NCBI GenBank assembly: GCA_903832665.1
Contig: CAILCG010000001.1
Span: 1 to 64,000, forward strand
Direction: 5' to 3'
DNA from: an uncultured Methanomicrobiales archaeon
GTDB taxonomy: Archaea; Halobacteriota; Methanomicrobia; Methanomicrobiales; Methanospirillaceae
DNA length: 64,000 nucleotides
Below are positions 1 to 64,000 of this stretch, piece by piece (the first letter of the stretch is position 1; each line of letters begins with the position of its first letter). Both the position numbers and the translations under genes were made by a program. A model generated the notes under the pieces. It ran no database searches. It saw nothing but the letters and a program-made list of their open reading frames with translations, and was not told the origin of the DNA.

Positions 1-96
1 ACCTGATATTCCGGCTCGCTGATTTCTTTATTGTCTCCTTTCGATTTGACTTCACAATCAACAAAAGGAGACGCTGTACCTTAGATCTTTCGGTCG

Positions 97-381
97 TCAG
101 TACATCTCTTTTGGACTAGGTTTTCTACAGAGCAGAAATTTTATCATTGTTGTTTCAGTTGGCATACTTTGAATAAAATCGAAATAGCGAAAGTACCTTT
201 CTTTAAAATTGTTGACATAAACTACAACGCAAAGTCCCACAGCAATAATCAATAATAACAATAGACCATCAATCTGGAGAAGTGGATCGTTTATTGAAAG
301 AACCAACCTCGATACAACAAAAGCAATAACAACTGATAAGATCCATCCAAAAAAAAAGAGTGTTTCGAGACAACCATCCAA
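97..381 (-). CDS. Small hypothetical membrane protein
   Basis: A 94-residue protein I do not recognise. Two hydrophobic stretches at about residues 7-28 and 38-55 are long enough to span the membrane, followed by a short basic and aromatic tail that would lie in the cytoplasm. There are no catalytic motifs. It stands alone in AT-rich DNA at the left end of the window, so no operon context helps. The two clear membrane segments argue that it is coding rather than chance, but a protein this short remains uncertain. Confidence 0.45.
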   Translation of the reverse strand: MDGCLETLFFFGWILSVVIAFVVSRLVLSINDPLLQIDGLLLLLIIAVGLCVVVYVNNFKERYFRYFDFIQSMPTETTMIKFLLCRKPSPKEMY

Positions 382-857
382 AAATACTACTCATAATTAT
401 TTATTAATCCGTGGAGATTATATATTTTTAATAAAAAAAAACAGTTATGAGGCGATAATTTTGAAATTACCGCCAGTACAAATAATTAATTAAGTTCATC
501 TTCTGCTTCTGGAAACATCTGCAACACCTTTTCTCCTGTATACATACATCATCTGTTGGATAGATTATATACTTTGTTTTGGAGGAAGTTTTGTGAGTTT
601 TTTCAATGTGCAGGATATAAAATTCTGTTTACTCCTCTTTCGTACTATCTTCCAGAATATAACCTTCACCCTTTCACTATCCATTATTTAAGAACCATAA
701 CTCACAATCATTTAAAAAGTACGAAGGAAAATGTTGACCTCTGTTATCCCTCTTTTGCCAATCCGAGATCATAAAATTCTAAGTAGAAATCTCCTAATAA
801 GTTGTACTTTTTTCACAAAACGTCACTGCGATTTTTCCCATAAGAAATTTTTATACA
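382..857. other. AT-rich intergenic region without a convincing gene
   Basis: This stretch of almost 500 bases is AT-rich with several A and T runs. The only open frame of any size (556-774, plus strand) has a low-complexity aromatic composition and no recognisable feature, so I do not call it. A TATA-like TTTTTATA lies at about 848-855, in a suitable place to start the gene that follows. Confidence 0.4.
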
Positions 858-877
858 GTCAACATGCATACGTTGAC
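858..877. promoter_or_regulatory. Dyad next to the start of the HTH gene
   Basis: GTCAAC at 858-863 and its exact complement GTTGAC at 872-877 are separated by eight bases. The dyad sits between a TATA-like element and the start of the helix-turn-helix gene at 880 (or 892). By position it could be an autoregulatory operator. The arms are only six bases, so chance is possible. Confidence 0.35.
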
Positions 878-879
878 AC

Positions 880-1326
880 ATGCTTCTGCCCATGAATGAC
901 AAGCAGTTCGGGTTCTGGAAGATGCGGCGCAGCGGCTCTTCCAATATCACGATAGCGAACCTGCTGGGCATCTCCCGGCAGGCAGTCTCCCGGGCCCTTC
1001 TCGTCATGGATGAGAGGATCGATGCAACGCTCCGGGAGATGGCCCACGCAAACCAGATCGCTATCGGGAAGATCAATGCCGAGCGGGGGATCCTGCTCGG
1101 GCAGTCGATACCCTTCCAGACCCCCGCCATCATCTTTGTCTCGGAAAAGCACGGCATGCAGGTCTGGTACGAGCATGACGGCAACTGCGGCACATGCCAG
1201 CGATATACCGAGTGCATCGAGCTGCTCTGGGATTATGCAACCGAGCTGGGCATCAGGATCGAGAAGACCGCCGACCCGACGAAGATGGCAGAAGAACTCT
1301 TCACAAAAGTGAAGGTGCTGGTATGA
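880..1326 (+). CDS. Helix-turn-helix DNA-binding protein with a cysteine cluster
   Basis: A protein of about 145 residues, probably a transcription regulator. Residues 20-45 form a helix-turn-helix (SNITIANLLGISRQAVSRAL), followed by a helical segment and a C-terminal domain with C-x2-C-x5-C near residue 105 (CGTCQRYTEC), which may bind metal. The family is not one I can name. ATG codons at 880 and 892 are both possible; neither has a Shine-Dalgarno sequence, and a TATA-like element about 30 bases upstream suggests a leaderless transcript. The stop overlaps the next start in an ATGA arrangement, so the two genes are probably translated together. Confidence 0.7.
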   Translation: MLLPMNDKQFGFWKMRRSGSSNITIANLLGISRQAVSRALLVMDERIDATLREMAHANQIAIGKINAERGILLGQSIPFQTPAIIFVSEKHGMQVWYEHDGNCGTCQRYTECIELLWDYATELGIRIEKTADPTKMAEELFTKVKVLV

Positions 1327-1973
1327 TCTCCGGAAAACCCCTAAAACAGGACTTGTGGTGTCCGGAAGGAAGACCGGCCTTGAAACGGGAGATGTTCTCC
1401 TTCCGGGGACCATTTCAGTACATCACTCCATGCTTCGAAAATTCCGCCGGCAACCGGAAGAATCGCTGGTGCCTGATGTTCGTTACCAGGGCGTCATTGA
1501 TTCTCATGCCAGTCCCGCCCGCGTCCCTCCATCCGGGTCGGGATCATGACGGATCTGCAGACGAACCCGGACCGGCGAAGACAGCCATAAAAAAAGAGGT
1601 CCTCCACGGCAAAAATTCTGCGATACTGGACCATCTGAGTACCCTGGTTCGACACTACATGGACCGGGATCCCGGTGAATCCATTATTGCTGAACTTGAT
1701 ACCGTCGCAATTCCGCTGGATACCATCAAAAAAATCACCATCACCTGGGTGAGAAATTCCGAGGTTAGCTCGCGGCTCACGTTGTTTTTCCACTTCTATC
1801 CTGCCGAACCTGCTAATGCCAGCTACTCTGCCAATTACCAGTTGAGTATCACCGCAGACAACGCGAGTGCGGTTGTCATTACGCCATTCTCGCCCGAACT
1901 GAGACTGGCCCTCCGGACCCTGCTGGGAGAGAGAGTCCATGAAATCCCTGATGAATATGCACCCCTGCTGTAA
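1323..1973 (+). CDS. Hypothetical protein coupled to the HTH gene
   Basis: Up to 216 residues, of no family I recognise. Starting at ATG 1323 it overlaps the stop of the HTH gene (ATGA). The first 95 or so residues read poorly, with many prolines, arginines and cysteines, while the last 115 look like a folded alpha/beta domain with alternating hydrophobic residues. The true start may therefore be internal (for example ATG 1506 or ATG 1659) or the upstream part may be damaged. There is no signal peptide or membrane segment in the credible part. Confidence 0.5.
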   Translation: MISGKPLKQDLWCPEGRPALKREMFSFRGPFQYITPCFENSAGNRKNRWCLMFVTRASLILMPVPPASLHPGRDHDGSADEPGPAKTAIKKEVLHGKNSAILDHLSTLVRHYMDRDPGESIIAELDTVAIPLDTIKKITITWVRNSEVSSRLTLFFHFYPAEPANASYSANYQLSITADNASAVVITPFSPELRLALRTLLGERVHEIPDEYAPLL

Positions 1974-1988
1974 GAGGAGAGATACAGT

Positions 1989-2297
1989 ATGCACATAACG
2001 GAAAAATTACAGTCATATCTTGGCTGGTGCCCGAATGCACATAACCTGAATGTTCAGATTCACCCGAAAGAGAATGCAACCGTTTCGGTAAACGTTCCCG
2101 ATCCGGATGTACCACAACCGGGAGATAACCCTGCAGTAAAGTCCGGATTTATGGATTGGTTCACTGCAGTATCTGTCGTTATACTTTTTGCTACGCTCGG
2201 TTTTGGAGGTCTCTTCTGGTGGCCATTCTTTGTCGGTGCCGTACTGGTTGCCGATCCGGTGTACTGGTATTTTCACGAATTAAAAGGGGGCTGTTGA
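1989..2297 (+). CDS. YLGWCPNA-type small membrane protein
   Basis: A 102-residue protein with an N-terminal motif YLGWCPNA (residues 10-17), a Pro-rich hydrophilic linker and two hydrophobic segments at about 56-75 and 78-93. The same motif begins the 32-codon remnant at 2299 and the protein at 2976, so these are paralogues in tandem. From memory, DUF1673-type proteins of methanogens begin with a similar MGWCPN motif, so I suggest a relation to that family; its function is unknown. The gene follows the previous one by 15 bases with a GAGGAGAG ribosome binding site. Confidence 0.65.
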   Translation: MHITEKLQSYLGWCPNAHNLNVQIHPKENATVSVNVPDPDVPQPGDNPAVKSGFMDWFTAVSVVILFATLGFGGLFWWPFFVGAVLVADPVYWYFHELKGGC

Positions 2298-2298
2298 C

Positions 2299-2397
2299 AT
2301 GGTGCAGATGGCAGAGACCATGCGCAGGTATCTCGGCTGGTGCCCGAATGCACCGGCACCAGCCTCCACCTTCGACCACTCCTGGCCAGGTCAGTGA
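2299..2397 (+). pseudogene. Truncated N-terminus of a YLGWCPNA paralogue
   Basis: An ATG at 2299 opens a 32-codon frame that reads like the N-terminus of its neighbours, with YLGWCPNA at residues 12-19, then stops at TGA 2395-2397. The usual membrane part does not follow. Three bases later a different membrane-protein frame begins. The simplest reading is a deletion that fused the 5' end of a YLGWCPNA gene to the 3' part of an unrelated membrane-protein gene. Confidence 0.6.
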
Positions 2398-2399
2398 TT

Positions 2400-2957
2400 A
2401 TGGCAATCGCCGGAACCCTGGTCTATACCTGGTTCATGCAGGACCCTGCAACCCGCGGCCTCCATGCCGCCATCGACATATCCGCATTCTACATCCCCTA
2501 CGTGTACTATGTCCCCGATATGATCGGTTCAGCCATCTTCTTCTCGATCTGGCTGCTCCTCATCGATGCGTTACTCTTCCTCCTCTCCCTGTTCGTGGTG
2601 CCGGTCATCGTGCTGGAGAAGAAGGGCCTTACCGCCGCTTTCGCCGGCTCGATCGCTCTCGCGAAAAGGACCTGGGGCGAGATCACCGGCTGTTACCTCA
2701 TCTTTGTCCTGATCGCCATCGGGATCTCGTTCATCTCGGTGATCATCTGCCTCACGCCGGTCTTTGTCAACCATGACTATGATTTCTTCCTTTCCTGGTA
2801 CCGGGGCCGGGTACTGATGACTGCCATCTGTTTCCTGTACATCGCCGGCTGGTGGGTGCTGATGGCTATCGGTTCCACTATCGCGGGGATCGCCATTGCG
2901 AGCCTCTACACGTACGGGAAGACCGGGCAGACGCCCGGGGAATTTACGGAGAGTTAA
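2400..2957 (+). CDS. Multi-pass membrane protein, probably N-terminally truncated
   Basis: A 185-residue protein with four or five membrane segments (about residues 1-14, 36-62, 96-121, 136-165). The segment FVVPVIVLEKKGLTAAFAGS followed by a Lys-rich helix and TWGE resembles membrane proteins that share a VPVI.xE...A...S...W signature, which are normally longer (around 250-300 residues). The start at ATG 2400 falls almost inside the first membrane helix, and an open frame continues upstream to 2340, so the N-terminus appears lost. See the adjacent remnant at 2299. The function is unknown. Confidence 0.6.
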   Translation: MAIAGTLVYTWFMQDPATRGLHAAIDISAFYIPYVYYVPDMIGSAIFFSIWLLLIDALLFLLSLFVVPVIVLEKKGLTAAFAGSIALAKRTWGEITGCYLIFVLIAIGISFISVIICLTPVFVNHDYDFFLSWYRGRVLMTAICFLYIAGWWVLMAIGSTIAGIAIASLYTYGKTGQTPGEFTES

Positions 2958-2975
2958 GAAAAAGGTGAGATCCTG

Positions 2976-3437
2976 ATGGTTGTTACAATCCTGGAGACCG
3001 TGAAGCACTATCTCGGCTGGTGCCCGAATGCCGCGACACCCAAAACCCGGACCTATACTGCAACAGAATATGAGATCCTGGCAAAGGCCCCGGCACCTCC
3101 GGGGCCGGCGGTGCCGGAGCCTGCCGGTATCGGTTCAGCAGAGCACCATTCAGACTACCAAGAGAACATCCTGCTGATCCTCCTCTTCCTCGGGGGCTTG
3201 TTCTTTGGCCTGAAGGATCTCCAGACGTTTGGGGGGTTTACCCTCCTCTGTTCCGTGTGCGTGTATTTCGATGCGCAGAGTATTCACGCCGGTGAGAAGT
3301 TCAAGGAGGTCTCGTTGCTGGGCGAGGTTTCCACGTGGAGGCCGATCACCTGGGCGGCCGTGGCCTTTGTGGGATCGTTTGTTGGTATGGCACTCTACCT
3401 GTTCTATCGGCAGGAAATTTTTACCGCGAATAACTGA
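2976..3437 (+). CDS. YLGWCPNA-type membrane protein
   Basis: A 153-residue paralogue of the protein at 1989. YLGWCPNA is at residues 10-17, followed by a Pro-rich linker to about residue 50 and two hydrophobic blocks at about 58-90, with a third near the C-terminus at 123-143. The spacing between motif and membrane part is longer than in the 102-residue copy. It may belong to the DUF1673-like methanogen group; the function is unknown. A GGTGAGATCC ribosome binding site precedes the ATG. Confidence 0.65.
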   Translation: MVVTILETVKHYLGWCPNAATPKTRTYTATEYEILAKAPAPPGPAVPEPAGIGSAEHHSDYQENILLILLFLGGLFFGLKDLQTFGGFTLLCSVCVYFDAQSIHAGEKFKEVSLLGEVSTWRPITWAAVAFVGSFVGMALYLFYRQEIFTANN

Positions 3438-3517
3438 CGGGCGACAGAATTCATACCATTCTCTTTTGCCAGGGGCATAATTTTTCAGGATTGGACAAAA
3501 AAGGAAGAACGACCTCA

Positions 3518-3850
3518 CTACTGGAGATTGAACTCCGCAGCTTCCTTGGAGAGGAAGTAGCCGAGGATCGTCCGGATGACCACCACCACGGCGAGGTTGA
3601 TGAGATCCTGCTGAGTTGGCGAGAGGAGCGTGGCGAGGATATCGGCTGCAATGAGAAATTCGAGCCCGAAGACGATCTTATCCGTGAAATCCCGCCGGAT
3701 CTGGTTGTACGTGAACGCGGTCTTTGAGAACTCCAGGAAAACGACCCTGATGATCGCCCGGAATCCCCCGTAGATGATCAGGAGCGCCCCGGCAATGCCG
3801 AGGAGTTCAGCACACAGGTTGATGAGGGCATAAGCCGTTGGCACATCCAT
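3518..3850 (-). CDS. DUF1622-like membrane protein
   Basis: A 110-residue integral membrane protein with three hydrophobic helices (about residues 8-32, 58-75, 85-103). A central basic region (RAIIRVVFLEF, then NQIRRDF) and FGLEFLIAADIL match what I know of the DUF1622 family, which is of unknown function. The open frame extends upstream to 4018, but that extension is hydrophilic, unlike the family, and overlaps another frame at 3954. The family length of about 110-120 residues favours the ATG at 3850. Confidence 0.7.
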   Translation of the reverse strand: MDVPTAYALINLCAELLGIAGALLIIYGGFRAIIRVVFLEFSKTAFTYNQIRRDFTDKIVFGLEFLIAADILATLLSPTQQDLINLAVVVVIRTILGYFLSKEAAEFNLQ

Positions 3851-3953
3851 ACAGAGACAGGATCCCGATATGACATGAATCTTGGGATGTGTCGAGTAGT
3901 CAGGGACACGTAAAATTGTGGAGATAATCGTTGTAATTTGATCCTTGCATTCG

Positions 3954-4151
3954 TCAGGAGATTTCGGTTCCAAGAACTCTGGTCCTATACCAGACACCAA
4001 ATCCGCTTGCGATGGCAAAAAGAATTACGATAACGATGGTGAGGCCGGGCTGATTGTCAGGATGTGCCACCATATTGAGGTATATAGCCAGCCCTTCCAG
4101 AAGGGAAAGGAGGACGACCATTATGGGTAAGTTATACTTCTTTTGCGTCAC
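3954..4151 (-). CDS. Small two-helix membrane protein
   Basis: A 65-residue protein starting at GTG 4151 with two hydrophobic segments (about 9-26 and 34-54), each long enough to span the membrane, and a short basic turn between them. It has no family I recognise. It lies about 100 bases upstream of the DUF1622-like gene on the same strand and could be co-transcribed with it. The hydrophobic pattern is convincing, the start codon less so. Confidence 0.4.
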   Translation of the reverse strand: MTQKKYNLPIMVVLLSLLEGLAIYLNMVAHPDNQPGLTIVIVILFAIASGFGVWYRTRVLGTEIS

Positions 4152-4242
4152 GCCGTCTTCAAACTACAATACGTACACAAATTTAAAAGACTTGGTAATC
4201 TGTTCCCGCCCAAAGGATTGCACCATTAATTTTATCGCACCC

Positions 4243-4315
4243 GGTGGTCAGGGACAATGAAAAATGTGAAGGATTTCCCAGGAATAGTTCACAGGTTCCG
4301 TTGTCCCTCTCCACC
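4243..4315. repeat. Long imperfect inverted repeat between operons
   Basis: The 15 bases at 4243-4257 (GGTGGTCAGGGACAA) and at 4301-4315 (TTGTCCCTCTCCACC) pair at 13 of 15 positions, with a 43-base loop. It lies between the 3' end of the redox operon and the convergent flank, where no gene is seen. It could be a structured RNA end or a small mobile relic; nothing decides between them. Confidence 0.4.
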
Positions 4316-4386
4316 AGGGAGCGTTCCCAGAAAACAGTGAGGACGTGAACGATCTTCTCAGAGGAATCAAAAAAAGAATGAGCCGG

Positions 4387-4953
4387 TTACCGGACCCATG
4401 TTACATGGGGATCCTTCTTGTCATGGGCCTCGGGAATCTCCGCCGGGTACCCAAAGGCGATTGTCCCGACCGGGCTGTATCCTTCGGGGATGCGGAATCC
4501 CGCCATGAGTTCCTTGTTGTCATACGCAACTTCCGTTGAACCGATCCAGCAGCTGCCAATGCCATGGGAGTGGGCGGCAAGCATCATGTTCTCCGCACAG
4601 AGAGCGCAGTCGATCTCCCGGAAGCGGCTCGCTGTTTTGCCGATGATCATGATGACGGTCGGGGCATGGTAATAGATCGAGTACCCCTCGCTCTCCAGCA
4701 GTGCCCGGAAGGCATCCGACATCCCGTCGTGGGCATCTTTCATGAGCGAGTGCATGATGGGCTTGCAGTAATCCGATACCCGGTTTAAGAATGCCTGGTC
4801 CTGCACCACTACAAAACCCCATGGCTGGAGGGCGAGGGCTGACGGGGCATAGGTCCCGGTCTTTATGATCTTGCCCAGAATGGCGTCGGCTATCTGCTGG
4901 TTCTGAAACTTCCTGACACTGCGCCGTGTCATGATTGCGTCGATTGCTTCCAT
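4387..4953 (-). CDS. Nitroreductase family protein
   Basis: A 188-residue FMN-dependent nitroreductase-family oxidoreductase. The N-terminus has the family signature TRRSVRKF (residues 9-16) that contacts FMN, followed by YAPSALALQPW at about 35-45, and the C-terminal half has GIGSCWIG and the FGYP turn near 166. Such enzymes pass electrons from NAD(P)H to nitroaromatics, quinones or unsaturated ketones; the real substrate is unknown. It is the last gene of the leftward redox operon, 56 bases after the Rieske gene. It lacks the ferredoxin domain seen in its paralogue at 9000. Confidence 0.85.
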   Translation of the reverse strand: MEAIDAIMTRRSVRKFQNQQIADAILGKIIKTGTYAPSALALQPWGFVVVQDQAFLNRVSDYCKPIMHSLMKDAHDGMSDAFRALLESEGYSIYYHAPTVIMIIGKTASRFREIDCALCAENMMLAAHSHGIGSCWIGSTEVAYDNKELMAGFRIPEGYSPVGTIAFGYPAEIPEAHDKKDPHVTWVR

Positions 4954-5009
4954 TGCCTGAATGCTCCTGAATTTTCCTGATGTTTTTGATGTCGGTAAGT
5001 CGTCCGCTG

Positions 5010-5453
5010 TTACGGGATCTGCACGAGAACGGTCTCCTCGTCAATCCGGACCGGGTAGCAGGGCAAGGGCCGGGGCGGGTTGGATCTTTTGGCATAGTTG
5101 AGCACCACGCCGGTGAGATCGGTCCACCGGACTACCCGGCCGTCCCGCAGATCGAACTGCGAATTATGCATCGGGCAGGTGAGGATGGTCCCGTTGAGTG
5201 TCCCTTCCGAGAGGTCGGCCCCGAGATGGGGACAGAGCAGCCCGGTGGCATAGAACTGCCCGTTTACCCTCGCAAGGAGGATGCCAGTATCACCCGCCAT
5301 CACCTTCCTCAGGGTCCCGTCGGGGAATTCCGGGGTTGTGGCTACCGGGATAAACAACGGACTGGTGACCTGCGACACTATGGTGGAAAAATACTCCTGT
5401 GAGCACTTAATCGTTCGGACGGTACCGCTTTGCGGTCCCGGGGGCCAGGTCAT
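5010..5453 (-). CDS. Rieske [2Fe-2S] ferredoxin-like protein
   Basis: A protein of about 147 residues with a Rieske domain. The cluster ligands are visible as C-P-H-L-G (first Cys/His pair) and C-P-M-H about 17 residues later, followed by SQFDLRDGRVV. No oxygenase catalytic domain is attached, so it is most likely a small electron carrier or the reductant partner of a neighbouring flavoenzyme. The open frame runs back to 5495 into the preceding gene; I prefer ATG 5453, which follows AAAAGGG and removes that overlap. It sits inside the flavin redox operon. Confidence 0.8.
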   Translation of the reverse strand: MTWPPGPQSGTVRTIKCSQEYFSTIVSQVTSPLFIPVATTPEFPDGTLRKVMAGDTGILLARVNGQFYATGLLCPHLGADLSEGTLNGTILTCPMHNSQFDLRDGRVVRWTDLTGVVLNYAKRSNPPRPLPCYPVRIDEETVLVQIP

Positions 5454-5466
5454 CCCTTTTGAGATG

Positions 5467-6036
5467 CTACCGGAGCAGGTCCCTGCCGATCGCAAAGGCC
5501 CTGTCCATGAGTTCCTTCTTCTCCGTCACAGAAGGCTTGACACCGGTGTCAAGATCGCAGGCGATCATATGATCCTTCACGCTCAGGCCCGAGAGCCCCA
5601 CTGCGTACATGAACGATCCAATCCCGCTCTCAAACAGCCGGGCATCCGGCTGGTTCTGCGTGAAGATGAACGAGACTCGTTTGGACGCGGGCAGTTTCGG
5701 GATCAGGTTCATGCTGACGTACGGGAACATCCGGTCAAGCCATGCCTTGGTCTGGGCCGTAACGGTAGAGAAATAGATCGGCGAGGCAAGGATCAGCCCG
5801 TCTGATTCCTGGATCAGGTGGTGGATCTTCTGCATATCGTCTTTGACCGCACATGCCACCACGTCGTTCTTCTTGCACCAGTAGCAGGCCTGGCAGCCTT
5901 TGATCTTCAGATCGTTGAGAAAGACGGTCTCGGTTGCGATACCCTGTTCTTTCAGACCCCGTTCGGCTTCCGCCGCGAGAATCCGGGTGTTGCCGTTCTT
6001 CCGCGGGCTCCCGATGAGTATGGTCACTTTTTTCAT
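5467..6036 (-). CDS. NAD(P)H-dependent FMN reductase (likely independent unit)
   Basis: If the suspected indel at 6113-6119 is an artefact, this 189-residue protein is a gene of its own, starting at ATG 6036 and separated by 23 bases from the stop of the nitroreductase. The N-terminal GSPRKNGNTR loop binds the FMN phosphate, CQACYWCKKNDVVAC resembles the cysteine motif of iron-sulfur flavoproteins, and SPIYFSTVTAQTKAWLDR is the second flavin loop. It would reduce FMN or an acceptor with NAD(P)H in the cytoplasm. It is paralogous to the product of the gene at 6585. Confidence 0.55.
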   Translation of the reverse strand: MKKVTILIGSPRKNGNTRILAAEAERGLKEQGIATETVFLNDLKIKGCQACYWCKKNDVVACAVKDDMQKIHHLIQESDGLILASPIYFSTVTAQTKAWLDRMFPYVSMNLIPKLPASKRVSFIFTQNQPDARLFESGIGSFMYAVGLSGLSVKDHMIACDLDTGVKPSVTEKKELMDRAFAIGRDLLR

Positions 6037-6648
6037 GGTTTCATTCCTGAATGTTTGCGTTATTCCACCCACCGCACCTTGCGTTCCAGTCCCGGGTCGA
6101 GACGCGGCTGATCCCCGGGTGGTTCCCTCGGGATACCCCAGCGGCGTGATGGCCACAATCTCCCTGTCGGGAGGGATGGCAAGGATGGTGCGCAGTATCT
6201 TCTCAGCCCGGAGCGGGCCCGTCATCCAGCAGGTGCCAAGCTCGAGTGCGGTTGCGGCAAGGAGGAGATTTTCCATTGCGGCACTCGCGCTCTCGAGGTC
6301 TGCCTTGCGGAAATTCGGGAGCGGGTCTGCCTGTACCAGCACAACGATGATCACCGGTGCGCCCCCGTAGGTCTCCGCGAACCGGATAAAAGCCTCTTTT
6401 GTGATGGAGTCCCGCATCGGCGACGAATCCCAGTTTTTCAGGTATTCTGCAAGGGTGGAGTGGTAACTCTTCCCCATCTCCCCAATCTTCTTCCCGGTGA
6501 CTACCACAAACTCCCACGGCTGGCGGTTCATGCCGGAGGGAGCCCAGTTGGCAGCATCGAGAACCGCGTGAAGATCCTCCTTTTTTACCGGGGCCGGGCT
6601 GAACTGCCGCACTGCCCGCCGCCGGTGTATCGCTTCGAACACTTCCAT
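5467..6648 (-). CDS. Nitroreductase fused by frameshift to NAD(P)H:FMN reductase
   Basis: The 393-residue open frame joins two enzymes. Residues 1-175 are a nitroreductase (RRRAVRQF at 8-15, WAPSGMNRQPW at 35-45, GTCWM, LGYPEG near 170). Residues 205-393 are a flavodoxin-fold FMN reductase beginning MKKVTILIGSPRKNGNTR, with CQACYWC and SPIYFSTVT. The linker at 176-204 is nonsense-like. In the next frame the same DNA reads GDQPRLDPGLERKVRWVE and stops at 6060-6062, exactly how nitroreductases usually end, and the second enzyme has its own ATG at 6036. One extra base in the CCCCGGG run (6113-6119) therefore explains the fusion. It lies within the redox operon and overlaps the upstream FMN reductase. 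Confidence 0.85.
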   Translation of the reverse strand: MEVFEAIHRRRAVRQFSPAPVKKEDLHAVLDAANWAPSGMNRQPWEFVVVTGKKIGEMGKSYHSTLAEYLKNWDSSPMRDSITKEAFIRFAETYGGAPVIIVVLVQADPLPNFRKADLESASAAMENLLLAATALELGTCWMTGPLRAEKILRTILAIPPDREIVAITPLGYPEGTTRGSAASRPGTGTQGAVGGITQTFRNETMKKVTILIGSPRKNGNTRILAAEAERGLKEQGIATETVFLNDLKIKGCQACYWCKKNDVVACAVKDDMQKIHHLIQESDGLILASPIYFSTVTAQTKAWLDRMFPYVSMNLIPKLPASKRVSFIFTQNQPDARLFESGIGSFMYAVGLSGLSVKDHMIACDLDTGVKPSVTEKKELMDRAFAIGRDLLR

Positions 6649-7331
6649 GATTTTTCCCCTTCCTTCTGGTCCCGGGTTGCCTCGTTCCGGACCTGCACGA
6701 GCCGTGCGCCCAGTTCAGACGCCCGCTTACAGTCCTGTGGGAAGACCTTCTTGCGACGCTTCCGGCGCTCCTCCGGGTCGACATAGTCGAGTACAACCTT
6801 GTTGTAATCCTCGAACTGGAGGGTCTCGTTCGAGAAGAACGATTCAACGTAACCGAATGTCCGGTTGAGAACGCTCTCGTTCAGGCCGGTATGGACAGTG
6901 TAGTGGAAATCCTTCATCTGCTGTTCCGAGACGTTCATCGTGTAGACAAACGCTGTCGGGAGCTTCCCCACAAAGAGGGATGTCGGGGTCCTGGCATAGA
7001 CAAGATACGGGAACATCAGCCGTTCCATGAATGACCGCATCTCCCCGGTCACGGTCCCGAAGTAGATCGGTGACCCGAGGATGAGGGCATCTGCTTTCCC
7101 AATCCGTTCGAGGACGGGGGTCAGCTCGTCCTGCATGGCACACTTCCCATAGCTCTTCCCATCCTTCAGTTTGCAGGCAAAGCAGCTGGTGCAGCCCCTG
7201 AACTCCAGATCATAGAGATGGACAAGTTCGGTCTCCGCACCAGCAGACCGGGCCCCATCGAGGACATGTTCAAGCAGCATTGCGGTATTCCACTTCTTCC
7301 GAGGACTTCCGTTGATTGCGATGACGTTCAT
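6585..7331 (-). CDS. NAD(P)H-dependent FMN reductase / iron-sulfur flavoprotein-like
   Basis: A 248-residue flavodoxin-fold protein. INGSPRKKWNTAM (residues 6-18) is the FMN phosphate loop, C-T-S-C-F-A-C at about 48-54 is a compact cysteine motif as in iron-sulfur flavoproteins (a further Cys follows in SYGKC), and SPIYFGTVTGEMRSF is the second flavin loop. The last 25 residues overlap the start of the next gene by 64 bases and look unlike the family, so the end may have been extended or shifted. It is the third gene of the redox operon from its downstream end. Confidence 0.8.
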   Translation of the reverse strand: MNVIAINGSPRKKWNTAMLLEHVLDGARSAGAETELVHLYDLEFRGCTSCFACKLKDGKSYGKCAMQDELTPVLERIGKADALILGSPIYFGTVTGEMRSFMERLMFPYLVYARTPTSLFVGKLPTAFVYTMNVSEQQMKDFHYTVHTGLNESVLNRTFGYVESFFSNETLQFEDYNKVVLDYVDPEERRKRRKKVFPQDCKRASELGARLVQVRNEATRDQKEGEKSWKCSKRYTGGGQCGSSARPR

Positions 7332-7398
7332 GATAGTTCACTTCCGTTTTCTTATCGATTTCTCATTCAAATTTTCAGGTCTGCTTCCTGACGCCGGG

Positions 7399-8145
7399 TC
7401 AGGCAAAGGGGCAGACATTTCCCCCGGGTTGCCGGCACTGATTGCAGGAGAGGCACTCGGTTTCGGAACCGGGGTCGTTCTTCCAGAGGTTCACGAGATC
7501 CGGCTGCCGGATGAGGGGGCGGGAGAGGGAGAAATACCCGATCCCGGTCGAATTCAGCAGCTGATCCATCACCCGAAGGGTCCGGTTAACCCCGACCATG
7601 ATAACCGGGACATCAACTTCCCGGGCGATCTCCGCTGCATAATTCCGGAGAACCGATTCCTCAAAGCCGGTCTCTTCGAGACCCGGGACAGATCCGGCCC
7701 CGCCGGTGATCTCGATGGCATCTATGCCCCGGGCGGCAAGACGGGTGCAGGCGTACCGGCATGCAGCGAATACTCCGTCATCTTCCCCGAAGTCGGAACA
7801 GTTGATCTTGATCAGGATGCCAAAATCCTTGCCGGCACGGGCCCGGATTTCGTCGTAGATCTCGAGGGTAAGGCGGGCACGGTACTCCGGGATAAAGGAG
7901 TCGTCATAGATCCCGAGCATTCCGGGAAGGCCGGTCGTTTCGGGGGTGATGAGGGTTGCACTCGTGATGATCAGTCCGACGCCACCTTTGGCAAGGTTCC
8001 GGTACACTTCCACCAGACGCTCTGTCGGGTGGCGGGTGCTGTCGGCCATCGCTTCCCAGGTGGCCGAACGGACGAACCGGTTCCGGAGGGTGACTGGGCC
8101 GATCCGGGTCTCTTCAAACAAGGATTTCCTGCATACGGTCATCAT
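7399..8145 (-). CDS. Old yellow enzyme-family oxidoreductase with internal deletion
   Basis: A 248-residue relative of NADH:flavin oxidoreductases, which are usually about 340 residues. RIGPVTLRNRFVRSAT at 14-29 is the typical N-terminus, and IEITGGAG, VPVIMVGV, FSLSRPLIRQPDL and CLSCNQC near the C-terminus belong to the barrel and its end. Between GIYDDSFIPEY (about residue 90) and RARLTLEIYDEI roughly 100 residues are missing, the part that normally contains the substrate-binding His/Asn region and the YGGS...NR motif. The join is in frame. The product probably lacks activity on usual substrates. It overlaps the CMD-family gene by four bases. Confidence 0.75.
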   Translation of the reverse strand: MMTVCRKSLFEETRIGPVTLRNRFVRSATWEAMADSTRHPTERLVEVYRNLAKGGVGLIITSATLITPETTGLPGMLGIYDDSFIPEYRARLTLEIYDEIRARAGKDFGILIKINCSDFGEDDGVFAACRYACTRLAARGIDAIEITGGAGSVPGLEETGFEESVLRNYAAEIAREVDVPVIMVGVNRTLRVMDQLLNSTGIGYFSLSRPLIRQPDLVNLWKNDPGSETECLSCNQCRQPGGNVCPFA

Positions 8146-8933
8146 CCATTTTTCTGCAGGGCTATCACCACTTCCCGGGTAGCAAGGATGCCGTTCAATG
8201 CGGCCGGGAATCCAGCATAGATGGAGACCAGCAGCATGACCTCGACGATCTCTGCCTCGGATAGGCCGGCCCGTAGCCCTCCGCCGATATGGAACCGGAG
8301 CTGGGAAGGGGCTGTGCCCTTTGCCGCAAGAGCCGCTATGGTTGCGACCTGCCGGCTCCGTATCGGGAGGATCCCCCGGGCATAGATGTCCCCATACCCG
8401 AATTCGACGACATACCGGGTAATATCCGGGTTGATCGGGTCAAAAGTCTCCCTGAGGACACGCTCCTGGTCGGGCGCGATACGCGAGAGCAGCTCCTTTC
8501 CGCGTTCGTACCGGTTCTCAGAACCGGCGTGCACCGAGGCTTTTGAGAGCGAACGGCCTGTCTCTTTCAGGACCTCCATAAGGGTTCCCATGGCGTTCAG
8601 GGTAGCGGGGAATCCTGCGTACCCGCACATCTGGATGCTGATCTCGCGGATCTCTTCAGGAGAGCAGCCTACGTGCAGGGCGGCGTGGATATGGACCCTG
8701 AGCTGGGGTGCCGCCGTCCCCATAGCAGTCAGGGCGGCGACAACCGCCTGTTCCTTTGTCCGGTTGTCAAGGATCTCCCTGGCATAGATCTCGCCAAACG
8801 AGTATTCGATCAGGTACCGTGCAAGGTCCGGGCTGATGCCCTGCAGGGTCTCTTCGACCCTGACCCCAGCTTCCCCGTCAATTTTCTGTAATTTTTTCCT
8901 GCCGATCGCAGCATAATCTGTCATAACGTTCAT
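8142..8933 (-). CDS. Tandem carboxymuconolactone decarboxylase-family protein
   Basis: A 263-residue protein made of two copies of the AhpD/CMD all-helical domain (about residues 25-120 and 150-255). Each has RTKEQAVVAAL or RSRQVATIAAL, then QLRVHIHAALHVGCSPEEI or QLRFHIGGGLRAGLSEAEI, then YAGFPA. The CxxC pair of the peroxidase AhpD is absent, so a lyase, hydrolase or binding role is more likely than alkylhydroperoxidase. It lies in the redox operon between the ferredoxin-nitroreductase and the old-yellow-enzyme relative, overlapping the latter by four bases. Confidence 0.8.
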   Translation of the reverse strand: MNVMTDYAAIGRKKLQKIDGEAGVRVEETLQGISPDLARYLIEYSFGEIYAREILDNRTKEQAVVAALTAMGTAAPQLRVHIHAALHVGCSPEEIREISIQMCGYAGFPATLNAMGTLMEVLKETGRSLSKASVHAGSENRYERGKELLSRIAPDQERVLRETFDPINPDITRYVVEFGYGDIYARGILPIRSRQVATIAALAAKGTAPSQLRFHIGGGLRAGLSEAEIVEVMLLVSIYAGFPAALNGILATREVVIALQKNG

Positions 8934-8999
8934 CTCGTCACTTCATTACCAAAATCTTAACGCTAAAAAAACCTGATTGCCTGAAATCTTCCGGAAGGT

Positions 9000-9716
9000 T
9001 TACTTCCAGCTCACCTCAAGGGGCTTCCGGCGGGGAATCCCGTAGGTTTTGTACTGCGGGTGGCCAAACATCATCGCGTAGGCAGATTTCCGGCCCGCGG
9101 GTATGCCAAGTTCTTTCTGGAGTGGTTCATAGTTGACCGCAGCCATTGCTACGAAGCCTGCCCAGCAGGTGCCGATGCCAAACGCCGGAGCAGCAATATC
9201 GAAATGCGTGAGCGCAATGATTGCATCGGTGGAGGCAACCGGGTTGCCTTCCGGAATGTGGGCAAAGAGCAGGTGGGGGGCGCCCCGGCAGATGACGCCA
9301 TGTCCCGCTTCCCAGGCAGCGATCAGTCCCGGCACGTACCCGCTCATCGGGTGAGGGGTATTGACGAGCGTCTTCATCCATGCAGCGGTCAGCCCGGCGA
9401 TCCTGTGTACCTTCTTCGGGTCGTGGACTACCAGCCACTGCACCGGCTGCCCGTTGCCACCGGATGCAGCGTACCGGGCGATATCGAGCACCTGTTCGAT
9501 CTTCGCCTTTGGCACGGGATCCTGGGTAAAGTGCCGCACCGATCGACGCTTCTTCAGGTATATCTCCATATCCCCCGGGGAGATTGTCCCGGCACCGGCC
9601 GTAAGGACTGCCTTATCATCCGGGCGAACGTTCAGGAGGAGGGCCCGCGACGGGCAGGAGACCTCGCAGTGCCCGCAGCGGGTGCAGAGATCCTGGTCAA
9701 CAAATATCGTGGTCAT
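9000..9716 (-). CDS. Ferredoxin-nitroreductase fusion protein
   Basis: A 238-residue protein with an N-terminal iron-sulfur segment (CTRCGHCEVSCP, residues 11-22) followed by a nitroreductase domain with KKRRSVRHF at about 56-64, YAASGGNGQPVQW and GIGTCWAGF. Only one CxxCxxCxxxCP cluster is present where related fusions often have two. The fused cluster suggests ferredoxin-linked electron delivery to FMN. It is the first gene of the leftward redox operon and starts at ATG 9716 after GAAGGATG; the open frame upstream to 9842 is leader or promoter. It is divergent from the HxlR regulator. Confidence 0.85.
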   Translation of the reverse strand: MTTIFVDQDLCTRCGHCEVSCPSRALLLNVRPDDKAVLTAGAGTISPGDMEIYLKKRRSVRHFTQDPVPKAKIEQVLDIARYAASGGNGQPVQWLVVHDPKKVHRIAGLTAAWMKTLVNTPHPMSGYVPGLIAAWEAGHGVICRGAPHLLFAHIPEGNPVASTDAIIALTHFDIAAPAFGIGTCWAGFVAMAAVNYEPLQKELGIPAGRKSAYAMMFGHPQYKTYGIPRRKPLEVSWK

Positions 9717-9785
9717 GATGCATCCTTCTTTGTGATTTTTCGTTCCTCGTAGGACATCTTCTTTCCGGAACTCCCAGCTTTGCTG

Positions 9786-9804
9786 GTATACTTCCAAAGT
9801 GTAC
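9786..9804. promoter_or_regulatory. Dyad 1 in the HxlR-redox operon intergenic region
   Basis: GTATACTT at 9786-9793 and AAGTGTAC at 9797-9804 form an inverted repeat with one mismatch and a three-base spacer. It lies between the two divergent transcription units, 70 bases upstream of the redox operon start. Confidence 0.4.
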
Positions 9805-9835
9805 AGGGATTGGTTGAACAGAAAGCCATAAGCAG

Positions 9836-9851
9836 ATAGCATGCATACTAT
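9836..9851. promoter_or_regulatory. Dyad 2 in the HxlR-redox operon intergenic region
   Basis: ATAGCATGCATACTAT is palindromic at 14 of 16 positions around a central ATGCAT. It lies 120 bases upstream of the redox operon and 100 bases upstream of hxlR. Confidence 0.4.
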
Positions 9852-9916
9852 TCTTCTGCAAGGGCAATCTGAGCCATTAAGATAAATTTTGCCTTAAGTG
9901 AATATATAGGAAATAC

Positions 9917-9936
9917 AGTATGTATGGTAACATACT
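9917..9936. promoter_or_regulatory. Dyad 3, probable HxlR operator
   Basis: AGTATGT at 9917-9923 and ACATACT at 9930-9936 are perfect complements with a six-base spacer. The dyad lies just downstream of a TATA-like AATATATAGG (9901-9910) and 16 bases before the hxlR start, where a bound dimer would block initiation. HxlR proteins bind such dyads as dimers and are commonly autoregulatory. Confidence 0.55.
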
Positions 9937-9951
9937 TTCATTGGAGTAACT

Positions 9952-10326
9952 ATGACCTATACAAAGAACGGGAAGACCTACCACTGCCCGGTTGAGGCGG
10001 CCCTCGAAGTGATCGGCGGGAAGTGGAAACCACTCATCCTCTGGGCACTCGGGGATACCGTGATGCGGTTCGGGGAACTCCAGAAAGGGCTGCCGGGCGT
10101 CAATGCCAAGATGCTCACCAAGCAGCTCCGCGAACTCGAGGAAGACGGGGTCATTACCCGGACCATCTATCCCGAGGTGCCGCCACGGGTGGAATACGCG
10201 ATCACCGATTTCGGTAAGACCTTGATTCCGATACTGCAGGCGCTCTGCAACTGGGGAGCACAGTATCTCGATATCGATGAGGAGTCTGCACACCGGTGCA
10301 CGGGAAAAACCGCGAAGAAGAAATAA
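9952..10326 (+). CDS. HxlR-family transcriptional regulator
   Basis: A 124-residue winged-helix protein of the HxlR family. The N-terminal Cys-Pro-V-E (residues 12-15), IGGKWKPLILW (21-31), FGELQKGLPGVNAKMLTKQLREL and the wing YPEVPPRVEYAITDFG are all family hallmarks. Cys12 is the residue that in YodB and HypR senses electrophiles and disulfide stress. It faces the redox operon across 235 bases with three dyads, which points to local control of those oxidoreductases. TTGGAGTAACT before ATG 9952 supplies a ribosome binding site. Confidence 0.9.
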   Translation: MTYTKNGKTYHCPVEAALEVIGGKWKPLILWALGDTVMRFGELQKGLPGVNAKMLTKQLRELEEDGVITRTIYPEVPPRVEYAITDFGKTLIPILQALCNWGAQYLDIDEESAHRCTGKTAKKK

Positions 10327-10474
10327 CGTCCCGGAGGATAACCCGGATCATTCCCTTTTTTTATGATACCTGTGGCGGATACCAGCCTGCGAACAGCGTT
10401 CTCGGTCCGGTCACCTCCACATTCGCCTTCCCCCTGCCACATCCCTTATCCCTTATTCGTGCCCACCTCTCTGC

Positions 10475-11188
10475 ATGGACCCGGTTATTTCCCAGATCCG
10501 GCAGGAACTCGAAAATCTCTCAGACCCTGATCTCAAGAAGACCTCCCAGCGGTTTTTCAAGGAGGAGATCCGGTGCTACGGGATAAAAGCCGCAACCGTA
10601 GTTGCGATCGCAAAAAAATACTGGAAAGTGATAAAAGAGCGGCCAAAACCGGAGATCTTCGCCCTCTGTGAGGAGTTGTATCGATCCGGCTACATGGAAG
10701 AGTCCTTCATCGTCTCGAACTGGGCTCATGCTCTTTCAGGACGGTACGAGCGCGGGGATCTCTCCGTGTTCCGGCACTGGATCGGCACCTACATCACCAA
10801 CTGGGCGTCCTGCGATGGTTTCTGTAACCACACGATGGGGGATTTTATCGAACAATACCCGGAATTTATCAATGAGCTCAAGCGCTGGGCCCTCTCGGAG
10901 AACCGCTGGATGCGAAGGGCGGCAGCGGTCTCGCTGATCGTTCCGGCCAAGCATGGGAAGTTTCCCGATGAATCTATAGAGATTGCCAGTCTTCTGCTGA
11001 CGGACGGTGACGATATGGTGCAGAAGGGCTACGGGTGGCTGCTCAAGGAGGCGAGCCGGAAACACCAGAAAAAGGTCTTCGATTACGTGATGAAAAACAA
11101 GAGGGCGATGCCCAGGACCGCGCTACGGTATGCGATCGAGCTGATGCCCAAAGAGCTGAAGGCAGAGGCGATGAAGAGGGATTGGTAA
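10475..11188 (+). CDS. DNA alkylation repair protein (AlkD-like)
   Basis: A 237-residue all-helical protein matching the AlkD family of HEAT-repeat DNA glycosylases, which excise bulky or alkylated purines without base flipping. YGIKAATVVAIAKKYWK (about 35-51), NWAHALSGRY, WASCDGFCNHTMGDFI and NRWMRRAAAVSLIVPAKHG are typical helices; W and D residues in WASCDGF correspond to the region that lines the DNA-binding cleft. It is monocistronic on the plus strand, and its end is followed by two AACCGGG(T/C) copies and an A-run. Confidence 0.85.
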   Translation: MDPVISQIRQELENLSDPDLKKTSQRFFKEEIRCYGIKAATVVAIAKKYWKVIKERPKPEIFALCEELYRSGYMEESFIVSNWAHALSGRYERGDLSVFRHWIGTYITNWASCDGFCNHTMGDFIEQYPEFINELKRWALSENRWMRRAAAVSLIVPAKHGKFPDESIEIASLLLTDGDDMVQKGYGWLLKEASRKHQKKVFDYVMKNKRAMPRTALRYAIELMPKELKAEAMKRDW

Positions 11189-11292
11189 CCGGGTAAAAAG
11201 GAACCGGGCAAAAAAAGAGATGTTCTCCTCGCGGTGCAGGAGCATGGCAGACAGTTCCTGCGACCCGGGGAGTTGAGAAGTAAAAAAAATCT

Positions 11293-11547
11293 TTATTCCA
11301 TCTTCCGGACGTGATGTCCGCTTCCCTCGTCTAACTGATTTGTGACGTGATCCTTGAAAGTTCCAACCATTTCAGGAGAGATAAGTTTTCCAACCATCAC
11401 GTGAACTTCTTTTTTACTGGTAGTAGGATTTACGTCATAGGTCATGACGAAGTCCTCATGGTTTGCCATCGCGGAGAAGAGCAGATCAGTTACAGCTTCA
11501 TGAAACGGTGTTTCATCGTTTTTCCGGCGCGTTTTTCTTATAGTCAT
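11293..11547 (-). CDS. Hypothetical small protein
   Basis: An 84-residue soluble protein I cannot assign. It contains charged helices and a central beta-like segment (DFVMTYDVNPTTSKKEVHVMVGKLI). The frame is open to 11628, but ATG 11547 gives a basic, plausible N-terminus. It lies between the AlkD-like gene and pdxT with its own gap on both sides, so it is likely transcribed alone. Confidence 0.5.
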   Translation of the reverse strand: MTIRKTRRKNDETPFHEAVTDLLFSAMANHEDFVMTYDVNPTTSKKEVHVMVGKLISPEMVGTFKDHVTNQLDEGSGHHVRKME

Positions 11548-11640
11548 TATGGTACGTTGCAACGCGCAGGATAATAAATATTCATACCCGACCACGGGAT
11601 TTTTACGAAAAAAAGGGGAGTTCCGCACGAACAGTGCGGG

Positions 11641-12231
11641 TCAGATACCGTTCTTTTTCAAAAATCGCTCATGCAGCCGGGTGTCGCCGCCAAGTTCCGG
11701 ATGAAATGAGAGGGCGATGTGCTTCCCCTGCTCAACCGCAACAATCCCCTGGTCAAGCCGGGAGAGAATCGTTACGCCGGGTCCGGCATGAGTTACAACC
11801 GGTGCCCGGATGAAGATGGCATGGAATGGTCCCCCGTCAAGACCTTCAACGGGGAGATCGGTCTCAAACGATTCCCGCTGGCGACCAAAGGCATTCCGGT
11901 CAACGGTCATATCGATAAGATTCAGGGTACTGATCCGGGAATCGTCAACATAGGTTGCCACCAGCACCATGCCGGCGCAGGTTGCAAAAATACCGCCGGA
12001 GAAATTCCGGATCAGTTCATACAGGTTATTCTTGCCGATGAGCCGGGAGATCGTGGTCGATTCCCCGCCGGGGAGGGCCAGCGCGTGACAGCCTTCGAGA
12101 TCCTCAGGATGACGTACAGTGACCACTTCTGAAGATCCTCCATGGCCGAGCCGGTCAAGCGCAAGGGCAAAGGCATCGATGTGCTCGCTCACGTTGCCCT
12201 GCAGGGCGAGAACACCGATCTTAACGTCCAC
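11641..12231 (-). CDS. pdxT: Pyridoxal 5'-phosphate synthase glutaminase subunit PdxT
   Basis: A 196-residue class I glutaminase that supplies ammonia to PdxS for vitamin B6 synthesis. [14 protein letters not shown] near the N-terminus, [12 protein letters not shown], the nucleophile in FATCAGM and the His-Glu pair in SFHPEL are all present. Start GTG at 12231 overlaps the pdxS stop (12221-12223), giving [12 protein letters not shown], so translation is coupled to pdxS. It ends the leftward metabolic operon. Confidence 0.93.
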
Positions 12232-13117
12232 GGGTCTGCAACACCTCATCTTCCCTGAGGGTGTGGATATCGAGACCGGGCATTGCATCGCCGAGCCCGC
12301 GGCTCACCCGTGCGATCACCTCGGGTTCATTGAAGTGGTTGACTGCCTCGACGATTGCTTTTGCCATCAGCTCGGGATTCGTGGACTTGAAGATGCCGGA
12401 CCCGACAAAGACCCCGTCTGCGCCCAGCTGCATCATCATCGCCGCGTCAGAAGGCGTGGCAATTCCACCGGCGGAGAAGTTGACCACGGGCAATCTGCCG
12501 CGTTCGGCACATTCGATGACCAGTTCTGCGGGGGCTTCAATATCCCGGGCATAGTCGCTCATCTCCTGCTTGTCCATGCCTTTGAGCATGCGGATCTCTC
12601 CCATAATGTTTCGCATGTGGCGTACTGCCTCGACAACATTACCGGTACCGGCCTCTCCCTTGGTCCGGATCATGGCTGCTCCTTCATTGATCCTGCGCAG
12701 TGCCTCTCCAAGATCGCGGGCACCGCAGACGAAGGGAACCTTGAAACGCTTCTTATCGATATGGTATTGCTCGTCTGCCGGGGTCAGGACTTCACTCTCA
12801 TCGATCATGTCGACACCGAGTGTTTCCAGGACCTGCGCTTCGACAAAATGACCGATCCGGACCTTACCCATTACCGGGATAGATACCGCCTCGATGATCT
12901 CGGTAACCTTCTGAGGGTCTGCCATACGGGCAACCCCGCCCATCTTCCGGATATCCGAAGGCACCCGCTCCAGCGACATGACTGCGACGGCCCCGGCGTC
13001 CTCTGCTATCCTCGCCTGCTCAGCATTCACGACATCCATGATAACGCCACCTTTCTGCATGGATGCAAAGCCGCGCTTGAGGAGCTCGGTACCGAATCTC
13101 AGTTCCTCGAGTTTCAT
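12221..13117 (-). CDS. pdxS: Pyridoxal 5'-phosphate synthase subunit PdxS
   Basis: A 298-residue (beta/alpha)8-barrel synthase that makes pyridoxal phosphate from ribose 5-phosphate, glyceraldehyde 3-phosphate and ammonia. [25 protein letters not shown] (with the first catalytic lysine), [26 protein letters not shown] and [10 protein letters not shown] are conserved. Length is typical. The ATG overlaps the cbiB stop by four bases, and the gene overlaps pdxT. Confidence 0.95.
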
Positions 13118-14055
13118 ATGCCGGTACTATTGATCAACGATCCCAATAAAAACAGAGTACCAACCGCAATCAGTACAAACATCACGATCACCATCCGGGT
13201 TGCCTCGAGAATGTCTGCACCTCCCTCATCCAGGGTCCGTTCGCCATCCCCAATAGTATAGACTCCTGGTTTCTCAAACCGGATGCCAACACCTCCTGCC
13301 ATCGCCGCCATCACGATCCCGCCGTTGAAACCGGGCCGCTTCCTGCCATCCCGCCGCAGTATCCGGAGGGCCGGGGAAAGACGCCGGCGCTGTAAGAAAT
13401 GGAGCAGGAGGAGTAGGACCGTGATGCGTGCCGGGATATAATTGAAGATATCATCCATCCGGGCCGCGCACCACCCGAGACGCTCGCGTTCGTCCCGGTA
13501 GCCCAGCATCGCGTCCATGGTATTGGCAGCCCGGAACACGGCAGCACCGGTAAGCCCGAACAGGCAGAAGTAGAAGAGCGGTGAAATGATGCTGTCCGTG
13601 AGATTTTCCGTCATGGATTCATAACCGGCAGAGAGGATATGGTCACGGTCGAGAGATGCGGTGCTGCGGGAGACCAGCATCTTGACCTTCTCACGGCCGG
13701 TCCCGACCCCTTCTTTGAGGGCGGCCACAACGGCAAGGGTATGTTCTTCCAAGGACCGCCATGCAAAACAGCACTTCAGGAGAAACGGGGCGATGACCAG
13801 GTACAGGTACCACGGGGCGAGAGCAGCGAAGCAATAGAACGGAAGGGCGAAGAGAACTACCGTTACCAGCCACAAGGCGACTCCGGTGAACCGCTGGATT
13901 TTGGGAGAGTAATATCCGGGCTTTCCCCACAACCCGATGAACCGGCCGATAAGGGCAACCGGGTGCCAGGCTGAATGGGGATCCCCGATCAGCCGGTCAA
14001 CCAGGAGTGCGGCAAAAAGGACCAGGGCAACAAGCGCTATCGCTGACGGTACCAT
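13114..14055 (-). CDS. cbiB: Cobalamin biosynthesis protein CbiB/CobD
   Basis: A 313-residue membrane protein that attaches the aminopropanol arm to adenosylcobyric acid. [18 protein letters not shown] (about 20-37) is the family signature, followed by several membrane segments, [22 protein letters not shown] and [12 protein letters not shown]. Methanogens need corrinoids for methyl transfer, so the gene is expected. It overlaps its upstream neighbour by 19 bases and pdxS by four bases, consistent with one operon. Confidence 0.92.
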
Positions 14056-14606
14056 GTGAAGAGTGCACCAACAATGAGCGTGATGAACGCGGCAATATTG
14101 AGGAGTTCATTTCCGACAGAGAGCCAGGCTGTGTAGAGGATGAGCGCAATGCCCATCATAACCATCAGGAGATGAGGGCGGCCACGGGAGACCGGTTGAA
14201 CCGGCGATTCATCCAGGATGATTGGTTTTTTTGGTGGCGGATGGATCACTTCCACCCGGGCTGTTGTTTTCATCACGCCGTATCCTGCAATAATTTCAAG
14301 GTCAAAAAACCCATCCTGGATATCGGAAAAGATAGGGATGGACAATACCGATTCATCAACAACATACAGGTTTTCGTGGAAAAAATCAGTATACATGCTC
14401 GCATTTGCCGAGGAGATCGTAATGTGGATTGGTGCTCCGCGGTTTACGAATTTTACCCGGAGGTTGCTGCCGGTCACTGCCTGTATCCTTCCTCTTGGGA
14501 GATCGATCGAGTTGATCCCGTTGCGATTGAGGGTTATCTCGAATCCCGGGTCACCGCTTCTGGTGCCCGTAGAGAGTAAGGTAAAAAAGGGCAGCGGGAA
14601 GTTCAT
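14037..14606 (-). CDS. Hypothetical membrane-anchored protein next to cbiB
   Basis: A 189-residue protein with a beta-rich N-terminal domain of about 130 residues (no clear signal peptide) and two C-terminal membrane helices (about 145-162 and 165-184). The domain resembles an Ig-like or cupredoxin-like beta sandwich, and the residue pattern recalls an archaeal domain of unknown function, but I cannot name it with confidence. It lies between the Trm112-like gene and cbiB in an operon-like run, which does not by itself define a function. Confidence 0.6.
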   Translation of the reverse strand: MNFPLPFFTLLSTGTRSGDPGFEITLNRNGINSIDLPRGRIQAVTGSNLRVKFVNRGAPIHITISSANASMYTDFFHENLYVVDESVLSIPIFSDIQDGFFDLEIIAGYGVMKTTARVEVIHPPPKKPIILDESPVQPVSRGRPHLLMVMMGIALILYTAWLSVGNELLNIAAFITLIVGALFTWYRQR

Positions 14607-14617
14607 GCCTCCACCTG

Positions 14618-14800
14618 TTATTCCTGACGTGTCTGGGGCAGGAGATTGGGAATGCCTTCATTGATGGGATAATCAACGCGGCACGCGGCACAATGCAATC
14701 CGCCTTCCAGAATCTCTTTTTCATCCTCTTTGGTGACCGAAAGGACGAGATCTCCCTTGCAGACCGGGCAACAGAGAATATCCATCAGGGACCGTCTCAT
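14618..14800 (-). CDS. Trm112-family zinc protein
   Basis: A 60-residue protein with two zinc knuckles, C-P-V-C (residues 11-14) and C-A-A-C (38-41), and the typical core DILCCPVCKGDLVL...YPINEGIPNLLP. Trm112 activates several SAM-dependent methyltransferases acting on tRNA, rRNA and release factor by binding them as a stabilising subunit. Its start codon overlaps the purA stop by one base (TAATG). Confidence 0.85.
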   Translation of the reverse strand: MRRSLMDILCCPVCKGDLVLSVTKEDEKEILEGGLHCAACRVDYPINEGIPNLLPQTRQE

Positions 14801-15810
14801 TACAGCTCATCTCTCAGATCGATAATCTGGGTGACTTCAGGGCCGGTGGATATCAGGGCAACACGGCATCCAATGTCATCTTCCGCCTGTAGTATGAAAT
14901 CTTTTGCCTTCTTGGAGAGCTTGGCATAATCCCTTACGCCAAAGCAATCCTGGTCCACGCGGTCGATGCCGGTGATTGCCGCCTGCGTGCAGCCATTGAT
15001 CATCGCGGAATACTTTGCCATCTCGCCATCCCAGACGCCGATTCGGCGCTTCCGGTGGGTGACAGTCCCGAACTCCTTGATCCCCATACCGTCAGATTTC
15101 TCAAACGACATCTCGGTGCTGAACGGACCTTCCCCTACGCGGGTGGGGTAGGCTTTGAACACAACAACAACATCGTCAATCTTTGTCGGCCCGACACCGT
15201 TATCTGCGGCAATCTGGGAGGCAGAGGTATCCTTGCTGGTCACGAAGGGATAGGTACCGTAATAGAGTGAGATACCAAAACCCTGCGTGCCTTCGAGCAG
15301 GACATTGCTGCCCTTTTTCATCGCCTCATCAATCGCCATGGGGACATCAAGCATGTATTCAGCCAGCTCAGGGACGTCCTTGGCCTGTGGGGAGACCCGC
15401 ATGACCCGGTCGGAGTTCGCAGGACCGCATCCGGAACCGGTGCTCCCGATCGTTTTTGAAAGGTGGTCGCTCCCCTTATCCCGTACTATGTGATCTTCGG
15501 TGATTATCCCGCAGCGCTTGTCCACGAAGACCCTGCCTTTTAATCCCAGCGTGTCAACTTCAAATTTCAGGACCCTGGGATCAACGAGAACACCGCTCCC
15601 GATACAGAGTTTCGCATCCTTATAGACAAAACCGGACGGGACCATGCGGACGCCGTATTCGCTTTCTCCTACCTGGACAGTGTGTCCTGCATTCGGACCC
15701 ACACCGCCGCGGGAGATAATTGCGGGTTTATCCTTGAAGGCAATGTGGGCAACGATCTTGCCCTTGCCTTCATCCCCAAAAAATCCACCAACGATGATAG
15801 TGCAGCTCAT
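14800..15810 (-). CDS. purA: Adenylosuccinate synthetase
   Basis: A 336-residue enzyme that joins IMP and aspartate with GTP in AMP synthesis. GGFFGDEGKGKIVAH (residues 8-22) is the GTP/IMP-binding loop, GGVGPNAGHT follows at about 35-44, and IGSTGSGCGPA and PTRVGEGPFSTE are also conserved. It is about 90 residues shorter than bacterial PurA, as expected for the archaeal short form. The open frame continues upstream to 16020, but MSCTIIVGG at 15810 is the correct start. First gene of the leftward metabolic operon. Confidence 0.93.
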   Translation of the reverse strand: MSCTIIVGGFFGDEGKGKIVAHIAFKDKPAIISRGGVGPNAGHTVQVGESEYGVRMVPSGFVYKDAKLCIGSGVLVDPRVLKFEVDTLGLKGRVFVDKRCGIITEDHIVRDKGSDHLSKTIGSTGSGCGPANSDRVMRVSPQAKDVPELAEYMLDVPMAIDEAMKKGSNVLLEGTQGFGISLYYGTYPFVTSKDTSASQIAADNGVGPTKIDDVVVVFKAYPTRVGEGPFSTEMSFEKSDGMGIKEFGTVTHRKRRIGVWDGEMAKYSAMINGCTQAAITGIDRVDQDCFGVRDYAKLSKKAKDFILQAEDDIGCRVALISTGPEVTQIIDLRDEL

Positions 15811-15916
15811 ATTTGTTTCATGTAGTATAGGTTGAAGTGCAAAATAAACTATCCCTTGTCCCGCTTTAGCCGTTCTTATACGGAGGATGAAGGAAAAACA
15901 AAAAGAAGAAGGAATG

Positions 15917-17074
15917 TTAGAGACCGCTGATAAATGTCTCCATCCGACCAAGGGCTTCGGAGAGATCTTTTCTTGAGACGGCGTAGGCACACCGGAGATG
16001 AACCTCGCCGCCTTCGCCAAAAACGCTGCCGGGAACTACGGCTACCTTCTGTTCTTTCAACAGGCGTTCAGCAAATTCCACGTCCGACAGGCCGGTCTGC
16101 TTTACTGAGGGGAACGCGTAGAATGCTCCTTCGGGTACATGACAGGGAAGCCCGATACGGTTTAATCCTGCGACAATCATGTTCCGCCTGAGGCGGTATT
16201 CGTTGACCATGCTGTTCTTGTCCTCTTCTGCTGACCGCAATGCCTCAAGGGCCCCGACTTGTCCCATCACGGGTGCACAGAGCATGATATACTGGTGGAT
16301 CTTGAGGGCTGCATCGCAGAGATGCTTGGGAGCACACAGGTATCCGATTCGCCACCCGGTCATTGCATAGGCCTTGGAAAAGCCATTGAGCGTGATCGTC
16401 CTCTCCCACAGGTCGCTGATGGTAGCTGCCGCGACATGGGTGCTGTCATAGGTGAGCTCGGCATACACCTCGTCACTGATCAGCAGGATATCCTTATCGA
16501 TAACAATGTCTGCTATCGCTTTGAGATCGCCCGCATTCATCACCGCACCGGTCGGATTGTTGGGGAAGTTGATGATCAGGGCCTTGGTCTTCGGAGTGAT
16601 TGATTCAAGGAGGGCATCGGGGTTGAGCTTGAAGTGATCCTTTTCCGTGCACCGGACCGGGACCGGCTTTCCCCCGGAGAGTGTTACACAGGGAGCATAA
16701 GAAACATAGCTGGGCTGGGCAATCGCCACCTCATCGCCCGGATCAACGATCGATCGTATGGCAATATCCAGACCTTCGGATACCCCGCTGGTAATGATGA
16801 TCTCATCATTGCTGGTATAGGGGAGGTTGTAGTGCTGCCCGAGATACCGGGATAGTGCATCCCGGAGTGACGGGAGTCCCTTGTTTGACGTATAGGATGT
16901 TGTTCCCTGTTCAATAGAGTAGATACTCGATTCGCAGATGTTCCACGGTGTCCGGAAGTCCGGTTCGCCTACACCCAGCGAGATGACATTTTCCATCGTG
17001 AGGGCCAGGTCAAAAAATTTCCTGATGCCCGAGGGGGGGATGGCTTGGGCACGCTCCGAGACAAAATTGCGCAT
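15917..17074 (-). CDS. Class I/II aminotransferase (aspartate aminotransferase-like)
   Basis: A 385-residue PLP enzyme of fold type I. SLGVGEPDFRTP near residue 32, YTSNKGLPSLRDALSRYL, INFPNNPTGAV, ISDEVYAELTYD and the PLP lysine in LNGFSKAYAMTGWRIGYL are clear. The archaeal members transfer amino groups among aspartate, glutamate or aromatic amino acids; the substrate cannot be told from the sequence. It follows the Lrp/AsnC gene by nine bases, which suggests amino-acid-responsive control. Confidence 0.88.
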   Translation of the reverse strand: MRNFVSERAQAIPPSGIRKFFDLALTMENVISLGVGEPDFRTPWNICESSIYSIEQGTTSYTSNKGLPSLRDALSRYLGQHYNLPYTSNDEIIITSGVSEGLDIAIRSIVDPGDEVAIAQPSYVSYAPCVTLSGGKPVPVRCTEKDHFKLNPDALLESITPKTKALIINFPNNPTGAVMNAGDLKAIADIVIDKDILLISDEVYAELTYDSTHVAAATISDLWERTITLNGFSKAYAMTGWRIGYLCAPKHLCDAALKIHQYIMLCAPVMGQVGALEALRSAEEDKNSMVNEYRLRRNMIVAGLNRIGLPCHVPEGAFYAFPSVKQTGLSDVEFAERLLKEQKVAVVPGSVFGEGGEVHLRCAYAVSRKDLSEALGRMETFISGL

Positions 17075-17083
17075 TTTTTCACC

Positions 17084-17575
17084 TCAGAAGGAGTACAGGA
17101 GCCGCTCGGACTCCTGTTGCTCAAAGAGCGTCTGGCCGTTTTCCTTGTACGATTTCATGATGATGTGGGTAGCCGTCTCGCGTATCCGGTCCATGGGTGC
17201 GATGTGTACCGATACAAAACGGGACACCTCCTGCATGTTCTTGCCCGTCACGACGAGCTGGAGATCGTAGGTACCCGTCATGAGGCGGAGGGTCTTTACC
17301 TGCCGGAACCGCGAGAGCCGTTCTGCGATCCGGTCATACCCGTAGTCGCGCTCGGGACTGACCTTCAGTTCGATGATGGCTGATACCTCGCCGTTTCCTG
17401 CCTGTTCCCAGTTGATTACGGTGGAATACCGCTTGATAACCTGTGCAGCTTCGAGTGCGTGAACACGGTTCTCAACCTCTGCTGTTGAGAGGTTCGTCAT
17501 AATCGCAATTTCGTCTGCTGATAACCGGCTGTTCTCCTCGAGAATACGGAGGAGTTCGAGATCTTTTTCATCCAT
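17084..17575 (-). CDS. Lrp/AsnC-family regulator
   Basis: A 163-residue regulator with an N-terminal helix-turn-helix (DEKDLELLRILEENSRLSA... IMTNLSTAEVENRVHALE, residues 2-45) and a C-terminal RAM domain (about 75-155) that binds amino acids and oligomerises. It is seven bases downstream of orc1 and directly upstream of the aminotransferase, so the target may include its own operon. Confidence 0.88.
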   Translation of the reverse strand: MDEKDLELLRILEENSRLSADEIAIMTNLSTAEVENRVHALEAAQVIKRYSTVINWEQAGNGEVSAIIELKVSPERDYGYDRIAERLSRFRQVKTLRLMTGTYDLQLVVTGKNMQEVSRFVSVHIAPMDRIRETATHIIMKSYKENGQTLFEQQESERLLYSF

Positions 17576-17581
17576 CCATTA

Positions 17582-18874
17582 TCACTTGAACCACGTCTTC
17601 AGCCACTTTGCTTCCATCTGGGACACATCGAGATCCTTGAGCCCGTTGAGTCGCGTATCTTTTAGGACTACCTCACGGATCTTATCCGTGTTGGAATCGA
17701 ACCACATCTCTTTGGTCCTGCCGTACCTGCCGCGGCTCACGACCCGGGTGTTGATCACCCCGAGCATGTTCAACTCGGAGATCAGATCGGTGATCCTGCG
17801 GTGGGTGAGCACATCGAGCTGAATTGTTGGTGCAATATCCTGATAGATACGTGAGACCTCTCCGCTCGTAAAGATATTCTGACCCAGTTTTTCCAGTATC
17901 AGCATGGAGAAGAGTATCAGCTTGCTCTGGGTAGGCAGGGTTGCTATGCATTCAATCATGCTGTCGGTTTCAATTTTTGCCTGCGCCTGCTTGACGTGTG
18001 CCTCGGTAACCTGCGAGGATTCGTCGCGATCGGCAAGTTCTCCCGATATCCTGAAGAGATCAAGTGCCCGCCTTGCATCTCCATGCTCCTGGGCCGCCAG
18101 AGCTGAGCAGAGGGGAATTACACCATCTGCAAGAGCGCCTGCAATGAAGGCCCCGTCAGCACGCTGTGCCAAGATATCCACCAGTTGTGGTGCATTATAG
18201 GGGGGGAATACAATCTCTTCTTCCGAGAGGGAGGAGAGCACCCGGGGATCGAGGAAATCCTTGAAGCTCAGGTCATTTGAGATGCCGATGATGCTCACTT
18301 TTGAATTTTTCAGATCGGAATTGATCCGGGTGAGATTGTAGAGTGTATCATCCCCGCTCTTTTTTACCAGCTTGTCAATTTCATCCAGTACAATGACCAG
18401 GACGCCGCCACTTGCTTCCAGCTGGTTTTTGAGCTCTGCATACACCTGATCGGTGGGCCACCCGGTCATGGGGATATGGGTGCGAGCCTTGTCACTTCCC
18501 TGCTCTTCAGACACATCAAGACTTTTGGCAATCTGGGCAAGGACCCGGTACTGGGTATCGATGACTTCACAGTTGAGGTGGACAAGACGACAGATCATTC
18601 CCATCTTATTACTAGTCCTTTCCAGCTCCGTACCGACATACCGGACACATGCAGTTTTACCGGTACCGGTCTTTCCGTAGATGAGGATATTTGAAGGGGT
18701 CTCATTCCTGAGGGAGGGGGCCAGGATGGATGCAACTTCTTCTATCTGCGGTTTCCTGTGAGGGAGGATCTGGGGACGATAAGAATGCCGGAGCACTTCT
18801 CGATCTTTAAATATCCGGTTGTTGGTGAGATATTTTTTAAATAGTCCCGTTGATGGGTCTTCTGTTTCGGGCAT
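17582..18874 (-). CDS. Orc1/Cdc6 replication initiator
   Basis: A 430-residue AAA+ initiator that binds origin recognition boxes and loads MCM. Walker A is GKTGTGKT (about 68-75), Walker B is IVLDEID (about 160-166), sensor 1 is SIIGISNDLSF, and the last 110 residues form a winged helix (LILFSMLILEKLG...RITDLISELNMLGVI). It sits beside the AT-rich origin candidate at 18.9-19.7 kb, the usual arrangement in archaea. It is the first gene of a leftward group with the Lrp-type regulator and the aminotransferase. Confidence 0.95.
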   Translation of the reverse strand: MPETEDPSTGLFKKYLTNNRIFKDREVLRHSYRPQILPHRKPQIEEVASILAPSLRNETPSNILIYGKTGTGKTACVRYVGTELERTSNKMGMICRLVHLNCEVIDTQYRVLAQIAKSLDVSEEQGSDKARTHIPMTGWPTDQVYAELKNQLEASGGVLVIVLDEIDKLVKKSGDDTLYNLTRINSDLKNSKVSIIGISNDLSFKDFLDPRVLSSLSEEEIVFPPYNAPQLVDILAQRADGAFIAGALADGVIPLCSALAAQEHGDARRALDLFRISGELADRDESSQVTEAHVKQAQAKIETDSMIECIATLPTQSKLILFSMLILEKLGQNIFTSGEVSRIYQDIAPTIQLDVLTHRRITDLISELNMLGVINTRVVSRGRYGRTKEMWFDSNTDKIREVVLKDTRLNGLKDLDVSQMEAKWLKTWFK

Positions 18875-18939
18875 GGTTACACTGTAGTGCAGAGAATTGG
18901 TCGGAATACTCTAAAAAACGATCGGTATCGATGGTTTAT

Positions 18940-18963
18940 AAACCCCATTGCTTCCATTGGAAA
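18940..18963 (-). other. Origin recognition box 1
   Basis: On the minus strand it reads TTCCAATGGAAGCAATGGGG followed by TTT. This matches the archaeal ORB pattern of a TCCAnnGGAAAC dyad followed by a G-string, differing mainly at AAG/AAC and in one base of the G-string. Confidence 0.8.
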
Positions 18964-19126
18964 TCTTGCGATATACTCTTCAAATAACTAAATAAGGCTC
19001 AATTTTGGGATTTGTTTTTTAAGATTTTTTTGATTTTCTTTACACTGTTTTTTTCAAATAATTGTGGATACTCCATGGTTTTCCTTCTTTTTGCATAGAT
19101 TTCGTATTTTTCGACCGAGAGGGGGA

Positions 19127-19149
19127 GACCCCATTGTTTCGTGTGGAAC
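19127..19149 (-). other. Origin recognition box 2
   Basis: On the minus strand it reads GTTCCACACGAAACAATGGG followed by GTC. The dyad half is weaker than in box 1, but the GAAACAA and GGGG parts are kept. It borders the AT-rich core on the left. Confidence 0.7.
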
Positions 19150-19327
19150 TTTTTTTAAAACACCTTATGGTGATATTAAAAAATATAATAAAAACAGCCA
19201 TTTTAGAATTTGAAATTATTAATATATATAATGTTCTAAATTAATCTAAGAAAAAACGTTGAACATCACTTTCATTTTTTCTTCATTAAGAAAAAAAAAG
19301 AGTAAAGGTGAGGAGAATTTTCAGACA

Positions 19328-19353
19328 CTCCACTGGAAATAAAGGGGTGGTCC
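19328..19353 (+). other. Origin recognition box 3
   Basis: On the plus strand it reads TCCACTGGAAATAAAGGGG followed by TGG, a close match to the archaeal ORB consensus with the G-string intact. It points opposite to boxes 1 and 2 across the AT-rich core. Confidence 0.85.
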
Positions 19354-19414
19354 GTGGAATATAAAAAAGTCAATGAAAATTATCAGATTTGAACCATACC
19401 CTATTCTCCAGTCT

Positions 19415-19490
19415 CATGATAATTGTCTCATCGAACCTACCACCCCATCCACTCATTTTACAATCCCATGATAATTTGTATCATTCGAAC
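19415..19490 (+). repeat. Approximate direct repeat in the origin region
   Basis: CATGATAATTGTCTCATCGA at 19415-19434 and CATGATAATTTGTATCATTC at 19467-19486 (both continuing into GAAC) are approximate copies about 50 bases apart. They do not match the ORB pattern, and could be sites for another origin-binding factor. Confidence 0.5.
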
Positions 19491-19740
19491 AAATCACTCA
19501 TTATGCCCTTTCTCTGGTCAGATTAAAAAAATCACGAAATCTCTGCAGAATAACAAAAAATAATGACTGCCTGAAAATCCTTAAAAGAAGATAAAAAAAT
19601 ATCGACTCAACCTTTTTTGTAAAAAATTATCCCCTATATGATTAAAACACCATTCATCAGTTCAGAATTTTTTATGCATCATGTATTTTTTCTTTCCATT
19701 TGAGAATTTTTAATGCTTAATTCAGTGTATAATTACCATT

Positions 19741-20229
19741 ATGAATCAAAATCATATACAGGCAGTTCATGTTTCAGCGGCAATTATCACGGTATCCAGT
19801 ACAAGAACCAAGGAAAATGATACCAGCGGAGCAACAATATCCACGTTACTATCAGCAGCTGACATTCCCATTAGTCACTACGCGATTGTATCTGACCGGG
19901 TCGAGGCCATACGGAATGAACTGTATGTCGCCATGAAAACAGCGAACTGCATTGTGATCAATGGAGGAACCGGTCTCACACCTGATGACTGCACTATCGA
20001 AGCCATCACTCCATTACTGGAAAAGAAGATTGATGGATTTGGTGAGTTTTTCCGGATGAAAAGCCTTCAGGAAATTGGGACATCAGCCATGCTCTCGCGT
20101 GCGATCGCGGGAATTTCCCATGGGAGAGTAATCTTTTGTATTCCCGGATCAACTCCGGCGGTAACACTTGCCACAAAAGAGCTGATCGTCCCGGAGATTG
20201 TACATATCCTGTCCCACGCGAACAGATGA
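19741..20229 (+). CDS. moaB: Molybdenum cofactor protein MoaB/MogA family
   Basis: A 162-residue protein that adenylylates molybdopterin in molybdenum or tungsten cofactor synthesis. VSSTRTKENDTSGATIS, IVINGGTGLTPDDCTIEA (GGTG motif near residue 78) and IFCIPGSTPAVTLA are typical. Formylmethanofuran dehydrogenase of methanogens needs this cofactor. It starts at ATG 19741 directly after the origin region and reads away from it. Confidence 0.9.
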   Translation: MNQNHIQAVHVSAAIITVSSTRTKENDTSGATISTLLSAADIPISHYAIVSDRVEAIRNELYVAMKTANCIVINGGTGLTPDDCTIEAITPLLEKKIDGFGEFFRMKSLQEIGTSAMLSRAIAGISHGRVIFCIPGSTPAVTLATKELIVPEIVHILSHANR

Positions 20230-20303
20230 CTCCTATTTCAGGTAGTGCCAATTATCCCTGAATATTTTTTTTAATGTACAACAAGCCCATCCTGTTTTCC
20301 AGG

Positions 20304-20891
20304 TTATCGGTATACTTCCAGCAATGCAATTCGTTCGAGGACCAGATCAACGATACGATAGCCGTTGGTAGTAGCAATTTCTTCATCGGTGATTCCAAAC
20401 AGATCCCGGAGGTTGGCCTGTTTTTCAGGGTTCATGATGCTCCAGGAATCTTCCACAACGTGAATAAGCGGGACAAGTTCGTCCCACACTTTCTGAGATG
20501 TCGGATAACAGCAGACATACTGGTGGTTCTCACCCGGGTGAATTCCAAATGATGCAGCCAGGGAGCACTGGCGGGAACCTGCAGCGTACAACAGCGCCTC
20601 CATCTCGAGGGTGTTTGAAACCATGGCTCCTTTTTTGTAAGCCCGTACTGAATGGTCCATTGCGGCGTGAGCATGCCGAATTCCCGCAAGCATATCGGCA
20701 TTAAAGCAGATGATATGGGTATTATTGAGCTCCGCAATAGCCCGGAGGGAGCAGAGAAATGCGGCATGATCTTCGATGGTGCTGATGCCGGCACGAATAT
20801 CGTAGGTATTATTTCGATGATTATCGGACATGTCTGTCGTTATGTTGCCCCGTCCCACAATTATGTTGCCGGGGTCTGTCTTCTCCGTCAT
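20304..20891 (-). CDS. KEOPS complex subunit Cgi121-like
   Basis: A protein of about 195 residues matching archaeal Cgi121, the subunit of KEOPS that presents tRNA during formation of threonylcarbamoyl-A37. LNNTHIICFNADMLAGIRHAHAA (about 60-82), MVSNTLEMEALLYAAGSRQCSLA and a G-I-H-P-G-E-N loop follow the family pattern. The frame opens at 20927 but ATG 20891 avoids overlap with the Hel308 gene, whose stop is at 20896. The C-terminal 40 residues are helical and less conserved. Adjacency to Hel308 is common in archaea. Confidence 0.75.
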   Translation of the reverse strand: MTEKTDPGNIIVGRGNITTDMSDNHRNNTYDIRAGISTIEDHAAFLCSLRAIAELNNTHIICFNADMLAGIRHAHAAMDHSVRAYKKGAMVSNTLEMEALLYAAGSRQCSLAASFGIHPGENHQYVCCYPTSQKVWDELVPLIHVVEDSWSIMNPEKQANLRDLFGITDEEIATTNGYRIVDLVLERIALLEVYR

Positions 20892-20895
20892 GGTA

Positions 20896-23064
20896 TTATC
20901 CGAATTTTGATAACGTCGACTGTCCACGCAGCGTGATATCCACTTCTTCCGCCGATCGAACAGGCCTGGATTTATCTAGCTGAGCAAAGAGCTGTTCGGC
21001 AATTCCCCGTCCAAGAATCTTCGTCACGTTCTCAATACCTGCGGCACCAAGTGCGTCCGGTGAAGTAATACTGTTGTTAAAGAGACGGCGGGCACGGACA
21101 CGTCCGATCCCCCGCAATTTTACCAGCGGGAGAAGCTCACGGCGGATCCCGTTTTTCATACAGATCTCATATTCCCGTACTTTCGAGTGAGCAGCGGGCG
21201 CAAACATTCTTGCGAGCTCGGTCGTGGCATGCAGCAGCCAGTTTACGCTCTCCACCATTCCGTAGAGGTCACCGGGGCCAACTGCGTATCGCTCGCAGAT
21301 CTTTGCATCGGTGAGCTCATCGGCCCAGTCGGAAAGGAGCATTGTTGTCTTGAGCGCCCGGTAGTAGGGTTCTGCCTCATCCTCGTCAAGTGGCGGTTCA
21401 AGCCAGAGCTCACCGGGGTGTGCCTCTACCATACGATCGAGTGCAGGGAGATCGATGTTCTTTGCATAGAGTTTGGGCATATCGGGGGTGCTGCAGATGG
21501 TCTGGAGGACACCGAGATCCGCATAACTGTTGTTCTTCCGGAGCCCGCTCACAATAAATGCAGCACTCCGGGGATCGATATACAGCCGGGAAACCAGGCT
21601 GCCGAAATCTGAGGCACAGAGATGCTCTCCTAATTCAGTGACCAGCTCCGATGATACCAGGAAGGAAAGGGCTGTGTCTACCGCTTTTTTCATCAGTCTG
21701 CCCTGGCGGTGCTCATGGACATAAAAAGTCCTGTCCATGAATGCGGCGAGTTCAGTCCTCGTGGAGGCAAAACCCGATGAGATCAGGGAGAGCACGTGAG
21801 TATAGAGCGCATCGGGTTCGGCAATTTTAGAATGGATATTTTCAGCTGGTGCATCGATGTACCTGTCGAAGAGCTCTTCAATCTGTCCCTCATCCTTTGC
21901 GATAAGGACGGCCTCTCCATAGGGATCGAGCCGCGGGCGACCGGCCCTCCCGGCCATCTGGTGATATTCGCTGGCAGGGATCGGCTGCATCCCTTCGCCG
22001 GCAGAAAATCGAAGGTAGTCCCGGATAATTACCCTTCGGGCAGGCAGGTTCAGCCCTGCGGCCAGGGTGGGTGTGGAAGAGATACATTTTATCAGGCCCT
22101 TCCGGAAACCCTCCTCAACGATTGAACGTTCGGCCCGGCTCAGCCCCGCATGATGGAAGGCAGCGCCCTTTGCAACACAGGCAGCCAGTGTTTTGACCAT
22201 CTCTGTTTCAGCATCTTTGTTGAGCTGTTCGGCATAGGAAGCCAGAGTTGGATCTTCACTTTTTATTGCTCCTGCGGCCCGCTTGGCGAAAGCTTCAGCA
22301 TTGCGGCGAGAAGAGACAAAGACGAGACACTGTCCCCCCTCTTCAATAGTATCAAGGCACAGGTTGAGGTCATCGAAGTTCTTCGAGACCTGTTTTACTG
22401 GCCGGTCCTTATCATTGAAATGAATGCGATTATTACAGAACACCCCCTGACGCAGATCAACCGGTCGCCAGCTGCTGGTGACCAGTTCAGCTTCGAGCCA
22501 CCCGGCAAGTGTTTTTGGATTGCCGATGGTTGCCGACAGCCCGATGACCTGCATTTTGGGATTACGGCAACGCATCTTTGCGATAACCACTTCGAGTGTC
22601 GGCCCCCGGTTGTCAGAGTCTATCAGGTGAATTTCATCGATAACAATCAGGGTGATTTCGTTGATCCAGCGGGCGTTGTTGCGCAGAAGAGAATCTACCT
22701 TTTCGCTCGTAGCAACGATAATATCGTTCCTGCCCAACATATCATCGCGCCGGTCGAGATCGCCTGTTGAAATACCGACCCGGGCACCCTTGTTGCTGAA
22801 CTCATCGAATTTTTCACTTGCGAGGGCTTTTAATGGGACGATATACAGGCATTTTCCACCGGCGGCGATCTGACCATGCATCGCCATTTCTGCGATTAAC
22901 GTCTTTCCGCTCGCAGTGGGTATGGCTACAAGGAGGTTTTTTCCTTCGAGCATTCCGCGATCTACGCATTCCGCCTGAGGGGGATAGAGCTCGGCAATAC
23001 CTGCATCCAGGTAGTGTTTTTTGAGATTTGCCGGAATCGGAAGATTAGCGATCAGCATGGACAA
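20896..23064 (-). CDS. hel308: ATP-dependent DNA helicase Hel308
   Basis: A 722-residue superfamily 2 helicase that unwinds lagging-strand forks. Motif [10 protein letters not shown] (about 49-57), motif II VIDEIH (about 145-150), motif [12 protein letters not shown], motif [11 protein letters not shown] (about 365) and the C-terminal helix-hairpin-helix ([16 protein letters not shown]) are in order. The length is normal. It probably shares a transcript with the Cgi121-like gene. Confidence 0.95.
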
Positions 23065-23212
23065 CCCGCCCCTATAAACCCCTTGAATTCCACTGAAATA
23101 ACCATATATTTACGGTATTTCAACAAATTAAGTATTTTAACCGTGATTATTCTCCAGTAGAAATACAGCAAAAACATAAATATTGTTGCAGGATTTTCAA
23201 TTATTCCTGTAT

Positions 23213-23758
23213 TCAATAATAATAACTGATCATATCCTGTTTTGCCTCTTTCTTTTTCCGGTCAAGGAAGACAAAGACATTTTCATGAGGGACGCCCTCT
23301 ATCAACATATCGACGGCAGCCCGGGCGGTTTTCAGTTGTTCGGGGTATCCTATCAGGGAGACCGTTTTTCCAAATACTGAAATCTCGACATCGGTCATGT
23401 CCTCAATCTGTTCCCTGGCCCTGCCATCTTTTCCAATGATCCGGCCCCTGAGTCTGTCCAGCTGGCGGGGACCGTCAGCCATTCCCGAGAGATCGATAAC
23501 TTCAAGCAGAAGATCTTCATCCTCGATCATCTCGAAAGCTCGTTCAGGAGAGAATCCGCAGTTTATGGCGTTGATGATCTCGACAGCCCGGAGGAGGGAG
23601 ATGGTGTGCTCTTCAGTACCCTCAACCTTTACTATTCCTTCTTTACTGTCGATGGTGATGGTGGCGTGGGTTTTGGCCTCGAGCTCTCTCTTGGTGGCGC
23701 CAGCCTTTCCAATAAGAACACCCACCCTGCTTCCGGCGATTTTGACTTCCTGCATCAT
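23213..23758 (-). CDS. KH-domain RNA-binding protein (Krr1/Pno1-like)
   Basis: A 181-residue protein with two KH domains (about residues 5-70 and 90-160), seen as GVLIGKAGATKRELE and RGRIIGKDGRAREQIEDMT. Archaeal relatives of Dim2/Pno1 assist 16S rRNA maturation. It is directly upstream of the RIO1 kinase gene in the opposite reading direction of transcription order (both minus), an arrangement widespread in archaea and consistent with ribosome biogenesis. Confidence 0.88.
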   Translation of the reverse strand: MMQEVKIAGSRVGVLIGKAGATKRELEAKTHATITIDSKEGIVKVEGTEEHTISLLRAVEIINAINCGFSPERAFEMIEDEDLLLEVIDLSGMADGPRQLDRLRGRIIGKDGRAREQIEDMTDVEISVFGKTVSLIGYPEQLKTARAAVDMLIEGVPHENVFVFLDRKKKEAKQDMISYYY

Positions 23759-23838
23759 GTTTGTTTCACCTTGGTTTTTGTATTATTATATTTAATTGTC
23801 TAACGTTGTGACACTCATCCTTTGGCAGTCAACGGTTA

Positions 23839-24615
23839 TCATGGTTCGGCAACATTGAGTCCGGTAACTGCATTGAACAGATCAAAATCCTTACGGATTT
23901 CACATCGGTTTTTAAAATACCGGTTTATGTTACGGATATCCCGCATCAGGAACTGGAGTGCCCGGGGATGATCGCGGGTGACAGACTGCCCCATATCAAT
24001 GAAATAGGGTTTGTCCCCGTATAAAATATTAAACTCGCTCAGGTCGGCGTGCACCAGCTCAGCTTTGTTGTACAAGATATCGATGGTGTTAGTTATCGTC
24101 TCATAGATCTCTGCCGGATCTTCCATAATGACATTCCGGAGTTGCGGATAAGCAATCTCACCCTCCCCGATGAATGACATGATCAGGATGTTCCTGTCCC
24201 AAACGATCGGTTCGGGGACAGCAATACCAGCATCCCGGGCCCTAACCAGGTTGGAAAATTCCTTCCTCGTCCATGCAAAGATAAGATCCTTTTTCGCCTT
24301 TTTTACATGGGAAAATCTGCGGTCGCCTGTTACATACGAACTCATTGTGGTAAAGTTCGCAGTGCGGATCCGGTATATCTTAATGGCGATTGGCACTCCT
24401 TCCCGCTCGCCATAGAATACATTCGCCTCCTTTCCGGTGCTGATTGAACCACCGATTAAGGATAACCATTTTTTATGCACCAGTTTGTAGAGTGCGAGAA
24501 GCGTGACCTCATCAAAGACATCCTCCCGCACTTTGAACTGGTCGGCATCCTTGATGCGGATGCCCATCTCTTCGATAAGTTGATCGAATCTGTCCTCTTT
24601 TTTTTCAAGACTCAC
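23839..24615 (-). CDS. rio1: RIO1-family serine/threonine protein kinase
   Basis: A 258-residue atypical kinase of late small-subunit ribosome assembly. STGKEANVFYG (about 58-68) is the flexible P-loop, VPIAIKIYRI carries the ATP-anchoring lysine, LVHADLSEFNILY the catalytic loop Asp and FIDMGQSV the metal-binding Asp. It lies between tyrS and the KH-domain gene, all leftward. Confidence 0.93.
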   Translation of the reverse strand: MSLEKKEDRFDQLIEEMGIRIKDADQFKVREDVFDEVTLLALYKLVHKKWLSLIGGSISTGKEANVFYGEREGVPIAIKIYRIRTANFTTMSSYVTGDRRFSHVKKAKKDLIFAWTRKEFSNLVRARDAGIAVPEPIVWDRNILIMSFIGEGEIAYPQLRNVIMEDPAEIYETITNTIDILYNKAELVHADLSEFNILYGDKPYFIDMGQSVTRDHPRALQFLMRDIRNINRYFKNRCEIRKDFDLFNAVTGLNVAEP

Positions 24616-24646
24616 GGGGGGTCACAATCCTAACGGTATTGGATAG

Positions 24647-25588
24647 TTACTTGATGTAGTCTCGCACCGGTGCAAGAATCTCTGCAAGCGATTCTCCACA
24701 CGCTTTCTTGAGATCCATGGGATGTACTTCGCTCTTTCCATAGGCGGTTTCCAGATCAGTGTAACTTGAAAACATCCTGTCGCCGCCAAATTTCTCCGGC
24801 CGTTTTATGGTGATTTCAGGAAGGCGCGGGAAGATGTGGTACTGGAAGATCTGGAGTATCGGGTTCTCTGGAATCTCCTGCGGACAAAATGCCTTCTGGC
24901 ATTTCTTTTTTATCACTTCTTCCGTATCTGCAACGGAGATGTAATTCCCCTGAGAAGAGGACATCTTCTTTCCGTCAATCCCGTTCAGGATGGGGGTGTG
25001 AATGCAGACAGGAGCTGTGTACCCAAAGTTTACCAGGTGCTCCCGGGCGAGCATGTGGATCTTGCGTTGATCAATACCCCCGACTGCGGCATCCGCTCCA
25101 AGCATCGCGATATCTGCCATCTGCATGATGGGATAGATCATCTGGGATACCGTGGGGTGATCCATCTGCCTTCCCACCTCGTCCATGCTGCGGGTTGCAC
25201 GGTTGAGAGTGATCTCCTGAGAGAGCTGGAGTACGAGCAGTTCGTAGTCGTGGTTGAGCTGGAGATCAGATCCCAGCACGTACTGGATGTTTTTTAATCC
25301 GAGCCCTTCGAAACAGCGACGGTTGTAATCCGCAAGCTCACGGACTTTCTCCATCGTTCCTTTGCGGTTCAGGAAAGCATGCACATCAGCCAGGAGTACG
25401 ACAACTTCAAACCCGGCAGCCTGCATATCCACCAGTTTGTTGACCGTAACCAGGTGTCCTAGGTGGATCTCTCCACTGGGTTCGTATCCGGCATAGACCT
25501 TCTTTGTGGGTTTATTAAGTAGCGAACGGAGATCGTCTTCGGTAACAATCTCGACTGTGTTGCGGGTAACCCGTTCGTACGCATCCAT
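24647..25588 (-). CDS. tyrS: Tyrosyl-tRNA synthetase
   Basis: A 313-residue archaeal TyrRS that charges tRNA(Tyr). AGYEPSGEIHLGHLVTV contains the HIGH-type motif (HLGH, about 43), and GKKMSSSQGNYISV is the KMSKS loop. The archaeal form lacks the S4-like C-terminal domain of bacterial TyrRS, which fits this length. The frame is open to 25651 but ATG 25588 (MDAYERVTRN) is the expected start. Confidence 0.95.
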   Translation of the reverse strand: MDAYERVTRNTVEIVTEDDLRSLLNKPTKKVYAGYEPSGEIHLGHLVTVNKLVDMQAAGFEVVVLLADVHAFLNRKGTMEKVRELADYNRRCFEGLGLKNIQYVLGSDLQLNHDYELLVLQLSQEITLNRATRSMDEVGRQMDHPTVSQMIYPIMQMADIAMLGADAAVGGIDQRKIHMLAREHLVNFGYTAPVCIHTPILNGIDGKKMSSSQGNYISVADTEEVIKKKCQKAFCPQEIPENPILQIFQYHIFPRLPEITIKRPEKFGGDRMFSSYTDLETAYGKSEVHPMDLKKACGESLAEILAPVRDYIK

Positions 25589-25613
25589 TGAAAATAATAG
25601 GTGATGATGAGTG

Positions 25614-26645
25614 TTAATGGTTGTTCTGGATCGGTATAAACCCGAGCGCATCGTTGGTGGTTTTTATGGACGCAGCCCCATCTTTTTGCCCACCCATCAT
25701 TGCGCGGATTGCGTCAATGTTCTCCACAACGACATCAGCTTCCTGGTGGATCGCCTGGAAGAAGCAGAGATCGTTTTTATTTGCATAGATTGACTCTTCG
25801 AAGATACAGTTCTCGTACAGATCCGATCGCGGTCTTCCGAGATCCATGGCAAACTCCTTGAGCTCCGCCGTGCTCCTGATTCCCGCACTCTTTTTTATCA
25901 GACCTAATCTTGGGTGGTTTTTCACCAGTTCTATAACCCGATCTCTCGATACCTCTTTTTTGGTAGTGATTCGGATGGCATGCATATGCATCATGGTCGT
26001 TGGCACGATCATGGCCATGGTCGTGATAGAAATATGGGGTAACACCGAGAGAACATCGGGGCCGTGATGGCTGGGAACACTTACGGGATCCAGAACAATC
26101 GCATCGATGGGCCCCTTCTTGATCTCGCCAGGGTCGGAACCGCGGCGCACCATGATCGCGTGAACATGCTCCACGCCGTATTCTGTATCGATTGCGTTGA
26201 TGATCCGGCAGAGCCCGGTTGTATTACAGGATACCACCCTGACAAACTGCCTTCCGATTGCATCCTTATAATTGCAGGATGAATTGAATGAGAAGCCGGC
26301 AATCTCGTGCTCCTCCCCACCCTGCCAGAGTGCTTTTTTCCCCAGTTTTTCATAAAGAGGTTTGTTCGTCGCCCCAACATCTCCTGGAGTAGCGTCGACG
26401 ATGATATCAGCGGCTTTACACATGTCTTCCACGGAGCCTGCCACAGAAAGGCCGACTTTTTCAAAAGCGGCTTTCTTGGAAAGATCGGCAATATAGAGTG
26501 GATATCCCCGCTGTTTTGCAACAAATGCCTCAGCATTCGGGCGGGTCTTTGAGACTCCGATCACCTTCATGTCCTTCTGAGCAGCGACCGCATCGGCAAC
26601 TCGCTTGCCGATAGTACCATACCCGTTGATGGCAACCTTGATCAT
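25614..26645 (-). CDS. gap: Archaeal type II glyceraldehyde-3-phosphate dehydrogenase
   Basis: A 343-residue phosphorylating GAPDH of the archaeal class. INGYGTIGKRVADAV (residues 6-20) is the NAD(P)-binding Rossmann loop, VSCNTTGLCRI (about 140) carries the catalytic cysteine, and MVRRGSDPGEIKKGPID and SVPSHHGPDVLSVLP are conserved. In methanogens it works mainly in gluconeogenesis. The gene ends 26 bases before tyrS and both read left. Confidence 0.94.
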   Translation of the reverse strand: MIKVAINGYGTIGKRVADAVAAQKDMKVIGVSKTRPNAEAFVAKQRGYPLYIADLSKKAAFEKVGLSVAGSVEDMCKAADIIVDATPGDVGATNKPLYEKLGKKALWQGGEEHEIAGFSFNSSCNYKDAIGRQFVRVVSCNTTGLCRIINAIDTEYGVEHVHAIMVRRGSDPGEIKKGPIDAIVLDPVSVPSHHGPDVLSVLPHISITTMAMIVPTTMMHMHAIRITTKKEVSRDRVIELVKNHPRLGLIKKSAGIRSTAELKEFAMDLGRPRSDLYENCIFEESIYANKNDLCFFQAIHQEADVVVENIDAIRAMMGGQKDGAASIKTTNDALGFIPIQNNH

Positions 26646-26922
26646 ACAATCCTACTTGTCGCAGGTGTAGAAATACTATGCGGAATGCTTCACAGCAACA
26701 GTTGTGTACGATCCTTAGAAATTTTCAGTTTCTTGGGAAGTGTGAAGTAGTTGCATTGCAAATCCGTAATCTGGAAGATTGAATATTGGAGATGGTTTGG
26801 TTTTTTGAGAACCGCAGTTCTGCAGAATTTATGCACCTATCTTTTGGAGAAAAGGAGACAAGAAAATCTTCTTTCCGATCATAAGAAATAATTTAATTTG
26901 TCAGGAAACGAAGAAAGCGTAT

Positions 26923-27513
26923 ATGAAACCACCGACATTCATATTTTCTGAAATGCCTGTGCGCTGGTGGCAGATCGCACTTATCGGAGTAATTATCTTT
27001 TTGTCCGGAGTAGATGCGTTTTTCTGGACTACGCTGTTCATCGACACTCTCGTAATACTTTTCGGGATTCTCGCCCTGGCTGTCGGGCTGGTCATGATTG
27101 CCTTTTCGTACACGTTCAAAGAAGAGATCATTTACAAGTTTCCGATATTTCTTGCCGGGATCACATCACTGATTGTAGCAGTCCTTGCAATTTTGATTCC
27201 CGGTCTCATTGCTCCAACATTTATCATTATCATGGCTTTTATTGCAATCATCAACAGCGTTCTTCTCATTCTTGTCGGATGCTCACTTTCGGATGAATGG
27301 AAGATACGGCTGGTTATTGTGCTTCTGGGAATGCTGACCCTTTTTTTGAGTATCCTGATGGCACTCTTCCCCGCCCTCACTGATATTATGCTGGTAAAAA
27401 TCTGGGGTGTGTATGCCTGGGTTGTCGGGGCTCTTTTCATTGTTGCGGGATTATCAATGAGAACCAATAAGACCGAGATAACAAAAATCTCCCCTCGTTC
27501 AAACGACTCTTAA
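26923..27513 (+). CDS. HdeD-like (DUF308) membrane protein
   Basis: A 196-residue integral membrane protein with six hydrophobic segments (about 12-30, 36-55, 64-85, 88-110, 120-140, 145-165) arranged as tandem helix pairs, each with the G-W/L-L-F-G pattern of the DUF308/HdeD family. Its bacterial relatives contribute to acid resistance; in archaea the role is unknown. The preceding 277 bases contain no gene and presumably its promoter. Confidence 0.8.
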   Translation: MKPPTFIFSEMPVRWWQIALIGVIIFLSGVDAFFWTTLFIDTLVILFGILALAVGLVMIAFSYTFKEEIIYKFPIFLAGITSLIVAVLAILIPGLIAPTFIIIMAFIAIINSVLLILVGCSLSDEWKIRLVIVLLGMLTLFLSILMALFPALTDIMLVKIWGVYAWVVGALFIVAGLSMRTNKTEITKISPRSNDS

Positions 27514-27547
27514 GGATACATCCCACCTTTTTTTATCAGGTTCTTTT

Positions 27548-28042
27548 TCAATCTAAGTAAAGTGCCTGAATTGCAACGATTTCAGTGCTGTTTTTGGCAT
27601 TTGCATAGAGATCAAGCGGCTCCTGGTTCACTTCCAGAAAACGGATTCCCCAGTTGACCTTTGAGAGGATAGCGGCAGCCCGCTCTTTTTCACCCAGAAT
27701 ATAGAGTGTTGCTGCGATGGCTTCGATCGAAGAGAGCTTGCAGGGTTTACCGAAATTTACGGGATTTGTCGCCATCAGGAACGGGAGTGCCCTGCGGATG
27801 CGCCGTGACTGGACGGAACCCGTATCCAGGACCACCCAGGAGCAGTCAAGCGCGGTTATTGATCTTACGAACCTGTCGGCAGGAGATAGTGCCTGTTCTG
27901 CCGTAGGATCAAGCAGGAGAGTGTTTCGCGGAATCTGGGATATTTTGGTAAAAATTTTTAAAAAACCCGCTTTCTCCAGTTTTTTCACCGTGCACTTCCG
28001 GGGATCGCAGCTATTGTCCCGGTAGGCATACAGGGGTATCAT
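27548..28042 (-). CDS. tsr3: 16S rRNA aminocarboxypropyltransferase Tsr3
   Basis: A 164-residue protein of the Tsr3 family (former DUF367), which transfers the aminocarboxypropyl group of SAM to an rRNA pseudouridine near the decoding site. The N-terminal DPRKCTVKKL (about 13-22), LLLDPTAEQALSPAD, CSWVVLDTGSV, RRALPFLMATNPVNFGKPCKLSSIEA and the C-terminal NWGIRFLEVNQEPLDLY are characteristic. Confidence 0.93.
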   Translation of the reverse strand: MIPLYAYRDNSCDPRKCTVKKLEKAGFLKIFTKISQIPRNTLLLDPTAEQALSPADRFVRSITALDCSWVVLDTGSVQSRRIRRALPFLMATNPVNFGKPCKLSSIEAIAATLYILGEKERAAAILSKVNWGIRFLEVNQEPLDLYANAKNSTEIVAIQALYLD

Positions 28043-28072
28043 TGATCATCAATAAGTGCACACCATGTATCA

Positions 28073-28930
28073 ATGTACGTGCTCTGCAGCCCCTGCATTC
28101 TCCACCCGGAACTCCGTGCTACAGGTATTACAAAACCATCTGATCTCGTGTTGTTTGAACGTGCGATAGCACGGTGCAAACGCTTTGGGATTGAGATGGT
28201 ACCGCTACCCTGTCCGGAGACTCTGTATATGGGTCCAGGAAGAAAACCCGGGACATTTCTTGAACGATTGAATACTCCTGCGTTTGCCAGCCGGCTGGAT
28301 ACGCTTGAAAAGCAGGTGCAGAAGATGATTGATGAACGGGGTCCACCATTGTGCATCATTGGCGTCAACTCTTCTCCTACCTGCGGAGTAACCAGCACCT
28401 ATTATGGCAGTGAGGATCAACAACCTCCGAAACGGATGGGTCGGGGTGTGTTTCTCGCACGGTTTCCCGGAATCTGTGCATTTGATGTAGGCATGTTTTC
28501 ACGGTACCAGATTTATCTGGCCGCACCTCTTTTTTCCCAAGCGGAGCGGATTTATAATGCAACGCTTGCGGATCTTATGAAGCAACACCTTTTTGACGTC
28601 TTTCTTCCTCAGGAAGCGGGCGATGATATCGACACAAGAACGAAAAATGACCAGGAACAGATCTTTTCAAAAAATATCAATGACCTTGACAGGGCCGATA
28701 TCGTTGTTGCAGTTATCGAAGGCGCTGATGCAGATTCAGGTACGGCATGGGAGATGGGATATGCATTCGCACACAACAAACCGGTGATTGCAATCCGTAC
28801 CGATTTCAGAAGAGCCGGTGCGAACGAACGGGTAAACCTCATGCTCGAAGAAACATCGACGATTGTCACAGATAATTCAAAATTGCTGGAATCATTAAAA
28901 TCCCCCCTGATAAACAAGAGTGATTGCTGA
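28073..28930 (+). CDS. Fusion of a TudS/DUF523-like domain and a nucleoside deoxyribosyltransferase-like domain
   Basis: A 285-residue two-domain protein. The N-terminal half (1-150) starts C-S-P-C (residues 5-8), then has ARCKRFGIEMVPLPCPE and IIGVNSSPTCGV, the cysteine pattern of the DUF523/TudS group that includes thiouracil desulfurases binding a labile [4Fe-4S] cluster. The C-terminal half (150-285) reads YLAAPLFSQAERIYN, DLDRADIVVAVIEGADADSGTAWEMGYAFAHNKPVIAIRTD, a nucleoside 2-deoxyribosyltransferase-like fold with the catalytic Glu region. Together they suggest removal or salvage of modified nucleosides. Divergent from tsr3. Confidence 0.7.
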   Translation: MYVLCSPCILHPELRATGITKPSDLVLFERAIARCKRFGIEMVPLPCPETLYMGPGRKPGTFLERLNTPAFASRLDTLEKQVQKMIDERGPPLCIIGVNSSPTCGVTSTYYGSEDQQPPKRMGRGVFLARFPGICAFDVGMFSRYQIYLAAPLFSQAERIYNATLADLMKQHLFDVFLPQEAGDDIDTRTKNDQEQIFSKNINDLDRADIVVAVIEGADADSGTAWEMGYAFAHNKPVIAIRTDFRRAGANERVNLMLEETSTIVTDNSKLLESLKSPLINKSDC

Positions 28931-29046
28931 ATCTTCCAGACCATCGGATTGTATTTGCTGTATCCATCGTAAATTCACATTGCGGTTTTTTAAAGAAAAC
29001 GAGAGCGATTCAACAAATCTATATCCGAAGATTTACGAAATAGTAG

Positions 29047-30579
29047 ATGATAGAAATGGCGAAAAAACGCGAGGATCGGGGAAAAGAAAAATTATCAGGA
29101 GGAAATACTGAATGTAATCTTGATGGTAATTATCTCTCCCCAATCCAGTCATTTCAGGATATCAATATTGAAAATATAAAATCCCTGGTCGTTTACAGCC
29201 GTTACATCCAGGCCCTGATCGCCTTGACGGTCATTGGTTTTTTCCTCCGGTTCTATAATCTTGGATTCAATTCACTCTGGCTCGATGAAGCTTCTACAAA
29301 CACCTTTGCGGTGATGTCACTCTCAGGTATCTGGCAGGCAACTGCCGGAGGGGAATTCAATCCACCCTTGTTCCACTGGGTCGAACATTTCATGCTCATT
29401 CTGGGAAACAATGAAGTGATTCTCAGGTTTGTTCCTGCTCTTCTTGGTTTCCTGACCATTCCCCTGATTTATTTAGCCGGTAAGGAGTTTCTGGATCGAA
29501 ATGTTGGAATCATCGCTGCAGCGGCCTTTACATTTTCGCCGTTTCTGATCTTCTATTCACAGGAGGCCCGGGCGTATTCGATGATGCTCTTTTTTGTGGC
29601 ATTTGCGATGGTCTTCTATTTCAAAGCGTTAAAAACAAATTCGCTCAGGGACTGGGCCCTGTTTGGCATACTCTCTGCACTGGCGTTCTGGACACATTTT
29701 TATTCGTTTGTCATAATTGCGTCACTCGTCCTCTATGCTGGTATGATACAGCTTCCCAATATCCAAAAAAATATCCAGAATCTCAAAATGATTGCAGCAT
29801 CGATCATTTTGTTCGTCGTCCTGTGTTTCCCCCTTATCTTTCTGGCAGTTCAGCTTTTTGCGTCACGGACGTCGTCATCTCCTGCATTTGGTATCCAGGG
29901 ATTGGGAGTCATCAGTGAAACATTCAGACAAATATCCGGTTCTGATATAGCGATGTACCTGTTCCTCCTCCTCTTTATCATCGGCATTGTTCAGGCATTT
30001 CTTATTGATAAAAACAAGGGAATTTTTTTAGTAACAATGACGATTCTGACATTTGTCATCAGCTTCACCCTCTCGTACAAGATGCCGATGGTTCCCCGTT
30101 ATATGATTTTTTTCAATACCCTTTTTTTTATAGGAATAGCCGTATCGTATAAAATGTTCTATGGTTTAATCAACAACAGGGGAATTGTATATGCATTTGT
30201 TGCATTCCTCGTGATCATCAGCGCGCCCACGCTTGTAGATTATTACTCAGGATACTCAAAGCAGGACTGGAGAGGTTTTTCCGGTCAAATCCAGAAGATG
30301 ACCAATCCCGGGGATCTGGTCGTTGTAGTACCGGGTTATGTCTCTCAGCCACTCAATTATTATTATTCGAATATATCGGACAAGACGTTTGAATTTAATG
30401 CAAACACAGGCCAACAACTGAAAGACATCAATTCAGGAAGAGGTAACAATACTGCATATTTTGTCGTTACGGGAGATATCAGTGCAGCAAATCCTGAAGG
30501 TGATGCGATTGCCTGGCTGGAAGCGAACACAAAATCCCTCGGGCAGAACACCGGGATCTATCTTTTTGTCTCAAAGTAA
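29047..30579 (+). CDS. GT39-type membrane glycosyltransferase
   Basis: A 510-residue protein with a hydrophilic N-terminus of about 55 residues, then some 11-12 hydrophobic segments and a soluble C-terminal domain (about 390-510). SLWLDEAS (about 75-82) is the acidic motif of the GT-C fold and EFNPPLFHWVEH follows in the first extracytoplasmic loop. Such enzymes transfer sugars from dolichyl or polyprenyl phosphate. It opens a run of glycan genes and the DNA is more AT-rich than the flanks. Confidence 0.85.
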   Translation: MIEMAKKREDRGKEKLSGGNTECNLDGNYLSPIQSFQDINIENIKSLVVYSRYIQALIALTVIGFFLRFYNLGFNSLWLDEASTNTFAVMSLSGIWQATAGGEFNPPLFHWVEHFMLILGNNEVILRFVPALLGFLTIPLIYLAGKEFLDRNVGIIAAAAFTFSPFLIFYSQEARAYSMMLFFVAFAMVFYFKALKTNSLRDWALFGILSALAFWTHFYSFVIIASLVLYAGMIQLPNIQKNIQNLKMIAASIILFVVLCFPLIFLAVQLFASRTSSSPAFGIQGLGVISETFRQISGSDIAMYLFLLLFIIGIVQAFLIDKNKGIFLVTMTILTFVISFTLSYKMPMVPRYMIFFNTLFFIGIAVSYKMFYGLINNRGIVYAFVAFLVIISAPTLVDYYSGYSKQDWRGFSGQIQKMTNPGDLVVVVPGYVSQPLNYYYSNISDKTFEFNANTGQQLKDINSGRGNNTAYFVVTGDISAANPEGDAIAWLEANTKSLGQNTGIYLFVSK

Positions 30580-30600
30580 TCAGAATCCCTTCAACACCAC

Positions 30601-31704
30601 ATGTACGATCTCACGGTAATCATTCCTGCTTATAGGGAAGAGGAAAACATTCGGCCTATTATCACGAAAGTGGATGCTGTTTTAAAATTTAATAACCTCA
30701 ACGGCGAGATCCTTGTTGCAGATGTGGATTCACCAAATATAGTTTTAGTTGCTAATGAAGTTAAAAAAATAAATCCTCAAATAAGTAGTATTGATCCCGT
30801 GGGGGATTATGTATGTTCTAAATCCATAGCAGATGGATTTACTCGAGCATCGTCTGATATTCTTTTAGTCATCGATTCTGATCCCAGCTTTAATTTTGAA
30901 TTAATTCCTGTCATGTATAAGGAGATTATCAGAGGATATGACATAGTCATTGGAAGCCGGTATATGGATGGGGTTGGGGTACAGAAAATGTCCCTCAAAA
31001 AGCGTGCAATTGCACTTGAATCTACATTTTTAGGGCGTCTGCTCTTCCCCGATCTCTCAGATCCGGTAAGTTGTTTTTTTGCAGTCAGAAAGAGTATTGT
31101 TGTCAAAGTCCCTTTAAAACCTCATTGTCATAATATTCTCCTCGAGGTGCTTGGTAAGGGAACATGGGAGAAGTGTACGGAGATCCTAATCGAATTTCCG
31201 GATATGCAAACCTGCTCTGGTAAAGAAAAACTCAAAAAATGCATTGCCTATGTACTGCAGGTTACTGATATCACGTTATTTTCCGTTTTGCATCACAAGA
31301 GTGCAGCCTGGCGAGAATGGAGAAATGTAATCAAATATGGTCTTGTTGGATTATCAGGTATTTTTGTTAATATGGGGGTCCTGATACTCCTCAAGGAATA
31401 TGCCGGATTTTCAATCCCCCTTGCGAGTTTTTTTGCAATAGAGCTATCTATTTTGAGTAATTTTTTATTGAATGACAATTGGACTTTCCGTGATTCGGGA
31501 AATCATAAGTTATCGAAATGGTGGCACAGATTTGTGTCATTTCAGTTTGTATCGGTGGGAGGATCATTGATCAACTTTGCCACTCTCAATCTTTTGACGT
31601 TCTTAATGGGAGTCGACTACCGGGTCGCCAATGTTATCGGAATTCTGATAGGGTTTGGTTGGAATTTTTTGATTAATCGCAGGCTTACTTGGAAGCAAGC
31701 ATAA
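30601..31704 (+). CDS. GT2 glycosyltransferase-GtrA fusion with altered catalytic motifs
   Basis: A 367-residue protein. Residues 1-225 form a GT-A domain (VIIPAYREEENI at 6-17; IVIGSRYMDG near 120) and residues 235-367 a GtrA-type domain with four membrane helices. This layout occurs in dolichol-phosphate-sugar synthases of archaea. The usual VDDGSxD loop is replaced by VADVDSPN, and the DxD region reads IDSDPSF rather than DADLQH, so catalysis may be altered. It follows the GT39 gene by 21 bases. Confidence 0.8.
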   Translation: MYDLTVIIPAYREEENIRPIITKVDAVLKFNNLNGEILVADVDSPNIVLVANEVKKINPQISSIDPVGDYVCSKSIADGFTRASSDILLVIDSDPSFNFELIPVMYKEIIRGYDIVIGSRYMDGVGVQKMSLKKRAIALESTFLGRLLFPDLSDPVSCFFAVRKSIVVKVPLKPHCHNILLEVLGKGTWEKCTEILIEFPDMQTCSGKEKLKKCIAYVLQVTDITLFSVLHHKSAAWREWRNVIKYGLVGLSGIFVNMGVLILLKEYAGFSIPLASFFAIELSILSNFLLNDNWTFRDSGNHKLSKWWHRFVSFQFVSVGGSLINFATLNLLTFLMGVDYRVANVIGILIGFGWNFLINRRLTWKQA

Positions 31705-31810
31705 AGGATATTGCTATTTTATCTCAATGACCTCCTTTGTGTGAAACCCGAGACTATTTTAGGCATAATGACGAACCGACTGTAAGAGAGGAAAAATTGA
31801 GGAATCGCAT

Positions 31811-33127
31811 ATGGGGAAGAATAATAGAAAGGATGTAGAACGCGATATTAAAACCGGAAAGAAAGGAAAACGACCTTTTACTTCCCTATCTTTGCAGTTT
31901 GATGATATTGAAATGAAGACGGCCAAAAATCATATTCTTTTTCTGATTTTTGCATCAATTGCAGCGAAATTTCTCATAATGTTTGTCACGACTACTATAT
32001 TCCATTCATTTATTGATTATTTTGATATCGGGGTCTACCTCAAACATGCGATGATGCTTATGGAAGGACGAATGCCGTTCGATCTCGAGTTCGGATACCC
32101 AGTTCTGATTCTTATCCCTATCATGATATCACTAATTCCCGCATTGATAGTTCAGAATGGGATAGCTTTCGTCTATACGTTTCAGATTCTCATGGTATTT
32201 TGTGATATAGTTACTGTACTCTGTGTTTATTTTATCGGGCTTAAACTATGGGATGAAAAGACTGCATTTTGTTCAGGTTTGGTTTATGCTTCTGCATTTT
32301 CAGCTGCATATTTCGTTATCACAAAATATGATGCATTTCCTACTTGCCTGTTGATGCTTGCAATTGGATGTACAATATACAGAAAAGAGATGGCGGGGTA
32401 TGCCTTCTCGATTATAGGGTTTTTCACAAAAGTTTTCCCTATCCTCGCACTTCCATTCTTTGTATTTTTCAATGCAAAGGGTTCTTCTCTCAAACAGGAA
32501 ATTATTAACACTGTCAAGTTGGTCATTCCAATTAGTGCTATCTTGTTCCTGCCACTATTCTTGATTCAGCCGGAAACACTTAAAATTTATGTACCTATAC
32601 GATCAGAATTAGGATTCTATTCAAATACGGTTACATTCACCCTTTATTCATGGATTCACGATGTGTTTGGAATCGGCCTCTCAATCGGGATAATATCAGC
32701 GGTTATGTATCTCGGGATGGTTCTTGGAATGCTTGCACTTTTTTACGCAGCTTATAGAATCCCCGGGCAAAATCCGAAACTATTGATCCAGCTATTGTTA
32801 TGCGCACTCGTTCTCGCGGTCATCTGCGCACGGATTCGCAGTCCACAATATATCGTATGGTTTACGCCCCTTATCAGTATCTTGGTAATGGATGATATCA
32901 AAAAAATTGTGTCACTTTATGTTTTTCAAGCCTTCGCGTACATTGAGTTTCCTCTGATGTTTGGAGCTTTTTACACTTCCACAAGTTATACGGGATCTGT
33001 TTTATCAACAGGATGGTTCATTACCTTGATCGCATTCACTTTGGAATACATTGCATTATTTGTATGCGTATGGCTTGTTGTAAATCCCCCGGACATATAT
33101 CGGAAGATTCGGGCTGTCAGCCAATAA
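31811..33127 (+). CDS. Multi-pass membrane glycosyltransferase (GT87-like)
   Basis: A 438-residue protein with a basic cytoplasmic N-terminus (1-40) and about 11 membrane segments. DYFDIGVYLKHAMMLMEGRMPFDLEFGYP (about 70-98) holds an acidic residue in the first outer loop, as in GT-C enzymes; SAAYFVITKYDAFPT and the final RIRSPQYIVWFTP resemble polyprenyl-phosphate mannosyltransferases of the GT87/DUF2029 type. The donor and acceptor are unknown. It belongs with the preceding glycosyltransferases. Confidence 0.7.
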   Translation: MGKNNRKDVERDIKTGKKGKRPFTSLSLQFDDIEMKTAKNHILFLIFASIAAKFLIMFVTTTIFHSFIDYFDIGVYLKHAMMLMEGRMPFDLEFGYPVLILIPIMISLIPALIVQNGIAFVYTFQILMVFCDIVTVLCVYFIGLKLWDEKTAFCSGLVYASAFSAAYFVITKYDAFPTCLLMLAIGCTIYRKEMAGYAFSIIGFFTKVFPILALPFFVFFNAKGSSLKQEIINTVKLVIPISAILFLPLFLIQPETLKIYVPIRSELGFYSNTVTFTLYSWIHDVFGIGLSIGIISAVMYLGMVLGMLALFYAAYRIPGQNPKLLIQLLLCALVLAVICARIRSPQYIVWFTPLISILVMDDIKKIVSLYVFQAFAYIEFPLMFGAFYTSTSYTGSVLSTGWFITLIAFTLEYIALFVCVWLVVNPPDIYRKIRAVSQ

Positions 33128-33136
33128 TGCTTAGTC

Positions 33137-33790
33137 TCATTTTTTAATTACAACTACCATATAGGTAAAAAAATCGTTTGGGGCAAAACCCGTTTCAATA
33201 AGTTTGAATCCAGCAGATCGCATAATTCTTACAATCCATTTTTTGGATTTTACCCGGCATGGTTCAAGTGGCTGAAAATAAATATTTTTTTTCAGGATTG
33301 AGTTAAGTAAGTAGTGAACAATCTTAAAAAATATTACCGTAGATCCGTATTCCGGTGGAATGAAGAGAATAGCCACACCATCTGGTTTTAAAATTCGATG
33401 GTATTCCCTAAGAATTTTATGCTGGTCATCCTCACTGAAGTGCTCCATGACCCCCAGATTGAAGATCCCGTCTAGAGACTCAGCTTTTATGCCTATTGCT
33501 AGGGTATCTCCACGAATTAGGTTCGGATTTGTATGGCATTGCCGGTAAACGGAAATGGCGTTTGATGAAATGTCCATTCCAATTACAGGAAAAGTGGAGT
33601 CTGGAATATCTTCTTCGACTTGGCCACTGCCACACCCGGCATGCAGAATTTTTGAATTTTTATCGAAGTATTTTGTAATGTATTTTCTGAGGTATGGTTT
33701 TATGATATATTCTCTATAAAAGATCGCGAACTTATCATACGCGTACGTATGCATATTTTGCTTCTTTGCCCAGTAGTTTTCCCAGTCTTC
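33137..33790 (-). CDS. Class I SAM-dependent methyltransferase
   Basis: A protein of about 217 residues with the SAM-binding motif ILHAGCGSGQ (about 48-57), the acidic end of strand 2 in VIGMDIS and the post-motif LDGIFNLGVMEHFSEDD. The target is not evident, but the position in a surface glycan cluster suggests a sugar or lipid-linked intermediate. The frame extends to GTG 33820; ATG 33790 (MEDWENYWAKK) fits the family better. Confidence 0.8.
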   Translation of the reverse strand, partial: EDWENYWAKKQNMHTYAYDKFAIFYREYIIKPYLRKYITKYFDKNSKILHAGCGSGQVEEDIPDSTFPVIGMDISSNAISVYRQCHTNPNLIRGDTLAIGIKAESLDGIFNLGVMEHFSEDDQHKILREYHRILKPDGVAILFIPPEYGSTVIFFKIVHYLLNSILKKNIYFQPLEPCRVKSKKWIVRIMRSAGFKLIETGFAPNDFFTYMVVVIKK

Positions 33791-33853
33791 CATAATTCTG
33801 CCCGGATTTCTCTTTTGCACCTATCTTTTTGTGATTGTTACTCTCTTGAGAAG

Positions 33854-34606
33854 TCAGGGGCTATTATTTTCTTTTTTATCAGGTTTAAGGAGAATATCTT
33901 TTTTGCTGAAACAATTCTGTAACACTAACCTTAAAATAAATAGAAACCAATGGATCATATCCTTGAATTTTAATTTCGAGTTTCCATAAGATCTTTTCGG
34001 GAGTACGACTGGTACTTCTGATATAGTTATATAATTACGGTTCATTATATTTAGGCTTTCAGGGAAAAATGAGTAACCGTTACTCACTACTTTTTCAAAT
34101 AAAATCCGAGGAATTTTATTGATTTTGTATAACCGGAATGCCCCGGTAATGTCATAAGGAATGTGCAGGAGTAATGTCGTTACAATGTGCCCGGAACTGG
34201 TCAGGAATTTTCGCCACAAACTCCATTCCTTAAGACTGTCTTTTCGTATAAATCGGGATGCGACGACAATATCAGAATTTCTCGATTGCTCTAATAATGC
34301 CGGAATATCTTCCGGCCGATGAAGGAAGTCTGAGTCCATGGTGATAAGCTGTTCATACCCATGGGAATAAGCCCACATAATCCCGTCCCGGTGTGCACTT
34401 CCGATACCTAACTTACCCGACCGATGAATAACGAAAATATTTGGTTTATCAATCTGATCCAAGACCCCCCCAGTCCCATCCGGTGAATTATCATCGACGA
34501 ATAATATATCGAGTGGAAGATTCAGGTTTGTTATCCGCTCATACAGCTTAATGACATTCTCACGTTCGTTATATGTCGGAATAAAAACAAGGATCTTATT
34601 AAACAT
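33854..34606 (-). CDS. Dolichol-phosphate mannosyltransferase-like GT2
   Basis: A protein of about 250 residues. VFIPTYNERENV, FVDDNSPDGTGGVLDQ (the DDxS loop) and LITMDSDFLHRPED (the DxD-type motif) are intact, in contrast to its relative at 30601, and IVVASRFIRKDSL and ITGAFRLY follow. One amphipathic or membrane segment lies near the C-terminus. It makes dolichyl-phosphate mannose or a similar donor for N-glycosylation or glycan assembly. ATG 34606 has GGAG eight bases upstream. Confidence 0.88.
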   Translation of the reverse strand: MFNKILVFIPTYNERENVIKLYERITNLNLPLDILFVDDNSPDGTGGVLDQIDKPNIFVIHRSGKLGIGSAHRDGIMWAYSHGYEQLITMDSDFLHRPEDIPALLEQSRNSDIVVASRFIRKDSLKEWSLWRKFLTSSGHIVTTLLLHIPYDITGAFRLYKINKIPRILFEKVVSNGYSFFPESLNIMNRNYITISEVPVVLPKRSYGNSKLKFKDMIHWFLFILRLVLQNCFSKKDILLKPDKKENNSP

Positions 34607-35040
34607 CTCTAAGCACTCCGTCCCGCGCAATAACCTACTGAATCAAAGAGAGAAAATTTCACAATTCGTTCCACCTGAAACCAAATGTTGGAAAAATGTA
34701 CGGTCTTTTTCCATTGGGTTTCACGGATAGTCGTACAAATATGCAAAATGTTTCCCATAATCCGCTAAATGAGATGAATCCCGGTCATGAGTAATTGCAA
34801 CGGCTATAATTATGTAATCTATAATTTCTTCGTTCAATCGTTATATTTTTTGGCACCCTCACAGAGTCCCGTTTATGCAAAAACATAAATCAGAGTGATT
34901 ACTTTGGTTTACTTAGAAATTGAATTTTTCAGAATCTTTTTATTTTTTAAAACAATGAATAACGAGCTGGGAATGATCATACAGTTGTATACAAACATCG
35001 GAAGTGTATTTATAAACAATAATATCTGTTGTGAGCCTGA
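34607..35040. other. AT-rich intergenic region between divergent glycan genes
   Basis: A 430-base gene-free region between the leftward GT2 and the rightward EamA pair. It contains several TATA-like stretches, for example GTATTTATAAACAA at about 35007-35020, which may start the EamA pair. A sequence around 34668-34690 vaguely resembles an origin box but lacks the G-string, so I do not call it. Confidence 0.5.
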
Positions 35041-35442
35041 ATGCATAAATTGATTGTATCAAATATCAGGACGCGAATACCCTCAACCAATCACCTATAT
35101 TTGCTAATTTTCTCCATATTTATCCAGGCGTTTGGGGCAGTTTGTACAAAATATGCGGCTGAAAGTACCGGAACCACTCTTTTTTTTGGGATCAGGATTG
35201 AATTTATCATTTATTTTCTTATTCTGGGGGGGATGGGACTTCAGGTAATTTTTTGGCAAAAATCTCTTAAATATTATTCTCTATCATTTGCTTATCCTTT
35301 CCGGAGTCTGGTCAGTTTTATCGTGCTGATCTCTGCTTATATATTTTTTCGGGAATCGATCACTTTTTTTAATATTGTAGGGCTGACCATTATTTCTCTT
35401 GGTATTTACTTTCTGGTAAGAGATAAGGAGTTTTTAAAGTGA
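35041..35442 (+). CDS. EamA/SMR-type small membrane transporter subunit A
   Basis: A 133-residue protein with four membrane helices (about 18-35, 48-68, 75-97, 105-127) of the drug/metabolite transporter superfamily. FGAVCTKYAAESTGTT and SFAYPFRSLVSFIVLI correspond to typical helices 1 and 3. It overlaps the following gene by four bases (ATGA-type). A paired half-transporter next to glycosyltransferases suggests flipping of a lipid-phosphate sugar, like ArnE/ArnF. Confidence 0.75.
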   Translation: MHKLIVSNIRTRIPSTNHLYLLIFSIFIQAFGAVCTKYAAESTGTTLFFGIRIEFIIYFLILGGMGLQVIFWQKSLKYYSLSFAYPFRSLVSFIVLISAYIFFRESITFFNIVGLTIISLGIYFLVRDKEFLK

Positions 35443-35771
35443 TCTATTATGCTCTGATGCTAGTGGTTATCGTTTTCACGAGTATCGCGCATCTTCTTTT
35501 AAAAAAAGGATCAGGGGCACCTTCAAACTCAAAAATGGGGATGTATACGAATCCAAACTCACTTATAGCGTATGCAGTTTTTGCACTTGTTGCTTTTTTA
35601 TCGATCTATGTAATGAAAGGATTCGATTTAAAGGTATTTTTCTCTCTGAATTCACTAACTTATATTTGCATCCCGGTCCTCTCGTTTATTTTCCTCAAGG
35701 AAAGCTGCACAAAAAATAAACTGATTGGGATAGTCGTTATCAGTCTGGGGGTCATTATATTCAATTTTTGA
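35439..35771 (+). CDS. EamA/SMR-type small membrane transporter subunit B
   Basis: A 110-residue partner of the preceding protein with four helices (about 3-18, 35-55, 60-82, 88-108). The start GTG 35439 overlaps the stop of subunit A. FLKESCTKNKLIGIVVISLGVIIF is the typical fourth helix region. Two unequal subunits in tandem suggest an obligate heterodimer. Confidence 0.75.
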   Translation: MIYYALMLVVIVFTSIAHLLLKKGSGAPSNSKMGMYTNPNSLIAYAVFALVAFLSIYVMKGFDLKVFFSLNSLTYICIPVLSFIFLKESCTKNKLIGIVVISLGVIIFNF

Positions 35772-35906
35772 GGGAGAAGTGTCCTTAAATGACATCTTTC
35801 CAGATTACTCTTATGATTCTTACTTATGGTGAAAGAGATTGAAAATTTTTTTTATAACTTCCATAACACCTAAATCCCTATTACATCACAATTCCCATAT
35901 TACTGC

Positions 35907-36878
35907 ATGTCCAATCTCACCGTCGCAATCCTCGCCCAACCGGATTATGCCAAAGATCTCGGGAAAAAAGGCACAGTAAGCGACATCACCTTTTATAATC
36001 TGAAAAAGGGTGATGCTACCGTCACCTTCATTGAACCAACACGATACCCGGAGAAACTTTCATCCCTGTTTTACACGGTATCGGTATCGGACCGGATTGT
36101 CCTGGTTGTCGATGAAATAAATGCCACTTTTGGAGAATCTGTGCTCATGCTTGATTGTGCCGGTAAATCCAATGGATACCTCATCCTGAAGAATTACATC
36201 ACCCCGGACCAGATCGCCCCTCTCATCAAAGGCACAGTTCTTGAGCGCTATGAAGTCATCGAGGAAGATATTGTCGGGCTGCGGGAGAGAATGCTCGAGA
36301 TATCGGTGAAACAATCCGCTCACCAGAAAAACCATGAATCCTCAGGAAAAGGAGTCGTACCGGTAGATTCTCATTTCAATGTAAAAGGAGTCGGTGTAGT
36401 TGTATTAGGTTTTGTGGCTCAGGGAACGATTAAAAAACACGATACGTTAAAAGTCCTCCCCACAGAAAAAACAACCCAGATTCGCTCTATCCAGAAACAT
36501 GATGATGATTCCGATCATGCAATTGCAGGTGAACGGGTCGGACTTGCCCTGAAAAATATTGAGTCCGACGATCTTGACCGGGGTTTTGTCCTGACAAATG
36601 ATCCTGCTATACAATTCGCTACCACTGTTACCGGAAAAGCACAGCTCGTGAAATACTGGCCCGCCCCCCTCAAGGAGGGCATGGTGTTGTATGCGGGTCA
36701 CTGGATGCAGTTCCTCCCGACCCGACTCGAAAAAATCACGGTCGAAGGAGACTGGCGGATGCCAGTAATAACCCTGACTATGGAAAAAGCACTGGTTTAC
36801 CCCCATGGTGCACGGGTTGTGCTTCACTATCTTGAAGGTGGTAAACTCAGGGTTGTCGGTTCACTTACCATCCAATAA
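35907..36878 (+). CDS. Degenerate EF-Tu/SelB-like protein without GTPase motifs
   Basis: A 323-residue protein that keeps translation-factor architecture. Residues 1-150 occupy the place of a G domain but lack P-loop GHVDHGKTTL (the N-terminus reads LTVAILAQPDYAKDLGKKGT) and there is no DxxG or NKxD. Residues 150-245 are an EF-Tu domain 2-like barrel (VPVDSHFNVKGVGVVVLGFV...GTIKKHDTL), and 250-323 a domain 3-like barrel. Such pseudo-GTPases occur in methanogens; a role beside SelB or EF-1A is inference. Confidence 0.65.
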   Translation: MSNLTVAILAQPDYAKDLGKKGTVSDITFYNLKKGDATVTFIEPTRYPEKLSSLFYTVSVSDRIVLVVDEINATFGESVLMLDCAGKSNGYLILKNYITPDQIAPLIKGTVLERYEVIEEDIVGLRERMLEISVKQSAHQKNHESSGKGVVPVDSHFNVKGVGVVVLGFVAQGTIKKHDTLKVLPTEKTTQIRSIQKHDDDSDHAIAGERVGLALKNIESDDLDRGFVLTNDPAIQFATTVTGKAQLVKYWPAPLKEGMVLYAGHWMQFLPTRLEKITVEGDWRMPVITLTMEKALVYPHGARVVLHYLEGGKLRVVGSLTIQ

Positions 36879-36970
36879 GCAGAACATCCTTTTTTTCAGC
36901 ATTCCCTTTATGATCCCCAGTCCTTCCAATTACCTTATCTTTTAACACGATCATCACTATTCTGAGAAGC

Positions 36971-37528
36971 ATGATTGAATGGATTATTCTGGGCGTTATC
37001 GCCCTTGTTGTCATCGTACTGATTCTCTGGGTGGTAAGCATTTACAACCGCTTTGTCAGCCTGAGAAATTCCTCAGAAGCAACGCTCGGCCAGATCCGGG
37101 TCGCGATGAAGAAGCGGCTCGATATGATTGACCAACTTCTCGGCTCGGTGAAGAGCTATGCCAAATTTGAGAAGGAGACTCTCGAGAGAGTTACTGCGAT
37201 GCGGGCAAGTGTTGCAACTGCAGGACCTGGAGATTTGAACAAAGTAGAGGCAGAATCCCGGTCAATATTCGGCAGGCTCCTTGCAGTCGCAGAAAATTAT
37301 CCCGATCTTAAGACTTCCAGTACCGTAATGAGCATGATGGATTCGATAAAAGGACTTGAAGATGAGATCGCCCGGCAGAGATATACTTTCAACAATATTT
37401 CGCAGGAATTCAATACCATGGTCGATACGATCCCCTCGAATTTCGTAGCCAAAATGATGGGGCTTATCAAACTGGAATACCTGCAATTTGAAGAAGCGAT
37501 CAAGACTCCCCCGAAAATTGAGTTCTAA
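36971..37528 (+). CDS. lemA: LemA-family membrane protein
   Basis: A 185-residue protein with one N-terminal membrane helix (about 4-25) and a long helical domain. IYNRFVSLRNSSEATLGQIRVAMKKRLDMI is the LemA signature. The function is unknown, but LemA genes are often followed by a DUF2207 gene, as here, 18 bases downstream behind a strong AAAGGAG ribosome binding site. Confidence 0.9.
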   Translation: MIEWIILGVIALVVIVLILWVVSIYNRFVSLRNSSEATLGQIRVAMKKRLDMIDQLLGSVKSYAKFEKETLERVTAMRASVATAGPGDLNKVEAESRSIFGRLLAVAENYPDLKTSSTVMSMMDSIKGLEDEIARQRYTFNNISQEFNTMVDTIPSNFVAKMMGLIKLEYLQFEEAIKTPPKIEF

Positions 37529-37546
37529 AGGAGAAGGACGGATTCC

Positions 37547-39235
37547 GTGAGCGAAAAACGTCAATTGGGTCTCCTTGTCATAGGGGGACTCGTCCTCGGA
37601 ATTCTCGGGTTACTCGTAGTTACAGTTATCCCCCCTCTTTTTGCGGGGGATCTAGCGGTAGATTCTTTTGAAGCAACTCTTGCAGAAGACGGCAGCCTGC
37701 AGGAACATTATACCTATGATGTCTTGTCATCAGGCCAGTACCGCATGCTCTATCGCGTCTGGGAGGCCCCGCTTATTTTTGATAACAACCCAACTCAACC
37801 GTCCATCGAATTCATCTCTATGATCCCTCCTGATGATACCATCGGGTACGCGAAGGATAACTCAGGGATGGTCCGGCTCACCGGTGGGGTCGGGGCAAAT
37901 GTATCGAAGCCAAAAATCGAAAACCTTGCGCTATCAAATGAAGTGGGTGTGTTCAACCCGGACTATTATTCCGCCGGGAAATACTCCGTTGATGATGCAT
38001 ATGTTTTGCATCCGCCCATAGAGTATGATACTGTTTCAACGCACCTGAATCTCAAACTGGCCGGTGAGAGTCATATCCCATACCGGTCGATCAGGATCAT
38101 AGTGCCTGCAAAGAATATTGAACAGGTATATGTGTATCCACCCTCACTGACAACGCAAAATTCTGAAACCCGCTATATCATAACCGGAAGTGCGGCAGCC
38201 AATGAGGTCATTGCAGTCGAGATGGTGGGAAATGCACAGGCTTTTTCTGAGATCAAAGGATTCAGGACCCAGACTCCGGATATCCAGAGTAAAACCGCTT
38301 CTGCGAACTTCTGGTATAATGCACCGTATTTCCTGTCCGTCCTCTTGAGCCTTGTCGCAAAGATTGCTGTCATTCTTGTTCCGCTTCTTTTCGTAGCAAT
38401 TTATAACCGGTACGGCAGGGAAAAGGAATTCACTGTACCTGCGTACCTGAGTACTCTCCCATCAACGGCACTCAAACCCTGGCAGGTGAACCTGCTCTTC
38501 AAAGGGGATGCCCTGGATTTTGATGAAGACGGGTACTATGCGACGTTACTCGATCTTCACCGGAGAAAAATTATCTCGATTCATGAGAAGGGTGAAGGCA
38601 AAGGTATTGAGATCCGGGTATTATCCCGGGAGACAACCGACACCTATGAGCTGCGGGTGCTCGGGTTTATCGGTCTTATCTCAGAGAATGGAGTTCTGGA
38701 TACAGATTCAATTACTGCGCTGGCAAAACGGGCCAGAACCGTCAGTAGCGCGGAAGAAAAAGCCCTCCAGTACCAGCGTTCGCTTACCGATGTCACCAGC
38801 AGGGTTGACACATCGCTGTCAAACCAGTACATCGTCGATGGGAGAGAACATATCGTACCCATTGGACTTGTCGCTGTTGTCCTTTTTGCGGTTACTCTCA
38901 TCTTTGCATTGGTCGTGCCCATGCAGTCCCATATCCTGTACCCCGCGGTGGTATTGTGGGCAGTCGTAGTAGTACAGACTGCAATCGCATATGCTGCACC
39001 TTCAACATTGTTCGGGAAATGGAAAGATGACCGTTATAAGAAGAAACTCGAATGGGATGCGTTCACCCACTTCCTCTCAGACATGGCAATGATCCAGAAG
39101 TATGCCCCTGCAGACCTCTCGATGTGGGGTGAATGGCTGGTATATGGTACCGCACTGGGTGTCGGGGATAAAGTTGAACGCGCCATGAAGACACTCAAAA
39201 TCAGCATTCCCGAGACCGGTGTCCCCTTGGGGTAA
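37547..39235 (+). CDS. DUF2207-domain membrane protein, C-terminus shifted
   Basis: A 562-residue protein starting at GTG 37547. Residues 10-30 are a signal anchor, 35-240 an extracytoplasmic beta-rich DUF2207 domain, about 265-290 a membrane helix, followed by a soluble part with WQVNLLFKGDALDFDEDGYYATLLDL, a helix pair near 445-490, and YGTALGVGDKVERAMKTL near the end. It stops at TAA 39233-39235. The missing Gly-rich tail is encoded in the next frame (39235-39372), so a one-base deletion in the GGGG run just before the stop is likely. Role in cell-envelope function is not known. Confidence 0.85.
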   Translation: MSEKRQLGLLVIGGLVLGILGLLVVTVIPPLFAGDLAVDSFEATLAEDGSLQEHYTYDVLSSGQYRMLYRVWEAPLIFDNNPTQPSIEFISMIPPDDTIGYAKDNSGMVRLTGGVGANVSKPKIENLALSNEVGVFNPDYYSAGKYSVDDAYVLHPPIEYDTVSTHLNLKLAGESHIPYRSIRIIVPAKNIEQVYVYPPSLTTQNSETRYIITGSAAANEVIAVEMVGNAQAFSEIKGFRTQTPDIQSKTASANFWYNAPYFLSVLLSLVAKIAVILVPLLFVAIYNRYGREKEFTVPAYLSTLPSTALKPWQVNLLFKGDALDFDEDGYYATLLDLHRRKIISIHEKGEGKGIEIRVLSRETTDTYELRVLGFIGLISENGVLDTDSITALAKRARTVSSAEEKALQYQRSLTDVTSRVDTSLSNQYIVDGREHIVPIGLVAVVLFAVTLIFALVVPMQSHILYPAVVLWAVVVVQTAIAYAAPSTLFGKWKDDRYKKKLEWDAFTHFLSDMAMIQKYAPADLSMWGEWLVYGTALGVGDKVERAMKTLKISIPETGVPLG

Positions 39236-39372
39236 TGGGCATGAACGCTGCATTTGTTCCCCTTATGCATTTCACCCCTCCCAGTCACGGCAGCTCCGGC
39301 GGGGGCGGTTTTGGCGGCGGAGGATTTGGTGGTGGTGGGGGTTTTGGTGGCGGTGGTGCCGGAGGTCGTTAA
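39235..39372 (+). CDS. Separate Gly-rich C-terminal tail of the DUF2207 gene
   Basis: Directly after the stop, the sequence TAATG overlaps an ATG at 39235 that opens a 45-codon frame: a hydrophobic segment (AAFVPLMHF) and then a tail of Gly and Phe (GSSGGGGFGGGGFGGGG). DUF2207 proteins usually end this way. It is either the displaced 3' end of the gene at 37547 or, less likely, a separate peptide made by stop-start reinitiation. Confidence 0.6.
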   Translation: MGMNAAFVPLMHFTPPSHGSSGGGGFGGGGFGGGGGFGGGGAGGR

Positions 39373-39487
39373 TTCCACCTTTATTGGGGAATGGACACCA
39401 ATTTACTAAACGAATCCTAACCATTGACATTCATACAAAATATAAATCCGCACAAACCATTTGAACACAAAAAAGGAATCTGATCAC

Positions 39488-40084
39488 ATGCAATATACGG
39501 AAGGTCAGCTCGGCAGGGTCTTTGTCGTGAGGATCGATGACGGTGAAGACATGCTCGTCTCTTTGCGTCAGTTCGTCCTCGACAAAGATATTCAGGCCGG
39601 CTCGATTACCTTCCTCGGGGCTCTGATGAACGGGAGAATGGTGACCGGTCCGGAGGAGCCGGTAATACCTCCTGTTCCGCATTTTGTGATGTTTGAAGGC
39701 GGTTGGGAAGTATTTGGGATTGGCACCATCTATCCCGGGGAGGGAGGTCCGCATATCCACTACCATGCTTCTGTAGGCCGATCGGGGCATGCTCTTACCG
39801 GTTGTCTCAGGGAACAAGCCACAACCTATCTCATCATCGAAGCGGTGATAATAGAGTTTACCGGCCTAAAAGCCCGCAGGCAACTGGACATTAAGACCCA
39901 ACTCCACCTTCCGGTCCTGGGAGATCGGGAGAGTGCCATCAAGCTTACGGATTTTGAAAAACCCGTTGAGAAAAAAGAGGAACCCCTTCCGGTTGAGAAG
40001 AAGGATGAAAAGATTGATCTTCCCGGTGGACTTGACGAGATTATCCGGGACCTGACCCGGCACCCCCCGCCCCGTTCATCGTAA
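39488..40084 (+). CDS. PPC-domain (DUF296) protein
   Basis: A protein of 198 residues with a PPC/DUF296 domain at about 1-140: FVVRIDDGEDMLVSL, AGSITFLGALMNGRM and GPHIHYHASVG, where the paired histidines bind metal. The archaeal members resemble the AT-hook plant proteins but lack the AT-hook. The remaining 55 residues are a charged, Lys/Glu-rich tail (EKPVEKKEEPLPVEKKDEK). ATG 39488 is chosen over the TTG at 39461. Confidence 0.8.
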   Translation: MQYTEGQLGRVFVVRIDDGEDMLVSLRQFVLDKDIQAGSITFLGALMNGRMVTGPEEPVIPPVPHFVMFEGGWEVFGIGTIYPGEGGPHIHYHASVGRSGHALTGCLREQATTYLIIEAVIIEFTGLKARRQLDIKTQLHLPVLGDRESAIKLTDFEKPVEKKEEPLPVEKKDEKIDLPGGLDEIIRDLTRHPPPRSS

Positions 40085-40125
40085 CGACCCGAATCAAGAA
40101 TACATATTCTTCATCTGATTTTGCT

Positions 40126-41964
40126 ATGACCCGGCAACCAGCATTTCTCCCCATGTCCCTCAAAGAAGGGGAAAAACTGGGAATCCAGCAATTTGATATC
40201 ATTCTGATCACCGGTGATGCCTACGTCGATCACCCCTCCTTTGGAACAGCCCTTATCGGCAGGGTTCTCTGGGAGGCCGGCTATACCGTAGGGATTATCG
40301 CCCAGCCTGACTGGAAGACCGATGCCGATTTCCTTTCCTTGGGAAAACCCCGGCTGTTCTTTGGGATCTCGTCCGGTAACGTTGACTCTATGGTGAACAA
40401 TTTCACCCCCAACCTGAAACGGAGGAGTGATGATGCATATTCCCCGGGAGGGATCCCCCGGCGCCCGGACCGTGCCACAATCGTCTATACCAACAAGGTG
40501 CACGGTCTTTTCCCTGATACTCCTATTGTTATCGGGGGTATCGAGGCGAGCCTCCGGAGATTTGCCCATTATGATTACTGGCAGGATCGCGTCCGGCAGG
40601 CACTTCTGGCTGATGCACCGGCCGATCTCCTGATTTTTGGTATGGGTGAACGGTCGATGGGAGAGATCGCCCGGAGGCTTGCCGCGGGAGAACCAGTCAC
40701 TTCCCTGCGGGATATCCGGGGAACTGCCTATGCAATGGAGATCGCCGAGTGGCGCACCCGGCGCCCTGAAGGCGTTGTTGAACTCCCCGGGTTTACCGAA
40801 GTTTCCAGTGATAAAACCGCTTATGCCCGTGCGTTTGCCCTTCATTATTACGAACAGGATCCGGTGAGAGGAAAACCCGTTGCCCAACCCCACCCGAAAA
40901 CAGTAGTTATCCAGAATCCTCCTGCAATCCCTCTCTGTCCGGAAGAGCTCGATCGTGTCTACGATCTTCCTTTCAGCCGGAGAGCTCACCCCTCATACGA
41001 ACAGCCGGTACCTGCTCTCGAACCCGTTCAGTTCTCGGTAACCAGTCACCGGGGCTGCTTTGGAGCCTGTTCTTTCTGTGCCCTCACCCACCACCAGGGA
41101 CGGATTATCCAGAGCCGGAGCAGAGACTCGATCATCCGTGAAGTGATCCGGATGACGAATATGCCAGAGTTCAAAGGAATTGTGCAGGATGTCGGCGGTC
41201 CTACGGCGAATATGTACGCGCTTTCGTGTCGGCAGTGGGAAACACAAGGTGCCTGCAGAAACAAACATTGCAATGTGTCTTGTAAAAGTCTCAAAACCAG
41301 TCACAAGGAACAATGCATTCTTCTGGAAAAACTCCGGGAAATCCCTGGAGTAAAACGGATCTTTATCGGTTCGGGTATCCGCTATGATCTCGCTCTTGCC
41401 GATGACGGGGATTATCTCAGACAGATCTCCGATCACCACGTATCCGGCCATCTCAAGGTAGCACCAGAACACATTGCAAAAAAAGTGACCAGCATCATGA
41501 ACAAACCGGACCATGCGGTCTTTGACCAGTTCCGGGATCGGTTCGAAACACTCCAGGATGGAAAAAAGAGCAGGCAATATCTCCTGCCTTACTTCATGTC
41601 GGGACATCCGGGATGCACAATCGCCGACATGATCGAGCTCGCCCTCTACATCCGGGACAACCGTCTCTATACCGAACAGGTGCAGGACTTTACCCCCACG
41701 CCAATGAGCGTCTCCACCTGCATGTATTACACCGGGCTCAACCCGTTCACTCTCGAACCGGTACATGTACCGAAAGGTCAGGTGAAGAAGATCCAAAGGG
41801 CCCTGATGCAGTACCGCGATCCCCGGAACAGGGGATTGATCACGGAAGGACTTCGGGCAGCAGGGAGAACGGATCTCATTGGCTCCGGAAAAGGATCTTT
41901 GGTTGCTGCCGATGATCGTGCCAATCGTCAATTCGCGACTAAATATAGCGGAATGAAAAAATAA
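40126..41964 (+). CDS. YgiQ-family (UPF0313) radical SAM protein
   Basis: A 612-residue protein. The radical SAM cluster motif is C-F-G-A-C-S-F-C (CxxxCxxC) at about residue 312 within VTSHRGCFGACSFCALTHHQG. The N-terminal part has the DAYVDHPSFG and YGVIAQPDW patterns of YgiQ, and LPYFMSGHPGC and TPTPMSVSTCMYYTG follow later. The function of this widespread family is not established. Length matches the family (about 600). Confidence 0.9.
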   Translation: MTRQPAFLPMSLKEGEKLGIQQFDIILITGDAYVDHPSFGTALIGRVLWEAGYTVGIIAQPDWKTDADFLSLGKPRLFFGISSGNVDSMVNNFTPNLKRRSDDAYSPGGIPRRPDRATIVYTNKVHGLFPDTPIVIGGIEASLRRFAHYDYWQDRVRQALLADAPADLLIFGMGERSMGEIARRLAAGEPVTSLRDIRGTAYAMEIAEWRTRRPEGVVELPGFTEVSSDKTAYARAFALHYYEQDPVRGKPVAQPHPKTVVIQNPPAIPLCPEELDRVYDLPFSRRAHPSYEQPVPALEPVQFSVTSHRGCFGACSFCALTHHQGRIIQSRSRDSIIREVIRMTNMPEFKGIVQDVGGPTANMYALSCRQWETQGACRNKHCNVSCKSLKTSHKEQCILLEKLREIPGVKRIFIGSGIRYDLALADDGDYLRQISDHHVSGHLKVAPEHIAKKVTSIMNKPDHAVFDQFRDRFETLQDGKKSRQYLLPYFMSGHPGCTIADMIELALYIRDNRLYTEQVQDFTPTPMSVSTCMYYTGLNPFTLEPVHVPKGQVKKIQRALMQYRDPRNRGLITEGLRAAGRTDLIGSGKGSLVAADDRANRQFATKYSGMKK

Positions 41965-42171
41965 CCCGGCTTTATCGTTTTATCTGATAGTAAAAAGACC
42001 GTTCTTATGTATAGCATTATACGGTTTATGGAGCAAAACACCCTTTTTTGCGGTCTTTTTCCTTGGGGTTTGAGGGAGGAATTACGTGGATGAGGAAAGT
42101 ATCCGGAATTCTACAAACTTTATGACTATTATACGTGTGCTGATAAAAGCCTGACGAACTATGCAAAAAAA

Positions 42172-43521
42172 TTATTTCCGGTCATAATCATCATCGAACC
42201 GGACGATGTCATCCTCTTCAAGGTACTCCCCCAGTTGCACTTCTATTACCTCAAGCGGAATCACACCCGGATTTTTCAGGCGATGCATCATCCCGCTGTG
42301 GACAAATGTGCTCTCGCCCTGCCGGAGTAACCGGGTCTCTCCATCGAGCTCGACTTCCGCTGTGCCGCTTACTACGACCCAGTGCTCACTCCTGTGGTGA
42401 TGGAGCTGGAGAGAGAGCTTCTGGTTTGGCCGTACAGTCACTCGTTTAATTTTATAGGCCCCGGATTCTTCGAGAACCGTGTAAGAACCCCAGGGACGGT
42501 GGACCTGGCGGTGAAAACTGGTTATGGGGTCTTTTGCTTTATTGTACAGACCTACGAGTTTTTTCACCTGCTCGGTATGTTTGTTGTCGCAGATGAGGAG
42601 AGCATCTGTGGTATCCACGACCACCAGATCGTGCACTCCAATGAGTCCAATGTGCTTTCCCGAAGAAAAAACGTAATTGTTTTTTGCTGAAAGGTACTCC
42701 GCTTTCCCCACATTACCCTGCGCATCGTGCTGTTCGACATCATACATTGCTTTGAATGTGCCGAGATCACTCCAGGATGCGTCGAGCGGGACAACCGCTA
42801 CACGCCGGGAATGTTCGAGGAGACCGTAATCGATCGAGATGGATTCGAGACTCGCATAGTCGGGGATGGTATTACCCGAGAATGCGGAGAAGAGTGCCGG
42901 ACAGTAGGCCTTCAGTTCCCCAAAAAAACAGTCTGTTGAAAGAAGGAATATTCCGCTGTTCCAGAGATAGCCGTTCTTGACATACTCCTCCGCGGTCTTC
43001 TCATCGGGTTTCTCTTTGAACGCATCGACGATATTGCCCAATGCTAAGGGTTTTCCTGGTTTGATGTATCCATACCCCGTCTGGGGCGATGTGGGCCTGA
43101 CCCCGAATGTCACCAGGTACTGTGCGGCGAGCTGTTCTGCTGCCCGGATCTGATCGAGAGCGGTATCGCCCAGCAGGTGATCGCTGGGAAAGACAACTGC
43201 GGATGCCGAAGGGTCATCAGCCCGGATACGCTGCATTGCCCAGGCGATAGCAGGGAGGGTATTTTTTCCTGCGGGTTCCGCAAGAAGATGATCATCGGGC
43301 AGGGAATAACCGAGTTCCTCGATCTGGTTCCGGACAAGGTAGTGATGGATTTTGTTTGTTACAACGTAAATTCCCTCAAATCCGGAAAGTTGGGCAGCCC
43401 GCTCGCAGGTCCTCTGGAAGAGCGAATGACCATCCAGATGGATGAACTGCTTGGGATAGTACTCCCGGGAGAGAGGCCAGAGCCGTGTCCCCACCCCGCC
43501 TGCAAGAATAATAGATTTCAT
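42172..43521 (-). CDS. manC: Mannose-1-phosphate guanylyltransferase / phosphomannose isomerase
   Basis: A 449-residue bifunctional enzyme providing GDP-mannose. LAGGVGTRLWPLSREYYPKQF (about 5-25) is the nucleotidyltransferase signature; ALGNIVDAFKEKPD, GYLWNSGIFLL and SIDYGLLEHS follow. The C-terminal cupin (about 350-449) holds QLHHHRSEHWVVVSG, the metal-binding PMI-type motif. The start is ATG 43521. It supplies mannose for the glycosyltransferases in this window. Confidence 0.93.
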   Translation of the reverse strand: MKSIILAGGVGTRLWPLSREYYPKQFIHLDGHSLFQRTCERAAQLSGFEGIYVVTNKIHHYLVRNQIEELGYSLPDDHLLAEPAGKNTLPAIAWAMQRIRADDPSASAVVFPSDHLLGDTALDQIRAAEQLAAQYLVTFGVRPTSPQTGYGYIKPGKPLALGNIVDAFKEKPDEKTAEEYVKNGYLWNSGIFLLSTDCFFGELKAYCPALFSAFSGNTIPDYASLESISIDYGLLEHSRRVAVVPLDASWSDLGTFKAMYDVEQHDAQGNVGKAEYLSAKNNYVFSSGKHIGLIGVHDLVVVDTTDALLICDNKHTEQVKKLVGLYNKAKDPITSFHRQVHRPWGSYTVLEESGAYKIKRVTVRPNQKLSLQLHHHRSEHWVVVSGTAEVELDGETRLLRQGESTFVHSGMMHRLKNPGVIPLEVIEVQLGEYLEEDDIVRFDDDYDRK

Positions 43522-43632
43522 GGGTATTCCTGATCCTGGACAAAGGGGAGATAACCCTTCCGTGCAGGGATGTATCACATAGATCTGTCCGGAGTCACCA
43601 TTTATAGGATTCGATCCCGCATGATCCGTGAC

Positions 43633-45468
43633 TCATGTCGTGGAGCATGCGGTGGCGGGCAGGTCAAAAAATTTCCTGAGCCAGAGCTCAGCACATACGA
43701 TCCGCCAGACCTCGGGGGAATATGCGGATCTCCCTTCGAGAAACGAGAGGTAGTTGTGGATAACAGCATCGGCATCCCAGTAGGGGCGTGCATGGAATTT
43801 TTCAGAGCTGAGTAATTCAAGAACGAATGGGCGGAGTTCTTCTTTCATCCAGACCTCTTCTGGAGTGACAAACCCCATCTTATCCCTCCGGCATCGGATT
43901 GACTCAGGAATTATCCCCCTGATGGCGTTCCTGAGTGCAATCTTGGTAATCCCGCAACGGATTTTCTGGCCCAGCGGGAGGGACGCTACGTACTCCACGA
44001 ACCGGACATCAAGATATGGCACCCGGGATTCAATTGAGAACGCCATGGAATTCCGGTCTTCATAATGGAGCAGGGCGGGGAGATTCGTGCTGGTCAGTTC
44101 CCGGTAGAGGACCTCGTCAAGTTGGCCACGGTACCGGTTAACGGGCGGTGCGGTAATGTTAAGGAGGCCCCTGCGTCCTTTCCGGACAAACAGTTGCTCG
44201 ACTGCTGATCGGAAAAACCTGCTATGATGCCTGACACTCCCGGCAATCTCTCGTAATCCGGTCAAAATGTGAAGTGAGCGGAGAAGTCCGCCAATATAAC
44301 TACCCTGGTACGCCAGGTATCCTGCCATCAACTCGTCTGCACCCTGGCCATCCAGTACGACTTTGACCTGCTCACGGGCTAGTCTCATCACACAGTACTG
44401 GGCATAGATCGAGAGCGAACCGAATGGTTCGTCCTGCATGTACACAAGTCGATCAATATCGTCCCAGAGGTTTCCGGGAGAGGGTTCCGTACGATGGGCA
44501 TCCACTCCCGTCATGGCAACTATTTCATCGATATACCTGCTCTCATCGAATCTTTTCTCCGAAAAAACCACGGAGAATGTCTTCTGCCGTGCACCCACAG
44601 CAGCAGGGGCATCTTCGCGTATAAGACCATTGATGATTGCAGTAAGCGCAGATGAATCGATCCCCCCGGACAGGCAGGTGCCGACAGCGACATCGCTCCT
44701 GAGATGAATGCTGGTTGCATCGTGCAGCAGGGTACGGAGCTTTCCGGCGACTTCTTCATCCGGTGCCGGGGAAGAGATCACCCTATTGATCGTTACGTTC
44801 CAGTACCGGAACGGCTTTTGGACCCCTTCTTTTGTAACAACCATTGCGTGTGCGGGTCTCAACTGGAGAATACCGTCAAACATCGTCCTTTCGGAGTGAT
44901 CGAGCACTCCCCATGCAAGATACGTTCCCAACGTCGCATCATCCGGCCTGGTGCCGGTTTCAGGGTGAGCGAGCAGCGCCTTGATCTCGGAGGCGAACAG
45001 GAACGAATCGCTGGTCCGGGTATAATAGAATGGTTTGATCCCGAAGCGGTCCCGGGCACAGAAAAGTTCCTGGCGCTTTTCATCCCAGAGGGCGAATGCC
45101 CACATACCATTGAACCGGTTGAGACACTCATGTCCCCATTCTTCATAGGCATGGAGGATGACTTCCGTGTCGGAAGCCGAGTGGAAGCAGTGGCCTTTCT
45201 CTCTCAGCTCTTCACGGAGCTCAACGAGATTATAGATCTCGCCATTAAAGATCAGCCAGAGGGTGCCATCCTCGCTGGTCATAGGCTGAAGCCCCTCCTC
45301 AGAAAGATCGATGATCGCAAGTCTGCGGTGAGCGAGAGCTACGGGGCCGCTGACGTAGACACCTTCCCCGTCCGGTCCACGGTGGGAGAGACGTTCGGAC
45401 ATGATTGAGAGAAGCGTAGTGTCCGGCTCCTTCCCGTCGAGACAGAACTGTCCTGCGATACCACACAT
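43633..45468 (-). CDS. asnB: Asparagine synthase, glutamine-hydrolysing
   Basis: A 611-residue AsnB-type amidotransferase. The mature N-terminus is Cys2 in MCGIAGQF; NGEIYNL and FNGMWAFALWDEK are in the glutaminase part (about 1-200), and GTCLSGGIDSSALTAI is the ATP-pyrophosphatase loop (about 260-275). Next to manC and a glycan cluster it may act on a surface sugar instead of free aspartate. The frame is open to 45582, but catalysis needs MCGIAG at ATG 45468. It is divergent from the exported-protein genes. Confidence 0.9.
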   Translation of the reverse strand: MCGIAGQFCLDGKEPDTTLLSIMSERLSHRGPDGEGVYVSGPVALAHRRLAIIDLSEEGLQPMTSEDGTLWLIFNGEIYNLVELREELREKGHCFHSASDTEVILHAYEEWGHECLNRFNGMWAFALWDEKRQELFCARDRFGIKPFYYTRTSDSFLFASEIKALLAHPETGTRPDDATLGTYLAWGVLDHSERTMFDGILQLRPAHAMVVTKEGVQKPFRYWNVTINRVISSPAPDEEVAGKLRTLLHDATSIHLRSDVAVGTCLSGGIDSSALTAIINGLIREDAPAAVGARQKTFSVVFSEKRFDESRYIDEIVAMTGVDAHRTEPSPGNLWDDIDRLVYMQDEPFGSLSIYAQYCVMRLAREQVKVVLDGQGADELMAGYLAYQGSYIGGLLRSLHILTGLREIAGSVRHHSRFFRSAVEQLFVRKGRRGLLNITAPPVNRYRGQLDEVLYRELTSTNLPALLHYEDRNSMAFSIESRVPYLDVRFVEYVASLPLGQKIRCGITKIALRNAIRGIIPESIRCRRDKMGFVTPEEVWMKEELRPFVLELLSSEKFHARPYWDADAVIHNYLSFLEGRSAYSPEVWRIVCAELWLRKFFDLPATACSTT

Positions 45469-45849
45469 TATGGTAATGGTGGGTGGTGCCGGATTAAAAA
45501 GATATGAGAATCCGGCAGAGGGCATGCCGGAGGTAACCATGGAATGTACGCCCGGACCGCTTCTGACTTTTCTTGCGGTCAAATCTCCTTTAAAGTGATC
45601 AATGTTAAGAGGACCGCTGTATTGAGATCCTCTTTCAGGTTCTTTCGTTTTTTCATATAGTACACTCCCGGGTGTAATTAATCCCGTTTTTCGTCAATAA
45701 TACTCCCCCTCCATGATGCGAATATAAGTGGCCCCGGAGGAATCGTCATGGAAGTTAATCCCTTAAAGAGAAATTCGGCAGGAAAATGAAAGGTAACCGC
45801 CAGAAAAGTGCCGGTTTACCTGGTTCCTGCCAGATTCCCTGGAGAAATT
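45469..45849. promoter_or_regulatory. Divergent promoter region between asnB and the exported protein gene
   Basis: A 380-base gene-free region. CCATGATGCGAATATAAG at 45711-45728 is a TATA-like promoter that recurs upstream of the lipoprotein gene at 50840. A short dyad with arms TACAC and GTGTA lies at 45661-45676. The ATG at 45808 in frame with the exported protein is too far from the signal peptide, so the start is at 45850. Confidence 0.5.
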
Positions 45850-47037
45850 ATGAAAAAAAGATCCGCCATAATCAGCATAATTCTGGGGTTGCTGATGATT
45901 TCAGCAATCCCTCTTGCAAGCGCAGCCACTACTTCGTCGATGTTGTATGTATCTTCCTATACCATGGATCCTGCAGTCCTCTATCCCTATGAGCAGGGTA
46001 CTGTTTCAGTAACCTTGGGGAACAGCGGTAATCAGTCAATTGGGCTTTCAAATCCGAATCTCATCAGCGATACGATCACTATTGACAAGAAGGATTCCTG
46101 GAACACGATGAGCTATATTGCATCCGGCTCCACGATCACGTACTCGTTCCTTGTATCTGCAAATCCTCCCGACAGCAGTCATTTCGCCCTTTTCTCCATA
46201 GAGACAAAAGACGGCGATATCTTCCACTATCCGATCCTCATCACCGTGGATTCGACCGATCTCATTGCCAGTATTTCAGATGCGCCCAGTGTTTTTCCTG
46301 CAGAAATTGAAAAAACGGTTAATCTGAGCATCGTCAATCCCCGTGCCGGGAAGATTGACAATATCTTTGTCACTGCATCAGACAGCGGCATTAAAGTCAG
46401 CCCGTCAGAAAAATATGTCAGTTCTCTCGATGCCCAGAGTTCTGCCGTGGTTCCTTTTACGGTAACCCCAAGTCAGGCTGCAAACCTGACCTTCCATATC
46501 AGCTACCAGAGCGGGGATATTGATCATTCCACGGAAGTAGTCCTGCCCATCAATGTCGGGAATGACAAGACTGCAGCACTACCGGTAGTAAATAATGTTG
46601 CCCTGACAACCAAAGGTTCTTATTATGACCTTACCGGGGATATCACCAATACCGGTATTACTGATGCAAAAGGTCTCACGGTAACGGTCGGATCCCCTGC
46701 ACAGTCCACCGGGACGTACGCTGAATATGCCATTGGCAGCCTGGCTTCCGATGATTCCAGGAGTTTTGAAGTGACCTTCACTGCCCAGGATCTCACGTCC
46801 GTCCCTCTTGTCATGCTCTGGAAAGATGCAGAAGGGAATGATTACAGCCTTACCAAGAAGCTCAATCTTGGCACGGCTTCCGGCTCCGGCAGCAACAGCT
46901 CGGTATCGAGGACTTCAGGTAATGCCGGCATGGGAGCCGGGGGTCCTCAGGGAATGGGCGGCGCACCTCCGGGTATGGGAAGTACAAGCCTCTTTTCCGG
47001 TAGCAAAGCAGTGGTATCAGTTCGTTCTACCCGGTAA
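45850..47037 (+). CDS. Exported protein with repeated beta domains, membrane anchor shifted out of frame
   Basis: A 395-residue secreted protein (COG1361/NEW3-like). KKRSAIISIILGLLMISAIPLASA is the signal peptide; three or four beta-sandwich segments follow (about 40-330), as in S-layer-like or accessory proteins. The last segment is a Gly/Ser/Met/Pro linker. The frame stops at 47037, but the adjacent frame continues as SSGISSFYPVIAGGILVFIG and KRKWLTAKFRKQ to TAA 47118-47120, a C-terminal membrane anchor with basic tail. A base missing near AAA at 47005-47007 explains this. It precedes the ABC genes by 12 bases and probably works with them. Confidence 0.8.
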   Translation: MKKRSAIISIILGLLMISAIPLASAATTSSMLYVSSYTMDPAVLYPYEQGTVSVTLGNSGNQSIGLSNPNLISDTITIDKKDSWNTMSYIASGSTITYSFLVSANPPDSSHFALFSIETKDGDIFHYPILITVDSTDLIASISDAPSVFPAEIEKTVNLSIVNPRAGKIDNIFVTASDSGIKVSPSEKYVSSLDAQSSAVVPFTVTPSQAANLTFHISYQSGDIDHSTEVVLPINVGNDKTAALPVVNNVALTTKGSYYDLTGDITNTGITDAKGLTVTVGSPAQSTGTYAEYAIGSLASDDSRSFEVTFTAQDLTSVPLVMLWKDAEGNDYSLTKKLNLGTASGSGSNSSVSRTSGNAGMGAGGPQGMGGAPPGMGSTSLFSGSKAVVSVRSTR

Positions 47038-47132
47038 TTGCTGGAGGAATCCTGGTTTTCATCGGTATCGTGCTGTATACCAAACGCAAATGGCTCACTG
47101 CAAAATTCAGGAAACAGTAAGGGGGATCAACC

Positions 47133-47810
47133 ATGATCACTACCCCACTTATCCGGTTTGCGGATGTCAGCAAGGTATACCACCTGGAAAGCGGCGATTT
47201 TACCGCACTCGACCATATCACCCTTGATATCGATGATAACGAATTCGTCGCGATCATGGGACCCTCGGGTTCCGGCAAATCGACGATGATGAATCAGCTG
47301 GGAATCCTTGACGTGCCTACATCGGGAGAGTTGTTTATCTCGGGGAGGAATGTGGCCAGCCTGACCGCACTTGAGCGGACGCACATGCGCAGGGATACGA
47401 TCGGGTATATCTTCCAGAAGTTTTACTTAATTCCCCTGCTCTCTGCGTACGAGAACGTGGAGTACCCGCTCATCCTGAAGTACAAGAAACGGGATGAGTC
47501 CGGAAAAGCCGCAGCAGTTTTACAATCTGTGGGGTTTGACGAGGCGATGCGTGCACACCGTCCGAACCAGTTATCAGGAGGTCAACAGCAGCGCGTGGCA
47601 ATCGCCCGGGCGCTGGTCAATGACCCGAAGATCCTGCTCTGTGACGAGCCGACCGGCAATCTTGACCGGAAGACCGGGCACCAGATCATGGACATTCTCT
47701 GCGGACTTCATGCCGAAGGAAAGACTGTTGTCATCGTGACCCATGATCCGAAGATCGCGGAGTACGCGAACCGGACAATTACTCTTGAAGACGGGAGGAT
47801 AGCAGCATGA
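47133..47810 (+). CDS. MacB/LolD-type ABC transporter ATP-binding protein
   Basis: A 225-residue ATPase. Walker A is GPSGSGKST (about 43-51), the Q-loop is IFQKFYLIPLLSAYENVEYPL, the signature is LSGGQQQRVAIARAL and Walker B is ILLCDEPTGNLD. It belongs to the group that drives mechanotransmission exporters rather than substrate channels. It overlaps the permease gene by four bases. Confidence 0.93.
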   Translation: MITTPLIRFADVSKVYHLESGDFTALDHITLDIDDNEFVAIMGPSGSGKSTMMNQLGILDVPTSGELFISGRNVASLTALERTHMRRDTIGYIFQKFYLIPLLSAYENVEYPLILKYKKRDESGKAAAVLQSVGFDEAMRAHRPNQLSGGQQQRVAIARALVNDPKILLCDEPTGNLDRKTGHQIMDILCGLHAEGKTVVIVTHDPKIAEYANRTITLEDGRIAA

Positions 47811-49018
47811 AAGACATATTCTTTGATCTCTCCGTCAGGAGCGTTCGCCTGAATCTCCTTCGCTCTATCCTTGCCTCGATCGGCATTGTGATCGGCGTTG
47901 TCGCAATCTCTTCGATGGGAATGTTGGGGACCAATATGCAGCTCCAGGTAAAGGATCAGCTCTCCTCGGGCGCAGACACAATCGTCATCACGGCTGATGC
48001 CGTCAGGATGGGTCCCCCGGGATCCGGTCCCACATCTTCATCGTCATCGGCAACAGGGATCTCAAAAACGCAGCTGAATAAGATCAAACTGGCTGCGGGG
48101 TCAACGAGTAAGATTATACCGATAGATTCGACAAATACTGAATTCACATTGTTATCGACATCTGGCCGGAGCTCGGTCTACGGGATCAATCCTGATGACA
48201 TCACAAAGTTCCTGACGATATCAAACGGGACAAATATTGAAGGCATAAATGATGCCCTCGCGGGATCCACTATCGCTACCAACTTCAATCTGAAGATCGG
48301 CAGCAGGATCAGGATCGGGAAAGATACCGAAGAGTCCCGCCCGGTGGTCAGGATTGTCGGGATCCTTGCAGAACGGGGCATGTCTTCGGATAATGTGAAT
48401 ACCGACAATGCCATCGTTGTTTCCAATGACTGGTACACGAACCAGTACGGCGGGAAGGATACGTACAGTCAGGTGAACGTGATTGTCAAGGATATCAATA
48501 CGATCACTGATGTCGAAACTGCGATTGACGCGAAACTGAACACGGATACGAAAAAACCCGCGGTAAAAATTTCAGACGCCAGTTCCCGGATCTCCAGTAT
48601 CTCATCATCCCTGTCATCGATCACCGCATTCATTCTTGCGATCGGGGGTATCTCGCTCCTGGTTGCTGCCATGAGCATCTTCAATGTGATGATGATGTCG
48701 GTGAATGAGCGGATCCAGGAGATCGGGATCCTTCTCTCCATAGGGACCGAGAAAGGGGAAGTGCGCAGGATGTTCCTGTACGAAGCGGTTATCCTGGGAA
48801 TACTGGGTGCGGGTATCGGGGGATTGGGCAGCCTCATCATCGGGTATTCTGTGGTAAGCTACATGATCGGCACTACGGAGTCCTTCTTCCTCCCTGAAAG
48901 TATCATGTATATCCCGATAGGTATGGCGTTTGGTCTCCTGGTTTGTATCCTCTCCGGAGTCTACCCGGCATGGCGGGCATCGAACATGGATCCGATTGAT
49001 GCGCTGAGGAGTGAATGA
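47807..49018 (+). CDS. MacB-type ABC transporter permease
   Basis: A 403-residue permease with an N-terminal membrane helix (about 18-40), a large extracytoplasmic domain (about 45-275) and three C-terminal membrane helices with the FtsX pattern (LLVAAMSIFNVMMMSVNERIQEIGILLSIG, about 285-315). SNMDPIDALRSE is the conserved C-terminus. It forms an exporter with the preceding ATPase and perhaps the exported protein at 45850. Confidence 0.92.
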   Translation: MKDIFFDLSVRSVRLNLLRSILASIGIVIGVVAISSMGMLGTNMQLQVKDQLSSGADTIVITADAVRMGPPGSGPTSSSSSATGISKTQLNKIKLAAGSTSKIIPIDSTNTEFTLLSTSGRSSVYGINPDDITKFLTISNGTNIEGINDALAGSTIATNFNLKIGSRIRIGKDTEESRPVVRIVGILAERGMSSDNVNTDNAIVVSNDWYTNQYGGKDTYSQVNVIVKDINTITDVETAIDAKLNTDTKKPAVKISDASSRISSISSSLSSITAFILAIGGISLLVAAMSIFNVMMMSVNERIQEIGILLSIGTEKGEVRRMFLYEAVILGILGAGIGGLGSLIIGYSVVSYMIGTTESFFLPESIMYIPIGMAFGLLVCILSGVYPAWRASNMDPIDALRSE

Positions 49019-49054
49019 ATGACGAACACCAGAAACTGCGAGGAGATGAATGAG

Positions 49055-49168
49055 ATGTCCGTTCTGTTAAAATACTATATTCAGAAAGTTGTCTCGAAAA
49101 TAAAAACCTCAAAGAAGGCACAGGAGAAGACTGCACCCCTCCGGAAGAACCGGGGGGGTGGTGAGTAG
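49055..49168 (+). CDS. Small basic peptide downstream of the ABC operon
   Basis: A 37-codon frame starting at ATG 49055 with AGGAG nine bases upstream. The peptide begins MSVLLKYYIQKVV and is Lys-rich throughout, with no membrane segment or known motif. It could be a small accessory protein, but the evidence is the ribosome binding site and position only. Confidence 0.3.
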   Translation: MSVLLKYYIQKVVSKIKTSKKAQEKTAPLRKNRGGGE

Positions 49169-50133
49169 CGGGTACCGCTATGGATCCCCAGCCCTGCCTT
49201 TCTGGCGGGTATGGACCATCAGCACTCTTTGCGGGTGGGGTCAGGCGGTCCAGAAAATTTCCCTTTTTAGTCCAGGCTCAGGGTCTTTCGGATACTTTAA
49301 GCTGCCACCGAACCTGGCAAGGAATATTTTTTTTGTAACTGACCTGTGTTGGATTATGTACCCTCTGTGGTTCAAATTATACCGGGCCCCCGGCATTATA
49401 TCACTCGCGTCATAGTCTGAATATAACAGGGTCCGGGTGTATGGTGATGCAGGGTGACTGCCCTGGCCGGCAGCCATCGGTAAAGGAGGTGATTGCCACA
49501 AAAGGACGGGAAGTTGTGAATCGACTAAAAATATGCCGGTAACAAGTGTTGCAGTCGCCGTTCACGCGTCATTATCGCGACCGTCCACTATGGTTCCGGC
49601 ATTCCATTGCGGGAATGAACAAAGCTACCGTTTAAAAAAAGTCACGATGAGTACGCAGGTAAGGAGAATCACAAAATCCCATAAAATCAATAAAAGCGCG
49701 ATTGAACCGGGTATCTGCCAGAGATCAGGAACACCCAGAAACCGGCAAATTACAGGAAAGAAGCAACAGGTTCAATTCGCGTGAAATCCAGACCAGGAGG
49801 GCGATTTTGCGGGACCCGCAACGCAGGAATCGTCCCCTTTATCGGGCAGGATATTACCCTGATCCTGCTCCCTCTCTTTTTTTACTAAGTACCGGGGTTA
49901 CCCGTTAAGATGGCGACAAACAGTCAAACCTTCGCTCAAGGATACTAGATCCGCCAAAGTTCAATTATCACCCGTTTTGGGTGTGTATTTCACTTCCCTC
50001 ATGCTCGGATCATAAATAAGGACGTGAAGAAAGGGTCGCATTAAAGGTGCAAAATTGCAGACTCCCTTGAGTAGCAACGAATGCTGGGGGCAGCCGCACC
50101 ACAACTGCGAGCAATTACATCAGTGCATCGCCA
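49169..50133. other. Gene-poor region with remnants
   Basis: Nearly a kilobase without a convincing gene. The frames at 49158-49415, 49241-49501 and 49533-49784 have compositions unlike coding sequence. On the minus strand, 49625-49770 reads as a hydrophobic tail (IALLLILWDFVILLTCVLIV) ending in basic residues and a stop, without any start codon, so it is probably a decayed membrane protein. Promoter-like sequences are visible at about 49412 (GAATATAAC) and 50008 (CATAAATAAGG). Confidence 0.4.
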
Positions 50134-50379
50134 GTGACAACGGTGCCAACCACGGTGGAAACCATTAGTACACCCGCGGTCACCATCACGACCTCGGCAA
50201 CACCTGCAGCAACTACGGCAGCCGATGTAACTACGAAAGGGGACCCCACGTCCGACACCTCCTCAATCTTTTATATCATCGTTGGTGTTCTCGTCATTGT
50301 CGGAATAGGAATTGCCGTTCTGTTCTTTTTCCGGAGGCCGCCGGGTGGGAGACACAGGTCATGGGACCGGCAGTTGTAA
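50134..50379 (+). pseudogene. C-terminal anchor remnant of a Thr-rich surface protein
   Basis: The frame is open from about 50085 without a credible start (GTG 50134 is the first possible). It encodes a Thr/Ala/Pro-rich linker of about 50 residues, then a membrane helix (SIFYIIVGVLVIVGIGIAVLFFF) and a basic tail (RRPPGGRHRS). This is how archaeal surface proteins end. The large extracellular part is missing, so I read it as the remnant of a deleted gene, though a short anchored protein is possible. Confidence 0.5.
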
Positions 50380-50594
50380 GGAAGATCATGCTTGTGACCA
50401 CCTTCCGTAATCACCCGGTTGGACAGTGAACAAAGGGGTGAATGGGTTTTAGGTAACCTGTATCCAAATCCTTTTTCAGACCCTCCTAAATTTTCAGAAT
50501 GTTCCGGCGTCGCGGTCCTCATATCACTCATATCGGGATATTGTACCCCGGGGAGTTCAATGAATGGCAGGTTGCATTGAAGTAATTCACTGCA

Positions 50595-50617
50595 CCCATG
50601 GTGCGAATATATAATGG
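50595..50617 (+). promoter_or_regulatory. Recurring TATA promoter element, second copy
   Basis: CCATGGTGCGAATATATAAT at 50596-50615 matches the element CCATGATGCGAATATAAG at 45711-45728 closely. Both precede genes for exported proteins. The distance to the lipoprotein start is 220 bases here, so the transcript would have a long leader. Confidence 0.45.
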
Positions 50618-50839
50618 CCGGTGGTTATTGGGATGCGGGACGATCACCTCCCAGAAGATGATTAAAAAAAACTTTGATGAAGCAACCCTGTCGGTTTTCG
50701 CGGCCAGGTGTTGAGCACCGTACGGTAATCGTGCACTGCCTGGATTCGTGAACCGGGCTCAGAGCGGTAAGCCTTCATACAAACCCAGGCACGGGCGCAT
50801 TTTATTGCGAGGTGCCGTAAATCCCAGGAGATGAATCAG

Positions 50840-51175
50840 ATGAAAAGAAGCAGTATCATAATGCTGATCGTATCAGTAGTCCTCGTCGGAGGAATCCTGG
50901 TTGCAGGATGTACCCAGGAGACCGCGAGCAGTTCCGGACAATCCGCTACCACCCAGCCCGCCTCCGCAGGACAGGCACAGACCGTTGACAAAACATCCGG
51001 AGCGGGTTCCGGCATCGTTGCCTCCTCAGCAACACCCGACCAGGCCGGCAGTGGTGACAAGCCGCAGTTCAACGAGTCCGCCGGCGCAAAGGGAGCCCGT
51101 CCCGAAGGTATGCAGGGAAACGGTACCCACCCCTCAGGAACCCCGCCCTCCGGTACACCGCCGACCGGATCCTAG
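50840..51175 (+). CDS. Small secreted lipoprotein
   Basis: A protein of about 111 residues. MKRSSIIMLIVSVVLVGGIL is a signal sequence followed by LVAGC, a lipobox where the Cys would become the lipidated N-terminus. The mature part has no fold I recognise: it is low in complexity, rich in Ser, Ala, Gly, Pro and Thr, and ends in a repeat HPSGTPPSGTPPTGS. It could be a surface spacer or a carrier. It is preceded by GGAGATGAATCAG, so ATG 50831 is an alternative start. Confidence 0.7.
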   Translation: MKRSSIIMLIVSVVLVGGILVAGCTQETASSSGQSATTQPASAGQAQTVDKTSGAGSGIVASSATPDQAGSGDKPQFNESAGAKGARPEGMQGNGTHPSGTPPSGTPPTGS

Positions 51176-51298
51176 GCTCCTTCGGCAGAGTCCCTGGAAT
51201 GAATCAAAAATGCATGCCAGAATGCAGGGCACCTTCCCTGTAGCGATCACTTTTTTTTTAGAAAAGTACCAGGATGGATTGCTACCATCCATCCCTTC

Positions 51299-51730
51299 TC
51301 AAACCCGGACTTTTTTCAGATCCCCGAGTAATTGTACAACAGAACTGTACCGGTCCTGTGGCTTCTTTGCCATGCATTTCAGGATAATTTCCCTGATCAA
51401 TCCGGCATCCTGTCCCACAGGGGCCAGTGGCAGCGGGTCGTCGTGCAGGATCGCATGGGTCACCTCACCCATACCTCCGCCCCGGAAGGGGACTTCTCCT
51501 GCCAGCATCTCGTAGAATAAGACCCCCAGCTGGTAGATATCCGTCCAGGGGCCCGGTTCGCCGTAGAGGTTCGGGGCCAGCTGCTCGGGGGCTGCATACT
51601 CCAGGGAAAATCCGATCAGGCCGGACTGTCTGGTCCCCTCTGCCTTGGAAAGTCCCCAGTCCGAGATCTTCGGCGTACCATCCGGCAGCAGGCCCGGGAA
51701 ATTATCGCTATTCTCAAGGATGTGCGGGAC
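51299..51730 (-). pseudogene. C-terminal half of a Ser/Thr protein kinase
   Basis: A 143-codon stretch in one open frame that starts near the catalytic loop and runs to the end of a Hanks-type kinase domain. KISDWGLSK (DWG instead of DFG), FSLEYAAPEQLAP (APE motif), GPWTDIYQLGVLFYEMLAGEVPF and a final KPQDRYSSVVQLLGDL are recognisable. The N-lobe, with the P-loop and ATP lysine, is absent, because the frame meets the start of the oppositely oriented GT39 gene at 51739. It cannot be an active kinase unless another N-lobe is supplied. Confidence 0.7.
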
Positions 51731-51738
51731 CGGTGGCC

Positions 51739-53941
51739 ATGACCCTCAAAGAGACGGCAGTGAACTACCGGATGGAGATCCTGCTCGGGGCGATCCTTCT
51801 CATATCCGGGTTCCTGAACTTCTGGAATCTCTGGAATACGGGTTTTTCCAATACCTACTATGCGGCAGCGGTCAGGAGCATGCTCGAGAATCCTGGCATG
51901 GCCTTCTTCAATTCGTTCGATGCTGCCGGGTTCGTGACCATCGACAAACCCCCGGTCGGTCTCTGGGTCCAGAGCCTCAGTGCTGCCCTGCTGGGATTCT
52001 CCGGGTGGACCCTTGAACTGCCCCAGGCGCTCGCGGGCGTCGGGTCGGTTGCCCTGGTGTACGCGATCGTCTCCCGACCCTTCGGGAAATCCGCCGGTCT
52101 GGTCTCCGCGTTTGCCCTCGCCGTCACCCCGATCTTTGTCGCGGTCTCCCGCAACGGTACCATGGACGGACAGTTGATCTTTGTCCTGCTCCTTGCTCTC
52201 TGGGTGGCACTGAAAGCCTCCCGGGAACAGTCCCTCCCGCTCCTCCTCCTCTCGGTCTTTCTCATCGGTATCGGGTTCAATATCAAGATGATCCAGGCCT
52301 TCATTGTCGTGCCCGCGGTCCTGGTCATATACCTGCTCGGCATGCGGGACACTTCGAGGAAAAAGCAGGTCCTTCATCTCGGTCTTGCCCTGCTGGTGCT
52401 GGCAGCCGTCTCCTTCTCGTGGGCGGTTGCCGTTGACCAGGTCCCGGCCAGCGAGCGCCCCTACATCGGGGGAAGCGGTGACAACACGGTGCTGGGCCTC
52501 ATCATCAACTATAATGGCCTGCACCGGCTCGAAAACGGGCAGATGGGTGCCGGTGGCCCGGGAGGATTCCCCCCCCGGGAACGGAATCCAGCCCGGCGGC
52601 CCGCAGCGAGCTGCATCTCCGGATGAGCAGCTGAACCGTACCGCCGATCGCCGCATGAACGGAGATGCTCCCGGGTCCGGTATGGCACCGCCCGGCCAGG
52701 GACGGGGACAATTCCCCGGAGCCGGATCCGCCGGGACGCCTCTCGGAATGTCCATGGCGGGTGCTGCACGGGGTGGCGGCGGGATGATGGATAACAGTGG
52801 AACGCCAGGCTTCTTCCGGCTCTTCGGTGAGGGGCTTGGCGGGCAGATCAGCTGGCTCCTCCCCTTCGCGTGTATCGGGTTGCTTGCCTGGTGGCGCCGC
52901 CCGGCATCCCTCACCCTCAAAGGTCTCGAAGAGGCAGGTCTCTTCAGTGACCGGGGGCTCACCCTGCTGGCGATGGGTCTCTGGCTGCTGCCGGGACTCG
53001 CGTATTTTAGTTTCACCACCGGGTTCTGGCATACGTACTACCTGGCCACGATCGCACCCCCGCTTGCAGCCCTCGTGGGGATCGCGGCGGTCGGGATGTA
53101 CGAGACATACCAGTCCGGAAGAACCAGGGGCTGGGTCCTCATTGCTGCGGTGGCAGTGACCGGTCTCACAGGGACACTGTTCCTGAACTATGATGCGACC
53201 TGGTCCGGTCTCCTGATCCCGGTCTTCCTGACGGGGGTGATCGTGAGTATCATCCTGCTGGCGGTTCTGAAAATACGTAAGGGAACCGCGACCGTGAACC
53301 TGTCAAAGATCGTGGCATGTGCTGCCATTGCGATCCTCTTCATCGGACCAGTAGTATGGGCCTGCACGCCGCTGGTATATGGGAACGGGGGGATCCTGCC
53401 GGTTGCCGGCCCCCAGCTCGACCGGGGCGGTACCGGCATGGGGGGCGGGTTTAACCGTATCGGGGACAGTGTCACTCCGCTCTCCGCGTACCTGGTCTCC
53501 CATAAGACGACCGAGACCTGGCTTGTCGGGGTGCCTTCTGCCAACAGTGAAGGGGCCGGCCTTATCATTTCCACCGGGGAGCCGGTCATGTCACTGGGTG
53601 GATTCTCCGGCAGCGACGAGATCCTCACGGTCTCCTCATTACAGGGCCTCATTGATGCCGGCAGGATCCGGTACTTCCTTGGATCCTCCACAGGAGCCGG
53701 GGGAGGAATGGGTTCAGGAAATGGCGGTCTCTTTACTTGGATCAATGAGAGTTGTGCTGCCGTTCCTGCTGCCGACTGGGGTGGGGCGACCGTGCTTCCG
53801 GACAGTGTACCGGGCTTTGGCAACGGCACTGCACCCGCATCCCCGGGATACAACAACCTGCCGGGACGCAGCATTGCCGGTCCCGGGGGCCAGGACACCC
53901 TGTATGACTGTGCCGGGTACCGCAGGCAGACCGGTGCATGA
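51739..53941 (+). pseudogene. GT39-family membrane glycosyltransferase, split by a C8 frameshift
   Basis: The first frame runs from ATG 51739 to a stop at 52624-52626; the second runs from about 52577 to 53941. Together they give a 730-residue protein of the ArnT/YkcB type. The N-terminal part has NLWNTGFSNTYYAAAVRSM and the DKPPVGLWVQ loop; after a Gly/Met/Pro-rich stretch the C-terminal part continues with several membrane segments and a soluble domain (ETWLVGVPSANSEGAGLIIS). Deleting one C from the run at 52569-52576 restores a continuous reading, GGFPPGNGIQPGGPQ. The remaining frame is clean, so the gene would be functional if the indel is an artefact. Confidence 0.8.
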
Positions 53942-54377
53942 CCCCATCATTTTTCCCGGCCCTGGCTCGGCCCGGTACCAGATCGGGAACTGGATACGGC
54001 ACGAGAAGATGGTCGGGTTCTTCCTGATCGGGATCGTTGCCTCCCTCATCGATATCGGCCTGCTGTATCTTATGTGTACATACCTTGGCACCTGGTACAT
54101 CCTGGCTGCAACCGTGTCGTACTGTTGCGGGATCGTGGCCAGTTACCTCCTGAACAAGTACCTCAACTTCCATGACCGGGACCGGCACTATCTGGTCCAG
54201 TTCTCCACGTTTGCTGCGATCTCTTTCAGTTGTCTCCTGGTCAACCTGGTCGTGATCGGGATGGCGGTGGAACTCTTCTCCCTCAATTACCTTGCAGGAA
54301 AGATTATCGCGACCTTCTGTGCGTTCTTCTGGAATTATCACGGGCAGAAACGGTATACGTTCCGGGATGGTGGATGA
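53934..54377 (+). CDS. GtrA-family membrane protein
   Basis: A protein of about 147 residues (GTG 53934, or 123 from ATG 54009) with four membrane helices. FFLIGIVASLIDIGLLYL, SYLLNKYLNFHDRDR and NYHGQKRYTFRDGG are GtrA hallmarks; this family flips or modifies lipid-linked sugars. The GTG overlaps the stop of the GT39 gene, and the next gene overlaps its own end, so these three are probably one transcript. Confidence 0.8.
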   Translation: MHDPIIFPGPGSARYQIGNWIRHEKMVGFFLIGIVASLIDIGLLYLMCTYLGTWYILAATVSYCCGIVASYLLNKYLNFHDRDRHYLVQFSTFAAISFSCLLVNLVVIGMAVELFSLNYLAGKIIATFCAFFWNYHGQKRYTFRDGG

Positions 54378-54576
54378 GGTGACCTCACCGAGACGCCCGG
54401 ATGATGACCGGGATTATGACCGGGATGGTGCATCAGCCGGAGCTCTCCCTGAGGGGGTCCCGGTGCAGCAGGCACGGATCCATGAGATCCTGTGCCGGAT
54501 TGCACTGGACCGTATCCGGGAAGAACAGTACCTCGTATCTGTTCTCGGAAAATTGCGGCTGGTGAACCATCTCTGA
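54367..54576 (+). CDS. Hypothetical small acidic protein
   Basis: A 69-residue protein starting at ATG 54367 inside the last codons of the GtrA gene. The N-terminal third is rich in Asp and Arg; the rest is helical (IHEILCRIALDRIREEQYLVSVLGKL). I do not recognise a family. The overlap favours translation coupling, but small size keeps it uncertain. Confidence 0.4.
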   Translation: MVDEVTSPRRPDDDRDYDRDGASAGALPEGVPVQQARIHEILCRIALDRIREEQYLVSVLGKLRLVNHL

Positions 54577-54630
54577 AAAAAGCGCTCGATTAAAAAAAAA
54601 GTGATCTGGATTTCGCTGGTGGCAAAATCT

Positions 54631-55080
54631 TTAGATCTTCTCAACCTTGATGTTGACGGTATAGGCCGTCTCGTTCCCGGTCACCGGTTCCCATGAACGG
54701 CGGTAGGATGCGGAGAAGTTCTGGGTGCCGAGGTCTTTTGCGATGATGACCCAGGTGCGGACTCCGCCCACGCCAACCATTCCCGCAGGTGCGTCATTCA
54801 CGCGATAGTCCGAGGACTGGAGTTCAAGGCCCGGTGACAGGGTTGCATTCCACTGGTACCCGGTGGTGGGGTTTTCCTTGAGCTGGACTGCAAACCGGGT
54901 GGTCTGTGCAATGGTGCCGGTGGCGCCGTTATCTGCCTCGGTGAAAGTTACCATCTTTTTTACTCCTGCTGCCGGCTGGGTGCACCCGCTGATGAGCAGT
55001 ACGAGGGCCAGCAGGATTCCCAGTCCAATGATCCCGGGCAGGATGCGCCCGGAGTGACGTGGTGATGATGAGGATGTCAT
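54631..55080 (-). CDS. Chagasin-like (I42) protease inhibitor lipoprotein
   Basis: A 149-residue lipoprotein. A signal segment LPGIIGLGILLALVLLISGC ends in a lipobox Cys (about 33). The mature domain contains NPTTGYQWNATL (about 76-87), GMVGVGGVRTWVIIA and FSASYRRSWE, the three loops of the chagasin fold that block papain-like cysteine proteases. Such inhibitors occur in several methanogens. It is convergent with the GtrA group and stands alone. Confidence 0.85.
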   Translation of the reverse strand: MTSSSSPRHSGRILPGIIGLGILLALVLLISGCTQPAAGVKKMVTFTEADNGATGTIAQTTRFAVQLKENPTTGYQWNATLSPGLELQSSDYRVNDAPAGMVGVGGVRTWVIIAKDLGTQNFSASYRRSWEPVTGNETAYTVNIKVEKI

Positions 55081-55164
55081 GATCACTCATAGGGATCGGT
55101 TGAGTATATACCTGCCTTTGACTTCGAAAAATGTTGCACCTATGGCAAAGTTGGAGCGGGTCAT

Positions 55165-55800
55165 TGAGCGAGCCAAAATTTTAATCCCACCTTGTCGAAA
55201 AAAATTCAACCAGAGTTTAATTTTATTTTTTCAACCAGACTTTGATTGAAAAAAAATAATCAAACTTCACCCAAAAAATTTCAACCACACCTTGCTTAAA
55301 AAAAATAAATCAGACCATGCTCAAAAATTTTCAATCAACCCCCCAGCCCCTGCTTGAAAATCATTCGCAGATCAACCAGACTCTGCCTGAAAAAAAATAA
55401 AACGCGATCCGTTTCTTATTCTTTCATCCGAAATGGAGGAAAAACAGTTATCGTTTACGACGTGAACCCGCTCCAGCCGCGAACCCAATCAGAACACCCG
55501 GTCGCTCATCCAGATCCATCAGACTCTGCCAAAAAATTTTCAATCGAGTACGCGATCGCGATTGAAAATCATTTCCGGATCAACCGGACATTGCATGAAA
55601 ACTTTCAATCAGACTTTGATTTTATTTTTTCAACCAGACCCTGCCTGAAAATTTTCAATCGGATCTTGATAAAAAAATTTGAACCAGACTTTGAATTTGA
55701 TTTTTCAACCAGACTTTGATTGAAAAAAATGAACCGGACTTTGCTCAAAAAATTTCGTTCGAACTATGGATTAAAAAAATTTTTCCGGACTTCGATTGGA
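55165..55800. repeat. Degenerate AT-rich repeat array
   Basis: About 19 imperfect units of 24-30 bases follow one another, in two blocks (about 55170-55400 and 55515-55800) separated by unique DNA. The core is TTTCAACCAGACTTTGATTG, then a run of A. Most copies keep CAGAC and a following run of A. The two best copies, near 55229 and 55704, are almost identical. In units reading TTTCAATC at one end and GATTGAAA at the other a short hairpin can form; the best is 55536-55569. Spacing is irregular, so this is not a CRISPR array. Confidence 0.75.
55536..55569. repeat. Perfect inverted repeat within the array
   Basis: ATTTTCAATC at 55536-55545 pairs exactly with GATTGAAAAT at 55560-55569 around a 14-base loop. 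Each arm is an array-type unit end, so the hairpin is made from two neighbouring half-units. Confidence 0.5.
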
Positions 55801-56021
55801 AATCACTACGGTTCCCGATTACAATTTTTTTGGTTCCGGAGATCGTACGGGGATTTGACGCACCTGGGGGTTCCGACGCTTTCGCGCCTCCACCCTCGCC
55901 GCGTGGGCATCCCCCGTGAAGCGATAGCACTCCTGGCGGTTGATGAAAAAAATCGTATGAAGGGGGTCAAGGGGTGCGGCAAAATGAAGGGGACGAAAAT
56001 ACCGGATCCAAGACGATTTTT

Positions 56022-57050
56022 TTAGTTCCCGCGTTTATTGTGCTCTATCATTTTTGCAGCAGCCTCGAACTCTGTGTCGGAAGACGTATTTTCTTCAGCG
56101 AGCCGGCGCTGGGAAAATTTTTCATATTCCTCTAATGCGAGATGTCGGGCAACTTCCATGGATACCTTCCCGGCATCTTCAAGAATTTCCCGCTCATTGA
56201 ATTTGAGGAAATTATCCAGTTTCTCTTTCCACTCAATCATGTGGACGGGCCGTTTTCGTTCGGCCTGCATCTCTGCATAATGGAGATACATAGTGATGAT
56301 GCGATTGAGGTGCGAGATCTCCGTTTCGTCAAGGTAATTTTTCGCAACGGTGACATCCACCTTTCTTACTTTGGCACTTTTCCAGGTAGTGAGGCCTATA
56401 TTCGGCCGAGATGCCTCGGCCCGTTCTGCAATAATCTCCGCAGCGGTGTGGCCGGTGATTGCCCAATGCAGCTTGTTCTGCACGATCCTGAAAAAATCGA
56501 GGGTTGTTTCTGCGTGCGGATCGTAATCGATTGCGAGCGTGTAGATATCCTTGATCTTCTGGTAGAACCGCTTCTCGGAGGCCCGGATATCCCGGATGCG
56601 TTCAAGCAGTTCATCGAAATAATCTGCACCGAAGTTCTTTCCTTCCCTGAGCCGCTCATCATCGAGTACGAATCCTTTGATGAGGTATTCGCCCAGCCGC
56701 TCGGTCGCCCACCTGCGGAACTGCGTGCCCCGGTGGGAGCGGACACGGTAGCCGATGGCGAGGATCATGTCGAGATTGTAGTAGAGGGTCTGGTAATTCT
56801 TCCCATCCGCTGCAGTTGTTAAGTATTCCTTAACAACTGAATTTCGGTCAAGTTCGTTCTCATTAAAAATGTTCTTTATATGGATACTGATATTCGGTAC
56901 GGTTGTCTGGTAGAGTTCCGCGATGAGTGCCTGGGTGAGCCAGACGGTCTCTTCTTCGAGCCGAACCTCAATACGGCTTGTCCCGTTTTCGGACTGGTAA
57001 AAGAGGATCCGGGAACGGGTCACCGGTTCCGGAACTGGGTTATCGCTCAA
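56022..57050 (-). CDS. rhuM: RhuM-family protein
   Basis: A 342-residue protein of the RhuM family. RLEEETVWLTQALIAELYQTTVPNISIHIKNIF (about 28-60), NYQTLYYNLDMILAIGYRVRSHRGTQFRRWAT and YDPHAETTLDFFRIVQNKLHWAITGHTAAEII are conserved blocks of a KilA-N/BRO-like region followed by a Fic/Doc-like domain. RhuM genes commonly travel with type I restriction-modification operons, as here. The molecular function is not well defined. It follows the hsdS remnant on the same strand, so both may descend from one operon. Confidence 0.88.
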   Translation of the reverse strand: MSDNPVPEPVTRSRILFYQSENGTSRIEVRLEEETVWLTQALIAELYQTTVPNISIHIKNIFNENELDRNSVVKEYLTTAADGKNYQTLYYNLDMILAIGYRVRSHRGTQFRRWATERLGEYLIKGFVLDDERLREGKNFGADYFDELLERIRDIRASEKRFYQKIKDIYTLAIDYDPHAETTLDFFRIVQNKLHWAITGHTAAEIIAERAEASRPNIGLTTWKSAKVRKVDVTVAKNYLDETEISHLNRIITMYLHYAEMQAERKRPVHMIEWKEKLDNFLKFNEREILEDAGKVSMEVARHLALEEYEKFSQRRLAEENTSSDTEFEAAAKMIEHNKRGN

Positions 57051-57365
57051 TCATTCACCGCCATCGCTTCCTTAGTCTTAACCGGCTGTTCGGCCTTTTA
57101 TAGTGTATTACCGTGGGGTGAAAATAACCGTGGGATCGTGTTGTTGGCGTCAACAACATAGTGAAACCGGGTTTTGTATTGGTGCACTTATTCTGGCTGG
57201 TATGGCGGAATCGGGGCTCGGGTAGAGACGCGTTTTGCGGGGCAGGATTCGCGATCTATGTGTATAGTATAGGGACCTGGTGCTGGCGTTTTTGCACTAT
57301 ATTAAGAAGGATAATTTTCAGGTCTTTTTTGTTTACCCTGCCGTCGCCATAGAATATCCCGCCAT
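57051..57365. other. Intergenic region upstream of rhuM
   Basis: About 315 bases with no gene. An eight-base hairpin at 57139-57158 (TGTTGTTG and CAACAACA around GCGT) could be a terminator-like or regulatory structure. No other feature is seen. Confidence 0.4.
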
Positions 57366-57452
57366 CTACTTCACCACCGCCCCCGCCAGCCGCATTTGAA
57401 CGCCCGCTCTCTCTTTCAGGCGCGATTCAAGGGCATCGCACAACATGCGAGT
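57366..57452 (-). pseudogene. 3' remnant of hsdS
   Basis: The minus strand reads LVTRMLCDALESRLKERAGV and then QMRLAGAVVK before a stop. This is the C-terminal helix of a type I specificity subunit, matching the end of the hsdS at 61325. The match in DNA stops sharply at 57444, after CAAC. There is no start and no target-recognition domain. It marks the left edge of the inserted segment. Confidence 0.75.
57411..57444. repeat. Direct repeat copy 1 at the cassette boundary
   Basis: A 34-base sequence, beginning CTCTTTCAGG, that reappears at 61391-61424 with two mismatches (at 57421 and 57433). Both copies lie in the same orientation and encode the end of HsdS. The centre-to-centre distance is 3,980 bases. 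Confidence 0.75.
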
Positions 57453-57603
57453 AACCAGGGCAAACGAAGAACATGCGCATAGAAATGGTGGAGTAGGTGG
57501 ATTATTTAGCAAGTTATCTTGAACTGAAATTAATAGTCATTAAAATTAAAAAAACGGTTATAAAGATAAATTAATGCTGTTGACGATCTAAATCAAGATC
57601 AGT

Positions 57604-58659
57604 ATGTCCAGTCGCCCGGCAGACACCCCAACCCCCCTTGCACCCAGATACACAAGGGAGGAACAAGACATGATTTTTGACTATTTTGGGGATTTGAAAT
57701 CTGAATATATTCGATCATTTTTAGGCAGTAGGAATCTACATCGCTCTGGACCAAAAACTCAACTAATGGTGAATATTAGGGAGGGAATTGATTCTGGTGG
57801 ACTTCATTACGCAGATCTTGTAAATTTTTTGGATACGGTAATTCCTTGGGGGAAACAACACGTTTTTCTTTATGATGGGCCTGAAACTGAAGTTGAAAAT
57901 TGGAGACTGCAAGAATATTGTCACCAACATTTACAGCAAAACAATGTAATCCAATTGCTAAGAGAGAAATTACCACTCATTCTTCCTCGAAGATTATCCA
58001 TTTCATCAATTCAATATACTCCCGGAGAAGAATTGAAGATTTTAGCGGTTCAACGCCGTGAATATAAAGAGAGATATCCCGAACATGATGATAATCTGAC
58101 GGTCGATGGTGTTCATATCGAAAGACATGCGTATCGTCAAGAAGTCCTTAGGGGCATAATTATATTCAATTGGAATCTTGTGTCAAATCAAGCAAGACTT
58201 CAGATATCTCAATTGCCAAGCAAAGGGGGTTATGAGACTGCTGAAGAAACTTTCAAAACCCTGACACAGCCATGGTTGCCTCTCAATTTGTTCAACAAAG
58301 TGGATTTACGAAGATCGATTACGCGACTTAATGAGTTGGAGTGTGCTGGAACTCCCGAAGCACGTTCCCATGGTTTAAGCTATAGAACTCTAGGTTGACG
58401 GGCGATAACTGCAAAAAGTCCAACAAGTCATGATTCGGTGCTTGGAGAAACTGCCGTTGATAATTTTGTGAGCCATATTCGTCAAAGTGGTGTTGGACGT
58501 TTGGGAAATTTTTACTGGCTTCCTAATCATGGAACACCTTTCGAGAAAGAGATCCATACAATAATTGTGGGTAGTATGAAAAGAATCAATTTTACAACAC
58601 CAAATCGAAATGAGGATTTTGAACATGTTCTTTCGAGAGTCAGATCTTTGTGTAGCTGA
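57604..58659 (+). pseudogene. SAP-like N-terminus hypothetical protein with in-frame TGA
   Basis: The frame from ATG 57604 stops at TGA 58396-58398 after 264 codons, but continues open in the same frame for 87 codons to 58659. The continuation reads as normal protein (SVLGETAVDNFVSHIRQS) and overlaps the start of the next gene, so the natural product is probably 351 residues with one nonsense codon. At residues 31-55, SEYIRSFLGSRNLHRSGPKTQL and the following helix resemble a SAP motif, which binds DNA. The rest has no family I recognise. Read with its neighbour at 58625 as a two-gene unit. Confidence 0.65.
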
Positions 58660-60250
58660 ACAACCAGGATTAATTCGTATTGTAGAAAAAATTGACCAGA
58701 TCCTTCAATCTCTCCCTCCCGGAAGTGTATTAAGGCCAGAAGAAATTGCAATAAAAATTTCAGAAAAATCCAGTCAAGTGTCGGGCATAATGGAATGTCT
58801 TCGAAAACATGGACTACTCTATGAAAAGGAATATATCGAATACTCAAAATGCGAAACACTGAACGAGAAGGAGAAATACGAACAAGCACTTGAAGACGAA
58901 GATTCGTTCGAGTGTTCGGATTGCCAATTGGATTTAACCAAGAGTCATTCTAAAATAATCAAAGTCTATCGCATCAGCGCGAAAAAAATTCAATCAACCA
59001 CAAAGACTACCAAAACACTAGGTGAACTAATGCCCATAATCGAATTGTCGACGAAGATCCCTCCAGCGATTATCGCAAATCCGTTTGCTAACACACCATT
59101 ACTTCGATATTATTCAAGGGATCCCGGATTCCAGAAATCTCAACCTTTTAAGAACAAACGGGTTTTCGTAATTCTCCATTTTTTGAGAGATCTTATTCCC
59201 TTCGTTGAAGGAATGAAAAACTTAGGACTTGAGATGAGTAACGCTTACTTTTTTTACAAAGATTACCCTTATCCTCAAAAAGAAGGAATTAAAACTTGGC
59301 TGTCCGAGCAAGGGGCCGTCGTAGAACCTCGCTCAAAGATCCCACAATACTTAGAACAACTCAATGTGATGCAGTCAGCAAGTATCGGGGAAATATTGGT
59401 TATCGAAGATGGCGGTTTTATCGTCCCTGAAGTTCATAAAAAGTTCACTAATTTGATTCCCCATGTTATCGGTGCAGTCGAACAAACGACCCGTGGAATC
59501 CGTAATGATGCCGCAATAGGAGAAATCCAATTTCCAGTAATTTCTGTTGCAACAAGTAAACTGAAAGGAACATTTGAGCCTCAATACATCGGTAGAGCCG
59601 TAGTTGAAAATATTAAACGACTATTGCCAGATATTTCCTTAAATGGGAAAACTGTTGGGTTGTTTGGATATGGAACAATTGGTCGTGAAATCGCGGACTG
59701 GTTCAGATCAAATAAATCTATTGTTACAGTTTTTGATCCCTCTCCTGAAAACAGGTTGTTAGCACACCAAAATGGGTTTCCCTTGGCTACGTCTCCAGAA
59801 GAAAATGCCACAAATAAAAATTTTGTAATCGGAGCCTCAGGAAATGAATCGATTAACTCTAAAGTGATTGCTCATCTAACTCATGGGACTTATATCGTCA
59901 GTGCATCATCGGAGTTATATGAAGTCGACGTTGATGAATTAACGCGTCTTCAATCTCGAATGGCAGAATTAAAAAATCCCAGCGGGGAGACAATTGGAAC
60001 CGATTTTGAATTGCCTCCGTCAAATAGAGTAATTCATGTAATTGCCAATGGCTATCCGATCAATTTCTGGGGTTTTGAAAGCATGCCAAATGAAGCGAGC
60101 GATCTGATAATGTCACTAATTTTTCTTTGTGCCTGCGAATTGGGGTCCCGCTCAATGTCTGCGAAAGGGATTGATGCTGAATTTGTGAATGCTTTGGCTG
60201 GGGATCATAAATTAGCCGATAAATTTTTAGAGATTCATAAGCAAGGATAA
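58625..60250 (+). CDS. Winged-helix protein fused to an S-adenosylhomocysteine-hydrolase-like domain
   Basis: A 541-residue protein starting at ATG 58625, with TGAGG nine bases upstream; the start lies inside the previous gene. Residues about 10-70 form a winged helix (LRPEEIAIKISEKSSQVSGI). Residues about 170-540 follow the SAHH order: EDGGFIVPEVHKK, a GAVEQTTRGIRND block similar to GGTEETTTGVHRL, FPVISVATSKLKGTF, the NAD-binding loop GKTVGLFGYGTIGREIADWF and a SAHH-like ASGNESI loop. The residues that hold the adenosine substrate in true SAHH are not conserved, so it probably binds NAD but acts differently. Zinc-like cysteines (FECSDCQLD) lie near residue 98. Confidence 0.6.
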   Translation: MFFRESDLCVAEQPGLIRIVEKIDQILQSLPPGSVLRPEEIAIKISEKSSQVSGIMECLRKHGLLYEKEYIEYSKCETLNEKEKYEQALEDEDSFECSDCQLDLTKSHSKIIKVYRISAKKIQSTTKTTKTLGELMPIIELSTKIPPAIIANPFANTPLLRYYSRDPGFQKSQPFKNKRVFVILHFLRDLIPFVEGMKNLGLEMSNAYFFYKDYPYPQKEGIKTWLSEQGAVVEPRSKIPQYLEQLNVMQSASIGEILVIEDGGFIVPEVHKKFTNLIPHVIGAVEQTTRGIRNDAAIGEIQFPVISVATSKLKGTFEPQYIGRAVVENIKRLLPDISLNGKTVGLFGYGTIGREIADWFRSNKSIVTVFDPSPENRLLAHQNGFPLATSPEENATNKNFVIGASGNESINSKVIAHLTHGTYIVSASSELYEVDVDELTRLQSRMAELKNPSGETIGTDFELPPSNRVIHVIANGYPINFWGFESMPNEASDLIMSLIFLCACELGSRSMSAKGIDAEFVNALAGDHKLADKFLEIHKQG

Positions 60251-60281
60251 AAAATGGGAATATAAGCCTTTTATTTGGTTA

Positions 60282-61328
60282 TCAAATATCGATATTTCCA
60301 AATCGGCTAGGTTGTTTTTTCGAATTCTCGTCTACTTCAAAAATCCTTTTAAGCTTTCGATAATATTCCATCCTCTTATTTTCGTCAAGAATTCGGACTT
60401 CAATTTTAATTATTCTTCGAGTTGTTTCTTCCCCATGCCCAACAATGAGAGGAATATCAAGATCGAATATTTTTTCCCCACTCTTCGTTTGACCAATCCG
60501 ATCCTTAATTTTTCCAGCAATCAAGTCAGGAATGGTAAACCAAATATGGGCACCCTTCTGATTACTTTCACTTGCATCGTCAATATCTATGTCAAAAAGT
60601 GATCCTTCGTCGAAATCGGTCCTATCCGTTTTAATTCCATTGATATTATCAGTCTTACATGAAATTTTAAAATCTTTATACCAGCCTTTGTTTCCAACAA
60701 CAATAACCGGATAAACACCATCAATTATACCAATCAATAACGAGAGATATTCTTCCAATCGATTTATACTATTTTTTGATTGTAATGCCTTCCAACTTTG
60801 ATATTTTTTACAAAGCTCTGCTTTTTGCTTCCCTTTCTTCTTAGCCAAGTCAATCCATTCGTTTTCTGTCAAGGAATTTGTAAAATTCCTGATATTTTGA
60901 ATAATTAAATTCATTTTATCGATTCCAGAAAAGGAAATTAAAAAGATGTTATGCGCCCATGCAAAATCTTGAGCCCCAGTGGTAAAGGAATTTGCTGAAA
61001 AAAAACAACCCGTATCAGAAAATCTATCAGAAGTATTGCGTATTCTTCCCTCGCCGACAGTATAATTTTCTGAAATATCTGTAATAACTCCAAAAAAGCT
61101 TCTAATTAGTGGCAAATCTATTGAATCTTCGTAACACCTTGCCTCAGCAATCATTCGAATTGGATAGGTGAATGGAGTAGGGATTGAAAAAGTACCATAT
61201 GCATCAATCTGATGTGTTGTTCCACGATCTGGCAAATCCCCCGTTGTTATATTAACAAAACCGGATTCTTCTAACAAATCGAAAATTTCTTTTTCAAAAA
61301 GATATCCTGCAGCCTGCTCTGGTTTCAT
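60282..61328 (-). CDS. Predicted PD-(D/E)XK-type nuclease
   Basis: A 348-residue protein. The N-terminal part reads GYLFEKEIFDLLEESGF, THQIDAYGTFSI and IRMIAEARCYEDSIDLPLIRSFFGVITDI, the order E - D - E-x-R expected for a restriction-endonuclease-like fold (about 10-85). The middle and C-terminal parts are less clear. The start ATGA overlaps the stop of hsdS, so it is translated with the specificity subunit, although type I systems normally do not have such a partner. Whether it cleaves DNA is not shown. Confidence 0.65.
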   Translation of the reverse strand: MKPEQAAGYLFEKEIFDLLEESGFVNITTGDLPDRGTTHQIDAYGTFSIPTPFTYPIRMIAEARCYEDSIDLPLIRSFFGVITDISENYTVGEGRIRNTSDRFSDTGCFFSANSFTTGAQDFAWAHNIFLISFSGIDKMNLIIQNIRNFTNSLTENEWIDLAKKKGKQKAELCKKYQSWKALQSKNSINRLEEYLSLLIGIIDGVYPVIVVGNKGWYKDFKISCKTDNINGIKTDRTDFDEGSLFDIDIDDASESNQKGAHIWFTIPDLIAGKIKDRIGQTKSGEKIFDLDIPLIVGHGEETTRRIIKIEVRILDENKRMEYYRKLKRIFEVDENSKKQPSRFGNIDI

Positions 61329-63069
61329 TGAACACTTCCCGCAATATTTTTCACAATGCTCCCCGCGTACCTCGCTTGCACTCCCGCTCGCTCTTTCAGG
61401 TGCGATTCAAGGTCATCGCACAACGCGATCAGCGCATCAACCTTCGCAGCAATGCGATGTTGCTCCGCGAGCGGGGGAGGGGAATAAGCATTCGTTTGAT
61501 TTTATCCCCATTGAGGTTGGGCTGGGCACCGCCGGCTGAAATTGATCGAATTTTCTCATAATTTCCTGTTAAAACAAGTTTCAGATAATCTTTAACCGGT
61601 TCATTGTTTTTCCAAAATACGATCGCTGAGCACGCTTGATTAATTGTCGCGGGAATCCCTAACTCTGAAACCTGCCCGCGAGTCTTTCCCTGTCCGTAAA
61701 GTGCAACTAATAACGTTCCCTCGGGATAAGTCTTCAAAGAGCAATCCTCGACTGCCTTCTCTGTTATTTTCGTATCAACATTACAAATTAATTTTTGAGA
61801 GGTCAGAGAGCTAGTTACCCACGGAATATTTCCACCAATGTAATATTCTTTAGTGCTCGTGCTAGGTGTACTACCGGTACTAATGTAGGTAATATGATCC
61901 AATCTTGTCCAAAACCAGTTCTTTGGAATCGGATAGGGAATTTCCTCTGATTCAATTTCCGGAGTTAACTTCGTCTTACCAATTTTACCATCTTTCACTA
62001 ACTGCTCTTTCTCTTTTCTAATCCGATCCACCAGTTTCTTGGCCAACTCATCCCCCGGCTCCTGCCGGACCAGCCGCCCCTGCACCGCCAGCTGCAGAAT
62101 GGTCTGCCGGAGCACCGCCACATTCTCTGGGCAATCCAGGATCAAATCGAACGCATCGCATACCTGCGCCCACTGCCGCCCGAACTCCTCTGGACTCTCA
62201 GCGTTCTGCAATCCTGTAAGGCTCGCAGTGCCGAGCCGGAGGCAGCCCGCCCGCTCTTTTTGCTGTCGGGCTTCGAGTTCATCGCAGATCGCCATGAGCC
62301 GATCTACTTTGGCAACAATGCGGTGTTGTTCAACAAGAGGGGGGAGGGGGAATAAAATGCGTTTTACTTCCTGACCCGACACTTCTTTGAATGTTGTTCC
62401 CGATGCCCTTGCATCAATTTCCTTCGCGGATGACACCAAAAAAAAGTAAATGTACTCACTCATTTCAATGATATAAGGGATGCATGATTTGAACCCCTGA
62501 TTTGTTGATAATGAATTTGATGCGATTGCTACATATCCAATTGGGGCTCTAATTGAGAAAAGAATGGCTCCTTTAGGGAGTAATTGAGCTGAACTTTCTT
62601 TCAGCCCATCTTCTGAAATATCTTTTTTCCCTCTTCCAATGTATTTCCCTTTATGCCGGTAAAGGTCAGCAGGAGTAAGCCATGGGATTCCATGTGAAAC
62701 ATAGTATTCAGAATTTGTTGTCCGAGGTGTCCCTCCCCCGACAACTTGACCGAGTTCTCCGAAACGCATCCAAGTCCAGTTTTTTGGAATTTGGTACGGA
62801 ATCATTGTTTCTGTTATGGAATCTAGGGATTTTTCGTTCCTTATCTTCCTTGAAATAGATAACCGCTCTTTCTCTTTCCTGATCTTCTTGGCCAGCACAC
62901 TCGCCGGTTCATCCCCCGTATCCTGCGTCCCGAGTTTCCCCTGCACCGCGAGCTGCAAAATCAGTTCTCGCAGCCGGGCGATGCCCTCAGGTGCGGTTGC
63001 GAGCGTGGCGAAGTGTTCGAAGAGGAGGTGATCAGTTGGGTCCTGAGTTATGTGGGAGAGGGTGGTCAT
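61325..63069 (-). pseudogene. hsdS: Type I restriction-modification specificity subunit HsdS, frameshifted near the end
   Basis: A specificity subunit with two target-recognition domains (about 90-265 and 365-530) separated by conserved helices (LQLAVQGKLG near 45 and LQLAVQGRLV near 345). The open frame ends at 61429 with LIPLPRSRSNIALLRRLMR. In the next frame the same DNA reads LPPLAEQHRIAAKVDALI and continues LCDDLESHLKERAG to TGA 61325-61327, the normal HsdS end. One missing C in the run at 61473-61477 explains it. The start MTTLSHITQD at 63069 is the likely one. HsdM and HsdR are not in the window and would be expected to the right. Confidence 0.85.
61391..61424. repeat. Direct repeat copy 2 at the cassette boundary
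   Basis: A 34-base sequence with two mismatches to 57411-57444 in the same orientation. It is the 3' end of the hsdS gene at 61325. DNA similarity to copy 1 breaks off after CAAC at 61424. Confidence 0.75.
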
Positions 63070-63111
63070 TGTATATGTGTCCAACATGTGTCCAACTTCG
63101 CGATACCATGC

Positions 63112-63130
63112 ATGTATGTATGTATGTATA
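63112..63130. repeat. Short tetranucleotide repeat upstream of hsdS
   Basis: Four copies of ATGT followed by ATA, in the leader of hsdS. Two copies of ATGTGTCCAAC lie next to it at 63074-63095. Repeat-length change here could affect expression, but four units is few. Confidence 0.4.
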
Positions 63131-63199
63131 TACGCCCCGTTTCGGATTTCAAGGCATTAAATTGGATTAAATGTATCCAACTCCTATCCAACTCAACCC

Positions 63200-64000
63200 T
63201 CATTTTGATTCCTTTTTGGGAGACCGGGTCAGTACCCATTTTGCCCCAAATGTCTTGCTCCCGGTCGTATGAATCGTACCCTCGCACCTCATATCCCGGA
63301 GCAGATTTTTTATAAACAGATGCTTCTGCTCATCATCGAGGGCATCCGATACCTTATCCAGAAGCAACTTGTCGATCTCTTTTCTGTCAGCTTCGTCGTA
63401 TCTTTTCAGGTATGAAATTACCAAGTCTTTGAAATGCTGCTTATCGAACGATCGCTTTCGTATATATTCGGCGCGTGTGTCAGTTTCGGCTGCCACTTGT
63501 TCCGATACAAAAATATGAGGCCGTCTACCTTCAATCAGCTTCTTCGACTTCAGGGAATGGTATTCTTCATCCGTGATAGGATATTCCTTCTGGACCCGGT
63601 CAAGGGAAATAACGTCCAGCATATCAAGGTCCTTACGCCGGATCAGCATCCGGGTATATCGGGGATCGATAATTTTACCGGACACTCTTACTGCGACTTT
63701 GCCGGTCTGGGTCAGATCATAATCCGGCAGCGGGAAGTTTCGCTCCCTCTGGACCCGGAACATACGACGGATTCCGCTTCCAATCGTATCTATCATATTC
63801 AGGTTCACCATGGCCTGAGCGAGAAACGGGTTCCGGTAATGATCCGGTGGGGAATCGCTGATGATTAAGGAATCCACGGAACCTGGAATGAACTCCCCGC
63901 GGTTGGTAAACAGGAGGGAATCATCGTTCTCAACAATGGAAATCCGGGCTCCCTGAAGATAGTCCTGGTGGGCAATGCAGTTATGGAGAATCTCACGCAT
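63200..64000 (-). CDS. AlbA_2/RecG-like ATP-binding protein, partial
   Basis: The last 266 codons of a gene that continues beyond the window edge. REILHNCIAHQDYLQGARISIVENDDSLLF and the GSGIRRMFRVQRE block belong to the HATPase_c_4 part of AlbA_2-type proteins, which usually have an N-terminal schlafen/AlbA domain and a total of about 480 residues. YPITDEEYHSLKSKKLIEGR is a winged helix near the C-terminus. Such genes often accompany type I restriction operons between hsdM and hsdS. It reads left towards hsdS. Confidence 0.75.
   Translation of the reverse strand: MREILHNCIAHQDYLQGARISIVENDDSLLFTNRGEFIPGSVDSLIISDSPPDHYRNPFLAQAMVNLNMIDTIGSGIRRMFRVQRERNFPLPDYDLTQTGKVAVRVSGKIIDPRYTRMLIRRKDLDMLDVISLDRVQKEYPITDEEYHSLKSKKLIEGRRPHIFVSEQVAAETDTRAEYIRKRSFDKQHFKDLVISYLKRYDEADRKEIDKLLLDKVSDALDDEQKHLFIKNLLRDMRCEGTIHTTGSKTFGAKWVLTRSPKKESK

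Follow-up and report, generated by a model that had tools for sequence, protein, structure and literature searches.

Does the AT-rich gap upstream of an orc1/cdc6 gene in an uncultured methanogen serve as the chromosomal origin of replication, and if so, what does each of its parts do? The gene lies in a draft genome of 28 contigs (2.88 Mb), and the first 64,000 of the 120,995 bases of contig 1 were analyzed (hereafter, the window). Named relatives of the Orc1 protein belong to Methanoregula and other Methanomicrobiales, with identities of up to 98%. The gap between orc1/cdc6 and a moaB-like gene extends from 18875 to 19740 (866 bp, 69% A+T), which is exactly the interval that a sequence-only reading had proposed as a likely oriC. 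The features of the locus are as follows.

17582–18874, minus strand: orc1/cdc6 initiator gene, 430 aa (AAA+, Cdc6 lid and Cdc6_C winged helix, by Pfam)
18875–19740, no strand: intergenic region, very probably oriC, 30.6% G+C compared with 49.4% for the window
18913–18926, no strand: conserved element AAAAAACGATCGGT, in the interval from ORB1 to the start of orc1
18935–18942, minus strand: probable TATA box of orc1, TTTATAAA, adjoining the G-string of ORB1; a putative promoter element
18942–18961, minus strand: origin recognition box ORB1, TCCAATGGAAGCAATGGGGT, oriented toward orc1 at 86 bp from its start and leading directly into the TATA box
19121–19132, no strand: GC dyad GGGGGAGACCCC, which lengthens the G-string of ORB2
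19128–19147, minus strand: ORB2, TCCACACGAAACAATGGGGT, reading toward orc1
19149–19248, no strand: probable duplex unwinding element, where a nearest-neighbor stability scan of the window has its 100-bp minimum
19329–19348, plus strand: ORB3, TCCACTGGAAATAAAGGGGT, in the opposite orientation, fitting the published ORB expression for Methanomicrobia exactly (PMC4164010)
19403–19476, plus strand: pair of 22-nt direct repeats (19403–19424 and 19455–19476), 82% identity over 22 nt, unconserved
19741–20229, plus strand: moaB/mog-like gene (MoCF_biosynth domain match), divergent neighbor

The gene directly downstream of the gap encodes a protein with matches to Cdc6_C (1.2e-27) and Cdc6_lid (1e-26), and its best solved relatives are Sulfolobus Cdc6-1 (2qby_A, 3.7e-104) and Aeropyrum Orc1 (2v1u, 5.1e-101). 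The wing motif SRGRYG is common to this protein and Aeropyrum Orc1, and reads NRGRYG in Sulfolobus. Judged by its sequence, the window's Orc1 is of the ORB-binding initiator type. A second Orc1/Cdc6-like gene is present on contig 24 of the same genome (C24:16008-17066, L002); its product is 27% identical to the first, has a weak Cdc6_C match and a C-terminal end without the SRGRYG wing motif, and is kept in nearly all relatives across the genus.

Three 20-bp ORBs with the clade consensus and a G-string occur in the gap, two of them pointing at orc1 and the third pointing away. The core pattern, CCANNNGAANNNANGGGG, matches three times in the window, always within the gap, where dinucleotide shuffles predict 0.05 matches and none of 100 shuffles of the window reached three. 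Genome-wide, nine matches were found compared with none for a reversed-pattern control, so the three boxes described upstream of orc1/cdc6 are real. They differ in what adjoins them. ORB2 continues into a C-rich stretch (GGGGTCTCCCC), as ORB3 often does in part, and neither has the TATA sequence that is found at ORB1. From these surroundings we infer two kinds of box: a putative promoter type with a TATA box (ORB1) and a putative origin type with GC-rich extensions (ORB2 and ORB3).

The spacing and direction of the boxes are strongly conserved in the orc1 upstream regions of 30 Methanoregula genomes. ORB1 lies 83–94 bp (usually 86) and ORB2 about 246–318 bp (usually ~272) from the start of orc1, both pointing at the gene, and a third box in the opposite direction is present in 27 of the 30. 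Among the three exceptions, one contig ends early, one record starts inside the origin and carries the missing opposed box at its other end (G010:2542863), and in one the pattern is not matched. Among relatives the boxes are kept while the intervening sequence diverges. The C-rich extension of ORB2 is retained in nearly all relatives, and ORB1 runs straight into TTTATAAA in almost all Methanoregula (exceptions or variants are L088, L089, L094 and L098) as well as in several Methanolinea-like, Methanofollis and Methanocalculus loci. Clusters of ORBs upstream of orc1 also occur at most loci of other genera in the order. The element AAAAAACGATCGGT is nearly invariant in Methanoregula, with zero to two extra copies elsewhere per genome and no control matches, and is placed where the start of the orc1 transcript would be expected. 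In Methanoculleus and relatives (L036, L037, L039, L043 and L044), a second pair of opposed ORBs, ~220 bp apart, is found in addition to the set upstream of orc1; it lies ~1.8 kb beyond orc1 on its 3' side, between aminotransferase and purA genes, and the corresponding part of the window has no boxes.

Whether measured over 50, 100 or 200 bp, the DNA of lowest stability in the window falls between ORB2 and ORB3, which bears out the proposed inverted arrangement around an AT-rich core: ORB2 (minus) and ORB3 (plus) flank the least stable DNA. The two are probably the origin pair around the unwinding core. The Orc1/Cdc6 encoded next door would bind the three ORBs and, at the opposed ORB2 and ORB3, would open the AT-rich DNA between them; MCM would then be recruited and loaded at the opened core, and two forks would depart in opposite directions.

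An origin should also be visible in the strand composition of the chromosome. Since the source genome is a draft with unordered contigs, skew was analyzed in three complete relatives, from each of which 40 even 20-kb stretches were sampled; third-codon skew was averaged across the two gene directions, which removes gene-direction effects. With the chromosome divided at the orc1 locus, the two arms have unlike A-T skew at third codon positions (z = -3.7, -3.6 and -3.4; each p ≤0.0002 by permutation). When a two-arm model was fitted with free origin and terminus, the origin fell 22 kb from orc1 in the 2.5-Mb genome, 338 kb away in the 2.8-Mb genome and 92 kb away in the 2.9-Mb genome, with the terminus roughly opposite (R2 0.45–0.53). 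Taking the fitted distances at face value, the chance of three random points all lying as near to orc1 is about 3 in 10,000; the 338 kb offset in one of the three counts against an origin at orc1. Third-codon G-C skew agrees in sign and is weak (z 1.8, 1.4 and 1.4), while plain GC skew is weak in two relatives and of contrary sign in one (z 1.85, 0.83 and -1.44). Within the window, whose 64 kb are too short a span to be decisive, third-codon A-T skew changes across the site in the direction contrary to expectation, and G-C skew in the expected one. The skew switch that had been expected at this place is therefore seen as a third-codon excess of T over A (keto skew) in the three complete relatives, and not in plain GC skew. 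Plain GC skew, A-T skew and gene-direction bias were set aside as replication markers, being weak or inconsistent in the three relatives; in Methanoregula it is third-codon keto skew, not GC skew, that marks replication.

The identity of the boxes, their arrangement, the core, the type of initiator, the conservation across the order and the whole-genome skew of relatives agree, and there is little doubt in our minds that the gap is the orc1-linked chromosomal oriC of a Methanoregula species. The boxes and their arrangement, the conservation, the instability of the core, the initiator type and the strand asymmetry in relatives are observed, and from them we infer that the origin fires. For a widespread and mostly uncultivated genus of wetland methanogens, this amounts to a precise comparative definition of the origin.

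Three other explanations were weighed. The best of them, although improbable, is that the locus is one of at least two active origins, another being near the second orc1/cdc6-like gene; in its favor, nearly all relatives have the second Orc-like protein. Against this, no box of the core pattern occurs within 1.5 kb of that gene, which lies 174–669 kb from the fitted origin in the three relatives, and one origin with one terminus accounts for about half of the keto-skew variance in each of them. It is very unlikely that the boxes are only operators for the transcription of orc1 (perhaps also of moaB), with replication starting elsewhere: operators would fit with ORB1 being joined to the TATA box of orc1 in nearly every relative, and with the occurrence of TATA-fused ORBs away from the origin, but ORB2 and ORB3 lack a TATA box and lie on either side of the window's least stable DNA, and it is close to this locus that strand asymmetry breaks in the three complete relatives.

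The third explanation concerns the extra direct repeats that the sequence-only reading had reported. They exist (19403–19476), as two imperfect copies 52 bp apart, and are no part of the conserved origin. None of 29 other Methanoregula orc1-upstream regions gave a comparable copy (best match 15 of 21 positions, compared with 21 of 21 here), not even that of a genome with 98% identical Orc1, so the repeats are a local feature of the source genome; that they serve the origin as an additional functional element, for example as iterons or as sites for a second factor, is hardly credible, and they were rejected as an origin element and assigned no role.

With the gap taken as oriC, ORB1 has a further likely role. 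Because it sits on the TATA box of orc1, Orc1 bound there would most likely limit its own transcription, as judged from position. ORBs joined to a TATA-like sequence also occur elsewhere in the genome. A stricter ORB pattern, TCCANTGGAANNNAAGGGGTA, was searched together with a control pattern in 35 Methanoregula genomes and gave 60 sites in 34 of the 35, with no control matches. Nearly all lie away from orc1 (one exception, G008:C488), and 53 of the 60 run on as GGGGTATA, for which the chance is about 1 in 16. In the source genome, single off-origin ORBs directly followed by a TATA-like sequence are found at C4:60254, C7:19905, C25:5600 and C25:27779 (L115, L116, L118 and L119). In both the source genome and a distant congener, one site of the wider class comes after the same DUF362 gene, and two off-origin sites of the source genome have ~115 nt of downstream sequence in common. 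A relative (G016) carries two off-origin ORB-TATA sites facing the same way, 215 bp apart (C21:14843 and 15058), which suggests a local duplication.

These sites look like candidate Orc1-controlled promoters or titration sites. A Rfam search for structured small RNAs downstream of them returned only tRNAs, located upstream of one site, and none of the downstream sequences folded better than its shuffles. The PhoU-like neighbor of one site was also considered; only a few close relatives have a site facing the same way a short distance downstream. Tentatively, and with the odds somewhat against it, Orc1 may control its own promoter through ORB1 together with a few off-origin ORB-TATA promoters (TCCANTGGAANNNAAGGGGTATA), or the latter may titrate Orc1. 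If so, the initiator itself would provide an archaeal counterpart of DnaA autoregulation and datA, unlike the non-initiator paralog Orc1-2 of Sulfolobus, which is a transcription regulator (PMC9738581). The off-origin sites allow a direct test of transcription regulation by an archaeal initiator.

How new is this origin? The literature search found no paper on a Methanoregula origin. The view that few origins have been mapped in the lineage is correct for experiments, Methanothermobacter being the methanogen named in a review (PMC4010727). It does not extend to predictions: Ori-Finder 2 lists a Methanomicrobia ORB expression, TCCA[GC]T[GT]GAAA[CT][AG]A[AT]GGGGT (PMC4164010), and in 2018 DoriC 10 covered 226 archaeal chromosomes, with origins either predicted or proven (PMC6323995). 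The type of origin, with its family motif in Ori-Finder 2, is thus already known, and the species' own origin is new. New details are the abutment of ORB1 on the orc1 TATA box, which suggests autoregulation, and the GC-rich extensions of ORB2 and ORB3.

Like the Methanomicrobia oriCs of Ori-Finder 2 and DoriC, the gap is intergenic, AT-rich and located beside orc1/cdc6, and its boxes end in GGGGT; by inspection, ORB3 fits the Ori-Finder 2 expression exactly, and ORB1 and ORB2 each depart from it at two positions. At the oriC1-cdc6A locus of Haloarcula hispanica, too, an AT-rich core next to the initiator gene is framed by inverted ORBs with G-strings, and extra G-rich inverted repeats lie near the boxes (PMC3936714). 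In that species the opposed boxes enclose a separate G-rich inverted repeat that functions as an enhancer (PMC3936714), whereas the GC dyad of Methanoregula lengthens the G-string of ORB2, and partly that of ORB3. Haloarcula also provides a precedent for titration, an ORB-rich region that negatively controls oriC2, likely through this means (PMC3936714). The Orc1-1 origins of Sulfolobus and Aeropyrum (2qby, 2v1u), whose initiators are the closest solved, have the same ORB core and G-string; those genera use several origins, while the Methanoregula data fit one.
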